A stretch of DNA of 48,520 nucleotides from Candidatus Methanoperedens nitratireducens (GTDB lineage Archaea > Halobacteriota > Methanosarcinia > Methanosarcinales > Methanoperedenaceae). Below, piece by piece: positions 1-48,520 of the stretch. The translations under genes and the position numbers were made by a program. How positions within the stretch are numbered: the stretch's first letter is position 1; every line of letters starts with the position of its first letter. Below the pieces are notes generated by a model. The model did not search any database. It was given only the letters and a program-made list of their open reading frames with translations, and was not told where the DNA came from. The stretch lies in contig NZ_JMIY01000007.1 of NCBI RefSeq assembly GCF_000685155.1, forward strand, positions 394,808 to 443,327. The letters are read 5' to 3'.

Positions 1-144
1 CCAATAGAGCAATCGTGGAGGGCGGCTAAGAAATGGCTGGCAATAAGGTACTGGGAGAATAAAAGTCAAATGAAAGAACAATTGGTTACAGCTTTTGAAC
101 AAGATATTGTTAACGTACCAATTTACGATTATCTTAGCACTTGA
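1..144 (+). pseudogene. C-terminal end of an IS630-type transposase (runs in from outside the window)
   Basis: The first reading frame is open from base 1 to a TGA at 142-144 and encodes 47 residues beginning PIEQSW and ending VPIYDYLST. This matches the end of IS630/DDE-superfamily transposases, where the E of the PIE..W motif is the last acid of the DDE triad. It is followed within about 15 bases by restriction-subunit sequence, so the insertion sequence probably ends near 145-160. Whether the upstream part is intact cannot be seen. Family assignment is from motif memory. Confidence 0.6.
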
Positions 145-156
145 CTATAGACTCTG

Positions 157-587
157 GGGGAAAGGAGTTGTACTGCGTGATGAAGTAAGTGGAGCAGAAA
201 TCGCCACCTCAAAGAGGTTTATTGTTCATTCGCAGCAGTTTATCTTATCGCGCATTGATGCCCGTAACGGGGCTTTTGGTCTTATTCCAGAGCCTCTTGA
301 TGGCGCGGTTGTAAGCAATGATTTTCCTGTTTTTAATGTAAATCCGTCACGGATTATTCCAGAATACCTTGGTTGGATGAGTAAAACGCGTTTTTTTGTT
401 GATCTCTGCAAGGCTACCAGCGAAGGGACAACAAATCGAGTGCGGCTAAAAGAGGATCGCTTTCTCGCCATGCAAATCCCCCTCCCTCCCCGAACAGCGC
501 CGCATCGTCGCCTACCTTGACGCTTTGCAGGCAAAGGTGGACGCGCTCAGGTGCCTTCAGACATCAGGAGAATTGCAGAATTACGAC
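157..587 (+). pseudogene. hsdS: Type I restriction-modification specificity subunit (HsdS), truncated and frameshifted remnant
   Basis: From about 157 the frame reads GKGVVLRDEVSGAEI, then SKRFIVHSQQFILSRIDARN and PEYLGWM, typical of an HsdS target-recognition domain. At about 480-495, in a C-rich run (IPLPP), the frame breaks. The continuation is one frame over and reads PEQRRIVAYLDALQAKVDAL, the conserved helix after a recognition domain. The N-terminal half is missing because transposase sequence abuts it. The C-terminal end dissolves near 570-587, where the convergent surface gene ends. It is a decayed fragment with no HsdM or HsdR neighbour in view. Confidence 0.7.
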
Positions 588-3146
588 TCATGGTTTTCTC
601 ACTCTGAATGGATGAAACTGCAGCCTATCCTCAGAGCTTCCCACCTGAATGCTTATATTCCCCATGATATGGATTCTTTTTCCTGGAGCAAGATCAATCG
701 GCTCCCTGTTACTGAGCTCGATTTTACCGTTATCAATAGAGGTAACCTCCATGATGCCGAAGGTATCGCCTTCTTTGATCTCGGTGATATTTTGAGACCT
801 GAGCCATGTATATTTGAAATACGCCGCATCCGTGTATTGTAAACTGTCTACTCTTGAATAATAAATCATAAAATTTAGAGTACTATCACTCAAGTTCATC
901 CGATAAGTGAAAAATTTATTCGGTCCATACTGTTGCACCATGACCGTATCAACAAGTTTATTCGAGTCCTTAAATAAAGTAATCCACGCTTGTCTGCCAC
1001 CAGTATCTTTTGCACTAATTGAGTTGGCGATTACCCTGTATCCTTCTCCCAATTCCCAGGACTCGCCAATGGTCATTTCTTTTTCCTCTGTTGCATTCTG
1101 CTCAAATATTATCTTCGCGAGCCTGTTCCCCTGCAGATACACATGCTTCTCTCCCAGCCAGACGATTGCCTGATAGAATCCATCCGTTCCATCGGGAGTC
1201 TGGTTTGCCTGAGCATAAACCTGATACTTAAAAGGTACAGGGTTTGTAACGTATATCAGGCTGTGTTTATCTATTACTCTATAGCTATTGTTCAGCAAGC
1301 TCTGATCTATGATCAGGGTCTCGGTTGAAACGTTTGCTTCAGGATCGAGCCAGAACCCTGGGAAATTCTCAGCATCCCAGCTCTTCGTGAAATTACCTTT
1401 AGCCTCGTCAAAAGCCTCGCCCCTGAAATACTCAAGAGCCGGCCGAGGGGTCACTACGCTTGTAAACACTTTTTTCTCTTCCCGGTCAATTATGTAGCGG
1501 ATTATTTCGCCCGGGAAATCCGGGTCGCCTACGTCCACAGTAACGACAGCAAAAAAGCCAGAAAAATTCTCCAGGTTAAGGTATTCTGAAGTAATTCCTG
1601 TGATCTCGTACCTTTTGTCTTTCAAATAAGTGTCATTAATCGCTATCGTCAGTATCTCTGCTTTTTCAGTCTCGTTGAGAAGAGGAGGCTGATCTGCGGA
1701 ATAACCAATATTCCAGGTATTTTCAATTATGGACTCTCCCCCAGGCGGACTCTTCTTTCCGCCTTTACCGATTTTAAAATACAACATGTTGCTCCCGACC
1801 ACCCAGCCTTTATATTTAATAGTGATCGTTATAATATAATCCCCTTCAGCAGCCGCATTACTTGTATTTATTGTTAAGTTTGAATATACTACCTGCTGCT
1901 CATCTCCTCCTCCCGGAAAGATCAGCCGCTTTTTCTCCGGGATAATTTCAAAACCTTCAGGTTCATAAAACAGAGAGCCGTTCGTATGCAGTATCTCTGT
2001 TTTATAATTAACATAAATATCACCGCCATTGGAGATATTATTGCGTGCGATGAATGACAGTTTTACAAGAGTTGAAGTCCCTCTATATGCAGGCGAGCGA
2101 ATCGACTCAACACGGGTTTCAATGCGAGGCAATAATGCAGTCCCATTTACTTCTTCTCCTGGAATTATAAAACTCCCGCTTACTCTCTCTCTCAGACTTG
2201 TATCCTTGATCCAGATATCTTTTCCTGCACGAAATATTGCATGAAATATGATTCTTCCGGCGTATTTATTTAGAATAATTGTTGACCCCTTATCGGTTGT
2301 TGCCCCGTATATGTTTAGCTTGCCATTCTCCATATTAGCAATGAGCTCAGCAGTTCTACCGTCATCGATTTCCAGGTTTACTTTGGTTTTTTCATCGCTA
2401 AGTTTTAGTAAAACAGTATTTTCTCCGCCGGTTACTCTTATAGTTCTATTGTTATCGATTTTTTCGATTTTTGTATCTCTTAGCAAGTCAAGACGGTGCT
2501 CTCGGTGTAAAAAATATATGAGTCTTCCATTGCCGTTTCCTGGAATTTCGTCCCAGCTGAACAAATACATTGTTTCTCCAATATCGGGTGCCAGATAGGA
2601 GTAGATATAATTCCCATCCTGCAGAACTACTGCGCTCTCATTTATGGATTGAAAACCTCCCGGTTCCTTTTTCAGTTCTTCTTCCATAACAGCAATGCTC
2701 TGTTTCAGGGTGAGTTCTTTTCTCTGCGGGTAACTGAAATAGTATGACCTCTTAAAATCAAAAGTCTGATAATCAAGCCTGAAGATCGCTATTTTTATAT
2801 CTTCTTTCTTTTTTGGGATCGAGGATGCCACAACAATCCATTCTGACGTGGAGATGTCATAGGGGCTGTGAGCAGCGGGCACTCTAGTATAGGACTGGAC
2901 AAAAACTGTTACTGAATAGTTTTTCTCACGGGTGACAAACTTTGCATCATCAGAAAATTTGACCTTCTCCCATACAGTGGAAGCCTGCTTCTGGTCGATT
3001 TCGAAACCAGGTGTGGAATAGTTATATACGGCCTCATTATAAGCTGTTTCTTCGTAAGGTTCGTTTTTAATTTCCTGCAGGCACCCGCTGATTAAAACAG
3101 CTCCTGTTATAAAGATTCCAATCAAGATTTTAAGCACTTCTGACAT
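588..3146 (-). CDS. Surface lipoprotein with C-terminal S-layer duplication domain
   Basis: 852 residues. The N terminus is a lipoprotein-type signal: a hydrophobic stretch followed by LISGC at residues 18-22. The middle 600 residues are beta-rich with many N-glycosylation sequons. Residues about 660-850 match the Methanosarcina S-layer duplication domain (DUF1608 type), with WELGEGYR, RQAWITL, YFKYTWL, ITEIKEGDTFGIMEV and IDIMGN-like IHIMGN motifs. Only one domain copy is visible; S-layer proteins usually have two, so this is more likely an S-layer-associated envelope protein than the main lattice protein. It is last in a minus-strand run of envelope genes. The central region is unassigned. 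Confidence 0.7.
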   Translation of the reverse strand: MSEVLKILIGIFITGAVLISGCLQEIKNEPYEETAYNEAVYNYSTPGFEIDQKQASTVWEKVKFSDDAKFVTREKNYSVTVFVQSYTRVPAAHSPYDISTSEWIVVASSIPKKKEDIKIAIFRLDYQTFDFKRSYYFSYPQRKELTLKQSIAVMEEELKKEPGGFQSINESAVVLQDGNYIYSYLAPDIGETMYLFSWDEIPGNGNGRLIYFLHREHRLDLLRDTKIEKIDNNRTIRVTGGENTVLLKLSDEKTKVNLEIDDGRTAELIANMENGKLNIYGATTDKGSTIILNKYAGRIIFHAIFRAGKDIWIKDTSLRERVSGSFIIPGEEVNGTALLPRIETRVESIRSPAYRGTSTLVKLSFIARNNISNGGDIYVNYKTEILHTNGSLFYEPEGFEIIPEKKRLIFPGGGDEQQVVYSNLTINTSNAAAEGDYIITITIKYKGWVVGSNMLYFKIGKGGKKSPPGGESIIENTWNIGYSADQPPLLNETEKAEILTIAINDTYLKDKRYEITGITSEYLNLENFSGFFAVVTVDVGDPDFPGEIIRYIIDREEKKVFTSVVTPRPALEYFRGEAFDEAKGNFTKSWDAENFPGFWLDPEANVSTETLIIDQSLLNNSYRVIDKHSLIYVTNPVPFKYQVYAQANQTPDGTDGFYQAIVWLGEKHVYLQGNRLAKIIFEQNATEEKEMTIGESWELGEGYRVIANSISAKDTGGRQAWITLFKDSNKLVDTVMVQQYGPNKFFTYRMNLSDSTLNFMIYYSRVDSLQYTDAAYFKYTWLRSQNITEIKEGDTFGIMEVTSIDNGKIELSNREPIDLAPGKRIHIMGNISIQVGSSEDRLQFHPFRVRKP

Positions 3147-3186
3147 CTAAACCCTTCCATTTTTATATATAATATTTTAATATCCA

Positions 3187-4101
3187 TCACGCCGTCCAAA
3201 AACTGATTTCATAGAATGAGTTATTTATTTTAACAAAACAATTGCCTTTCCCTATTGAGCGGCATTTCTTCTGGTCATCGAGAAGAGTCATAAGTGCTCT
3301 CCATTCTTCTCTCGGAACCGCACCTGAATATTCGATTATCCTGCCTTTCTCGATATCATTGATAGCTTTTGCAAAATATGGGTACCTGTCGATTTCTCCA
3401 GCATCAACAACTACAAAAAATTCAGGCTCATTAACTTTCTTGATAAAGTACCCGGCATCGTGGCTGGCTCCCAATGCAAAAGCAAACATAAATAATATCC
3501 AGATAACGGATACAATTTTACCGAGTTTTGTAAAAGTGTTTTTAAGGCGATTTTCATTTGCGCTGCTGCTACCTAAGATGTAATACAATCCAATGCAAAT
3601 CAGCCCGCCAAGAGTTATCATAGAGGTTAAAAAAGAGAAAAATCCTATTAAAGGAGGCATCACTCCAGTAAATTTATCTTTCAGAGTAGATGAATAATTT
3701 AAAAGAATTGAGATAATTATTCCTGAAAATGCAATTCCAATAAATAAAATTGCATTCTTTATATTTATTTTATTGATCAATATTGCGCTAATTAATGAGA
3801 AAAGACCAAATAAAAATCCTGGAAGAATAAAACCAAATCCCCAGATTGAAGAAGGAGGATTGATAAGATAGTACCAGATAAGTCCTCCAAGAGTGCCGCT
3901 TATAATGCCTATAGCCCCAAATTTTAATCCTTTATTCCATAAAAGTCCTGTATAAAACCCAAAAATACTCCACGCTACTGTGAACACCAAAATAGGCATT
4001 ATTTTGATGCCCATAAACAGAGTCGAAATAAAAAGCCCAATTGTCTGACCGAATATTAATCCAACTGCTCCGTGCGAAAAATATTTTCTAAGGCTTTCCA
4101 T
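3187..4101 (-). CDS. Polytopic membrane protein of unknown function
   Basis: 304 residues with about seven hydrophobic segments between residues 10 and 215, glycine-rich and AT-rich in coding. They are followed by a roughly 90-residue soluble C-terminal domain containing EFFVVVDAGEIDRYPYF and a CRSIGKGNCF pair of cysteines. A strong Shine-Dalgarno (AGGAGGT) lies just before the ATG. I do not recognise the family. It sits in the same direction between two envelope genes, so a membrane or surface role is inferred from context only. Confidence 0.6.
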   Translation of the reverse strand: MESLRKYFSHGAVGLIFGQTIGLFISTLFMGIKIMPILVFTVAWSIFGFYTGLLWNKGLKFGAIGIISGTLGGLIWYYLINPPSSIWGFGFILPGFLFGLFSLISAILINKINIKNAILFIGIAFSGIIISILLNYSSTLKDKFTGVMPPLIGFFSFLTSMITLGGLICIGLYYILGSSSANENRLKNTFTKLGKIVSVIWILFMFAFALGASHDAGYFIKKVNEPEFFVVVDAGEIDRYPYFAKAINDIEKGRIIEYSGAVPREEWRALMTLLDDQKKCRSIGKGNCFVKINNSFYEISFWTA

Positions 4102-4155
4102 ATGTTTTACCTCCTAAATCTATAAATCCACTTATAGCTCGTGTATGCTTTCATT

Positions 4156-4242
4156 TCAACTCCTCCTGCTACCAAAAACCTGCTTAAAAAGCAATGTTAG
4201 AAGAGCCAGCAGCAGAGGTATGGGTTCGTATCTATTTGCCAT
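4156..4242 (-). CDS. Candidate 28-residue single-span hydrophobic microprotein
   Basis: In the 206-base gap between two envelope genes, a 28-codon frame starts MANRYEPIPLLLALLTLLF and ends SRRS. It has one hydrophobic span flanked by charged residues, the usual shape of a small membrane peptide. Its stop lies within the AGGAGGAGTTGA that could serve as ribosome-binding site for a further tiny frame leading to the next gene. It is preceded by a GGAGGG motif and a 10-codon overlapping frame. Coding is plausible but unproven. Confidence 0.28.
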   Translation of the reverse strand: MANRYEPIPLLLALLTLLFKQVFGSRRS

Positions 4243-4307
4243 GTCTACCCAAATCCATTTTCATCTGATCTTCCCTCCTTCATCTGTGCACTCATTTTTA
4301 GTCCTCC

Positions 4308-4823
4308 CTATTCTACAAAAATAGTGATATTGCTGGATTTTACCGTACCGAGCCAGTAGGGATTTGTTATTCTCTCATCTTTGGCCGGGCCTGTATGGTA
4401 CACAGCGCTTAAGGTGTACGCTCCTTTCGTAAGATTCCAGCAGCTAGAATCCTGAGTTGCAGTTATGGAATCTCCTGGCTGTAGAGTAATCAGGTTCTCA
4501 TTTGTCAGTGGAAATCTCTGAATTATTCCACAGTTGTAGGATACTTTAGCCCCATCCTGATAAGAAAAGAGTATATCATAGCTTACCTGCTCTTCCAGCA
4601 TCCATAAATTTATGCTCTTGCTGTCTGCATTTGATAATATCAGGTGAATTTTAAAGTTCTCTCCCTCTTCAACCTGAGTTTTTTCAGGTATTATCGTGAG
4701 GTTTAATTCGCCTGTTTGAGAACGTGCTAAAAAGCCGTATGGAATGGAGGTTTTAAACAATACCAGCAAAAAGAATACTGTAAGGAGAATGATTCCGCCT
4801 GATAAGATGTATTGCCTTTTCAT
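4308..4823 (-). CDS. Membrane-anchored beta-sandwich protein, BsuPI-like
   Basis: 171 residues. An uncleaved-looking N-terminal hydrophobic segment (residues 7-27) follows basic residues. The rest is a single beta-rich domain: LNLTIIPEKTQVEEGENFKI, LQPGDSITAT, then GAYTLSAVYH. Such an order resembles extracellular Ig-like or BsuPI-type domains, but I make no functional claim. A GGAGAG ribosome-binding site precedes the ATG, and the upstream gene ends only one base away, so the two are almost certainly co-transcribed. Two cysteines could form an extracytoplasmic disulfide. Confidence 0.55.
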   Translation of the reverse strand: MKRQYILSGGIILLTVFFLLVLFKTSIPYGFLARSQTGELNLTIIPEKTQVEEGENFKIHLILSNADSKSINLWMLEEQVSYDILFSYQDGAKVSYNCGIIQRFPLTNENLITLQPGDSITATQDSSCWNLTKGAYTLSAVYHTGPAKDERITNPYWLGTVKSSNITIFVE

Positions 4824-4824
4824 T

Positions 4825-5976
4825 TCAATCTCTCCTCTTCATTAAGTAAATTATCAAAAGCAGAAGCCCTGCCGCAGGTATTGTCCCAAAGCCCGGCGTC
4901 TTTGGCGTATTTACTGCTTCTGTGGTGTTATTTTCTAATACGCCAGCAATGCGAACTATGCCATTGGGCTCTGCATAGCGTACATAAGGATCGGTTGAAA
5001 CTTTTTTAATAAATTCAGTAATGTTGTTTGTTTCAAAAAGTGCAGATTTCAGAACATTGTTAGCATCATCAAAATTCTTTAATTTACCTTCATGCTTGGA
5101 TGCAAACTCATCAAGCGATGGCGGAAACCTCCAGAATCCAACAATCACCTGATCAGGAACGTATTCATCCCTCATATCCTCTGGATACATTACCCTGGGC
5201 TCTGGCGAATACTCCTTATCTGACCTAATAAACTCAAATTCATCTCTATAGGCTTTCTCAACGCTAGAATCCGTTGAGATTCTATTAATGAAATCTAGCG
5301 TTTGTTGACTTGTTTGTGCAGGTATTGAGATAGGATTTGTCTCAAAGGCAGCCATCTTTATATCATGTTTTGTGAATATCAGCTTTCCACCGTATCTGGA
5401 TGCAAACTCATCAAGCGATGCTGGCATCTCCCTGAAATAGACAACAACAGCTTCTCTGAAAACGGGCATTGGTAGGTCTTCAACCTCGGGCTGGTACTCG
5501 CTTCTTATGGATACTGCATCTTCCACATTTATAGTTGCCGCCGGGATCTCTTCCAGGTTCTTAACTCTTATAGAAACTGCTCCCTCAACATTTTTACTGG
5601 TCAAATTTACCGTTATGGTGTCATGATACACTCCATAGGAGTTGTTCCATCTGAAAATTACATCGTAGATATCTTTCCTTTCAGTGTAAGAAGGCTTTTC
5701 TATTGCTATTACTTCAGCATCACCTGGAAGCATGACCCTGATCTTGGAGTCATTACTGGCAATCTCAACTACACTGATAATCACATCAGTAGATTCTAAG
5801 CCCGGGTAAAGCTCTTTTACTGTGCCTGTGATGATCCTGTCTGAATTATTCACCTGATACGGTATTTCTCCGGCTTCAGTTGCCCAGCTTGTAGAGACTG
5901 CCGCATTTGATAATAATACTAAAGCAAATATCCCGGGCAGAACATACAGTACAATCCTACTCACCTGGTTTAACAT
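4825..5976 (-). CDS. PGF-CTERM surface protein with two subtilisin-propeptide-like repeats
   Basis: 383 residues. There is a signal peptide at residues 1-32, and the C terminus is TPGFGTIPAAGLLLL.. followed by KRRD, a PGF-CTERM sorting tail (archaeosortase substrate anchored to a lipid). The middle has two related units of about 75-90 residues, near 175-250 and 270-345, each with SLDEFAS(R/K)..GGKL/EGKL, then FETN, then a terminal YAEPNGIV-like strand in the second. These resemble I9/fervidolysin-type propeptides that fold and inhibit subtilases, yet no protease domain follows. An inhibitor, chaperone or orphan adhesion role is inference. A 24-base exact repeat marks the two units. Confidence 0.6.
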   Translation of the reverse strand: MLNQVSRIVLYVLPGIFALVLLSNAAVSTSWATEAGEIPYQVNNSDRIITGTVKELYPGLESTDVIISVVEIASNDSKIRVMLPGDAEVIAIEKPSYTERKDIYDVIFRWNNSYGVYHDTITVNLTSKNVEGAVSIRVKNLEEIPAATINVEDAVSIRSEYQPEVEDLPMPVFREAVVVYFREMPASLDEFASRYGGKLIFTKHDIKMAAFETNPISIPAQTSQQTLDFINRISTDSSVEKAYRDEFEFIRSDKEYSPEPRVMYPEDMRDEYVPDQVIVGFWRFPPSLDEFASKHEGKLKNFDDANNVLKSALFETNNITEFIKKVSTDPYVRYAEPNGIVRIAGVLENNTTEAVNTPKTPGFGTIPAAGLLLLIIYLMKRRD

Positions 5977-6170
5977 AATCTCCTCCTGATGTTTATTAAG
6001 AAAGTTGTTTAAATATTTTATGTGACAATCATCTATATGTTCAACTCATAAAAGATTTTCTTAAGCTACGAATGGATTCGTAGCTATCCTGCCTTCATTA
6101 CTCAAAATGCCTCCGGGAAACAAATGATAGAAGAGATTTGCTTAAGATTGATGATGTGCGGAAAATGAGA

Positions 6171-6989
6171 TTATGCTTCTTTCTTGCTCAATACCCTCAC
6201 AATCCTGTCGTGCAGTTTTTTATTTTTTGTCCCTGTTATCGACATGCCTGTTGTCCTCACATCGCCTGATATCACCTGTCCCTTGATATCTGTGAGGGAA
6301 CCGCCTGACTCTTTCAATATCAGGGCAGATGCCATGATATCATAGCCGCTCACAAGCCCGCGGGTATCAACAACACCGTCCAGTGTTCCATCGGCAACAA
6401 AACACATATCTAACGCGATGCTGCCCAGCGCCCTGAGTATGATTGTTTTCTCAAATTCTATCAATCCTGGCGGGACATATGGCACACCGTATGAATACAC
6501 CGATACCACAGGTTTTGGTCTTGTGCCGCGTTTTTTATCGGTAACCCGTTTACCATTTAAAAAGGCACCTCTTCCCCTCACTGCATGGTATATATTCCCC
6601 TGTATATCGCATATCACGGCCATGCTTATATCCTCGAATGTGGCTGCATCCGTTTTTTCAGTGTATGCAAGCGACGTGCAGAAGAAGGGGATACCGCATG
6701 TGGCATTCGTGGAGCCATCTATGGGATCAAAAACCAGCATGAAACCAGGTTTTTTTCCAACAATGCGGTCGCCAAGCTCCTCTGAGATTATCCTCGCTGA
6801 CAGACCACGATTTAAAAGCGCATCATCAAGAGCCTGCTCAGCGGTCATATCGATCCTGCGCGTGATATCCTTTGGCCGCTGCACGACCATCTCTCCATAA
6901 TCTACGTTCTCGTGGATGAAGGATCTTACTACATCCCTTATCTCGACTCCTATCTCTATGAGGGTCTCAATTTCCATGTTCATGTTCAT
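6171..6989 (-). CDS. Inositol monophosphatase family phosphatase (SuhB/FBPase/CysQ-like)
   Basis: 272 residues, the usual length for the family. The metal-binding motifs are complete: SEELGD near residue 70, DPIDGSTN near 88-95 and GYDIMASALILKESGG near 215-230. These Mg-dependent, Li-sensitive enzymes hydrolyse inositol-1-phosphate, fructose-1,6-bisphosphate or 3'-phosphoadenosine phosphate; sequence alone does not say which. The start codon overlaps the end of an APS-kinase-like gene by 23 bases. That pairing favours, but does not prove, a PAP-phosphatase (CysQ) role. MNMNM offers three closely spaced starts. Confidence 0.8.
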   Translation of the reverse strand: MNMNMEIETLIEIGVEIRDVVRSFIHENVDYGEMVVQRPKDITRRIDMTAEQALDDALLNRGLSARIISEELGDRIVGKKPGFMLVFDPIDGSTNATCGIPFFCTSLAYTEKTDAATFEDISMAVICDIQGNIYHAVRGRGAFLNGKRVTDKKRGTRPKPVVSVYSYGVPYVPPGLIEFEKTIILRALGSIALDMCFVADGTLDGVVDTRGLVSGYDIMASALILKESGGSLTDIKGQVISGDVRTTGMSITGTKNKKLHDRIVRVLSKKEA

Positions 6990-7530
6990 TTATCTCTCCA
7001 AAAAGAGCAATAATAGCATCTGCCACTTTTTTTGCAGCCTCATCAGGCGCCATTTTATCACTGTCGATTACTACCTCAGGTCTGAGGGGTTCTTCATATG
7101 GGATGTTAACACCAGGGACAGTGGCACCCGGTCGCGCTGATTTTTTGTAGATATCCTTTGGTGAAAAAACAGCCTTCCTTCTCGCCTCGCGTTGCATGCA
7201 TACCTGAATAGGGCAGCGGATATACACCTCAGCGAACTGCGGGATGATCTTGCGCGCAGTATCGCGGTATTTTCTCCGGTTCGCAGTGGCATCAATAAAA
7301 ACATTCATGCCGCACTCGGTCAGGAGTTTTGCCATATAGCCAAGGGATGCATAGACAATATCCCTCTCCTCATCCGTATATCTGGGATGCGGGGTAAGGA
7401 TGCGGCGTATTTCATCAAGCTGAAGTATCCTGACATCGATGCCTTTTCTCTTGAGTAAGGCTGATGTGCGGTGTGCGATAACTGTTTTCCCGCTGCCGGG
7501 AATTCCTGTGAACCAGACTGCAAAAGCCAT
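6967..7530 (-). CDS. Adenylylsulfate-kinase-like P-loop kinase (CysC family)
   Basis: 187 residues. The Walker A is FTGIPGSGKT (residues 7-16). The lid and substrate region reads KDIYKKSARPGATVPGVNIPYEEP, laid out as in APS kinases (KGLYKKA...GIDDPYE). The usual DGDNxR motif is altered to QLDEIRRIL, so the true substrate may differ from APS. In the cell APS kinase makes PAPS from APS and ATP. No ATP sulfurylase or PAPS reductase is in the window. It is followed with overlap by a phosphatase of the CysQ superfamily, and preceded by a phosphotransferase seven bases away. Confidence 0.7.
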   Translation of the reverse strand: MAFAVWFTGIPGSGKTVIAHRTSALLKRKGIDVRILQLDEIRRILTPHPRYTDEERDIVYASLGYMAKLLTECGMNVFIDATANRRKYRDTARKIIPQFAEVYIRCPIQVCMQREARRKAVFSPKDIYKKSARPGATVPGVNIPYEEPLRPEVVIDSDKMAPDEAAKKVADAIIALFGEINEHEHGN

Positions 7531-7537
7531 TCTTCCC

Positions 7538-8638
7538 CTATAGATATGAATTCACGTTCTTGTACTCAAATTCTTCGCTCTCAAGTACATTATTAATAAA
7601 ATTAAATAGTTTTGTCCTCACACCAGGTTCAAGAGTGGGATACCATATAGGGCTTGCCACTACAAGGCCCCTGAACACGTAAAAAGGCTGGATGACCCTC
7701 AATACCTCATAGTCGCCTGTTTTTTCAAGGTAGTTATCAAAGAAAAGTTCATATAATTCACGGAACGGCCCTGCAAGCTCTCCATATTTCTGCAGGGAAT
7801 AGAAGATATAGTTCATTGTTATGGATGAGATATCATCAGCAGCCTCACCCCACTCACCACGGCTCCTATCAAGCAGAGTGAAATCGACTCCCTCACGGAA
7901 CATGATATTCCATGGATGGAAGTCACCGTGGGTCATGCATAATCGGTATGTCTTTCCCTTGATCTTATAGCGCCAGTCAACGCACTTTTTCTCTATCTCG
8001 CACAGATCATCCCGGCTCACAAAATCAAGGTTATCAGGGTAGCTGTCCGTCAGTCCCATTATACATTCCCCGTGACCGACAGTATCCCTGATCTTCCTGA
8101 AGTACAGCTCGCGGTCATCATGCTTTATGGTATGGATCCGGGCAAGACAGGAGGATAATGCCTCTGCCCTATCCCTATCAAGGGAGGTGAGTTCTCCATC
8201 CCTCTTTATCCTCTCAAGGTCAAGGAAATACTCCTTTCCCTCGATCTTCTCCATTAAAATAAAATATTCCTCTGCATCTCCTGCTGAGCGAAGTTCACCT
8301 TCATGCGTGAAGTATCCGACATCAAGGGAGCGGACATGCCCTGGAAGCTTATTAAAGGCAGAGTTCTGCCAGATCAATATCTGCGCCCGATCTGAGAAAT
8401 GATCATGCCCGAACCCTTTCTGCACGCGCATCGTTGACAGCACAACAGATTTGATGCTGCCGTTTGCCTCAAATTCTATAAGATAAGGCTTCCCATAGCC
8501 GAATCCCTTTATACCTTCATCTACCTCAGTCGGTATCCCGCCAAGTTCACCTATACTGATGATCCTTGCACTGCCGTATAATCCTGATAAGTATCTCTCA
8601 ACTTCCTGTCTTCTTAATATCATGTTCCCAGGGTCCAT
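7538..8638 (-). CDS. Aminoglycoside-phosphotransferase-fold small-molecule kinase
   Basis: 366 residues. The catalytic loop [13 protein letters not shown] (near residue 235) and the downstream metal-binding segment [19 protein letters not shown] define the APH/choline-kinase fold. In place of the usual DFE/DWE the aspartate is in LLDRSR. The N-terminal half carries the nucleotide-binding lobe ([17 protein letters not shown]). The substrate is unknown. Its start overlaps the end of the SAH hydrolase gene by 19 bases, and it sits directly before an APS-kinase-like gene, suggesting one transcription unit. Antibiotic resistance is not implied. Confidence 0.7.
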
Positions 8639-9879
8639 GAATGGAGGTATCTGTCCTGCTCCTCTGTCAGGGTCTCTATCTCAATGCCCATGGCCCCAAG
8701 CTTGAGTTTAGCTACCCTGTTATCGATCTCAACAGGCACTCTGTAAACCTGGTTCTCAAGGCTTTTACCTTTCTCATTGATATACCTTACAGCAAGCGCC
8801 TGGTTTGCAAAACTCATATCCATGACCTCGGGCGGATGCCCGAACGCACTTGCAAGGTTCACAAGCCTGCCCTCGGCAAGCAGGTAGATTCTCCGATTAT
8901 CTTTTAAAACATATTCCTGCACATCATTCTTTATCTGATTGACCTGACTTGATAGCTCAGTAAGTGCGGGGATATCTATTTCCACGTTGAAATGCCCTGA
9001 ATTGCATACTATCGCCTGATCTTTCATGACCTGGAAATGCTCTTTGCGGATGACAGAGATATCGCCTGTGACTGTAATAAACAGATCTCCGATCTTAGCA
9101 GCTTCAGTCATGGGCATTACCCTGAACCCATCCATCACAGCCTCAAGTGCTTTTCTCGGCTCAACCTCCACGATAACAACATTGCCTCCAAATCCCCGTG
9201 ACCGTGACGCTATGCCCCTGCCGCACCATCCATACCCTGCAACTACTATGGTCTTTCCTGCAAACAGGATGTTTGTGGCGTTCATTATGCCATGTACTGT
9301 GCTCTGCCCTGTGCCGTAGCGGTTATCGAACATCATCTTGGTCTCAGCATCATTTACAGCGATAACAGGATACTTCAGGGCACCGTCTGCCGCCATTGCC
9401 CGCAGCCGTATCACGCCTGTTGTTGTCTCCTCGCATCCGCCTTTGATATCACCTATCAGTTCCTGGTGCTTTGAGTGGATAAGCGCAATGGTATCTGCAC
9501 CGTCATCAAGTGTAACGTGGGGTTTTATCTTGAGCGCCTCTTCGATACACTCATAGTACTGCTCCTCATTCTCGCCTCTTATCGCAAAGACTTTTATCCC
9601 CTCTGAGGCAAGCGCAGCAGCCACATCGTCCTGAGTGCTCAGCGGGTTTGAAGCTGTAAGCGCGATACCTGCACCCCCTGCTTTTAGCGTGTGAATAAGA
9701 TTGGCTGTTTCAACTGTCACATGGAGGCATGCTACCACGTTAATTCCCTCAAGCGGTCTCTCTTTCTCGAACTGTTCCCTGATCTTTTGAAGAACAGGCA
9801 TGTGTCTTCGTGACCATTCGATCCTCTGTTCTCCAGCCTCGGCAAGGCCTATGTCTTTTATTATATAATCTCTCATCAA
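8620..9879 (-). CDS. ahcY: S-adenosylhomocysteine hydrolase
   Basis: 419 residues, matching archaeal family length. It hydrolyses S-adenosylhomocysteine to adenosine and homocysteine using bound NAD. Recognised motifs: HVTVETANL near 53-61, [13 protein letters not shown] near 145, [11 protein letters not shown] near 178-188 (catalytic Lys), [15 protein letters not shown], and the Rossmann loop [13 protein letters not shown] near 215. The C-terminal KY-type tail of bacterial and eukaryotic enzymes is absent, as in other archaeal forms. It is first in a four-gene minus-strand run and divergent from the RFC gene across about 120 bases. It works with methionine adenosyltransferase (46854-48050) in the methyl cycle. 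Confidence 0.95.
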
Positions 9880-10001
9880 AATCCCTATTTAAATCGTTAA
9901 AACAGGCATAAAATGCCCAATATGCTTATTAAATCTGTTGGTTTTGGGATGGTTAAAAATCAGGGAAACTTAAATAATACTTGCCTCTTATTAAGATTTA
10001 C

Positions 10002-10967
10002 ATGCTAAAAGAAGAAATCTGGATCGAGAAGTACAGGCCAAAAAAACTTGATGATATCGTGGGGCAGACTGAGGTAATAAAACGTCTTAAGTCCTATGTC
10101 CAATCAAGAAACCTGCCGCATCTTCTGTTCTCAGGACCCCCTGGCGTGGGAAAGACGGCAGCCGCCATCTCTGTAGCCCGTGAACTTTTCGGTGAAACAT
10201 GGGTCAACAATTTCACCGAGCTAAATGCCAGTGATGAGCGCGGAATCGATGTGGTCAGGAACAAGATAAAGAACTTTGCCAGGACATCGCCGCTGGGTGA
10301 CGCCTGGTTCAAGATAATATTCCTTGATGAGGCTGATGCGCTTACCCAGGATGCGCAGTCAGCACTGCGAAGGACCATGGAAAAATACACAGGCTCATGC
10401 CGTTTTATACTTTCATGTAATTATTCCTCCAAAATAATCGAACCCATCCAGTCAAGGTGTGCGGTTTACAGGTTCAAACCCATATCAAGTAATGCCATCG
10501 AGGAGAGGATGGGACATATAGCCAGAGAAGAGGGTATTACACTTACCGATGATGGCCTGGAGGCTATAAGATACGTCGCCGAAGGGGATATGAGACGTGC
10601 CATCAATGCTCTTCAGGCGGCTGCTATGCTTGATAAGACCGTAACTATGGATGCTATCTACAAGACCACAGCTACTGCCAGACCGGAAGAAGTTGCTGAG
10701 CTGGTAAAATTCGGTCTTGAAGGCAATTTCGCCAAAGCAAGGGCAAAACTGGATTACCTGCTGATAGAACAGGGGCTTTCGGGTGAAGACATCACAGGGC
10801 AGATATTCCGCGCTATTCGTGACATGACGATTCCAGACAGGCTAAAAGTTGATCTTATTGACCGCATTGGAGAGATCGATTTCAGGATGGCTGAGGGTGC
10901 GAATGAGCGGATTCAGCTTGAAGCCCTGATTGCTTATTTTATACGATACGGTGCCAATAACAAATGA
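10002..10967 (+). CDS. rfcS: Replication factor C small subunit (clamp loader)
   Basis: 321 residues from the ATG at 10002 ([14 protein letters not shown]), which fits the family N terminus better than the upstream TTG at 9981. AAA+ features: Walker [12 protein letters not shown], Walker [10 protein letters not shown], sensor 1 [11 protein letters not shown] and arginine-finger motif QSRCAVYRF, then the C-terminal collar ([12 protein letters not shown]). RFC small subunits with one large subunit load PCNA onto primed DNA. The gene overlaps the next by four bases (ATGA). Confidence 0.97.
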
Positions 10968-11470
10968 ACACTGAAGTACTCATACATATTTTCAGTTCCA
11001 TCCCATCATGGCTTGCGGTTATTATGATTGCCATGCTGCCAGTTGCAGAACTTCGGCTCTCCATTCCAATAGCGATAGTGGGATTCGGGCTCGATCCTCT
11101 TACCGCTTTCTCTCTATCAGTCATAGGTAATATGATACCTGTCATACCACTGCTCCTCTTTCTTGAGCCCGTATCAAATTTTTTGCGGCGGTGGAGATTA
11201 TGGGATACTTTTTTCACATGGCTGTTTGACAGAACCCATCGCAGGCACAGTGTCAGGTTTGAAAAATACGGAGCAATCGGTCTTGCTATATTTGTAGGTA
11301 TGCCCCTGCCTGTTACAGGTGCATGGACTGGTTGTGCCGCCGCTTTTGTTTTTGGTTTTAAATTCAAGAACGCCCTTATTGCAATATTTGCAGGTATTAT
11401 AGCGGCTGGACTGGCAGTAACTACATTTACAATATTCGGAGATGGCTTATTTAATTATATTTTCCAATAA
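10964..11470 (+). CDS. Small multi-drug export family membrane protein (COG2426 type)
   Basis: 168 residues with about four hydrophobic helices. Conserved family elements are [16 protein letters not shown] near residues 23-38, a basic cytosolic loop [17 protein letters not shown] and [21 protein letters not shown] near 110-130. The family is annotated as putative small multidrug export but substrates are unproven. Its ATG overlaps the RFC stop by four bases, so it is translationally coupled to it. The functional link between the two is not obvious. Confidence 0.75.
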
Positions 11471-11839
11471 ATTCTATCCTTATTAGGATATATCAGAGCT
11501 AATCCCCTGCCTTCGGCACGCTTTGCGAACCTTTTCAAAGTATGGATACAGCCCGTACAAAAATCATAATAAGAATACTTTCACATTGCTTACATGAGGT
11601 TATTATATTCTAAATTCTATGATCGCTATAGGTGACACAAGTTTCAGACAGACGCAGTTCAGAGGCAACGGTATGACGAAGCTAAGAAAAAGAATTGGCA
11701 AATGGTCATACGTAAGATGGATGCCCACGATTTCAATCATGGGAGAAGGTCACTGTTTTCTTCAAAACGTTTATCCATTTAGAACACAATATATGGGCTT
11801 GAATCCAGAAATCAGAAATTAGAGAGTGTTAATTAAGAG
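11471..11839. other. 369-base intergenic stretch with no convincing gene
   Basis: The stretch between the exporter and the regulator pair shows AT-rich runs (11560-11625) suited to a promoter. A 67-codon frame at 11619-11822 lacks recognisable motifs and has an odd composition; I do not support it as a gene. It might be a decayed fragment. No repeat or RNA structure stood out. Confidence 0.4.
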
Positions 11840-12358
11840 ATGTCATCCATGGGTAAAAGAATTCGTATCATTAATGAGCCTTCAGATATAGTCCCGCTTC
11901 TCCGTGCTTTTGGCTCCGAGCGTCATAAAAAAGTTTTCGATACTTTGCAGAAAGATTGGAGAACCGAAGAAGAGATAGAGAAAGAGGTAGGGTTCAGAAT
12001 CGGAGAAAGCCTTGATGTTTTGAAAAAGAGTGGATTGGTCGAGAGTAAATGGCGAATGCCGCAACCAGGCAAAAAACCTGAAAAAGAATATCACTCATCA
12101 TATTCCAGGGTGCACATTAATCTTCAGTGCTCGGTTGAGGATCTAAGTGATCTGATTATGATCACTTTCAAGAGCGACAGCGAAATAAGACCATACCTTG
12201 ACGTGATCGAGAAAGAGGTAATGGAGGGCAACCAATCGATGAACGGCCTCCAGCGTGTCGTAGATAAGAGCGCTATGTTCATAAGGGGAATGGCAAAACG
12301 ATCACCGGTCCTGACCGTGAAAGGGCAGAGGATTGAGCTGGTCGGAGAAGGTGAATGA
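11840..12358 (+). CDS. ArsR-type winged-helix transcription regulator
   Basis: 172 residues. An N-terminal winged helix spans about residues 18-75 (LRAFGSERHKKVFDTLQKDW, then TEEEIEKEVG, then SLDVLKKSGLVESKW). A wing and an effector or dimer domain follow (HINLQCSVEDLSDLIMITF, then a long helix DVIEKEVMEGNQSMNGLQRV). It lacks obvious metal-binding cysteines. The stop overlaps the next regulator's ATG by four bases, so the two regulators are made together. The target is unknown; autoregulation is likely. Confidence 0.7.
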   Translation: MSSMGKRIRIINEPSDIVPLLRAFGSERHKKVFDTLQKDWRTEEEIEKEVGFRIGESLDVLKKSGLVESKWRMPQPGKKPEKEYHSSYSRVHINLQCSVEDLSDLIMITFKSDSEIRPYLDVIEKEVMEGNQSMNGLQRVVDKSAMFIRGMAKRSPVLTVKGQRIELVGEGE

Positions 12359-13131
12359 TACTTCGGAGTAAAAAAGAGAGCACTAAATTTCAGATACTCG
12401 TTGAAATAGCCGCACACCAGCCTGATGTCAGGCAGAAAGAGATCGCAGATAAGATTGGTATAACCCCGCAGGCAATATCAGAATATATCAAGGAGCTTGT
12501 TTCGGATGGGTTTTTATGCTCAGATGGTCGTGTGCGCTATCGTGTAACAAAAAAAGGAGTGGAATGGGTTCTTGAGCAGGCGGTGGAACTTAAAAAATAT
12601 GCACGCTTTGTCATGGAGGATATTGTCAGCCATGTCTCGGTCGCTACTGCAATCGCCAGGGAGAGATTTAATAAAGGGCAGATGGTCTCACTTATTATGG
12701 ATAACGGCCTGCTGTATGCAGGCTCAGGGGATGGAGATGTCACCGGTACCACGATATCAGATGCGAAGGAGGGAGAGGATGTAGGGGTGACAGACTTAAG
12801 AGGGATGATAAATCTGCCTGAGGTTAATATAACAATATGTAAAGTACCCAGGGTAGAAAGAGGAGGGTCACGTTGTGTAGATTATGAGATGCTAAGAGAA
12901 CGTTCTCAAAATATGCCTTATATCGCAGCACTCGGTGTTGAGGCGCTGATCTCTCTTCGAAAGATAGATATTGAACCAGATATTCTCTTTGGCACCAGAG
13001 AGTCGGTTGTTGAGGCTGCATTTCATGGCCTCTCCTCACTTGTGGTCTCTGTGGATGAGGAAGTCCCATCTCTTCTTAACAGGCTTGAATCTGAAGGATT
13101 GAGCTATGAGGTCGTAGATTTGAGCAAATAA
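12355..13131 (+). CDS. Predicted transcription regulator, COG1497 type
   Basis: 258 residues. An N-terminal helix-turn-helix (VRQKEIADKIGITPQAISEYIKELVSDG, residues about 25-52) is followed by a wing. A larger alpha/beta domain contains DVGVTDLRGMINLPEVNI and ends IDILFGTRESVVEAAFHG-like. This order is known from archaeal COG1497 regulators, whose ligand domain may bind a small molecule. It is co-transcribed with the preceding ArsR-type regulator and lies about 70 bases before the RPA gene. Confidence 0.75.
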   Translation: MILRSKKESTKFQILVEIAAHQPDVRQKEIADKIGITPQAISEYIKELVSDGFLCSDGRVRYRVTKKGVEWVLEQAVELKKYARFVMEDIVSHVSVATAIARERFNKGQMVSLIMDNGLLYAGSGDGDVTGTTISDAKEGEDVGVTDLRGMINLPEVNITICKVPRVERGGSRCVDYEMLRERSQNMPYIAALGVEALISLRKIDIEPDILFGTRESVVEAAFHGLSSLVVSVDEEVPSLLNRLESEGLSYEVVDLSK

Positions 13132-13200
13132 TCGATGGATTTTTATTCTTTAATTATCAGTATATAGTATATCTCGTTCCAGTACTGGCAAGGAGGCCTT

Positions 13201-14472
13201 ATGGAAAATGAATTTGCGCCCCATGTCGAGGAAATAAAAAGGGCGCTTGGTAATGAAATAGACGATAATAGCATAATAACTGACCTGAAAAAGCTGCTTG
13301 AGTACAGGGTACCCCTGAGTGAAGCAAAGCGAAGCCTGATCAAGAAATATGGCGGGACAGAAAGAAGCACAGCACTTAAGCTCAAGGATATAAAGATCGG
13401 TGAGCATAATATTGAAGTGACAGGACAGGTTATTGAACTCACTAAAAAAACTATCAACATAAAGAGTATAGAAAATACGATTTTTTCAGGGATTATCAGG
13501 GATGAGACTGCTGCAAGACGTTTTACAGCATGGGATGATTTTGGCTTAAATGTGGGAGACGTGATCAATATCACGAATGCATATGTGAGGAACTGGCAGG
13601 AGGGGCCTGAGATAAACTTTGGGAAAAAGTCAAGTATAACAAAACTCACCTCCACTATCCAGATCAGTCAGGAGGATGTACAGAAAAAACTATCAGAATT
13701 AAGGGATGGGGATGTGAATATACATACTGTGTTCACCATTTTGAGCATCGGACTTAGAGAGATTAACACAAGAAGCGGGAGTAAGAATATTCTAACAGGT
13801 ATTGCTGCAGATGAGGATACAAAACTACCGCTCACCTCGTGGGTGATACTGCCACAGCTCATGGCTGGCAGTACAGTCGAGATAAAGAACGCATTCATAA
13901 GATCATTCCGGGGAATCCCCTCTCTGAACATAAATGAAAACAGTACAGTAACAAAGATTGATAAGAGTATAGAATACAAAGAGCCGCGCAGGGTAATGAT
14001 AGGGGATATAGTTAAGAAAGAGGGGGCCTTTGATACGATAATAGAGGGAAATATCCTCTCTATCAGACCGGGCTCAGGGTTGATAAGCCGCTGCCCTGAG
14101 TGCTCCCGTGTTATTCAGAGGAGCGTATGCCGTGTACATGGCAGGGTGAATGAGAAAATGGATATGCGCACTAAAGCCATAATCGATGACGGAACAGGCG
14201 CGTTAACACTTGTTCTTGATGCCGGGCTCACACAGAAGATATGCGGCTTTACAATTGAAGAGGCACAGCAGATAGCAAAAGCAGCAATATCCCAGAAAGC
14301 GGTTGAAGATGAGATCAGGAAGAAACTATTCGGAAAAATGCTGACATCGAGGGGAAATATGTCAAAAGGCGACTTCGGTACCATGTTTGTAGCGAGCAAC
14401 ATATGGGAATCTCAGAATATAACTAAAGAAAAAGCAATAGAGCTGCTTGGAAGGCTGGGGTACCATGGATAA
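13201..14472 (+). CDS. rpa1: Single-stranded DNA-binding protein, replication protein A large subunit
   Basis: 423 residues with a helical N terminus and three OB folds, near residues 60-145, 165-260 and 275-375. The third contains a zinc-ribbon CPEC...CRVH (near 300-318), the typical archaeal RPA41 arrangement. It coats single-stranded DNA in replication and repair. Start at the ATG of MENEFAPHVEE, preceded by AAGGAGG at about 13189-13195. It overlaps the downstream RPA-associated gene. The combination RPA, RPA-associated protein and COG1407 phosphoesterase is conserved in euryarchaea. Confidence 0.92.
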   Translation: MENEFAPHVEEIKRALGNEIDDNSIITDLKKLLEYRVPLSEAKRSLIKKYGGTERSTALKLKDIKIGEHNIEVTGQVIELTKKTINIKSIENTIFSGIIRDETAARRFTAWDDFGLNVGDVINITNAYVRNWQEGPEINFGKKSSITKLTSTIQISQEDVQKKLSELRDGDVNIHTVFTILSIGLREINTRSGSKNILTGIAADEDTKLPLTSWVILPQLMAGSTVEIKNAFIRSFRGIPSLNINENSTVTKIDKSIEYKEPRRVMIGDIVKKEGAFDTIIEGNILSIRPGSGLISRCPECSRVIQRSVCRVHGRVNEKMDMRTKAIIDDGTGALTLVLDAGLTQKICGFTIEEAQQIAKAAISQKAVEDEIRKKLFGKMLTSRGNMSKGDFGTMFVASNIWESQNITKEKAIELLGRLGYHG

Positions 14473-15433
14473 TATAATTGATAGGGAAGTTGCATGGCGC
14501 ATTTTTGCTTATGAGTTTAACAGATCGGATCTATGCCTGAGTGAAGGTGATGAAAGAGCCACGAATTATATCATCACCCTGACCGGTGTAAAATGCAACC
14601 GCCTCTTTATTGTTGGTGTGGTCACAGAGGTCGAAAACATCGGTGCAGGTAATAGCCTGTGGAAGGCGCGCATAGCAGATCCTACCGGCGTAACTACCGT
14701 GTACGCAGGGCAGTACCAGCCTGAAGCGGCTATTTTCTTATCTGAATTGAAAGTGCCTGCATATGTTGCAGTAGTAGGCAAGGCAAGGACATACGAACCT
14801 GAGGGCGGAAACGTGTACACATCGATCAGGCCTGAAGAGATAAATAATGCTGATGAGAAATTAAGGGACAGATGGGTACTTGATACTGCTGAGCGAACAC
14901 TGGAACGCATAAGAATCATCGAGGATGCACTGAGATCAGGATTATCAGGAAATGACCTTATGGAATATTTACTGGGGAATGGAGCAAACGCAGTACTCGC
15001 CGATGGTGTAGCCAGGGCGGTTGAGCATTATAAAAACCTGGATATCATCATAACCGAGCTTAAAGATGCATTAATCCATGCAGTGGAGATGGTTTCATCA
15101 GATGATGTTCATAGAACCGAAGATGTCCAGCATGCGCCTGAGGAGCAAAGAACCGAAGAGATAAAAAAAGCTGATGTAGCAGATGAAGAGAAAGAGAGCA
15201 CTCAAGAGCCGCTGACCGAAGAACCTGAGGCTGAGATTGAGAAGGAGCCAAAAGAGGTTCTTGCTGATATAATCGATAAACTGGATACTGGCAGGGGCAC
15301 ATCCTTTTCAGGGATAGTTGAGGCTGCAACAGCGGCTGGTATTGATGCTGAATCAATAGAGGCAGGTATTAAAGAGCTTATGGCAGAAGGAAGATGCTAT
15401 GAGCCGAAGATAGGGGTGCTGCGGAAAGTATAA
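14465..15433 (+). CDS. rpap: RPA-associated protein (RPAP, COG3390 type)
   Basis: About 322 residues from the ATG at 14465, which overlaps the RPA stop by eight bases; a TTG further upstream is less likely. An OB fold (residues about 40-125, FIVGVVTEVENIG to VAVVGKARTYEPE) is followed by a helical region and a long acidic Glu-rich linker near 205-265. A C-terminal winged-helix-like unit (LADIIDKLDTGRGTSF, MAEGRCYEPKIGVLRKV) ends it. Such proteins form a complex with RPA. The downstream phosphoesterase shares one base (TAATG). Confidence 0.88.
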   Translation: MDNIIDREVAWRIFAYEFNRSDLCLSEGDERATNYIITLTGVKCNRLFIVGVVTEVENIGAGNSLWKARIADPTGVTTVYAGQYQPEAAIFLSELKVPAYVAVVGKARTYEPEGGNVYTSIRPEEINNADEKLRDRWVLDTAERTLERIRIIEDALRSGLSGNDLMEYLLGNGANAVLADGVARAVEHYKNLDIIITELKDALIHAVEMVSSDDVHRTEDVQHAPEEQRTEEIKKADVADEEKESTQEPLTEEPEAEIEKEPKEVLADIIDKLDTGRGTSFSGIVEAATAAGIDAESIEAGIKELMAEGRCYEPKIGVLRKV

Positions 15434-16215
15434 TGAACCCGCTGCTAAACGAGCCCGCCCTGGTGGTTGAGAATACTATCCGCACGCTTGTAATTGCGGA
15501 TATCCACCTGGGCATAGAGTGGGATCTCTATAATAGTGGTATCAGCATCCCGAGCCAGGTTGAGAAACGAAAGATGCGTATCCTCAGCTATATCAAAAAA
15601 GTCAGGCCGGATGTGATCGTGCTTCTTGGTGATATCAAGCATAATGTCCCGAGAACATCATGGCAGGAAAAAAAAGAGGTTCCAGAGTTTCTTAAAACGT
15701 TAGCATCGTTTGCCCATGTTGATATCGTGCCTGGAAACCATGATGGTGATATAGAGTACCTTATACCTGAAAATGTGACAGTACGTGATATGAGAGGCTT
15801 TGTTCTGGATAATGCAGGTTACTTCCATGGCCACACCTGGCCGTCCAGGGAATTGCTCTCTGTACCCTGTGTTGCAATGTCGCATAACCATCCCACGATA
15901 AGGTTCACGGATACCCTGGGTCATGCTCTCTCAGAGCCGGTGTGGATACGCACGCATTTTATAGAGAAGGCCATGAGAGAGCACTACGGTGAGCTTGACT
16001 GGATTAATCCTGAGGTTATAATAATGCCTGCATTTAATGAATTATGCGGCGGCATACCTTTTAATGAATCCATGCATGAAGAGCTGCTTGGACCTGTCTT
16101 TTCAAACCATGCAATTGAACTTGAGAGGGCCAGGGCGTTCCTGCTTGATGGGACAGATCTTGGCACAATCGGAAGTCTCAGAAGACTACGAATAACAAGG
16201 GCGCGTAAATTATGA
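15433..16215 (+). CDS. Calcineurin-like metallophosphoesterase (COG1407 type)
   Basis: 260 residues. The five metallophosphoesterase blocks are present: DIHLG near 24, GDIKHN near 67, GNHDGD near 102, SHNHP near 152 and GHTW near 135. The dinuclear metal site is therefore intact. Family members sit with RPA and RPA-associated genes in many euryarchaea, suggesting a nuclease or phosphatase role in DNA maintenance, but the substrate is not known. Its stop overlaps the carbamate kinase ATG by four bases. Confidence 0.85.
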   Translation: MNPLLNEPALVVENTIRTLVIADIHLGIEWDLYNSGISIPSQVEKRKMRILSYIKKVRPDVIVLLGDIKHNVPRTSWQEKKEVPEFLKTLASFAHVDIVPGNHDGDIEYLIPENVTVRDMRGFVLDNAGYFHGHTWPSRELLSVPCVAMSHNHPTIRFTDTLGHALSEPVWIRTHFIEKAMREHYGELDWINPEVIIMPAFNELCGGIPFNESMHEELLGPVFSNHAIELERARAFLLDGTDLGTIGSLRRLRITRARKL

Positions 16216-17141
16216 GTACGGGAAGTATAGTAATCGCTATAGGCGGGAACGCAATATTGAACCCGGCAATGGGTAATCCGGATGAGCAAAGACGGATGAT
16301 CGACAAGACCTGTCTTGAGATTGCGCAGATCATCCAGAGAGGGTATGATGTGGTTTTGACCCATGGCAATGGTCCCCAGATAGGGAATATCCTTGCAATG
16401 CAGGAAGAATGCGGCTCTGTTCAGGCGCAGCCTCTGGATGTCTGCGGGGCACAGACCCAGGGAATGCTTGGCTATTTACTCAAGCAATCACTTGATAACA
16501 GACTAAGGGAGAGTGGAATAAACAGGCAGGTTGCAGCAGTACTGACACAGGTAGTTGTTGATGAATCCGATCCTTCTTTTGATACTCCAACAAAGCCCAT
16601 AGGTCTTTATTATTCGAAATACAGGGCGCAGAAAATGATGGAGCAGGGAATAAAGATGATACAGGACAAAAAAGGCTACAGGAGGGTTGTGCCTTCACCA
16701 GTACCGGAAAAAATTATAGAAGAAGATATCATCAAAGATCTCATCAGGGAAGGCATAATTGTCATAGCAGCAGGCGGCGGCGGGATTCCTGTTATACAGA
16801 AAAACGGTTTGCTGGCAGGGATCGAGGCAGTAATTGATAAAGATCTGACAGGCAGCCTGATGGCATCCGTTATCGGAGCTGAGGCTTTTCTTATACTTAC
16901 CGATGTTGAAAAAGTAGCCTTGAACTATGGAAAAGATAACCAGATTGATCTTGATGAAATAACGACTTCAGAGGCACAGAGGTATGTCGAAGAAGGCCAT
17001 TTCGGAAAAGGCAGCATGGAACCAAAGGTGCTCTCTGCAATAAGATTCATACGATCTGGCGGGAAGATCGCAATTATCTCAAATCTGGATAAGGCTGTGC
17101 CTGCGATTGAATGCAGGGCAGGCACAAGAATTATCCCATAA
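16212..17141 (+). CDS. arcC: Carbamate kinase
   Basis: 309 residues, standard length. Motifs: IAIGGNAIL at the N terminus, THGNGPQIGN near 52, VVPSPVPEKIIE near 158, IAAGGGGIPVI near 180-190, DKDLTGSLMA and LILTDVEKVALNYG. The enzyme interconverts ATP plus carbamate with ADP plus carbamoyl phosphate. It is coupled by overlap to the RPA-phosphoesterase operon, an unusual partnership. No arginine deiminase or ornithine carbamoyltransferase lies in the window, so whether it makes ATP or carbamoyl phosphate is open. Confidence 0.93.
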   Translation: MSTGSIVIAIGGNAILNPAMGNPDEQRRMIDKTCLEIAQIIQRGYDVVLTHGNGPQIGNILAMQEECGSVQAQPLDVCGAQTQGMLGYLLKQSLDNRLRESGINRQVAAVLTQVVVDESDPSFDTPTKPIGLYYSKYRAQKMMEQGIKMIQDKKGYRRVVPSPVPEKIIEEDIIKDLIREGIIVIAAGGGGIPVIQKNGLLAGIEAVIDKDLTGSLMASVIGAEAFLILTDVEKVALNYGKDNQIDLDEITTSEAQRYVEEGHFGKGSMEPKVLSAIRFIRSGGKIAIISNLDKAVPAIECRAGTRIIP

Positions 17142-17164
17142 ATGGCATTCCGGCTCAGTGAGAC

Positions 17165-17377
17165 TCAGAATTTTGTCTTTTTTTCGGCTACAACTTTATT
17201 CAGATCTGATACCAGCGCATCTACATCGATCCCGTGGGCCATTGCACCCTCTTCTATGCTTTCAAATGCTGATACATGGCATCCAACACAGTGGAGTCCG
17301 TGTCTCATGAATACAATCATGGTCTCAGGGTACTGGTTAACTACTTCTTCTATTGTCATTTCTTTTGTTATAGTCAT
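17165..17377 (-). CDS. DUF1858 disulfide-type small protein
   Basis: 70 residues, the full length of the DUF1858 (hybrid-cluster-associated redox disulfide) domain. It has the conserved FMRHGLHCVGCHVSAFESIEEGA core with the CxxC pair near residues 30-34. The family is thought to act in redox or metal chemistry; the partner is not visible here. A GGAGGTT ribosome-binding site precedes the ATG, and just upstream is a perfect 16-base palindrome that includes the TATA-like sequence. Confidence 0.85.
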   Translation of the reverse strand: MTITKEMTIEEVVNQYPETMIVFMRHGLHCVGCHVSAFESIEEGAMAHGIDVDALVSDLNKVVAEKKTKF

Positions 17378-17392
17378 AATAACCTCCGATTA

Positions 17393-17408
17393 TTCGTATA
17401 TATACGAA
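17393..17408. promoter_or_regulatory. Perfect 16-base palindrome overlapping a TATA-like core
   Basis: TTCGTATATATACGAA is its own reverse complement. It lies 15 bases upstream of the DUF1858 start on the minus strand and contains TATATATA. A repressor bound here would block TBP. Short palindromes with TA cores can arise by chance in AT-rich DNA, but a 16-base perfect match is unlikely. Confidence 0.5.
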
Positions 17409-17499
17409 CATTAATAAAGCTTTCTAGAACGATCTTATGCGCCCTGAAGGCATGCACCGCTCGTAATGAAAGGAGTATATTACTGTATTATATACTTAA

Positions 17500-17527
17500 A
17501 AGTTCGGTTCTATATGAGCCCGAACTT
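17500..17527. promoter_or_regulatory. Inverted repeat upstream of EF-1alpha
   Basis: AAGTTCGG and CCGAACTT form a perfect 8-base inverted repeat around a 12-base spacer. It lies about 10 bases upstream of a TATA-like TTTAAAAAC (17537-17545) that probably drives EF-1alpha. Operator or hairpin are both possible. Confidence 0.4.
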
Positions 17528-17601
17528 AACGCAAGGTTTAAAAACAAAAACAACTATAGGGTCAAAAAACATTATTACAAAATAATTATAGGAGAAGCAA
17601 T

Positions 17602-18870
17602 ATGGCAGAGAAACCACATTTAAACTTAGCTGTTATTGGACATATCGATCATGGGAAATCAACTCTCGTAGGACGATTAATGTTTGAGACAGGTGCAGTA
17701 CCACCGCACATCATCGAAAAGTATAAAGAAGAAGCAAAAGCGAAAGGCAAAGAATCATTCGTGTTCGCATGGGTGATGGACTCTCTCAAGGAAGAGAGGG
17801 ACAGGGGTATAACAATCGATGTTGCACATCAGAGATTCGACACTGCAAAGTATTATTTTACGATTGTAGACTGCCCGGGCCACAGGGACTTTGTAAAGAA
17901 TATGATTACAGGCGCATCCCAGGCTGATGCAGCCATACTTGTCTGTGCAGGAAAAGAAGGCGTACAGTCACAGACCAAAGAGCATGTATTCCTTGCAAGG
18001 ACTCTTGGTATTAACCAGCTCATAATCGCATTAAATAAAATGGATGAGATCAACTATGACCAGGCAAGGTATGACCAGGTAAAAGCTGATCTTAGCGCAC
18101 TTCTCAAGATAGTGGGCTACAAACCGGATACTATTTCTTTCATCCCAACATCGGCTTTTAAGGGGGACAACCTCTCCAAGCCGAGTGAGAATACAAAATG
18201 GTATACAGGGCCAACGCTCTTAGCTGCACTGGATATGCTCAAAGTGCCAGAGAAACCTATTAATTTACCGCTGCGCATCCCTGTTCAGGACTCGTACACA
18301 ATCTCAGGTATCGGCACAGTGCCAGTAGGGCGTGTCGAGACCGGAAAGATGAAGGCAGGCGATAAGATCATATTCATGCCTGCAAAGGCAGTCGGTGAGG
18401 TCAAATCCATAGAGATGCATCACCAGGAGGTCAAAGAGGCACTTCCGGGAGATAATATCGGATGGAACGTAAGAGGCGTTGATAAAAAGGATATAAGACG
18501 CGGCGATGTCTGCGGTCACACAGATAAACCGCCTGTAGTTGCAGAGGAGTTCACAGCGCAGATCGTTGTCCTGCAGCACCCATCGGCAATTGCAGCAGGG
18601 TATACACCTGTAATACACTGCCATACAGCTCAGGTTGCAGGCACAGTTACAGCCATACTCAAGAAACTTGATCCCAAGAGCGGTCAGGTAGTAGCTGAGA
18701 ACCCGGATTTCATTAAGGCCGGGGACGCTGCTGTTATAACCATAAAACCAACCAAGCCCATGTGCATCGAAAAAGTAAAAGAGATCCCTCAGCTCGGCCG
18801 CTTCGCAATAAGAGATATGGGAATGACAATTGCGGCTGGCATGGTGCAGGATATTAAACCTCGCCTGTAA
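17602..18870 (+). CDS. tuf: Translation elongation factor 1-alpha
   Basis: 422 residues. GTPase motifs: GHIDHGKST near 11-19, [19 protein letters not shown] and SAF, followed by two beta-barrel domains ([20 protein letters not shown] and later [12 protein letters not shown]). It delivers aminoacyl-tRNA to the ribosome. A GGAG motif lies at about 17591. S10 follows 26 bases after the stop, the usual archaeal end of the str operon. Confidence 0.98.
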
Positions 18871-18896
18871 TTTTTTATTTTTAAAACGGTGCTTAT

Positions 18897-19208
18897 ATGG
18901 CTCAAAAAGCGAGGATACGTCTATCAGGTACCAGTCCGTCTACCCTTGATGGGATATGTTCACAGGTAAAAGAAATAGCACAGAGAACAGGCGTGAACAT
19001 CTCAGGCCCTGTTCCTCTGCCTACTAAGAAACTGGTGGTGCCGTGCAGGAAGTCACCAGACGGTGAAGGGAGTGCAACATGGGATCACTGGGAGATGAGG
19101 GTTCATAAGAGGCTCATCGACCTTGATGCAGATGAGCGGGCGCTGCGCCAGTTAATGCGCATACAGGTGCCCAAGGATATCAGCATAGAGATTGTTTTGA
19201 CAAGCTAA
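18897..19208 (+). CDS. rps10: Small ribosomal subunit protein S10 (uS10)
   Basis: 103 residues, full family length. Conserved uS10 segments include [55 protein letters not shown]-like and [13 protein letters not shown]. It belongs to the 30S head and follows EF-1alpha in the same operon. Confidence 0.98.
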
Positions 19209-19252
19209 ACTTGTTATGGATAGGCATGGGTTAGATTATGACCCGGCCTTAT

Positions 19253-20134
19253 CTATGATAAAAAGTAGTAGGCTATCTGATTCAGGATATCATAACCAAA
19301 CCAGGCCAGTAGATAGAATCTCGGCGCCCTTGATAGGAAAACTGCAAGCCAGTATTTTTTAATATCGTAGTTAACATATCCTGCTATAAGTCTGAAGGGC
19401 TCAAATGGTAGAGGGGTAAATCCACCAAAGACTATCCAGAAGAATGCACGTTTCTTAAACCTGTCCAGGTAAGGTTCGATCTTTTTATAAAATTTTGTGT
19501 TTTTAGTTAAGTTCATCCCGATGTAATAATCTACTGTTGACCCCATAGTACTGCCCACCCCGCCAAGGATAGCAATCACAGCAAAATCTGCGATATGTGA
19601 TGCTCCAGCGGCAACAACGGCAGTGTCGCTAGGAAGCGGAATAAGCGTGCTGGATACTGTCATGAATATAAAATAATTCAGCAGGATATTCACCTTGGCA
19701 TAGTAGAGGAAAGTGAAAAGTAAAGAGAGTTCAATAAAAATAACTTTCTTCTGGCCAAAATAAGCAGAAATCCCCCGAACATTTAATTCATTGATGTCTC
19801 TGTATATATTGAGGGAATAGACTCTATTTGAGAATGGATACAGTATCGGCACACCGCGGTCAGAGGCCAGTCTTATCACTGTACTTGATGTTAAGATAAG
19901 AAATGAGATTTCAAAATATGGCTGTTCAAAAGAAAAGATTAATTGCATAATCAGCACCACAGCAGTAATAAATATAGCAAAAAAAGGAGTGAAAAAAATA
20001 TTTCCGCTTCTCCTGATAAAAATACTCAGACTGACTGGTATGGAAAGAAACAGGAGGGATAAAAAGGCAATTTTTAGACCTGGTTCAAAAAATAGGGCAA
20101 TCAAGAGTGTAATAAGAATATTTCCACCTATCAT
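19253..20134 (-). CDS. VTT/DedA-like integral membrane protein
   Basis: 293 residues. Three or four hydrophobic helices make the N-terminal part. Residues about 150-290 carry the VTT (SNARE-associated/DedA) pattern: VSSTLIPLPSDTAVVAAGA, a GxxGSTMGSTVDYYIGM stretch and FGGFTPLPFEPFRLIAGYV with re-entrant proline-containing motifs. The family is linked to lipid scrambling or transport. Its start is two bases after the stop of the upstream phosphodiesterase-type gene, so the two are one operon, suggesting lipid or envelope work. Confidence 0.75.
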   Translation of the reverse strand: MIGGNILITLLIALFFEPGLKIAFLSLLFLSIPVSLSIFIRRSGNIFFTPFFAIFITAVVLIMQLIFSFEQPYFEISFLILTSSTVIRLASDRGVPILYPFSNRVYSLNIYRDINELNVRGISAYFGQKKVIFIELSLLFTFLYYAKVNILLNYFIFMTVSSTLIPLPSDTAVVAAGASHIADFAVIAILGGVGSTMGSTVDYYIGMNLTKNTKFYKKIEPYLDRFKKRAFFWIVFGGFTPLPFEPFRLIAGYVNYDIKKYWLAVFLSRAPRFYLLAWFGYDILNQIAYYFLS

Positions 20135-20136
20135 TA

Positions 20137-21441
20137 TCAGATTACCTCAAGATAATCATTCATAAGTGTGTATATATCAGTAGTCCTAAGAAGTCCTGTT
20201 TCAATTTTTTTATTTAAAATTACAGGCACATTCATATGCTCCTTTAGAAGAGAGCCATGGGAAGCCCTGTGCTCCGGGATCTCAAAAGTGCGCAGATCAT
20301 ACCCATTATCGGCAGTAACAATGATATCACCGCTTCGTGCACTTCTGAATATCTGGGCTATCTGAACAATGGAATCAGGGTAATTACTGGCAAATGTGAT
20401 CTCATGCCACTTATTTTCCCCCAGCCACTCGCCAGAGAATGATCCTAAGCCCAGTGGATCACCTCTGATCATCTCATACTTATATCTATTTTCACTCTGC
20501 TGTATTATTGCTTCCTGATCTCCTTTATTGATCCTGATTCCTCCATTCTTAGAGAGGATCAGATCAATTCCCTTTATATTGGACAATTTTTTCTTGATTT
20601 TTTCTTTATTGTGATCTGTATGTCCTTTTTCGAAATAAATGTGAGCCATAGAATTACCGCTCTCTGCTACAAATAAATCGTGCCCATTTTTGATGTTGAG
20701 AGGATAGCTTCTTACTGAGAAACCCATGAGTTTTAGTACTTTTACCAGGCCTATATGAGTGTGTGTATCAGTCAATCCATGATCACTTGTTATTATAAAC
20801 AGGTAATCTTCATACTGGTCTTCTAATAAACGTTGTATTTTCCCAATATTATTATCAAATAACTCATACGCTCTCAATACCTTATGGTGCATACAACCGT
20901 TTCTGTGACTTAATTCATCAATAGAGGCAAAAAGCGTTACTATCAATTGGAATTTCTTTTTTCTTAGAATATGGGTTGTGTAATCAAGTCCTAACCTGTC
21001 AAAATTGGTCCAGGTATTAAAGATATGGGAAATAAAATGTCCATATGCAAATATCTTCTTTGTAGCGCCTCTGCTTACAGGCTCAAAAATACTTGCTGAA
21101 ATAAATTTTTCATATATGGTCTTTGAGAACCGTCCCATGTCTTCATTTAATCCATCTCCTTTAAGATAGCCGTATGGCGAGGTATATGATTGTGTCCTGG
21201 TCTTTCTCGCTCTTTCCATCCATCTTATACCAGGGATATTGCAGTCACCCGGATATCTACCAAGAAAAAATGGGATATGGGCAGGACCTGTGGCTGTGGG
21301 GAACGTGGAGGTTATTGTGCTGTATGTACCGTTCTGTATGATCTTTTCTAGATTAGGCAGTTGTCTTTGTGCTAAAAGTCTATTGATAATATCGCCCCTT
21401 GCACCATCCATTAGCAAAAAAACTACAGCCTTTTCAACCAT
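20137..21441 (-). CDS. Alkaline-phosphatase-superfamily phosphodiesterase/nucleotide pyrophosphatase
   Basis: 434 residues. Active-site elements: VFLLMDGARGDI near 7-18, nucleophile Thr in FPTATGPAHIPFFLGRYPG near 50-66, ITSDHGLTDTHTHIG near 215 and a late HRASHGSL near 395. These supply the two-metal site of type I phosphodiesterases. The substrate is unknown, and no clear signal peptide or transmembrane segment is seen. It is co-transcribed with a VTT membrane protein, consistent with phospholipid or polyisoprenol chemistry by inference. Confidence 0.8.
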   Translation of the reverse strand: MVEKAVVFLLMDGARGDIINRLLAQRQLPNLEKIIQNGTYSTITSTFPTATGPAHIPFFLGRYPGDCNIPGIRWMERARKTRTQSYTSPYGYLKGDGLNEDMGRFSKTIYEKFISASIFEPVSRGATKKIFAYGHFISHIFNTWTNFDRLGLDYTTHILRKKKFQLIVTLFASIDELSHRNGCMHHKVLRAYELFDNNIGKIQRLLEDQYEDYLFIITSDHGLTDTHTHIGLVKVLKLMGFSVRSYPLNIKNGHDLFVAESGNSMAHIYFEKGHTDHNKEKIKKKLSNIKGIDLILSKNGGIRINKGDQEAIIQQSENRYKYEMIRGDPLGLGSFSGEWLGENKWHEITFASNYPDSIVQIAQIFRSARSGDIIVTADNGYDLRTFEIPEHRASHGSLLKEHMNVPVILNKKIETGLLRTTDIYTLMNDYLEVI

Positions 21442-21582
21442 TTTATTTCTCCATCCCTGTATTCTCGATGTCTCTGATAAACAAATGCATTATACTCTTA
21501 GGTGTGTTTTTAAGTTGTATGAAAATTGCGGTCATACAAAAGGGATTAATATGATATGAACATAAACTACTATCAGGGGGTA

Positions 21583-22092
21583 ATGTACTTGAGAGCACTA
21601 ATGATAAGTGCGGATAATTTTGAGGATCTGGAGCTCTTCTATCCGCTCTACCGATTAAAAGAAGAGGGGGTCACGGTTAAAGTAGCATCCATGAGAGAAG
21701 GAAAAATTACAGGAAAACATGGGTATCCAGTCGATGTGGATCTGACCCTGGATGAAGTAAAGCCTGATGAGTTCGATATGCTTGTTCTTCCAGGCGGAAG
21801 AGCGCCAGAGAAAGTAAGACTTGATAAAAATGCGCTTGAGATTGCAAGATTTTTTTTCCACCAGAATAAACCAGTTGGGGCAATATGCCACGGCGTGCAG
21901 ACGCTCATTTCGGCAGGAGTGATAGAGGGGCGGAGAGCCACATGCTATATCGGCATCAGGGATGACCTTATATCCGCAGGGGCGCATTACGAGGATAAAG
22001 AAGTTGTAGTGGATGGCAACCTCATCACCTCAAGGGACCCGGATGATCTTCCTGCTTTCGGGAGGGAACTTATCAAGATATTGAAGAAGTAA
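21583..22092 (+). CDS. DJ-1/PfpI family protein
   Basis: About 169 residues from the ATG at 21583 (MYLRALMISAD), which has GGGGG five bases upstream; an upstream ATG at 21556 is less favoured. The class I amidotransferase-like fold shows NFEDLELFYPLYRLKEEG and VLPGGRAP. The nucleophile elbow AICHGVQTL carries the reactive cysteine (near residue 106), and RDPDDLPAFGREL closes it. Family members act as glyoxalases, deglycases or chaperones; annotations as protease are weak. Confidence 0.85.
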   Translation: MYLRALMISADNFEDLELFYPLYRLKEEGVTVKVASMREGKITGKHGYPVDVDLTLDEVKPDEFDMLVLPGGRAPEKVRLDKNALEIARFFFHQNKPVGAICHGVQTLISAGVIEGRRATCYIGIRDDLISAGAHYEDKEVVVDGNLITSRDPDDLPAFGRELIKILKK

Positions 22093-22209
22093 TACTGTAT
22101 CTGTTTGCCGTGAACATGCTCGTTCATATCACAGAAGGGAATACCTTCACAATGTCAGAGAAATAGACAGGCATTTCAGCTTTTTACTTTTTAGCCTTGC
22201 CCTCTTTTA

Positions 22210-22248
22210 TCACATTACAATGGGCGCGCCAAAGGTTAAATCCTCAAG
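22210..22248 (-). pseudogene. Duplicate of the last codons of the RaSEA gene (att-like repeat, left)
   Basis: On the minus strand this reads LEDLTFGAPIVM and stop. The intact RaSEA ends LEDFTFGAPIV and stop at 25579. The shared block is 33 bases (22216-22248 versus 25582-25614) with 29 identities. All four differences fall at third codon positions; three are synonymous and one is F to L. Homology stops at the leucine codon, so this is a short tail, as left by site-specific or homologous integration. Confidence 0.6.
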
Positions 22249-22284
22249 ATTGTAAAAAAGCCTGGTGTTTATAGAAAACGAAAC

Positions 22285-22344
22285 AACGAACTTAAAACTA
22301 ACTCAAAACGAACTTCCGGAGTTCGTACAAGTTCGTTCAGTTCG
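22285..22344. repeat. Clustered AACGAACTT / AGTTCG direct and inverted repeats
   Basis: AACGAACTT occurs at 22285-22293 and 22307-22315, exactly 22 bases apart. Its reverse complement AAGTTCGTT is at 22329-22337, and extra AGTTCG half-sites are at 22320 and 22339. A nested hairpin CGAACT..AGTTCG is centred near 22318. It could be an operator array or a recombination-accessory site. Confidence 0.5.
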
Positions 22345-22502
22345 ATGTTAATATTATCTACCCTCTGATGCCGATTTTTACTGAAATACTAAATACTTTC
22401 GGTAAGTATATGTGATCCTCAGATCGTTACAAAATTCATCCAATTTGACGCCATGTAAATTCACAGGTAACATTATAAATAGATATATGCAAAATAACAA
22501 CT

Positions 22503-22697
22503 ATGAAATTCAAAGTCATCATTAGAGAAGGCGAAGATGGCTGGTATGTAGTTGAAGTCCCTTCGCTTCCAGGCTGCATCTCACAGGGCAAGACAAAAAA
22601 AGAAGCCCTTGAGAATATAAAAGAAGCTATCGAACTCTACCTTGAGCCAGAAGATGATCTTTCCTTAGTAGGTGCAGGGCAGGTTGCAAAGGTATAA
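22503..22697 (+). CDS. hicB: HicB-family antitoxin-like protein, apparently solitary
   Basis: 64 residues. The core FKVIIREGEDGWYVVEVPSL, PGCISQGKTKKEALENIKEAIELYL is the classic partial RNase-H-fold HicB domain. A HicA toxin would normally adjoin, but no HicA-like frame is found on either side. A TATA-like TTATAAATA lies about 25-32 bases upstream, implying a leaderless transcript. It may act as a free antitoxin or be degenerate. Confidence 0.7.
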   Translation: MKFKVIIREGEDGWYVVEVPSLPGCISQGKTKKEALENIKEAIELYLEPEDDLSLVGAGQVAKV

Positions 22698-22921
22698 GAG
22701 TAATGCCAATATTTACCAGTGCCCCTGTTTTAGCTCCAAAAATTGTCGCACAGTTAAGATGCTCTAACAAATGCATATAACACCTATGCTTTGCAGTCAC
22801 TAAACCCCACACTGGAAAGTGCAAGGCATCAGTAAGTATGCTCATGGATTCGATATTTCAATCGGTTCATTGGTTCTCTATGTTTATTTATACAGGCGCA
22901 AGGTCATGAATTGATTGTTTT

Positions 22922-23116
22922 ATGCATTTAGATTGTGCTATTTGTAAAAAACCTCTTGCTGAACATCAAACTGTTGAGTACGCTCTAATCAAAATGATAA
23001 CGTGGCATTGCAATCCCCAACATGCCCGATGTATAACCATTGGAGGCGATTGTTTAGATAAAACGCCAGATTGGTTCAAAGACGCAATGCCAGATTGGTT
23101 TAGAAAAGCATTATAA
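22922..23116 (+). CDS. Cys-rich 64-residue protein of unknown function
   Basis: 64 residues. Four cysteine-containing elements (DCAICKKPLAEHQ, WHCNPQHARC, GGDCL) could bind zinc. The C terminus repeats itself: TPDWFKDA then MPDWFRKA. An ATG with an AT-rich upstream region is available. I do not recognise it. It lies about 100 bases before the dual-OB-like gene in the same direction and may be part of the island module or an unrelated small protein. Confidence 0.4.
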   Translation: MHLDCAICKKPLAEHQTVEYALIKMITWHCNPQHARCITIGGDCLDKTPDWFKDAMPDWFRKAL

Positions 23117-23220
23117 TGGAATGAATTCTGATGTCCTTTGGTGTTTGTTCTGAGGTATGGTAGCGTTATTAGTGGTCAATAATGAAAAAATTTTATTGGT
23201 TAGGTTATCTGTTTATAGAT

Positions 23221-23874
23221 ATGATGACAGAGATCGTGAATCTACATGTTTTAGCGATAGCAAGACCTACAAAGAGTGTAGTCTGCGTTGCTGGTATAAA
23301 TGACAATGGTGAGTGGATAAGACCACAAAGAATATTTGAGGATGATATCAAACAAGGTACTAAAATCAATTTTGATATCTTTGGAATTACAAAAATTTAT
23401 GTGGAACCTTGGAAAGGGAAAACAATTCGACCTGAAGACCGTTATTTAATAAAAGCAGTTGGAAAAACGCCTGAATTAACGAGATATATGTCAGAATCAG
23501 AAATCCATAAATTCTTAGAATCACATTTAGATTCATCTGTGGAATCAGCATTTAATAATGGAAGAACATTAGGATTAATTAAACCACGAAATATAATTAG
23601 ATTATATAGCGATATCAATAAAATTAGAATTACTTTCCAAGACTCTTTGGGGAACCAATTCACATGGCCAGTAAGAGATGAATCATTTTATAAAAAATTA
23701 TCTACTTATGAAGAGAAATATCCAGCCAATTTCGTAGAGGAATATTATAAGTGTATGCAAAAAAGCATTACTTATTTCGCTATTGGTTTAACACAAATTT
23801 ATGAAAACAATATAAACGCTGAATACGGCGGATGGCCAATGATAGTAGGAATTCACTGTTTAAAGAGGAAATAA
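23221..23874 (+). CDS. Dual-OB-domain-like protein, island gene 1
   Basis: About 217 residues from tandem ATGs at 23221/23224 (MMTEIVNLHVLAIARPTKS). A longer start at 23182 is open, but an AT-rich TATA-like AAAATTTTA there argues for the later one. The pattern VLAIARPTKSVVCVAGINDNGEWIRPQR and later LIKPRNIIRL, IRITFQDSLG resembles the dual OB-fold family found next to DUF488 genes; this recognition is from memory. AGA/TTA-rich codons differ from flanking genes. Six bases separate it from the first DUF488 gene. Confidence 0.6.
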   Translation: MMTEIVNLHVLAIARPTKSVVCVAGINDNGEWIRPQRIFEDDIKQGTKINFDIFGITKIYVEPWKGKTIRPEDRYLIKAVGKTPELTRYMSESEIHKFLESHLDSSVESAFNNGRTLGLIKPRNIIRLYSDINKIRITFQDSLGNQFTWPVRDESFYKKLSTYEEKYPANFVEEYYKCMQKSITYFAIGLTQIYENNINAEYGGWPMIVGIHCLKRK

Positions 23875-23880
23875 ACACTT

Positions 23881-24327
23881 ATGGATGAAAAGAAGGAAAT
23901 ATTTACTGTTGGATTCGCCCAAAAATCTGCTGAGGATTTAATTAAAACATTAAAAAGTAATAACATAACTAAAATTTTGGATATCAGATTAAGCCCAAAT
24001 TCACAACAAGCAGGTTATGCAAAACAAGACACTTTAGAATATATACTTAGATTAAATGACATTAAATATGAACACAATGCTTTATTAGCGCCAACAAAAG
24101 GAATTTTAGAACATTATCGAAAAGAAGGAGATTGGGAAAAATATGAAAAAAATTTTAATTTATTGCTTGAGCATAGAAAATCAAACTTAAAAATTAATTT
24201 GGATGATAAAGAAAATGGACGGATATGTTTATTATGTACCGAACCAGAACATAGTAAATGTCACAGAAAATTGGTAGCGGAATATTTAGCAAAGCAATTG
24301 AAAAATGTTACAATAATTCATATATGA
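23881..24327 (+). CDS. DUF488 protein, island gene 2
   Basis: 148 residues. The DUF488 signature is complete: FTVGFAQKSAEDLI near 8-22, ILDIRLSPNSQQAGY near 38-52 and the C-terminal CLLCTEPEHSKCHRKLVAEYL near 117-138 with its conserved C..C...CHR. The biochemical role of the family is not established; a nucleic-acid or nucleotide active site using the Cys-His-Arg motif is a guess. It starts six bases after the dual-OB gene and reads as one transcript with it. Confidence 0.8.
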   Translation: MDEKKEIFTVGFAQKSAEDLIKTLKSNNITKILDIRLSPNSQQAGYAKQDTLEYILRLNDIKYEHNALLAPTKGILEHYRKEGDWEKYEKNFNLLLEHRKSNLKINLDDKENGRICLLCTEPEHSKCHRKLVAEYLAKQLKNVTIIHI

Positions 24328-24363
24328 TCACGCTTGTAATGAAATATTTGAAGTGATATTTTA

Positions 24364-25167
24364 ATGGTAAAGATTTCAATAGAAATAGATGCACAATTAA
24401 AAAATCAATTTAAGAGTCTTGCTATAGAGAAATTTGGTAAAAAAAAGAATTTTTTGGCATTGGCTTTAAATGAAGCAATTGATAGATGGATTTCCGAATT
24501 TAAGCTTCCTAATAAAACATTTGAAGATTTTAGTGATTCAAAAGAATCTACTCAAAAATATGCTGACGTTGTAATTGAAGGTTCATCTAAAAATTTGTTA
24601 GAATCAAAAGAAGTGAACTTAAAAGATTTTCAAGATACTAATATAAAATTATTTTACACTATAGGATATCAGAATAAGAATATAAATTTTTTCATAGAAC
24701 TTTTAAAGAAAAAGGGGATAAAGACGCTTGTCGATATTAGGCGGAATATAAATAGTAAGAAAGAAAATTTTTCTGGAGTTGAGTTAGAACATATACTTCG
24801 TCAGCATCAAATAATATACGTATCTTTACCAATATTAGGCCCTCCTTCAGAGATGCGCTACGAATTATATAATACTAAAAATTATCATATTTTTTTCGAT
24901 AAATTTAGAAATTATTTAAAAAATAATATAAATAATTTGAAGAAAATAAATAAACTTACATTTCCAATATGTCTTTTATGTTATGAAGATAAAGCATCTG
25001 AATGTCATAGAAGCATTGTGGCAGAGAAATTAATAGAACTTAATAATGAATGGATGGTTGAGCATATCGAATTAGCTAAAAAAGAGTGGATATCTGAAAA
25101 AGATTTAACAAGCTTTGATGTTAAGATTGAAAACGCCAATAGCCAAATAAGCATGAATGAAGCATGA
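24364..25167 (+). CDS. Ribbon-helix-helix-like segment fused to DUF488, island gene 3
   Basis: 267 residues. Residues 1-46 (VKISIEIDAQLKNQF, FLALALNEAIDRWI) look like a ribbon-helix-helix or Met-repressor-type DNA-binding unit. After a linker, residues about 97-235 form a second DUF488 domain: FYTIGYQNKNINFFI, LVDIRRNINS and CLLCYEDKASECHRSIVAEKL. It is 36 bases downstream of the first DUF488 gene. The two DUF488 domains are divergent, so this is not a recent duplication. The RHH unit might make this the autoregulator of the module. Confidence 0.65.
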   Translation: MVKISIEIDAQLKNQFKSLAIEKFGKKKNFLALALNEAIDRWISEFKLPNKTFEDFSDSKESTQKYADVVIEGSSKNLLESKEVNLKDFQDTNIKLFYTIGYQNKNINFFIELLKKKGIKTLVDIRRNINSKKENFSGVELEHILRQHQIIYVSLPILGPPSEMRYELYNTKNYHIFFDKFRNYLKNNINNLKKINKLTFPICLLCYEDKASECHRSIVAEKLIELNNEWMVEHIELAKKEWISEKDLTSFDVKIENANSQISMNEA

Positions 25168-25578
25168 ATGTTTAAATTTTAAAGTCGTGAGCACTTAATT
25201 CATTATGTATTAGCGCCGATGTCCAGAAATTTGTATTCATGTCAGTTTTTGCTTTTTTCCATTTACTGTATTAAAAGTTTAAGTATGATATACCCCACAT
25301 TTCGACCCATGTGCCAACACATATCGATTCTTTATTCATTTCAGGAAAAAAAATACGTTTGCGCTAAAGGAGGGTACGGAATATGGTTTGAATATCCTTG
25401 TGCGCTTAATTTTCAGTTTTGAGGAAGGTTGTTCTTGATTCCATCGCCTTTCGGGAGCATGAGAACGAGCGCGGAGGACAGTCACAAACCCCGTACGATG
25501 TACGAGGCCTGTACATAGCGTTTATTACTGCTTGAGGGTATTGAGTTTAAATTACCGGATCTCTACGCGGGTATTTAA
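25168..25578. other. 411-base stretch at right edge of the island, no gene seen
   Basis: Between the second DUF488 and the RaSEA stop. A 67-codon frame (25219-25422) has no recognisable motif or ribosome-binding site. GTAC-rich short palindromes (near 25494-25517) are present. No integrase remnant was seen. Confidence 0.4.
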
Positions 25579-26601
25579 CTATACAATCGGCGCGCCGAAG
25601 GTGAAGTCCTCAAGCTCAACCACTTTTCTCCATAATTCCTTACACTCGCAGTCAAGGTTATTAAAAACCCCTGTATCCTGGGTCAATGAGAAAACACGTA
25701 TAGCCTCGGCCACATCCCTATCGCATTTCCCGCAATTATGCGGGCCGCGCGCTGAACCCGCAGCAACTGGGTCGGATATTATGACGGTGTCAGGGTTTGA
25801 TTCCTTACCGGTTCTCAGGACTTCCACAGCACTCCAAAGCCAGGGAGGGCGGTAATCCCCGCGCTCAAACATCTCATCCACAAGTGTTCCTCTCTGGACA
25901 TTGCAGAGATTGATTGATATTGTTTCAGCGTAAGGCGCAGTGTCATTGATGGAGCGTATCATGTCGTTAATAGCGGCGCCCTCTGAGAGAAAAGCAGGCT
26001 TAAGAAGCAGGTAGGCCTTGACTGTCACACCCTCAAGCCTTGCAGCATTGCTTGCCCTGATAAAATCCGAGAACGAAAAGCCCTTATTGATGCAATCGTT
26101 CCGTATCACATCGTTGCTCGTCTCAAGCCCGATAGCCACCTCAAACCTTTTACCAAGGCTTGCTCTGGATCGGGAGAGCGTCTCCTGCGTAATATATTCA
26201 GGTCGTGTCTCTGCAATGACCTTTTTCACACGGCTATCTTCACCGAGGCGAGAGAGCATCTCCTGTCTTGTCTCTGCACCAATCTCGCAGTCATCTAAGA
26301 AGCTGCCTGAGGTGAATATCTTTACAATGAGATCCTCATCCCTGCATCGTAAGAATGCATTCTCGAACTGCTTTATCAGATCATCATGCAATGGAGGCTT
26401 CTGTGCGCTGTCATAGACATACCCGCACATAGCGCAGTTACCCCATCTGCATCCTCCTGTCTGAAAAATCACGGTGAGCGTAGCAATTGTCTTTCCATCA
26501 AGCAGATCCTTCCCGATCCATACAGCCGTGGGTTTATCAGGCCGATTGATTTTGAATCTCTGTCTTGAGCGGATATCGCGTATAACTTTAGTGAGTGACA
26601 T
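25579..26601 (-). CDS. raSEA: Archaeosine biosynthesis radical SAM protein RaSEA
   Basis: 340 residues. The radical SAM cluster is GGCRWGNCAMCGY near 50-62 (C-x4-C-x2-C). Downstream are ETRPEYI, a TIM-barrel strand pattern (VAIGLETSNDVIRN) and C-terminal cysteines CGKC and CECKEL. In euryarchaea RaSEA with ArcS converts the tRNA G15 lysine-preQ0 adduct to archaeosine. It is two codons' distance from the GMP synthase gene, and probably co-transcribed. The last 33 coding bases have a diverged copy at 22216-22248. Confidence 0.85.
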   Translation of the reverse strand: MSLTKVIRDIRSRQRFKINRPDKPTAVWIGKDLLDGKTIATLTVIFQTGGCRWGNCAMCGYVYDSAQKPPLHDDLIKQFENAFLRCRDEDLIVKIFTSGSFLDDCEIGAETRQEMLSRLGEDSRVKKVIAETRPEYITQETLSRSRASLGKRFEVAIGLETSNDVIRNDCINKGFSFSDFIRASNAARLEGVTVKAYLLLKPAFLSEGAAINDMIRSINDTAPYAETISINLCNVQRGTLVDEMFERGDYRPPWLWSAVEVLRTGKESNPDTVIISDPVAAGSARGPHNCGKCDRDVAEAIRVFSLTQDTGVFNNLDCECKELWRKVVELEDFTFGAPIV

Positions 26602-26606
26602 TTTCC

Positions 26607-27521
26607 TTATTCAAACTCGATTGTTGCAGGCGGCTTTGGCGTCAGGTCATACAGCACACGCGAGACATTAGGTATCTCACCCGTGATGCGTGATTCGATT
26701 TTTCTGAGTACCTCCCACGGAAGTTCCATTGCCTCCGCCGTCATCCCGTCTCTTGATTCCACGGCACGTACAGCGATTATCCATCCATGTACCCGGATAT
26801 CACCTTTTACTCCTGTCCCTTTCTCAAGCAGTGCAGCAAATGTCTGCCATGGATTGAACCGCTCCACCAGTTCTTCCTCGACAATGGCATTGGCCACCCT
26901 TACGACATCCAGTTTTTCCTCTGTTACCTCACCTATAATTCTGATCGACAGACCAGGCCCCGGGAACGGCATACGCTCTGAGATCTCTCCTGGCAGGCCA
27001 ACCACCCTTGCCACTTCTCTTACTTCATCCTTGTACAGGTCTGCCAGTGGCTCAACAATCCCTTCAAAATCTATCACTGAAGGAAGGCCGCCCACATTAT
27101 GATGACTTTTTATTCCTCCTTCTGACTCGATCCTGTCAGGATAGATAGTTCCCTGGATCAGGTATCTGGCACCGATCTTTCTTGCCTCTTCCTCGAATAC
27201 ACGGATAAACGCCTCGCCCACTGCCATCCTCTTCTCCTCAGGGTCTGTCAGGCCTCTCAATGCCCCAAGAAAACTCTTTTTTGCATCAATCACACAGAGG
27301 TTCATATCAGAAAAGACCTTTTTAATTCGCTCAGTCTCCCCTTTTCGCATGAGCCCTGTATCGATGTAGATAGGTGTAAGTAAATCGCCTATAGCGCGGT
27401 AAGCCAGTACAGCGCAAACTGAGCTATCAACTCCCCCTGAGAGCGCTATTATTGTCCGTCCTCTCACGCCTTCTCTGATCTTCTCGATGCTCTCGTTAAT
27501 GAATCTATCAACCTTGACCAT
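26607..27521 (-). CDS. guaAB: GMP synthase subunit B (ATP-pyrophosphatase)
   Basis: 304 residues. The PP-loop [14 protein letters not shown] near 26-39 adenylates [16 protein letters not shown] and SHHNVGGLP mark the XMP-binding region, and [17 protein letters not shown] with the final [26 protein letters not shown] forms the dimer domain. Archaea use separate subunits; the glutaminase subunit A is not in this window. It converts XMP to GMP with ammonia supplied by that partner. Confidence 0.93.
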
Positions 27522-27637
27522 TAGCCTCTACTTGTTGCTCCTGCCTTAAATCATTTTACATGGACTCTGGATTGTTTTTAGGAAATAAATAGTTTCAAAT
27601 ATCATAAAGATTAACTGTAATCTAGGGATTGATAAGT

Positions 27638-28597
27638 ATGAGAGGTTTTGATGAAATAGTCACCGGGGCTGTAGAAAAGGTGATACCGAGTGTCGTGAAC
27701 ATCAGTGAAGTAAAACTGATCCGGGATGCGTATCTGCGTGTACATCCGGTTCCTGGCGTGGGCTCTGGCTTCATAATCGATGAGGGGGGATACATATTGA
27801 CCAATGCCCACGTGGTGTACGGATCACGCGAGATAAAAGTAACACTGGAAGATGGCAGGACGTTCCCGGGGGGGATAAGGGGCATAGATACCATAATGGA
27901 CCTTGCTGTAATCAGGATTAAGGCCAATGGCCTGCCTGTTCCCAAGATGGCAAAGGAAAACAATCTCAGGATAGGGCAGATGGCGATTGCAATAGGCAGT
28001 CCGTTCGGCCTGGTGGGAGGTCCTACGGTCACAGCAGGAGTCATAAGTGCACTGAACCGGTCTATTCAGACTGAGGTGACATTTATGGAAGGGTTGATAC
28101 AAACCGATGCTGCCATTAACCCGGGAAACAGCGGTGGTCCACTTATAAACAGTGAAGGTGTCGTGGTAGGGATCAATACAGCCATCATACCCTTTGCCCA
28201 GGGCATCGGGTTTACCATCCCGATACAGCCAGCCATGTGGGTAGCCGAGCAGTTGATCGAGCACGGGGAAATTGTAAGGCCCTGGCTCGGTATCAATGCA
28301 GTGGATGTCAATCCAAAACTGGTGGCATACTATAACCTGCCTACTGATACCGGGGTAGTGGTGACCAATGTAGCACCGGGAAGTGAGGCAGATAGATCTG
28401 GTGTCGAGGTGGGAGATATTCTGGTGAAGATTGATGATATAGAGATCAAAAATGTCAGGGACCTTATCAAGGTTATAAATAAACATAAAGTGGGTGATAA
28501 GGTTTCTATTGAATTATTCAGGGGACAGGATAAGGGGCGGCTTGAGGTTGGACTTGACAGAGCGCCGCCGATAAGAACCCCGCAGGTTCCTGGATAA
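27638..28597 (+). CDS. HtrA/Deg-type trypsin-like serine protease with PDZ domain
   Basis: About 319 residues from the ATG at 27638. Catalytic triad: His in TNAHVV near 56, Asp in MDLAVIRI near 88 and Ser in NPGNSGGPL near 165-173. A single C-terminal PDZ (residues about 215-305) includes GVVVTNVAPGSEADRSGVEVGDILVKIDD. No signal peptide is seen, so it may act in the cytoplasm, unlike most Deg proteases. It is divergent from guaAB and stands alone. Confidence 0.9.
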   Translation: MRGFDEIVTGAVEKVIPSVVNISEVKLIRDAYLRVHPVPGVGSGFIIDEGGYILTNAHVVYGSREIKVTLEDGRTFPGGIRGIDTIMDLAVIRIKANGLPVPKMAKENNLRIGQMAIAIGSPFGLVGGPTVTAGVISALNRSIQTEVTFMEGLIQTDAAINPGNSGGPLINSEGVVVGINTAIIPFAQGIGFTIPIQPAMWVAEQLIEHGEIVRPWLGINAVDVNPKLVAYYNLPTDTGVVVTNVAPGSEADRSGVEVGDILVKIDDIEIKNVRDLIKVINKHKVGDKVSIELFRGQDKGRLEVGLDRAPPIRTPQVPG

Positions 28598-28638
28598 TAT
28601 ATCTTCCCTGCATGTTTATTCCCTTTTTTTCCCTGTAT

Positions 28639-30051
28639 TTATATATGAATTGCCCTCCCCAGTGCTGCTTCTGCTGCCTCAGCAAGCGCCTCTGGCAGGG
28701 TGGGATGGGGATGGATTGTTACTGCCATATCCTCTAAAAAGGCAGCCATTTCTATGGAGAGCGAGGCTTCGCTTATCAGCTCAGAGGCATTTGCCCCGAC
28801 TATGTGTATCCCAAGGAGCTCGCCGTTCTTTTTATTTGCTACCACCTTCACAAACCCATCCGTCCTGTCCATGGTAAGCGCCCTTCCTGAGGCACGGAAA
28901 GGGAACTTGCCTGTACTTATCTCAAAACCGCTCTCTTTTGCACTTTCCTCATCCAGGCCCACTGTTGCTATCTCAGGGTCGGAGAAGATCACAGCAGGCA
29001 CTGCCCTGTTATCAAAAGCACCCGGCAGGCCAGCTATCACCTCTGCAGCCACCTTTCCTTCCCTGAACGCTTTATGGGCCAGGAATGGAGGCCCTGCCAC
29101 GTCCCCGATAGCATAAATTCTTGTGTCAGTGGTTCTGCGCCTCTCATCGACTTTTATAAAGCCTTTCTTATCAAGCTCTACCCCTGTGTTTTCCAATCCT
29201 ATATTATTGCTGTTCGGATCTACTCCAACGGCTACCAGTATTTTATCAGCAGCAAGCTCTGTTCTCTTCTCTGTATCTTTACTGCTTATGGCTACTCTTG
29301 CCCTGCCGTTTTCTATGCGCATCCCTTCAGGTTTTGAATTGAGATAAACCTCTATACCTAATTTTTCCATCTTTCGGCTGACTATCTCAACAGCTTCGGA
29401 TTCAACTCTGGTAAGGATCCTGGGTGAGCGCTGGATTATCTTTACTCTGGTGCCAAGCTTGGCAAACATTGTTCCAAGCTCTATGCTGATATACCCTGCA
29501 CCTATTATCACCATATCCACAGGCACTTCTGAAAGGCTCAGAGCCTCTTTTGAGCTGATAACGAGCTGACCATCGTATGGGAACTCAGGGAACTCTGAGG
29601 AGCGTGAGCCAGTGGCTATGATCGCATTTTTAAATTTCAGGGTAGAGGTTCTGCCGTCCTGAAGTGTAATTCTGGCCCTTTCAGATGACTCAAGATAAGC
29701 TTCGCCTTTAGTTACCTCTACACCGTATTTCTTGCACAGATAACCTATACCATCTCTGAGTCTTTTTACCACTCCAGAATTCCATTCCTGGATCTTTTTA
29801 AAATCAAACTCCACTGAACTCTTTATGCCTATATCTCCAGGATTCTTCATGTCATGGATAAGATTAGCCGCATGTATTAAGGCCTTGGAAGGGATACAGC
29901 CATGGTTCGTGCAGACTCCTCCAAGTTCATCCTTTTCTACCAGGATAACATCCTTACCGAGCTGGCTTGCCCTTATGGCAGCCACGTACCCGCCCGGACC
30001 GCCACCTACAACCAGAACATCGCATCCTGTAACGAGATCCCCCACTACCAT
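28639..30051 (-). CDS. lpdA: Dihydrolipoyl dehydrogenase (E3)
   Basis: 470 residues. FAD-binding GGGPGGYVAAIRA near 16-28, redox-active disulfide GGVCTNHGCIPSKA near 44-57, NAD-binding IIGAGYISIELG near 182, AIGDVAGPP near 315 and the C-terminal HPHPTLPEAL with the catalytic His-Glu. It reoxidises dihydrolipoamide of the complex encoded upstream. The gene starts right after the E2 stop (30052), completing an E1alpha-E1beta-E2-E3 operon. Confidence 0.95.
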   Translation of the reverse strand: MVVGDLVTGCDVLVVGGGPGGYVAAIRASQLGKDVILVEKDELGGVCTNHGCIPSKALIHAANLIHDMKNPGDIGIKSSVEFDFKKIQEWNSGVVKRLRDGIGYLCKKYGVEVTKGEAYLESSERARITLQDGRTSTLKFKNAIIATGSRSSEFPEFPYDGQLVISSKEALSLSEVPVDMVIIGAGYISIELGTMFAKLGTRVKIIQRSPRILTRVESEAVEIVSRKMEKLGIEVYLNSKPEGMRIENGRARVAISSKDTEKRTELAADKILVAVGVDPNSNNIGLENTGVELDKKGFIKVDERRRTTDTRIYAIGDVAGPPFLAHKAFREGKVAAEVIAGLPGAFDNRAVPAVIFSDPEIATVGLDEESAKESGFEISTGKFPFRASGRALTMDRTDGFVKVVANKKNGELLGIHIVGANASELISEASLSIEMAAFLEDMAVTIHPHPTLPEALAEAAEAALGRAIHI

Positions 30052-31392
30052 CTATATCCCGTCCAGCAGGAGTAGATCCGGGTCTTTAAGATGCTCTATT
30101 AAGGTATTCATAAAGCGAGCAGCCTGGGCTCCGTCCAGTACCCGATGATCGAACGAGAGAGCCAGAGGCATTATCTTTCTTACTTTGATCTCCCCGTCGA
30201 TCACGATAGGCATATCTCTTATTTTGTGAGTTGCAAGAATAGCAACATCAGGAGGGTTGATTATCGGTGTTGAATAGATCCCACCTATGCTTCCTATGTT
30301 CGTTATCGTGAATGTATTGCCCTTTAGATCAGAGAGCTTTATTTTTCTACTTCGAGCCTCCTCAGAAAGCCTCTCCATCTCCCGTGCCAGTTCCAGGATG
30401 CTTTTCATATCAGCGCTCTTAATAACCGTAACCATCAAACCATCAGGTGTATCGGTCGCTATCCCTATGTTGTAGTAGTATTTGATTACCATCTCGTTCT
30501 TCTCAGGATCTACGGATGCATTGAAGTGAGGATACTGCTTGAATGCCGCAATTACTGCCTTGATAATAAAGGGGAGGTAGGTAAGCCTTACGCCCTTCTC
30601 CTGTGCTATTTTTTTATCTTTTTCCCTCAATCTCACAAGTTCTGTAACGTCTGCCTCATCTACAGTAGTAACATGGGGTGCGGTATACTTGGACTGCACC
30701 ATCCTCTCTGCTATGGATTTGCGCACACCCTTTATAGGGATTCTTTCTTCTGAAAGCTTTATCTCTGGCGGTTTAGCTTCAATTTCCGGTGGCTTAATCT
30801 CAGGCGGCTTAGCTTCAGGCGGCTTAGCTGCAGCTTCAGCAGATCTTCTAACATCCTCATCAGTTACCCTGCCTCCCGGTCCGCTGCCCGCAACCTTTGA
30901 TATGTCCACACCCAGTTCCCTTGCCAGGCGTCTTGTGGAGGGTGTTGCCAGAATCCTCTCAGGTCTCTCAGGTGGTTTTTCAGGTGGCTTCTCTGGCGGT
31001 TTTTCAGGTGGTTTAATCTCTTCTTCTGGTTTAATCTCAGATGGTTTAATCTCCCTGGATGGCTTGGGCGGCTTAATCTCCTCAGATGGCCTGATCTGGG
31101 GCGGTTTTACCTCAAGCGGTTTAGCTTCTGGAGCCTCTGGCGGTTTTACCTCTTCCCCTGGTAGGGCAAGTGTAGCAAGGGTACTTCCGACCTTTATGGT
31201 ATCCCCCTCTTTTCCATAGAGTTTTAATATCCTTCCTGCCTTGGAGGATGGTATTTCGACTATAGCCTTATCAGTCTCAATCTCCACCACGGCCTGGTCA
31301 GTCTTTATTTCATCGCCTTCTTTTACAAGCCATTTGACAAGCGTGCCTTCGGTTATGCCCTCGCCCACATCCGGGAACTTTATGTCGATCAT
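30052..31392 (-). CDS. 2-oxoacid dehydrogenase E2 (lipoyl acyltransferase)
   Basis: 446 residues. The lipoyl domain (residues 1-78) carries the lipoylated lysine in EIETDKAIVEIPS. A linker of KPPE/KPSE repeats (about 85-150) follows, then the peripheral-subunit-binding domain (ATPSTRRLARELGVDISKV) and another KPPE linker. The catalytic domain ends with SFDHRVLDGAQAARF, whose His and Asp are catalytic. A second lipoyl domain is absent. The long Pro-Lys-Glu linker is a swinging arm. Confidence 0.93.
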   Translation of the reverse strand: MIDIKFPDVGEGITEGTLVKWLVKEGDEIKTDQAVVEIETDKAIVEIPSSKAGRILKLYGKEGDTIKVGSTLATLALPGEEVKPPEAPEAKPLEVKPPQIRPSEEIKPPKPSREIKPSEIKPEEEIKPPEKPPEKPPEKPPERPERILATPSTRRLARELGVDISKVAGSGPGGRVTDEDVRRSAEAAAKPPEAKPPEIKPPEIEAKPPEIKLSEERIPIKGVRKSIAERMVQSKYTAPHVTTVDEADVTELVRLREKDKKIAQEKGVRLTYLPFIIKAVIAAFKQYPHFNASVDPEKNEMVIKYYYNIGIATDTPDGLMVTVIKSADMKSILELAREMERLSEEARSRKIKLSDLKGNTFTITNIGSIGGIYSTPIINPPDVAILATHKIRDMPIVIDGEIKVRKIMPLALSFDHRVLDGAQAARFMNTLIEHLKDPDLLLLDGI

Positions 31393-31403
31393 ATTTATTC
31401 ACC

Positions 31404-32381
31404 TCAGAAGCCTGCAACCTCTCTTATAGCTAAAGCCACTCTCTCAGCATCAGGCAGATAGTAGTCCTCAAGTTTAGCCAGAGGTACGGGAATATCATAT
31501 CCTGTGACCCTTTTGACCGGGGCCTCAAGATAGAGGAATGCTTTTTCGTTTATTCTTGCAATGATCTCCGCCCCTAAGCCCAGTGTCTTCGGCTCCTCGT
31601 GAACTATAACAGCCCTGCCTGTTTTCCTGACAGAGTCTATTATGATCTTATCATCCAGGGGCGAGAGCGTGCGCAGGTCTATTAGCTCAACGCCGATATC
31701 CTCAACTTGCTTCATAGCTTCCTGGCATACCCTGACCATGGCACCCCAGGATACAAGGGTTATATCATCGCCCTCTGAGAGTTTATTACCCGTACCAATG
31801 GGGATTGTATATTCGCCCTCAGGTACTTCTTCCTTGAAAGCGCGGTAAAGCCTCTTGGGCTCAAAGAAGAAAACAGGGTCAGGATCCCTGATACACGATA
31901 CAAGAAGACCTTTGGCATCATATGGGGATGAAGGTATTACCACTTTCATGCCCGGAATATGCACATAAAAGGTTGCCACAGCCTCTGAGTGGTGCTCAAG
32001 TGCCCTCACGCCCCCTCCGTAGGGCGATCTTACAACCATGGGGCAGTGGTAAACGCCTCTTGAGCGGTACCTTATCCTGGAGGCATGGGCCGCAAGCTGG
32101 TCTATGGTCATATAACTGAACCCCTCAAACTGTATCTCAGCCACAGGCTTCAGGCCAGAGACCGCCATACCTATCGCAGTTCCGACAATGCCTGACTCTG
32201 CAAGGGGTGTATCAATTACCCTGTCAGTGCCAAACTTATTCAGAAGACCTTCGGTGACCCTGAATACTCCACCATCCACACCAACATCCTCACCCATAAC
32301 TATAACCGTGGGGTCTCGTTCCATCTCCTCATGCAGCGCAAGGTTGATTGCCTGAACCATATTGAGTTTAGCCATCCTCAT
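31404..32381 (-). CDS. 2-oxoacid (pyruvate-type) dehydrogenase E1 beta
   Basis: 325 residues. It has KLNMVQAINLALHEEMERDP, VMGEDVGVDGGVFRVTEGL, DTPLAESGIVGTAIGMAV and MVVRSPYGGGVRALEHHSEA. The Glu in ITL-type TPP activation and the interface with E1 alpha follow the standard pattern. It overlaps the E1 alpha stop by four bases and is followed within 12 bases by E2. Substrate could be pyruvate or a branched 2-oxoacid. Confidence 0.93.
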   Translation of the reverse strand: MRMAKLNMVQAINLALHEEMERDPTVIVMGEDVGVDGGVFRVTEGLLNKFGTDRVIDTPLAESGIVGTAIGMAVSGLKPVAEIQFEGFSYMTIDQLAAHASRIRYRSRGVYHCPMVVRSPYGGGVRALEHHSEAVATFYVHIPGMKVVIPSSPYDAKGLLVSCIRDPDPVFFFEPKRLYRAFKEEVPEGEYTIPIGTGNKLSEGDDITLVSWGAMVRVCQEAMKQVEDIGVELIDLRTLSPLDDKIIIDSVRKTGRAVIVHEEPKTLGLGAEIIARINEKAFLYLEAPVKRVTGYDIPVPLAKLEDYYLPDAERVALAIREVAGF

Positions 32382-33457
32382 TCCTCCATCTTTTTTGCAA
32401 TAAAGCCCATGAGCTCATCCATCTGCTCTTTAAGGTTCTGTGGCATCTCACCGTACACGTACCTGAACATACCTTCTACCCCGGGCTTATAAGCCTCGGC
32501 CTCTTCTACAGCCTTCTCGATCGCTTCTGTTGCTTCTTTAATCAGTTTGTCTTCATAATCCTGATTCCATATGCCCTTTCTCTCAAGGTATATCCTGAAA
32601 CGCTTTACAGGATCTTTTTTTCTCCATTCCTCCACTTCTACTGCCTGTCTGTATCTGGAGGCATCATCAGATGTTGTATGTGCGCTCATGCGGTAGGTAT
32701 AGCACTCTATCATTGTGGGCCCGCCGCCAGATCTTGCCTTCTCAAGTGCATCCATAGTTGCACTGTACACTGCCAGTACGTCATTTCCGTCTACCTGGAT
32801 GCCCTCAAAACCATAAGCTAAGGCTTTTTGAGCAAGTGTTTTAGAAGCTGTCTGCCTCTCTCTTGGTAAGGATATGGCGTACTGGTTGTTCTGGCAGATG
32901 AAAACAACGGGGACTTTGAACACTCCTGCGAAGTTCATACCCTCATGAAAATCCCCTTCAGAAGTGGCTCCATCTCCAAAATAAACGACAGCGGCTATAT
33001 TCTGCTTCTTTATCTTTGCAGCCCATGCAGCTCCCACGGCGTGGAGTATCTGGGTACTCACCGGTATAGAGACCATAAAATTCCCTGGAGTGATCGTCAT
33101 ATTCGCATCTTCTGAGCCCATCCAGTACATATAAAGAAGCTTCATAGGAAATCCTCTTGCTATTTGAGCCCCGTGCTCCCTGAAGGAGGGAAAAAACCAG
33201 TCCTCAGGTCTGAGGGCAAAAGCGCTTCCTATCTGGCTTGCCTCCTGCCCGAGGGATGAGGCGTAGGTAAGCATCCTGCCCTGGCGCTGAAGCTTCAATG
33301 ACTTATCATCGAAAAGCCGGGCAAGCACCATTGTCCTGTAAAATTTTTCCAGTGTTTCTTTATCAAGTTCTGGCTCTAAATCCTTATCCACATTGCCTTC
33401 TGGGTCAAGAACCTGCAACCAGTCCACGCTCATATTTAGAATTTTTTGCCGGGGCAA
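32378..33457 (-). CDS. 2-oxoacid (pyruvate-type) dehydrogenase E1 alpha
   Basis: 359 residues starting at a TTG (33457). A strong GGGAGGTT lies about seven bases before it, while the ATG at 33433 has none, so the TTG is preferred. TPP site: VVYFGDGATSEGDFHEGMNFAGV near 155-178 with the later QNNQYAISLPRERQTAS. The phosphorylation-loop region is YRMSAHTTSDDASRYRQ. It decarboxylates the 2-oxoacid and acylates E2 lipoate with E1 beta. Confidence 0.92.
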   Translation of the reverse strand: MPRQKILNMSVDWLQVLDPEGNVDKDLEPELDKETLEKFYRTMVLARLFDDKSLKLQRQGRMLTYASSLGQEASQIGSAFALRPEDWFFPSFREHGAQIARGFPMKLLYMYWMGSEDANMTITPGNFMVSIPVSTQILHAVGAAWAAKIKKQNIAAVVYFGDGATSEGDFHEGMNFAGVFKVPVVFICQNNQYAISLPRERQTASKTLAQKALAYGFEGIQVDGNDVLAVYSATMDALEKARSGGGPTMIECYTYRMSAHTTSDDASRYRQAVEVEEWRKKDPVKRFRIYLERKGIWNQDYEDKLIKEATEAIEKAVEEAEAYKPGVEGMFRYVYGEMPQNLKEQMDELMGFIAKKMEE

Positions 33458-33523
33458 CTCTGAAACCTCCCATTACTAGTTTTAATAACCCTGTACCTTT
33501 TTAATCTTTACTGAAATGTAAAG

Positions 33524-34696
33524 TTAAATACGATCCAGAGCCTGTTCTATATCAGAGATGATATCACCTGCATTCTCAAGCCCGATAGATAAACGCACAA
33601 GTTGATCAACTATCCCGCATTTGATCCTGTTCTCTTTCGGGACGACTGCATGGGTCATCGAGGCAGGATGCTGGATCAGTGTCTCTGCATCGCCAAGGCT
33701 GACTGCAAGGGTGCATATCTTCAGGGCATCAAGGAATGGATGTACATCTTTTGCCTCTTTCAACAGGAACGCGATCATGCCCCCTGACCCGCACATCTGT
33801 TTCTGGGCAAGGTCGTACTGCGGATGCTCCTTAAGCCCTGGATAAATAACCCTGTCCACCCTATCATGTCCCTGTAAGAACTTTGCAACCGCCATTGCGT
33901 TCTCATTGTGCCTGTCCATCCGGATCGACAGTGTTTTCAATCCGCGGATGATGAGCCATGCGTTAAACGGGCTCATAGCCCCCCCAATATCCCTTGATGT
34001 GCGCCTTGCCAGACTTATAAACTCAGAAGAACCTGCTACAATACCGCCAAGTGTATCCCCGTGACCATTGAGATACTTCGTGGCGCTGTGCACAACAACA
34101 TCTGCGCCATACAGGAGCGGCTGCTGGAAATAAGGTGTCATGTACGTGTTATCAACAAATACCACTGCTCCTCTATCGTGCGCTATATCTGAGACCGCTT
34201 TTATATCAATCAGCTTGTTCGTTGGATTGGCAGGTGTTTCAAAAAAAACAAGCTTTGTACCGGGACGCAGTGCTGTTTCGACATTCCCGGTGTCTGATGT
34301 ATCTATAAAGCTAACATCCACACCGAACCTTGTAAGGCCGGCGAACAGGTCGTACGTGCTCCCGTAGATCACTTCATCTACAATCACATGGTCTCCTGCT
34401 CTTACTGTAGAGAACACTGCTGCACTGATGGCCGCCATTCCAGATGCCTGCGACAATGCAGCCTCACATCCCTCAAGGTTCGCTATCTTCTCCTCAAGCA
34501 CCTTGGTAGTGGGATTCAGGCCGCGGGAATATACGTAACCTTTCTCCTGCCCACCCATCACACTTGCCGCGTGGGCTGCATTCCTGAACCTAAAAGGTGC
34601 AGTCTGGTAGATCGGGGTAGCGGTTGCCCCAGTCTCATCCATTTTTTTCCCGATATGGATTGCCCTTGTGGAAAATCCGGCTTTTTTAAGATCCAT
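33524..34696 (-). CDS. PLP-dependent trans-sulfuration enzyme (cystathionine gamma-synthase/lyase or O-acetylhomoserine sulfhydrylase type)
   Basis: About 390 residues from the ATG at 34696 (MDLKKAGFSTRAIHIG); a longer start at 34735 would overlap the upstream gene. PLP features: YSRGLNPTTKVLEEKIANLEG near 60, SQASGMAAIS, VVFVDNTYMTPYFQQPL, Lys in HSATKYLNGHGD near 200 and the C-terminal RLSIGLENAGDIISDIEQAL. Cys/Met-metabolism PLP enzymes are hard to separate by eye; use of O-acetylhomoserine or methionine is unresolved. Confidence 0.85.
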   Translation of the reverse strand: MDLKKAGFSTRAIHIGKKMDETGATATPIYQTAPFRFRNAAHAASVMGGQEKGYVYSRGLNPTTKVLEEKIANLEGCEAALSQASGMAAISAAVFSTVRAGDHVIVDEVIYGSTYDLFAGLTRFGVDVSFIDTSDTGNVETALRPGTKLVFFETPANPTNKLIDIKAVSDIAHDRGAVVFVDNTYMTPYFQQPLLYGADVVVHSATKYLNGHGDTLGGIVAGSSEFISLARRTSRDIGGAMSPFNAWLIIRGLKTLSIRMDRHNENAMAVAKFLQGHDRVDRVIYPGLKEHPQYDLAQKQMCGSGGMIAFLLKEAKDVHPFLDALKICTLAVSLGDAETLIQHPASMTHAVVPKENRIKCGIVDQLVRLSIGLENAGDIISDIEQALDRI

Positions 34697-34706
34697 ATTA
34701 GATAAG

Positions 34707-35576
34707 TTAGATAAGCGGTCTTGGCTGTTTCTCATCAGGCTGCACAGGCAGCTTCATGGTATTTATCAGAACAGGGTCAGTGACCTCTTTTGCGCGCTCA
34801 AGCAGCAGTTCTTTCCCGCGCTGCGTGATGGCAAATATGGGGATCGCAGTACCAAACTGGGCGCATGCTTTCCCCTCAATCTGCCCGCGAATCCATTTTG
34901 AGGTGCATCCCGTGGTCATATCCACCAGGTTTATGAACTCCTTTGCCTCATCCCCTGGCATGCATGTCGTATGCACACCAAAACCTGCAACCTGTACGTC
35001 GTGCTTTTTCTCAAGGTCGCGGATCTCTCGAATATCCTTTACATTCGTGACCGAGACACCTATTTTCTTATAGCCAAGGTCTATGGCCTTTCTCACGCCC
35101 GCGACCTGATCAATGACCGCAGTATCGGGATCAAGGACGATACCCCCGACATTATGTATCCTATCGATCAGCTTTGGAATCGGTGTTGTCTCAACAAGCC
35201 CTGATATGCGCGAGCCCATACCCTGCGCCAGTTTTGGGTTGCTCGTAATTACAGTGCCTGCGCCGTCACATGCTGTCACGCAGGTATCGATCAGCCCCCT
35301 GCGCAGTCCTGTCATGAAGGTCTCACTCGCACCGAACCCCACGAATACCTCCATCTCGATCGCCCTGTCCTCTGTGAACATACCGAAATCCCTCATCCGG
35401 AACTCGATATTTTCTTTTGCTGTTTTTGGTGTGAATTTCTTTATGCCTCGAACCTTGTCAAATATGGGACAGTATTCTGTCTGGGGTTCTCCGATCTCAA
35501 CAACCTTACCGTTCTCAACCACTACACGCGTCTTTCCGAGAGCTTCCATTACATGCCTGTCTTTCTGCTTTGCCAT
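34707..35576 (-). CDS. mmp8: Methanogenesis marker protein 8 (DUF2099)
   Basis: 289 residues. Characteristic stretches: DKVRGIKKFTPKTAKENIEFR, FVGFGASETFMTGLR, ACDGAGTVITSNPKLAQGMG, GIVLDPDTAVIDQVAG and DMTTGCTSKWIRGQIEG. The family is restricted to organisms with the methyl-coenzyme M reductase system; its function is not established. This is the strongest hint that the organism is a methanogen or methane/alkane-oxidising archaeon. It sits just upstream of, and is probably co-transcribed with, the PLP enzyme. Confidence 0.85.
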   Translation of the reverse strand: MAKQKDRHVMEALGKTRVVVENGKVVEIGEPQTEYCPIFDKVRGIKKFTPKTAKENIEFRMRDFGMFTEDRAIEMEVFVGFGASETFMTGLRRGLIDTCVTACDGAGTVITSNPKLAQGMGSRISGLVETTPIPKLIDRIHNVGGIVLDPDTAVIDQVAGVRKAIDLGYKKIGVSVTNVKDIREIRDLEKKHDVQVAGFGVHTTCMPGDEAKEFINLVDMTTGCTSKWIRGQIEGKACAQFGTAIPIFAITQRGKELLLERAKEVTDPVLINTMKLPVQPDEKQPRPLI

Positions 35577-35668
35577 AGTCGTTACTATTGATCTTGTGGT
35601 TATTAATCGTTAGGGATACCGACAAAATATTGCAGAAAGAGGCAAAATTTACCTTAAAACTTGCTATG

Positions 35669-36055
35669 CTAATGAAGCCTCTCAATCTCCTTTATTTTAT
35701 CAAAATCGTTATCAAAGGAGATTATCTTTTTAATTCTGTGTTGTTTCATTATCTCCACAGATGTTGCATCTGCCAGAGATATTGAGCCGTCATACTTTAA
35801 GAATATCCACATTCCTCTTGCCAGCATCTCTCTATCAATGAACTCTATTTTGCAGTTATCTGTGAGGTATTCATAAAGTAGCTTTCCCGCCTTACCACCT
35901 TCCAGAGAACCTACCAGTGTGACGCTTTCACTGATAACAAGGTCAGAGATCATAAGTGAGTCCTTGATTTCTTCTGTGAGCTTTAAGGCATCCTCATGCC
36001 ACCTGTCCTTATCTCTTGCCAGTGCGATAAAATAAGAAGAATCAGCAAATATCAT
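35669..36055 (-). CDS. vapC: PIN-domain toxin (VapC-like)
   Basis: 128 residues. The PIN acidic positions appear as FADSSYFIAL (D4), ISDLVISESVT (E near 43), DGSISLADATSVEIM (D near 95) and FDNDFDKI (D near 115). VapC toxins are Mg-dependent RNases. The start overlaps the AbrB-type antitoxin stop by four bases, a normal VapBC architecture, and the pair looks intact. Confidence 0.85.
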   Translation of the reverse strand: MIFADSSYFIALARDKDRWHEDALKLTEEIKDSLMISDLVISESVTLVGSLEGGKAGKLLYEYLTDNCKIEFIDREMLARGMWIFLKYDGSISLADATSVEIMKQHRIKKIISFDNDFDKIKEIERLH

Positions 36056-36279
36056 TTAAACCCCATCTGGATTGATTTCTTAGACTCAACTGCGTCGCCT
36101 TCGGCTTTTACAAGTCCGATTATATCCTTTAGCGTTCTTCTTTTCCTTACCTGTACCAGTATCCCTTTTTCAGTTTCTATCCATTCAAGAATATCTCCGG
36201 GCATTATCTTGTAGTTTTTTCTTATCTTTGCAGGTACTACTGTCTGATAACCCTTTGAGATTACAGTCTCATTAAGCAT
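36052..36279 (-). CDS. vapB: AbrB/SpoVT-type antitoxin (VapB-like)
   Basis: 75 residues. The swapped-hairpin beta DNA-binding motif VISKGYQTVVPAKIRKNYKIMPGDILEWIETEKGILVQV at residues 5-43 is typical. The C-terminal tail (DIIGLVKAEGDAVESKK) would wrap the PIN toxin. It is expected to repress its own operon. Confidence 0.85.
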   Translation of the reverse strand: MLNETVISKGYQTVVPAKIRKNYKIMPGDILEWIETEKGILVQVRKRRTLKDIIGLVKAEGDAVESKKSIQMGFK

Positions 36280-36630
36280 TTTATAATCACAAAGGTATCT
36301 AGTTTTTCAAAGTACTTAATTCTTTCATTAAATGGTGTGGAGAGCATCTCTGGGCGCCAAGCTGCTATCACAGTTCGGTCGTATAGGCTGGAGTGGGGTA
36401 GAAAGAAGATATATTTCTGCCCAGAACAGTATAGCAGTAGAAAAAGCTTTATAGGCAAAAAACGCTAACAAGCCCTGTACCCTTCAAGTACGGGGTATAG
36501 TTGAAGGCGATAGGCGTTGTGTGCATGGTAAGATAACAATACCAGAATAGCTATTGTGAAACTGAAATTGGGCACATTGGCTCTAATCATGCCAAAACAT
36601 TATTATACCAAAATACCATAATGGTATTAT
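36280..36630. other. 351-base gap between two toxin-antitoxin modules
   Basis: No convincing gene. 36468-36520 shows competing inverted repeats: CCCTGTAC with GTACGGG, and CCTTCAA with TTGAAGG, all inside an AACGC..GCGTT pair. The right end holds the operator-like palindrome described separately. A 65-codon minus-strand frame at 36261-36458 lacks motifs. Confidence 0.4.
36612..36628. promoter_or_regulatory. 17-base palindromic operator before the second antitoxin gene
   Basis: AATACCAT, a central A, then ATGGTATT form a perfect inverted repeat ending two bases before the ATG at 36631. An extra ATACC half-site is at 36605-36609. This fits autorepression by the AbrB-type protein and is placed where it would also block translation initiation on a leaderless transcript. 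Confidence 0.6.
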
Positions 36631-36894
36631 ATGGAAATCGTGAACATCGACAAAGCTGGTAGAATTGTTATCCCAGGTGCCCTACGCAAAAAACTGAAGC
36701 TAAATGAAAGCTCCAAGCTACTCATAGCAGACGTTAAAAATGACCTTTTAATTATCAAAAAAATAAACATCGAGGAATTAGCGGAACAGCTTGAGAAAGA
36801 CTTTAAAAACATCGATATCGATAGCATAGTTGGCAAGGTGCGAAGTGACGTCAAAGAAGAAATCAGAAAAAAGCATCCATCTGTTTTTGGTTGA
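36631..36894 (+). CDS. AbrB/MazE-type antitoxin
   Basis: 87 residues. The N-terminal MEIVNIDKAGRIVIPGALRKKL swapped-hairpin motif is a DNA-binding AbrB domain, followed by ADVKNDLLIIKKINIEE and a helical tail. It overlaps the start of a PIN-type toxin that has lost its end. With no working partner it would be a surviving antitoxin. The operator lies directly upstream. Confidence 0.85.
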   Translation: MEIVNIDKAGRIVIPGALRKKLKLNESSKLLIADVKNDLLIIKKINIEELAEQLEKDFKNIDIDSIVGKVRSDVKEEIRKKHPSVFG

Positions 36895-37198
36895 TACAAA
36901 TCTATTCATCGCGTCCGTCAAGAATCCCAAAAAGGAGACCACATCACTAAAGCTACTTTTGGAATTGATCGAGGATGCAACTATTGAGCTTATTGGTAAT
37001 GAATTCTTGATCATGGAAATGGAAAAATATGCACAGGTCTTTCAATCAGAGCGCGGAAAAGAGATCCTTCAGAAATTGATAGATAAAACGAAAGTAATGG
37101 ATGTGAATGAAAAGTTTTTGCGTACTTGCAAATCGTATTTTCCAGAAGATGAATTAATAGATGAATATTTTGAAAAAGGCGGCCATTCAAGGATAAGA
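36845..37198 (+). pseudogene. PIN-domain toxin lacking its C terminus
   Basis: A GTG at 36845 inside the antitoxin gene opens a PIN frame: HLFLVDTNLFIASVK with the first acid near residue 14, GNEFLIMEMEKYA with the second, and KSYFPEDELIDEYF with the third. After that the frame should continue about 30 residues to the last acidic strand, but instead runs straight into a zinc-ribbon sequence (MYCTNCGKE). The toxin's end appears deleted and joined to a foreign gene, so it is probably inactive. The open frame runs on to 37429. Confidence 0.6.
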
Positions 37199-37712
37199 AT
37201 GGTGGAAAATATGTATTGCACCAATTGCGGCAAGGAAATAGATAAAAATGCGAGGTTTTGTGGATACTGTGGATATGAGCTAATAGGAAAAAAGGAAGAA
37301 ACAATAACGTTTGATGAGAAAGAGAGAAAAGCTGACAAAAACCCAAAAAAAAATAACTTTAGTAACTGGTTTATTATTAACGCTTTTAGGAATAAAGTTC
37401 ATATGTATGTTGTTCCTGACTTTCTATGATGATCTCATTAATGTTATTGATATGATAATATATCTTGTAATTATTTTTGCGGTATTATTTAAACCAAAGT
37501 GGGGTTCGCTTTTAGCTATGGGTTATAGTGTGCTTGTTATTTTTGTTGCATTATTAGTACCGGTACCGACCTTAGTACTTGGTCGAGAAATTGATTATCC
37601 TACAGCTTATAATGCTGGCGCAATTATCATGCATTCTTTAATATTTATATTGGCATGGAAAGAGTATAACATTGTTAAAAATTTCGGAATAATCAAAGAG
37701 AGAAACTATTAA
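37199..37712 (+). pseudogene. Zinc-ribbon membrane protein interrupted by a one-base frameshift
   Basis: From ATG 37199 (AAGGAT five bases upstream) the protein reads MVENMYCTNCGKEIDKNARF with a CGYCGYEL second half of a zinc ribbon, then a charged linker. At an A9 tract (37345-37353) the frame breaks. One frame over, KLTKTQKKITLVTG leads into four hydrophobic helices ending IIKERNY at 37712. Removing one A restores a single protein of about 170 residues. Sequencing error, real mutation or programmed slippage cannot be told apart here. Confidence 0.6.
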
Positions 37713-37727
37713 TAACGGAGGAAAAAA

Positions 37728-38315
37728 ATGTTTTGCCCAAAATGTGGGAAAGAAGTGGGAAAAGATGCAAAGTTTTGTGGATTTTGCGGAAATGCCTTGA
37801 CAAAAGAAGATTTAACATCACATGCTCAAAAATATGTAATTCAGGAAGCATCGAGTCCTATTATTGAACAAGAAACCGACATTAAAAAAGCTACTGTTAG
37901 AGAGATCCGCCCATGGGTCCGCTATTTTGCGAGAAATATCGATTATCTTATTGCAGGTCTTACTTTTGGCTTCATGATGGGTCTTTTTTTCGGTCCTAAT
38001 GCTCTAGATGGGGTACCGGATCTTGCGTCTGGTATGTTTATTATTTTTATCTGGATATTTATAGAAGCAATTTTACTCTCTTCATGGGGAACAACGCCTG
38101 GAAAATGGCTTTTTAAAACGACCATACGCACGGAAAATGGAGAGAAACCTAACTTCTCAAGTGCTATTGGTCGTAGCTTTTCAGTTTGGCTGAAAGGGTA
38201 TGCAATAGGAATCCCTTTTATATCTCTAATAACTCTTCTAATGGCGTATGACAAACTCACCAAAGATCATAACAACTACTTGGGACAAAGAAGCTGGGTT
38301 AGTGGTGTTACATGA
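37728..38315 (+). CDS. Zinc-ribbon plus RDD-family membrane protein
   Basis: 195 residues. A zinc ribbon C3-x2-C6...C17-x2-C20 (FCPKCGKE, FCGFCG) is followed by a linker and an RDD domain from about residue 65: RYFARNIDYLIAGL, a helix pair and SSWGTTPGKWLF, then SFSVWLKGYAIGIPFISLI. RDD proteins are multi-span, of unclear transport function. GGAGG lies about eight bases upstream. It is clearly related to the preceding zinc-ribbon membrane gene, so the two probably act together. Confidence 0.8.
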   Translation: MFCPKCGKEVGKDAKFCGFCGNALTKEDLTSHAQKYVIQEASSPIIEQETDIKKATVREIRPWVRYFARNIDYLIAGLTFGFMMGLFFGPNALDGVPDLASGMFIIFIWIFIEAILLSSWGTTPGKWLFKTTIRTENGEKPNFSSAIGRSFSVWLKGYAIGIPFISLITLLMAYDKLTKDHNNYLGQRSWVSGVT

Positions 38316-38506
38316 AAATATTGGTATTCCAAGAGTTATCCTAATAGTTTTACTATATATATTTATTATATATACAATGATATTAGGGGTAATCGACTGA
38401 TTAGAATTTGCATGGTAAAAGCGTATCTGTAACACTATTTTATATACACTTCCTGAGCCTGAGTTGAGGAGAATGGGGCTGGTTTAAATTATTTAATTTA
38501 AACACG

Positions 38507-38773
38507 TTAATGTTTATAGATATTATCGTGATGGTCATAATCTTCCAGTGTGACGGTCTTTGATTCCTCATCAACAGAAAAAATTAACACGAAATGTTTA
38601 TCCACATGGACTCTTTTCCAATCATTCAAAGGTGCACGAAGATTCTTATATCTGTGGGGATTCAACAAGATTTCATCGATTTTTTTAAGAATAATCTCAA
38701 CCTGTTTACTGTTCTTTTTCGCTAACTTCTTGAGGGCCTTCTCAAGATCAGGCTTTATCTTTAATATATACAC
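38507..38773 (-). CDS. RelE/ParE-family toxin
   Basis: 88 residues, the normal size. Pattern: LKIKPDLEKALKKLAKKNSKQVEIILKKIDEILLNPHRYKNL, then WKRVHVDKHFVLIFSVDEESKTVTLEDYDHHDNIY, typical of RelE-like mRNA interferases. Start lies seven bases after the antitoxin stop. A segment of this gene is found again, shortened, at 39259-39297. Confidence 0.85.
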   Translation of the reverse strand: MYILKIKPDLEKALKKLAKKNSKQVEIILKKIDEILLNPHRYKNLRAPLNDWKRVHVDKHFVLIFSVDEESKTVTLEDYDHHDNIYKH

Positions 38774-38780
38774 AAAGATA

Positions 38781-39020
38781 TCAAAGGCCTAATCTATCCC
38801 TCAATTTTTCAACACTTCCCACATCAACAGCCTTTTGCTGAATTATTTTCTTAGCCTTCTCAATATATTCAGGTTTTAACTCTGGTTCAAGTATTTCCTC
38901 TTCATATTGCGTTGCCATAAGATCTATAGCAGAACTTTTGTCTTTCAAGTTATATTTAGCCTTGATAATATTCAAGATTCTGTTGGTATGTTCATCAATA
39001 TTTATTATGGCCTGAACCAT
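38781..39020 (-). CDS. DUF2683-type antitoxin
   Basis: 79 residues. MVQAIINIDEHTNRILNIIKAKYNLKDKSSAIDLMATQYEEEIL is a ribbon-helix-helix-like N terminus known from archaeal DUF2683 antitoxins. The acidic, helical tail (PEYIEKAKKII, VEKLRDRLGL) binds the toxin. It is first in its two-gene operon. An inverted repeat lies between its TATA region and the start. Confidence 0.8.
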   Translation of the reverse strand: MVQAIINIDEHTNRILNIIKAKYNLKDKSSAIDLMATQYEEEILEPELKPEYIEKAKKIIQQKAVDVGSVEKLRDRLGL

Positions 39021-39031
39021 ATATATCGCCT

Positions 39032-39044
39032 TAACATCATGTTA
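39032..39044. promoter_or_regulatory. Antitoxin operator (TAACAT-C-ATGTTA)
   Basis: A perfect 6-base inverted repeat around one base lies 11 bases before the antitoxin start on the minus strand. It is just downstream of a TATA-like TATATTAATA (39051-39060), a suitable place for autorepression. Confidence 0.5.
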
Positions 39045-39112
39045 GTTTCATATTAATATATATCTTTTCACTCTGAAGCTCTTAGCTTAATCTTTGTTAG
39101 AAAGAATAAAAT

Positions 39113-39241
39113 AGCAGCGTCATGTCCGCCGGGTTAGAATCCCGCTGCGCTGGTCTGCTCCTGTGTAAAGAAAACAGGTAGCGCGGTGCTGCGAGCACTG
39201 TGCTGAGTACCTTAATATCGGGTTTCAAGGACGGCACAGTA
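39113..39241 (+). ncRNA. Multi-hairpin RNA-like element, cobalamin-riboswitch-like core
   Basis: Four consecutive stem-loops can be drawn: GCAGCG/CGCTGC (39114-39148), GCTCCTGT/ACAGGtAGC (39157-39182), GTGCT-gcg-AGCAC (39186-39198), and ACTGTGC/GCACAGT (39197-39240), the last containing an inner GTaCCTT/AAGGAC helix. The third and fourth share two bases, so they may alternate. The stretch CCGGGTTAGAATCCCG, then GCGCTG..TCTGCTCCTGTG, resembles the cobalamin riboswitch core, and GTGCTGAGTACC resembles its B12 box. The 5' portion does not fit, and no plus-strand gene follows. Structure is moderately supported; ligand is a guess. Confidence 0.4.
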
Positions 39242-39258
39242 AAGAAATTATTCGGTGA

Positions 39259-39297
39259 AATGGGGCTGGTTTATTAAGAATAATCCCAACCTGTTTA
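39259..39297. repeat. Deletion scar made of two toxin-region fragments
   Basis: AATGGGGCTGGTTTA (39259-39273) repeats 38472-38486 exactly. The next 24 bases (39274-39297) repeat 38685-38708, inside the RelE-type toxin gene, with one mismatch. The intervening 198 bases are absent. This is best read as a second copy of the toxin region collapsed by internal deletion. Confidence 0.6.
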
Positions 39298-39304
39298 ATG
39301 TATC

Positions 39305-39874
39305 TCAGGCAAGTTTTGTCTGCTGGAATTTTGCCTTTAGCCCATCAAGATCGATCAGCTCATTAATGATGCCTGTCATGACCTCATTCCCCCGAAGCAG
39401 CATATTACTATTACTCTCGCTGATCTCAAAAGCAGGTTCATTGTTTGGTATCTTTATGCGTGTGATCTCTGCCCTGTACTCTTTCAGGCGCTCATCTTTT
39501 GATTCCTTTACGTTCCCTGTTTTTCTTGCTTCGATCCCCAGAAGCTCAAGCTCGTATTTAAAACAGGGACGGTGGAAGAGGGAGGAGAGGACAAAGACAG
39601 CCACTTCCAGCCTCTCAGAGGTATCTATATCCTCCAGATGCTCTTTAACAATAGTGTATATATTTCTTTTCAGCCTGGGTTTTAGAGCATACACTTTTGA
39701 TGGCGGTATATCCATCTCCTCAAGATGCCCTATATCGTGCAGCGCACGGAGGTAACCTGTAAGGATCAATCTGTGCTGGTCATAGCCGTTTTTCTTTAAC
39801 TCTCTTGCAATCCTGCTTATTGACATTTGCTGATGCGCCAGCATCTCTGTAATGATATTATAAAATTGCGGCAT
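39305..39874 (-). CDS. Archaeal DNA-binding-type protein of unknown function
   Basis: About 189 residues from the ATG at 39874 (MPQFYNIITEMLAH); a start at 39895 is also possible. Residues about 15-75 look like a winged helix (ISRIARELKKNGYDQHRLILTGYLRALHDIGHLEEMDI). The rest contains LEVAVFVLSSLFHRPCFKYELELLGIE. I do not recognise a named family; a regulator is inferred from the N terminus. It is divergent from the alkyltransferase gene. Confidence 0.5.
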   Translation of the reverse strand: MPQFYNIITEMLAHQQMSISRIARELKKNGYDQHRLILTGYLRALHDIGHLEEMDIPPSKVYALKPRLKRNIYTIVKEHLEDIDTSERLEVAVFVLSSLFHRPCFKYELELLGIEARKTGNVKESKDERLKEYRAEITRIKIPNNEPAFEISESNSNMLLRGNEVMTGIINELIDLDGLKAKFQQTKLA

Positions 39875-39953
39875 CGGTATAAAATGTGGTAACAAACCTG
39901 ATAAAGGCTTTGGTTGGAATCCTTTATTACACCTGCAATAATAGAAGCCTGTA

Positions 39954-40433
39954 ATGGGAAAGCTTCAGGATATGCTTCAGGATATCATTCTTGCAAAAGC
40001 GCTTGATCGCTATATCGAGATAGGGTATACATCAAGAGTATACTCGATTCGATTTATCAGATGTAAAGAAGAGCTAACAGAGAAGAGGATATCAAAAGCC
40101 AGCTTTGAATTAGAGCAGTACTTTAGAGGCAAGAGAACTGAGTTCTCATGCGATCTTGATATATCAGGGCTATCAGCTTTTGCGCAGAGAGTGTTAAATG
40201 AGACAGGGAAAATCAAATACGGAGAAACGATCACGTATTCAGAACTTGCGAAAAATATCGGGTGTAGATCTTCTCGCGCAGTAGGCAGAGCGCTTGCAAA
40301 CAATCCCATCCCAATTATTATTCCATGCCACAGAGTAATAGCCAAAAACGGGATTGGCGGGTATTCAGGGGGGGTGGATATAAAGACAAGACTGCTTAAA
40401 CTTGAAGAAAAAAATAAAGACAGTAATCTTTAA
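39954..40433 (+). CDS. ogt: Methylated-DNA-protein-cysteine methyltransferase
   Basis: 159 residues. The active-site loop IPIIIPCHRVIAKNGIGGYSGG near 119-140 contains the acceptor cysteine, with the helix-turn-helix SRAVGRALANNP just before it and VLNETGKIKYGETITYSELA ahead. It removes O6-alkyl groups from guanine by self-alkylation. An ATG at 39972 in a repeated CTTCAGGATAT context is an alternative start. Confidence 0.93.
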   Translation: MGKLQDMLQDIILAKALDRYIEIGYTSRVYSIRFIRCKEELTEKRISKASFELEQYFRGKRTEFSCDLDISGLSAFAQRVLNETGKIKYGETITYSELAKNIGCRSSRAVGRALANNPIPIIIPCHRVIAKNGIGGYSGGVDIKTRLLKLEEKNKDSNL

Positions 40434-40459
40434 GAGGATAGAAATGAATCTAAGTGAGC

Positions 40460-40531
40460 GCCCCGATAGGGTAGTGGATATCCTTGAAGATTGCGGATCT
40501 TTAGACCTGGGTTCAAATCCCAGCCGGGGCG
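40460..40531 (+). tRNA. tRNA-Arg, anticodon GCG
   Basis: Cloverleaf: acceptor GCCCCGA (40460-40466) with CCGGGGC (40524-40530), the seventh pair being an A-C mismatch. The anticodon arm GAAGA/TCTTT has loop TTGCGGA, giving anticodon GCG after U33. The T arm is CTGGG-TTCAAAT-CCCAG. CCA is not encoded. Confidence 0.85.
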
Positions 40532-40613
40532 CTAATTTATTTGAAAATCATGACTGTAAAAGCGGTTAAATATAAAGAACCTAATATAAGCATACCCATG
40601 CTGGAGGAATTAA

Positions 40614-41843
40614 TTGCAACCTGTTATAAACATAGGCATAGTAGGACACGTTGATCACGGCAAGACCACGCTTGTCAGGGCACTTTCAGGTGTCTGGACA
40701 GACAGGCATAGTGAAGAGATAAAAAGAGGAATATCGATCAGACTTGGCTATGCCGATATAGTGCTTAGAAAATGTCCCAATTGCCCTGAGCCTGAGAGCT
40801 ATACATCTAAAGAGATATGTGAAATATGCGGAACAAAATCAGAGGTTCTGCGCGCTATCTCGTTTGTAGATTCTCCAGGTCATGAGACACTGATGGCGAC
40901 GATGCTATCAGGGGCAGCGCTGATGGACGGCGCACTACTTGTCATTGCTGCTAATGAGCCATGTCCACAGCCGCAGACAAAAGAACATCTTATGGCTCTG
41001 AACATCATCGGTATAAAGAATATCGTGATTATCCAGAATAAGATCGATCTTGTTACACGCGATAAGGTTATAGAAAATTACAACCAGATCAAAGCCTTTG
41101 TAAAGGATACTGTGGCTGAGAATGCCCCGATCATCCCGGTCTCAGCCCAGCAGAATACGAACATCGATCTTGTTATTGAAGCTATTGAGAAATATATCCC
41201 TACACCAAAACGCGATTTAGATAAACCACCGATGATGTTCGTTGCACGGTCATTCGATATAAACAAACCCGGAACAACTCCAGATAAGCTCTTAGGTGGT
41301 GTTATAGGGGGATCCCTGAGCTGCGGGCGCCTGCACCCGGGTGATGAGATAGAGCTCCGCCCTGGCAGAAAAGTAGAGTCAGGAGGGACTGTCAAATGGG
41401 TGTCGATTAGAACGGTCGTCACAAAGATACTTGCAGGTAATGAAGATATAGAAGAAGCAACGCCCGGGGGTCTTATCGGTGTAGGCACCAAACTTGATCC
41501 CTCTCTGACCAAGAGTGATGCACTGGTTGGCCAGGTTGCTGGAATCCCGGGATCAATACCTCCTACTATTGAAGGTTTCATTATGGAGACTAAACTACTT
41601 CCGCGCGTGGTGGGAGTGAGTGATGAATACAAAGTCGAACCAATACGCTCAAATGAACCACTGATGCTGAATATGGGAACTGCAACAACTATTGGTATAG
41701 TCACAAGCGCAAGAGCATCTGATGCAGAGGTCAAGCTTAAAAGACCTGTATGTGCAGACAGAGGTGCATCTATCGCAATCAGCAGAAGGGTAGGGGCGCG
41801 CTGGAGGCTTATCGGCTCGGGAACATTAAAAGAATTTAAATGA
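40614..41843 (+). CDS. eif2g: Translation initiation factor aIF2 gamma
   Basis: 409 residues beginning at a TTG with GGAGG seven bases upstream ([19 protein letters not shown]). GTPase motifs [22 protein letters not shown] and QNKIDLV. A zinc knuckle is formed by CPNCPEP...EICEICG near 47-67. Two beta-barrel domains follow. It carries initiator Met-tRNA to the 30S subunit with alpha and beta subunits. It overlaps the PIN-domain gene by four bases. Confidence 0.97.
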
Positions 41844-42208
41844 GATCGAAAGTGATAATTGATACTAATGGTCTGATGATTCCCGGTCAGTTTGGTGTGG
41901 ATATCTTTTCTGAGCTTGAGCGACTGGGTTTTAATACCTGTCTGGTTCCGAGCGCATCTATCAAAGAGTTAGAAAAAATATATGCACGGGCACATGGCAG
42001 GGACAGGATAGCGGCCCAGATCGCGCTATCTTTAGTGGATAGGTGTACTATAATTGAAAAGAGTGGGCCTGTCGATGACATTATTATAGATATGGCTATC
42101 GATACGGATGCAGCTGTTCTTACCAATGATATCGAATTAAAGAAAAGATTATGTAGTAAGGGAGTTACTATTATACACCTTCGAGGAAAGACTCATTTAA
42201 GTATTTAA
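41840..42208 (+). CDS. PIN-domain protein (COG1412 type, rRNA-processing-like)
   Basis: 122 residues. PIN acids: [11 protein letters not shown] near 5, SIKELEKIY near 44, and [24 protein letters not shown] near 79-100. Archaeal members encoded between aIF2-gamma and RNA polymerase E' genes are thought to be housekeeping nucleases akin to Fcf1/Nob1 rather than toxins. Start ATG overlaps the aIF2-gamma stop. Confidence 0.85.
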
Positions 42209-42231
42209 TATCTTTTGTTAAGAGGATTCAA

Positions 42232-42921
42232 ATGTATAAGAGAATGAGATTAGCAGATACGGTGAGAATTGCACCTGAATTACTTGGCGAACCTGTAGAG
42301 GAAGCAGTTAAACTCGCTTTGCGGGATAAACTTGAAGGGCTTGTGGATAAGAATATAGGATCAATAGTCGCAGTAACAGACGTTATAGAAGTGGGTGAAG
42401 GACATATACTGGCCGGGGATGCGGGAGTATATTATGACGCAATATTTGATGCAGTAACTTTTATGCCTGAGCTGCAGGAGATTATTGAAGGTAGCGTTTT
42501 AGAGGTCGTTGAATTCGGGGTATTTGCAGGCATCGGTCCGCTTGATGGTCTTGTACATGTAAGCCAGCTTACTGATGAGTATGTCAGCTATGATGAGAGA
42601 AATTCAAGACTTATAACCAAGGAATCAGGTCGCGCCATAACCGTAGGGGATCGTATCAGGGCAAGGATCGTAGCTGTGAGCCTTAATGAACGTGAACCGA
42701 GGGACAGTAAAATCGGTCTGACCATGCGACAGCATGCACTGGGCAAACTGGAATGGCTTGAAGAGGCACGTCAGGGTAGAAAAGAAGGTACTGAGGAAAA
42801 AGAAGCAAAGCCCAGGAAAAGAAAGAAAGAGGAGAAGAAAGAAGAAAGAAAAGAAGAGGAGAAAAAGGAAGATACAGTCAAGGAAGAAAAACCAGAGGTC
42901 TCTAAACCAGAGGTGGTGTAA
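42232..42921 (+). CDS. rpoE1: DNA-directed RNA polymerase subunit E' (Rpo7) with a charged tail
   Basis: 229 residues. The RNAP7-like N-terminal domain (MYKRMRLADTVRIAPELLGE) is followed by an S1/OB domain (residues about 80-180, IIEGSVLEVVEFGVFAGIGPLDGLVHVSQL). The remaining roughly 45 residues are Lys/Glu repeats (KKEERKEEEKKED), longer than the usual end of about 185-190. Stalk subunit of archaeal RNA polymerase. It overlaps the E'' start by one base. Confidence 0.95.
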   Translation: MYKRMRLADTVRIAPELLGEPVEEAVKLALRDKLEGLVDKNIGSIVAVTDVIEVGEGHILAGDAGVYYDAIFDAVTFMPELQEIIEGSVLEVVEFGVFAGIGPLDGLVHVSQLTDEYVSYDERNSRLITKESGRAITVGDRIRARIVAVSLNEREPRDSKIGLTMRQHALGKLEWLEEARQGRKEGTEEKEAKPRKRKKEEKKEERKEEEKKEDTVKEEKPEVSKPEVV

Positions 42922-43106
42922 TGGCAGAGCTTGTTTGCAAAGAATGCCACCGAGTGATAAGCGGACAGGTATGTGAGGGCTGCAGTTCAACTGCCCTTAC
43001 TTCTGACTGGAGCGGTTATGTTGTGATAATTGATCCTCAGAGGTCACAGATTGCAAAAAAGCTTGGTGTTAAATTGCCAGGGAAGTATGCCCTGAAGGTG
43101 CGGTAG
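42921..43106 (+). CDS. rpoE2: RNA polymerase subunit E''/Spt4
   Basis: 61 residues, normal Spt4 length. Zinc ribbon CKECHRVI..VCEGC (Cys 6, 9, 18, 21) and DWSGYVVIIDPQRSQIAKKLG. It partners Spt5 in elongation. The TAATG overlap with Rpo7 shows co-translation. Confidence 0.95.
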   Translation: MAELVCKECHRVISGQVCEGCSSTALTSDWSGYVVIIDPQRSQIAKKLGVKLPGKYALKVR

Positions 43107-43109
43107 AGC

Positions 43110-43646
43110 TTGAAGAGATACTGTCTTCCGTATGAACTAAGGGCAGAACTGAGGAAAATTCATGGTGAGCTCTACTCTGGAGATGGAGTTGAGAACGCCA
43201 GGCGGATAATCAATGATTTTAAAAATCCGACTAAACTGATATCTGTAGGTGATATTGTAACATTTAATCTTCTCAGCGCCGGGCTGGTTCCAGATATATC
43301 CTTTGTGGATGATCGAACAAAGCGGAATACTGCTCCTGATGAAATAATGCACGGCACAAAGCATCCTCTTTTTAAAACCATAACAGTCGAGAACCCGCCA
43401 GGTATGATAACCGAAGAACTACTGCAGGAGATCTCAAAGGCCATGGATTCTGATAACCCGGTACGTATACTTGTAATAGGAGAGGAGGACCTAGCAGCCC
43501 TGCCTGCGATTGCTATGGCACCTCTTACATCAGTAGTTATATATGGGTTGCCGGATGAAGGGGCGGTAGTAGTAAGAGTAACAGAGGATAAGAAAAAAGA
43601 AATACAATCACTACTTCATAGGATGAAATGTAAGGAGGAAGAATAA
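43110..43646 (+). CDS. GTP-dependent dephospho-CoA kinase (DUF359)
   Basis: 178 residues from a TTG start three bases after the Spt4 stop; no internal ATG replaces it near the N terminus. Motifs: VGDIVTFNLL near 46-55, FVDDRTKR near 66, VENPPGMITEELL near 97 and VIGEEDLAALPAIAMAP near 121-136. The archaeal family phosphorylates dephospho-CoA with GTP in the last step of CoA synthesis. It sits in the informational cluster conserved in euryarchaea. Confidence 0.92.
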   Translation: MKRYCLPYELRAELRKIHGELYSGDGVENARRIINDFKNPTKLISVGDIVTFNLLSAGLVPDISFVDDRTKRNTAPDEIMHGTKHPLFKTITVENPPGMITEELLQEISKAMDSDNPVRILVIGEEDLAALPAIAMAPLTSVVIYGLPDEGAVVVRVTEDKKKEIQSLLHRMKCKEEE

Positions 43647-43990
43647 TGGAACTTCAGATTATTAAAGATAGAACAAATCCACTATTGAGAAGAAGAGAGG
43701 TTTTATTAAAAATTAATAATAAAGGAACCCCTTCAAGGATAGACGTAAAAAATAAACTTGCGGCAATGCTTAACTCAAAACCCGAACTGATTATTATAGA
43801 GCAACTTAATGCAGTATTTGGGAAGCAGGATACCTTTGGATCGGCCAGCATCTATGAGAGCGAAGAGCGCCTGAAACAGATCGCTCATAAGTATCTTATT
43901 GAAAGAGATGCACCCGAGGTAAAAGAAGAGACGGCCTCAGAATCACCTGCGGCAGAAGCGATAGCAGAACCAGAAACTAAACCTGAATAG
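43646..43990 (+). CDS. rps24e: Small ribosomal subunit protein S24e
   Basis: 114 residues. IIKDRTNPLLRRREVLLKI near 4-22, SRIDVKNKLAAML and VFGKQDTFGSASIYES are uS/eS24 hallmarks. The Glu/Ala-rich C-terminal tail (about residues 90-114) is an extension. It overlaps the kinase stop by one base. GGAGGAAG precedes it. Confidence 0.97.
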   Translation: MELQIIKDRTNPLLRRREVLLKINNKGTPSRIDVKNKLAAMLNSKPELIIIEQLNAVFGKQDTFGSASIYESEERLKQIAHKYLIERDAPEVKEETASESPAAEAIAEPETKPE

Positions 43991-44001
43991 GAGTGATCCC
44001 G

Positions 44002-44151
44002 ATGGCAGTACATAAATTCTATGAAGTGAGCGGCGATAAAGCCAAAAAAATCAAACCATCATGCCCAAGATGCGGTCCTGGAGTATTTCTCGGAGAACAC
44101 AAGAATCGTGTTGCATGCGGGAGATGCGGCTATACCGAGTTCAGGAAATAA
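44002..44151 (+). CDS. rps27ae: Small ribosomal subunit protein S27ae
   Basis: 49 residues. The zinc ribbon uses Cys 21, 24, 39 and 42 (SCPRCGPGVFLGEHKNR, ACGRCGYTEF), preceded by VHKFYEVSGDKAKK. It lies 11 bases after S24e, its usual neighbour, with no other long frame in this stretch. Confidence 0.97.
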   Translation: MAVHKFYEVSGDKAKKIKPSCPRCGPGVFLGEHKNRVACGRCGYTEFRK

Positions 44152-44156
44152 ACTCT

Positions 44157-44765
44157 TCACAGATTGGCGGTTAGAAAACCTCTAATCGCCGATTCAACTT
44201 TGCGAGCTACAACTTCAAGTTCAGCTCCCGCATCTACTATCACAAACCTCTGCGGCTCCTTCTCTGCAAGCTTTAGATAGTTTTCCTGGACAATCCTCAA
44301 GAACTCTATTTTTTCAAATTTTGTATGTTCCCCGCGGATACCGCATCGTGAAACCGCTATACCTGGATCTATTGTAAGTAGAATAGTCAGATCAGGTACA
44401 ATAGTCCAGCCATTATGGATGCTCTGTAACCATTCCATTGCATTGTCAAAGGTATGCGAAAGTGTGGCCCCTTGGTATGCATACCTGCTGTCAGAGTACC
44501 GATCAGAGATGACCAGTTTTTCATCCCTAAGTGCGGGTCTGATTACCCTGGCAATATGTTCTGCATGATCTGCCACAAATAAGAATAATTCAGCCAGAGG
44601 GTCGGTATCAGATCCTATCGATCGTCTTACTGCCTCCCCAATCCAGCTATGGGTAGGCTCCATTGTAAAAACAGCCTCTGGAAATTTAGTTCTCAGCATC
44701 TTTGCTATGCTGGATTTTCCTGTCCCGTCAATTCCTTCAAGAGTGATCAATTTTCCTTTTAGCAT
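44157..44765 (-). CDS. tmk: Thymidylate kinase
   Basis: 202 residues. P-loop LEGIDGTGKSSIA near 8-20, DR(Y/S) motif ISDRYSDSRYAYQGA near 90-104 and the lid region LTIDPGIAVSRCGIRG near 130-145. It phosphorylates dTMP to dTDP. Its stop is convergent with S27ae, five bases apart. Confidence 0.95.
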   Translation of the reverse strand: MLKGKLITLEGIDGTGKSSIAKMLRTKFPEAVFTMEPTHSWIGEAVRRSIGSDTDPLAELFLFVADHAEHIARVIRPALRDEKLVISDRYSDSRYAYQGATLSHTFDNAMEWLQSIHNGWTIVPDLTILLTIDPGIAVSRCGIRGEHTKFEKIEFLRIVQENYLKLAEKEPQRFVIVDAGAELEVVARKVESAIRGFLTANL

Positions 44766-44955
44766 TTTGTCTATATATATGAATTATAATGAAAAAGCTT
44801 ATTCATCTTCCAACTCCAAAAGAATAATGCCTTATTACTATAAGAGCGATTTTACCTATATACACGACCGAAAGTTTTATTAAAGACTAATTAAAACTGC
44901 TTTCTGGTTTATGCCATATCACAACGCATAGACTACAAAGGAGGTAAAACAAACA

Positions 44956-46425
44956 ATGAAAATCGCATTGATTTTTGCAACGGTTGTGATTGGAACAATC
45001 GTAGCAGTAAGCATGGTAACCGCAGCAGATGAGACCTCATACAAGTCTACTGAACTGTTCACCTTCCCCGGTGACTGGGCTGAAGTGCCTGCAACCAGGG
45101 TAACCCTATTCTATCCCGCCCAGGCGTCCTGGCAGTTTCTTTCCAGCCCAGAACATCCTGGCAGTAATGGTCTGCTCGCCGGCACAGGATGCACAACCTG
45201 TCACAGGGGACAAGAGACCACATTAGGCGAAAGGCTCGTAGCCCACCCCAGCCTTGAACCCGACCCTATCGAGGGCAAGAAACCGGCTATTGATGTTGAT
45301 ATGAAGGCAGCCTATGACAGCGACTATCTTTATATGCGCTTCGAATGGGATGCGGAGTGGCCCGGCATAATGCACGACCTCTTGCGGTGGGATGGAAGCA
45401 ACTGGGTCAGGTGGGGAGGGCCAAAACCTGATGCTCCTAAAGCAGGCATAAATGCCAGCTATGAAGATAGGCTGACGGTCATTCTCAGCGATCGTGACAT
45501 CCCTGCCTTTGACGGGGCAAATATAAGCTTTGCTGGAGCCGGGTGCTTTATTACGTGCCATAATTCCATGCGCGCCATGCCCAGGGAGCCGACAGCCGAT
45601 GAAGTCAGGGCAAATCCGTACCTTGGCGATGCCGGGCTGGGACAGAGTGATGTGCGGAAGTATCTCCTCATCACCCGCACCGAGCTTAACGAAGCGGGCG
45701 GCTGGGACAAGGTGAAGACCGGGGACGAGGTTGGCGAACTTTTGACCGAGGGGAACTTCCTGGACATGTGGATGTGGCGCGGTGCCCGCTCCGGACCCAT
45801 CGGCTATGCCGACGATAACTATGTGCTGGAGTACCGCCTCAGTGACGAAGGCACAGGATCTTTCCTGACGCAGAATGAGCCGGAATGGATGTATGATCAG
45901 GCAAAAGTGGGATTTAACGCTATCCCAGAGGCAAAGTTCGAAGAGCTCGGAGAGTTTCTTGAATTGCCCCCGCTTATCAGGGAAGTGAACGCCGTACCCT
46001 TTGACCCTGATGTCTCGTTCAACGTGGGCGACCTGCTCCCCCGCCGTATATTGAGGGAACCCTCGGGAAGCGTTGCCGACATCCTTGCCAATAGCAAGTG
46101 GGAGGATGGCCGCTGGGTGCTGGAGATGCGCCGCAATCTGAATACAGGCAATCCCGATGATAAAGTGGTTGAAACCGGGAAGGTCTACGACATCGGCCTG
46201 GCCATCTTTGACGACAAAGTCTCTAACCGGCGTCATTATGTCTCCTTCCCCCTGACTCTTGGGATAGGTGTAGATGCGGATGTCAGAGCTGTTGCCTCTA
46301 CACCTGCACCAACACCGACACCAACACCAACGCAAACACCACAACCGACACCAGCGTTCGAAGCGGTATTCGCGCTCGCTGGTCTGCTTGCGATAGCGTA
46401 CATGGTAAGACGGCACAGACGGTAA
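44956..46425 (+). CDS. Secreted c-type cytochrome with ethylbenzene-dehydrogenase-like heme domain, PGF-CTERM type
   Basis: 489 residues. Signal peptide 1-24, then a CxxCH heme site GCTTCHRG (Cys79, Cys82, His83). A long EB_dh/cytochrome-type beta domain follows (VDMKAAYDSDYLYMRFEWDA) with a second, unusual CxxxCH motif GCFITCHNS at 197-202. A TPTPTPTPTQTPQPTP spacer leads to a PAFEAVFALAGLLAIAY helix and RRHRR, a PGF-CTERM-type anchor. GGAGGT lies seven bases before the ATG. It would carry electrons outside the cell; whether the second site holds heme is uncertain. Confidence 0.78.
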   Translation: MKIALIFATVVIGTIVAVSMVTAADETSYKSTELFTFPGDWAEVPATRVTLFYPAQASWQFLSSPEHPGSNGLLAGTGCTTCHRGQETTLGERLVAHPSLEPDPIEGKKPAIDVDMKAAYDSDYLYMRFEWDAEWPGIMHDLLRWDGSNWVRWGGPKPDAPKAGINASYEDRLTVILSDRDIPAFDGANISFAGAGCFITCHNSMRAMPREPTADEVRANPYLGDAGLGQSDVRKYLLITRTELNEAGGWDKVKTGDEVGELLTEGNFLDMWMWRGARSGPIGYADDNYVLEYRLSDEGTGSFLTQNEPEWMYDQAKVGFNAIPEAKFEELGEFLELPPLIREVNAVPFDPDVSFNVGDLLPRRILREPSGSVADILANSKWEDGRWVLEMRRNLNTGNPDDKVVETGKVYDIGLAIFDDKVSNRRHYVSFPLTLGIGVDADVRAVASTPAPTPTPTPTQTPQPTPAFEAVFALAGLLAIAYMVRRHRR

Positions 46426-46467
46426 AAATGGGGAGCTACTCCCCTTATTTTTACCCTCCACGAACTT

Positions 46468-46857
46468 ATGAACATTCAAACAACAACCCGGACTGAACTC
46501 ATCGACATCACCGACCGCATACGGACGATAATAAAAGAAAGCGGTATAAAAGATGGGATCTGCGTCATATCCACACGCCACACCACAAGCGGAATAATAA
46601 TCAATGAGAACGAGCGCGGGCTCAGGAGAGATATTATGGATATGCTGGAGTCACTTGTCCCGGAGAATAAAAGCTATGCCCATAACCAGATAGATAATAA
46701 TGCTGATGCACATCTGCGGGCAGTCCTTCTTGGCATGAGTGAGATCATACCCATCGAGAACGGGCACCCTGTCCTGGGTACGTGGCAGAGTATATTCTTT
46801 GTTGAACTTGATGGACCAAGAACCCGAAATGTTAATATAAAAATAATAGGGAGTTAG
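46468..46857 (+). CDS. YjbQ/UPF0047 family protein (secondary thiamine-phosphate synthase type)
   Basis: 129 residues. Family signatures: STRHTTSGIIINENERG near 34-50, NADAHLRAVLLG near 82-93 and GTWQSIFFVELDGPR near 107-121. The His residues bind metal. Weak thiamine-phosphate synthase activity is reported for some members; the main role is unclear. Ends tail-to-tail, overlapping methionine adenosyltransferase by four bases. Confidence 0.9.
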   Translation: MNIQTTTRTELIDITDRIRTIIKESGIKDGICVISTRHTTSGIIINENERGLRRDIMDMLESLVPENKSYAHNQIDNNADAHLRAVLLGMSEIIPIENGHPVLGTWQSIFFVELDGPRTRNVNIKIIGS

Positions 46858-48050
46858 AAGGTCTCTATCTCCCCATTAGCTATCATCTCTGTCATCTTTG
46901 TGACGTCAGCAAGCCATTGATCTATGATTGCTTCAGATTCTGATTTGATCATCGCCATATTCGCACCCTCCTCTGGTATTACCTGTGCGCTTGCAATCAG
47001 AGGCTGATCTATAGGTTTGCCTATCTGTGAAAGTATGCGGATATGCACATCCTGGATTCCTGGAACATTCTTTGCAATATCATTCGCTATTCGATTGGAT
47101 AGAAGGTTGTACAGCTTACCTACATGGTTTATCGGGTTTTTACCGCTTGTGGCCTCCATACTCATAGGTCTGTTAGGCGTAATCAGGCCGTTGCACCTGT
47201 TTCCTCTACCAACAGAACCATCGTCTCCCATCTCAGCCGAGGTTCCAGTAACTGTCAAATAAATCGATCCGCTCTCTTCATCATCTGCTGTATTGATGAA
47301 TACCTCTACTTCGCGATCTGTATATCCCATTGCAAGATCGCATATTTTATCCCTGAGCTCTTCTTTTGTGGAAATATAGTGTGAGAGGTCATCTATATAT
47401 TTCCCTATCATTGCACATGCCACAGTGAGGGTTATTTTATCGTTCTTCCTCATACCCATCACCTTGATATCTGTTCCAATGGCAGGGAGGTCTTTCTTGA
47501 AGTTCAATACCATCTGCCTCTCGGTATTATAGACTATCTGCTCAGTCTCTGATAAGGGAGCATACCCAACACCAAAAGAAGTATCATTAGACATCGGCGC
47601 TTTTCCGCGCTTGAAAACGCCCTGGAGATCTGTTGATCCGGAACCCAGCTTGCAGTCGATTATGATGTTATGCTCGACATCAATATCAGGAAGGGTGCTA
47701 TCCAGGTATTGCCTGGCAGCTCTTACCGCAGTAGTATCTGTTGGTATTCTAATCTCATTGAATTCTTTTGTTGCTCTCCCTACAAGAAGCACATAGATCG
47801 GTGAGATCAACTCCCCGCCTCTATACTGGGGATGAGAGCGCCCTGCCACAACTTCAACCTGGTCAGTGTTATGGTGAAGCACAGTTCCGCATTTTTTAAT
47901 GTATTCTTTGCATAGTGCACGGCTTACAGCTTCAGCAAAGCCGTCTGCCATGCTATCAGGGTGTCCTACCCCTTTTCTCTCTACTATTTCTATCTCCTGT
48001 TTTTCTATTGGAGTTTGTGTGAGTTTTTCCACGCGGATGTTTCTTGCCAT
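46854..48050 (-). CDS. mat: Methionine adenosyltransferase, archaeal type
   Basis: About 398 residues from the ATG at 48050 ([21 protein letters not shown]-like start); a further ATG at 48077 would add nine residues. [48 protein letters not shown] and [32 protein letters not shown] are typical of the archaeal MAT family, distinct from the bacterial form. It makes S-adenosylmethionine, whose by-product is recycled by ahcY (8620-9879). Confidence 0.96.
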
Positions 48051-48287
48051 TGAATTACCTCTAACGGTTCTCTTCAATTGATGCTATTTTGTATATAATA
48101 ATTTTCGGTTAATCAACAGAATATTCTTGTAGCATGAAATAGAGAATATTTATCCGGGGTAACTTAACTATACGGCAATGATAGTGAGTTAATCTTATCG
48201 AAATATTGAACAATACATGGAGCAGCTATAAATTAGCTGAACCTGTAAAATCCATAAAAGTATAGATACAAAATAGGGGTGATATAA

Positions 48288-48383
48288 ATGTCAAGAGAAG
48301 AGCGCGGCAAAATGACAAGGGAAGAGGCTGGTCGCAGGGGTGCTGAAGCCAGGGCTAAGGCAGAAGAAGTAACCTGGAGATAA
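48288..48383 (+). CDS. Candidate 31-residue KGG-like stress peptide
   Basis: MSREERGKMTREEAGRRGAE then ARAKAEEVTWR. It resembles one unit of the KGG/stress-induced repeat (EEAGRKGGEAR), with the GG pair reduced to RG-A. GGGGTGAT lies a few bases before the ATG. Beyond the stop, an open frame at 48388-48474 reads CWFCENFSAELVRRRL, joined to nothing, so this may be a decayed longer gene. Confidence 0.38.
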   Translation: MSREERGKMTREEAGRRGAEARAKAEEVTWR

Positions 48384-48520
48384 TCAGTGCTGGTTCTGTG
48401 AGAACTTCAGCGCCGAGCTTGTGCGCCGCCGCCTCATAACCGAGTTTGATCTATTAAAAGCAATTTTTGCCTGAACACCAAATTACAATAAACCAGAATT
48501 CAATGGATTATTCATGTACA

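Follow-up and report, generated by a model that had tools for sequence, protein, structure and literature searches.

A cassette of four genes that has moved between archaeal genomes as one piece was found in the window, by which we mean the whole 48,520-nucleotide stretch of Candidatus Methanoperedens nitratireducens DNA that was analysed. It inserts as a unit of about 2.6 kb, and joins a DuOB protein to two DUF488 proteins in a new arrangement of candidate defence gene sets that are already catalogued. DuOB and DUF488 genes proved to be near-obligate partners on viral contigs.

Three genes of the cassette had been described in the first-pass annotation as consecutive, on the same strand and separated by 6 and 36 bases, and an ORF check placed them exactly so. 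All lie on the forward strand: the DuOB protein gene (23221..23874) is followed after 6 bp by the stand-alone DUF488 gene (23881..24327), and this, after 36 bp, by a gene encoding a ribbon-helix-helix (RHH)-like–DUF488 fusion (24364..25167). The DuOB start was assigned to the ATG ATG at 23221/23224; a longer ORF from 23182 is unlikely, because the homologues in two other genomes (L005 and L006, see below) begin at the position matching 23221/23224. The profile search proposed at that stage identified the OB-like gene as DuOB, a tandem OB-fold protein: Pfam PF22557 was matched at 8e-8, with 33 bits for a cut-off of 27, over profile positions 12-185 of 210, across the dual-OB region. Both other proteins matched DUF488 (PF04343: stand-alone 2.9e-19, 70 bits; fusion 3.1e-23, 83 bits; cut-off 22.2) and the “active DUF488-N3” domain (PF22751, DUF488-N3a: 1.3e-10, 42 bits and 2.9e-7, 31 bits, respectively; cut-off 27). 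All these matches exceed the curated gathering cut-off. That both DUF488 domains carry the full signature was also correct: C-x-E-x5-CHR (C-x7-CHR) is intact in each, in alignment columns invariant among homologues. The signature runs from C119-x-E121 to C127-H128-R129 (24235-24267) in the stand-alone protein, and from C206 to R216 (24979-25011) in the fusion, whose DUF488 domain spans 24643..25074, all on the forward strand.

The cassette is larger than first noted, as a small Cys-rich ORF of 64 aa (22922..23116, forward strand) upstream of the DuOB gene makes up the fourth gene. Its relatives were found by phmmer (6e-36) in the L005 and L006 cassettes; the protein is present in 3 of 60 genomes, every one with the cassette, and gave no match in Pfam. 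The other two copies are 72-80 aa long, with an extra N-terminus holding three Cys that the window copy lacks. A 24-bp tandem repeat (23062-23109) lies at the end of the window protein and encodes PDWFKDAM/PDWFRKAL-like units, one of which is missing from L006. Homology to L006 at the DNA level (blastn) covers 22845-22892 and 22913-25159 of the window, and the DNA separating these two segments is about 175 bp shorter in the window than in L006. The first, 48-bp segment (22845..22892, forward strand) also forms part of the cassette; it is 83% identical to L006:4385-4432, just within the L006 insertion described below, and is probably the promoter region.

Conservation was examined in the Methanoperedens genomes. 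The window DuOB type, and with it the four-gene cassette, was present in 3 of 31 genomes, where it occupies two different sites. L005 and L006 (contigs G020:C11 and G017:C48), which carry the other copies, keep the order small ORF–DuOB–DUF488–fusion and the 6- and 36-bp gaps, with identities to the window of 63-64% for DuOB, 86-87% for DUF488, 78% for the fusion and 77% for the small ORF. These two copies have pheT on one side and a P-type ATPase gene on the other; the window cassette is flanked by a PfpI/HicB-like region and a radical SAM gene. In a closely related genome, G003, pheT (91% identical) directly abuts the P-type ATPase gene, and the extra DNA of L006 relative to G003 (4360-6938, 2,579 bp) consists of exactly the four genes. 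The expectation that the three genes would be conserved together was thus confirmed by this neighbourhood comparison, in which they form part of one co-transferred unit. The conserved block in two other genomes and the empty site rule out chance neighbours. Every cassette gene is under purifying selection, with dN/dS values of 0.15-0.35 (0.17 for the small Cys-rich ORF, and 0.35 for DuOB, the fastest-evolving), which indicates that the genes are retained by selection; together with the order and spacing kept in two other genomes, these values make the arrangement far beyond chance.

The idea of a “mobile island” stood in part. The cassette itself looks mobile, with its low GC content (28-29% against 44% elsewhere in the window, 27% against 42% elsewhere in L006) and the empty site elsewhere, but the flanks in the window are ordinary genes. 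No clean empty site was found at the window's own position, where radical SAM–GuaAb is conserved and the cassette side is variable. Neither an integrase nor a tRNA marker was found at the cassette ends, and inspection by eye showed no terminal repeat; tRNA-associated integration was discarded, the sole tRNA of the window being 15 kb away. A HicB-like antitoxin ORF (PF15919, 1e-10; 22503-22697) lies just upstream of the cassette, and no other defence genes were recognised in the 12-28.6 kb part of the window.

The N-terminal 47 or so residues of the fusion (24364..24504, forward strand) had been called RHH-like. The sequence pattern fits, but no RHH profile of Pfam was matched. Comparison with the genome's own RHH_1 proteins by hhalign gave an E-value of 0.0018, over the ribbon only, with a probability of 15%, and the predicted model shows two helices at low confidence. 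The segment is conserved (dN/dS 0.135). We presume from its sequence that it is DNA-binding and autoregulatory; inverted repeats of at least 10 nt, as RHH operator candidates, were not found in the window leader. The domain that precedes M19A DUF488 (for the family names, see below) varies among relatives, being ParB, MazE (6e-7), Panacea-like (weak match) or, in the window, RHH-like.

Structures were predicted for DuOB and for the fusion; sequence searches gave no credible solved homologue. The AlphaFold2 model of DuOB (pLDDT 80, pTM 0.82) is beta-rich, with two OB-like halves. Its top PDB fold matches were HIN-200 domains (2.8e-4), followed by Teb1, POT1 and telomere end-binding proteins, all of them OB-fold DNA binders. 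HIN domains consist of two OB folds, bind the backbone of dsDNA and act in innate immunity (PMC7830601). DuOB shares the tandem OB folds with the HIN-200 proteins AIM2, IFI16 and p202, but differs from them in sequence, with 8-13% identity, and no sequence match to HIN was found in the PDB. The TM is about 0.4; between them, the fold matches of DuOB and DUF488 range from weak to moderate. Judging from the model, the resemblance is one of a shared kind of fold, not of family membership. In the alignment of DuOB relatives, C22, R34, R70, E72 and D153 are invariant polar residues, unusual for a plain OB binder; they could point to a ligand site or an active site.

For the fusion, the DUF488 core was modelled with high confidence and the N-terminus poorly. 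PDB matches of the DUF488 model were weak (best E 0.009) and include the RapZ C-domain and PTP/DSP-type phosphatases. In the model a strand terminates at C206, and R216 sits where the following helix begins; we take this placement to be as in PTP-like enzymes. In 2023, Burroughs and Aravind reportedly placed DUF488 with RapZ-C and DUF4326 in a rhodanese-phosphatase superfamily; they are also said to have predicted DNA-end processing in virus-host conflicts. DUF4326 forms a distinctive clade of the rhodanese-phosphatase superfamily (PMC9503650), and an archaeal fusion of a ParB-CTPase fold with DUF488-HTH binds CTP (PMC12704722).

The partnership of DuOB with DUF488 was assessed on viral contigs fetched by the two DUF488 queries alone. 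Thirty-six were obtained, 22 with M45C-type and 14 with M19A-type DUF488 (one further weak match, L211, was left out), and in 36/36 of these contigs DuOB lies directly beside DUF488. In 34 of them DuOB was called by profile, with a spacing of at most 36 bp; in L201 it was called by Pfam, and in L204 the upstream ORF resembles that of L201. Among 393 sampled Halobacteriota genomes, 7 DuOB genes scored above the cut-off, and each of them adjoins a DUF488 gene. The co-occurrence of dual-OB and DUF488 genes, given as known in the first-pass annotation, is systematic, on plasmids as well as on viral contigs. Viral contigs yielded no close relative of the RHH-like fusion, of the archaeal M19B DuOB or of the first DUF488 alone.

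Exceptions were seen. Two DuOB–RecQ genes of the same order have no DUF488 in the stretch covered, the DuOB of a Gordonia phage has an HTH repressor as its neighbour, and plasmids carry solo DUF488 genes. In the Gordonia phage, the temperate Nymphadora (L243:2027-3828), DuOB-like gp43 directly follows gp44, annotated as immunity repressor; genes for an ImmA-like protease and an integrase lie close by, and no DUF488 was seen. Solo DUF488 genes with uvrA/uvrB and formaldehyde genes were located at L244:796-7072, L245:1894-7784, L246:5001-10194, L250:4001-7261 and L251:796-6432; the formaldehyde genes there are fghA, a frmR-type repressor, and formaldehyde or S-(hydroxymethyl)glutathione dehydrogenase. 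No literature linking DUF488 to formaldehyde was found.

Other partners recur. In relatives, DuOB is fused to a RecQ helicase that is DpdF/PsyrT-like by PADLOC (1e-233). Such fusions lie at L060:6439-9186, L063:6-3041 (reverse strand) and L064:4478-7339 (reverse strand); PADLOC gave the DpdF/PsyrT-like match in all three, Pfam recognised DEAD, RQC and HRDC in L060, and the fusion adjoins DUF488 genes in L060 and L063. A DUF4326-type gene (mSLOG–DUF4326 where scanned) is a partner in 12 loci, and XRE with ImmA/IrrE in 4-5 loci. Phage-like and plasmid loci (L197, L200-L204, L206-L210, L053, L247, L249) showed DUF4326-type genes adjacent to DUF488, and nearly all of these loci have DuOB as well; L249, a small CMY-31 beta-lactamase plasmid, has no annotated DuOB. 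Taken as a set, the partners (RecQ–DuOB, ParB–DUF488, MazE–DUF488, XRE with ImmA/IrrE, mSLOG–DUF4326) point to DNA.

The view that this is an undescribed system did not survive comparison with the catalogues. In PADLOC-DB (2023) these families are already modelled, under the names PDC-M19 and PDC-M45, as candidates for defence systems; Pfam has DuOB and DUF488-N3a as named domains. From PADLOC model names and reference loci, PDC-M45 would consist of DuOB, M45B and M45C (Agrobacterium pAt1D1108a), and PDC-M19 of a ParB–DUF488 fusion and DuOB (Sulfolobus pSOG1 and S. shibatae pBEU9E1). In the window, the stand-alone DUF488 matched PDC-M45C (5e-42), the fusion PDC-M19A (1.6e-33), and DuOB PDC-M19B weakly (8e-5) and PDC-M45A not at all at E up to 1. 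No complete PADLOC system was matched at the locus. In a tree of 95 DUF488 domains, the stand-alone protein is a member of the M45C clade (100/99 support); the fusion branches outside M45B and M45C, nearest to the M19A group on a long unresolved branch; it also scores higher as M19A than as M45B. In the DuOB tree, the window protein has its own long branch outside the M19B clade and groups with RecQ-fused DuOB (96/83), a grouping that is tentative as the branches are long.

The cassette therefore resembles each candidate system in part. With PDC-M19 it shares the fusion of an N-terminal domain to DUF488 and the DuOB partner, but it has an RHH-like domain in place of the ParB, MazE or Panacea-like one, a DuOB distant from M19B, and in addition the stand-alone DUF488 and the small Cys-rich ORF. 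With PDC-M45 (M45A, M45B and M45C) it shares a DuOB gene followed by two DUF488 genes, the first M45C-type; M45C is however the only strong match, M45B being replaced by the RHH-like fusion of M19A affinity. The Halobacteriota loci with DuOB–RecQ, whose helicase is DpdF/PsyrT-like, and two DUF488 genes have the DuOB and DUF488 partners in common with the window, where DuOB lacks the helicase. On the PADLOC matches and the DUF488 and DuOB trees, the window locus thus appears to mix PDC-M19 and PDC-M45, with a first DUF488 of M45C type and a second that is M19A-like. The PADLOC web-server paper makes no mention of PDC systems, and no experimental defence data for any DuOB–DUF488 set were found in the literature searched.

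What could such a cassette do? We give an even chance to its being a DNA-directed Cys-phosphatase conflict cassette, a candidate for defence, autoregulated by the N-terminal domain of the fusion. A nucleic-acid-directed conflict role, as suggested in the first-pass annotation, fits a conserved, co-transferred unit and the DuOB/DUF488 pairing on viral contigs and plasmids; of this reading, only the anatomy and the mobility of the cassette have been observed so far. DuOB would bind DNA through its two OB barrels and recruit its DUF488 partners to DNA that is foreign or aberrant, at ends, junctions or modified sites. DUF488 would be a rhodanese/PTP-like Cys enzyme, with C206/C119 as nucleophile and R216/R129 binding phosphate, and would remove or transfer phosphate at a DNA terminus or on a nucleotide, so that replication of the invader, or its packaging, is blocked. 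The RHH-like N-terminus may repress the operon, tether the second DUF488 enzyme to DNA, or both.

We did not place the defence reading higher because solo M45C-like DUF488 genes beside uvrA/uvrB and formaldehyde genes suggest repair. DNA repair is a serious rival, if on balance unlikely: DuOB would recognise damaged or crosslinked ends and DUF488 clean the terminus, as a phosphatase or end-processing enzyme, giving damage tolerance rather than antiviral defence. The solo proteins are 40-44% identical to the window protein. Plasmids of Klebsiella, E. coli, Aeromonas, Comamonas and Acinetobacter encode them next to uvrA or uvrB together with formaldehyde-related genes, and more than 80 plasmid records contain close relatives; the fusion of DuOB to RecQ and the resemblance of its model to telomere-end binders go in the same direction. 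However, no Uvr or detoxification gene accompanies the window cassette, DuOB was neither annotated nor apparent in those formaldehyde loci that were examined, and the patchy, low-GC distribution and carriage on viral contigs fit conflict better.

A toxin-antitoxin-like or addiction module, in which the N-terminal DNA-binding domain of the fusion would be the antitoxin and autorepressor and DuOB or the stand-alone DUF488 the toxic component, seems to us a little less probable than repair. The N-terminal domains on M19A DUF488 do resemble antitoxins, the operons are tight with short overlaps, and plasmids and prophages carry them. Against this, the active-site signature is intact in both DUF488 domains, so that no obvious inactive antitoxin is present, and the ParB-type fusions on Sulfolobus plasmids fit DNA targeting equally well. 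Very improbable, lastly, is an accessory metabolic or housekeeping enzyme set merely located in a variable chromosomal region. The DUF488 superfamily is indeed widespread, with at least a weak match in 163/393 Halobacteriota genomes, most of them without DuOB, but the restriction of the cassette to three genomes of the genus at two sites speaks against such a set, and the empty site of G003 largely refutes it. Moreover, the first DUF488 belongs to the DuOB-linked M45C clade and the second is nearest to the DuOB-linked M19A group, not to the common solo ones.

A further-reaching version of the conflict reading, which we regard as a long shot, would make DuOB a prokaryotic tandem-OB DNA sensor like HIN-200, and its DUF488 partners a new class of DNA-end phosphatase or phosphotransferase serving antiviral conflict and, when solo, repair of formaldehyde damage; the cassette would then be a compact, self-regulated version with a Cys-rich fourth subunit. 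DUF488 is a common domain with a Cys signature, and it is found here in a minimal, clearly bounded four-gene unit, together with a near-obligate partner of predicted DNA-binding fold. This makes the substrate of DUF488 and the PDC-M19 and PDC-M45 candidates directly testable, and the plasmid link of DUF488 to uvrA/uvrB and formaldehyde genes opens a second, independent way to assay these enzymes cheaply.
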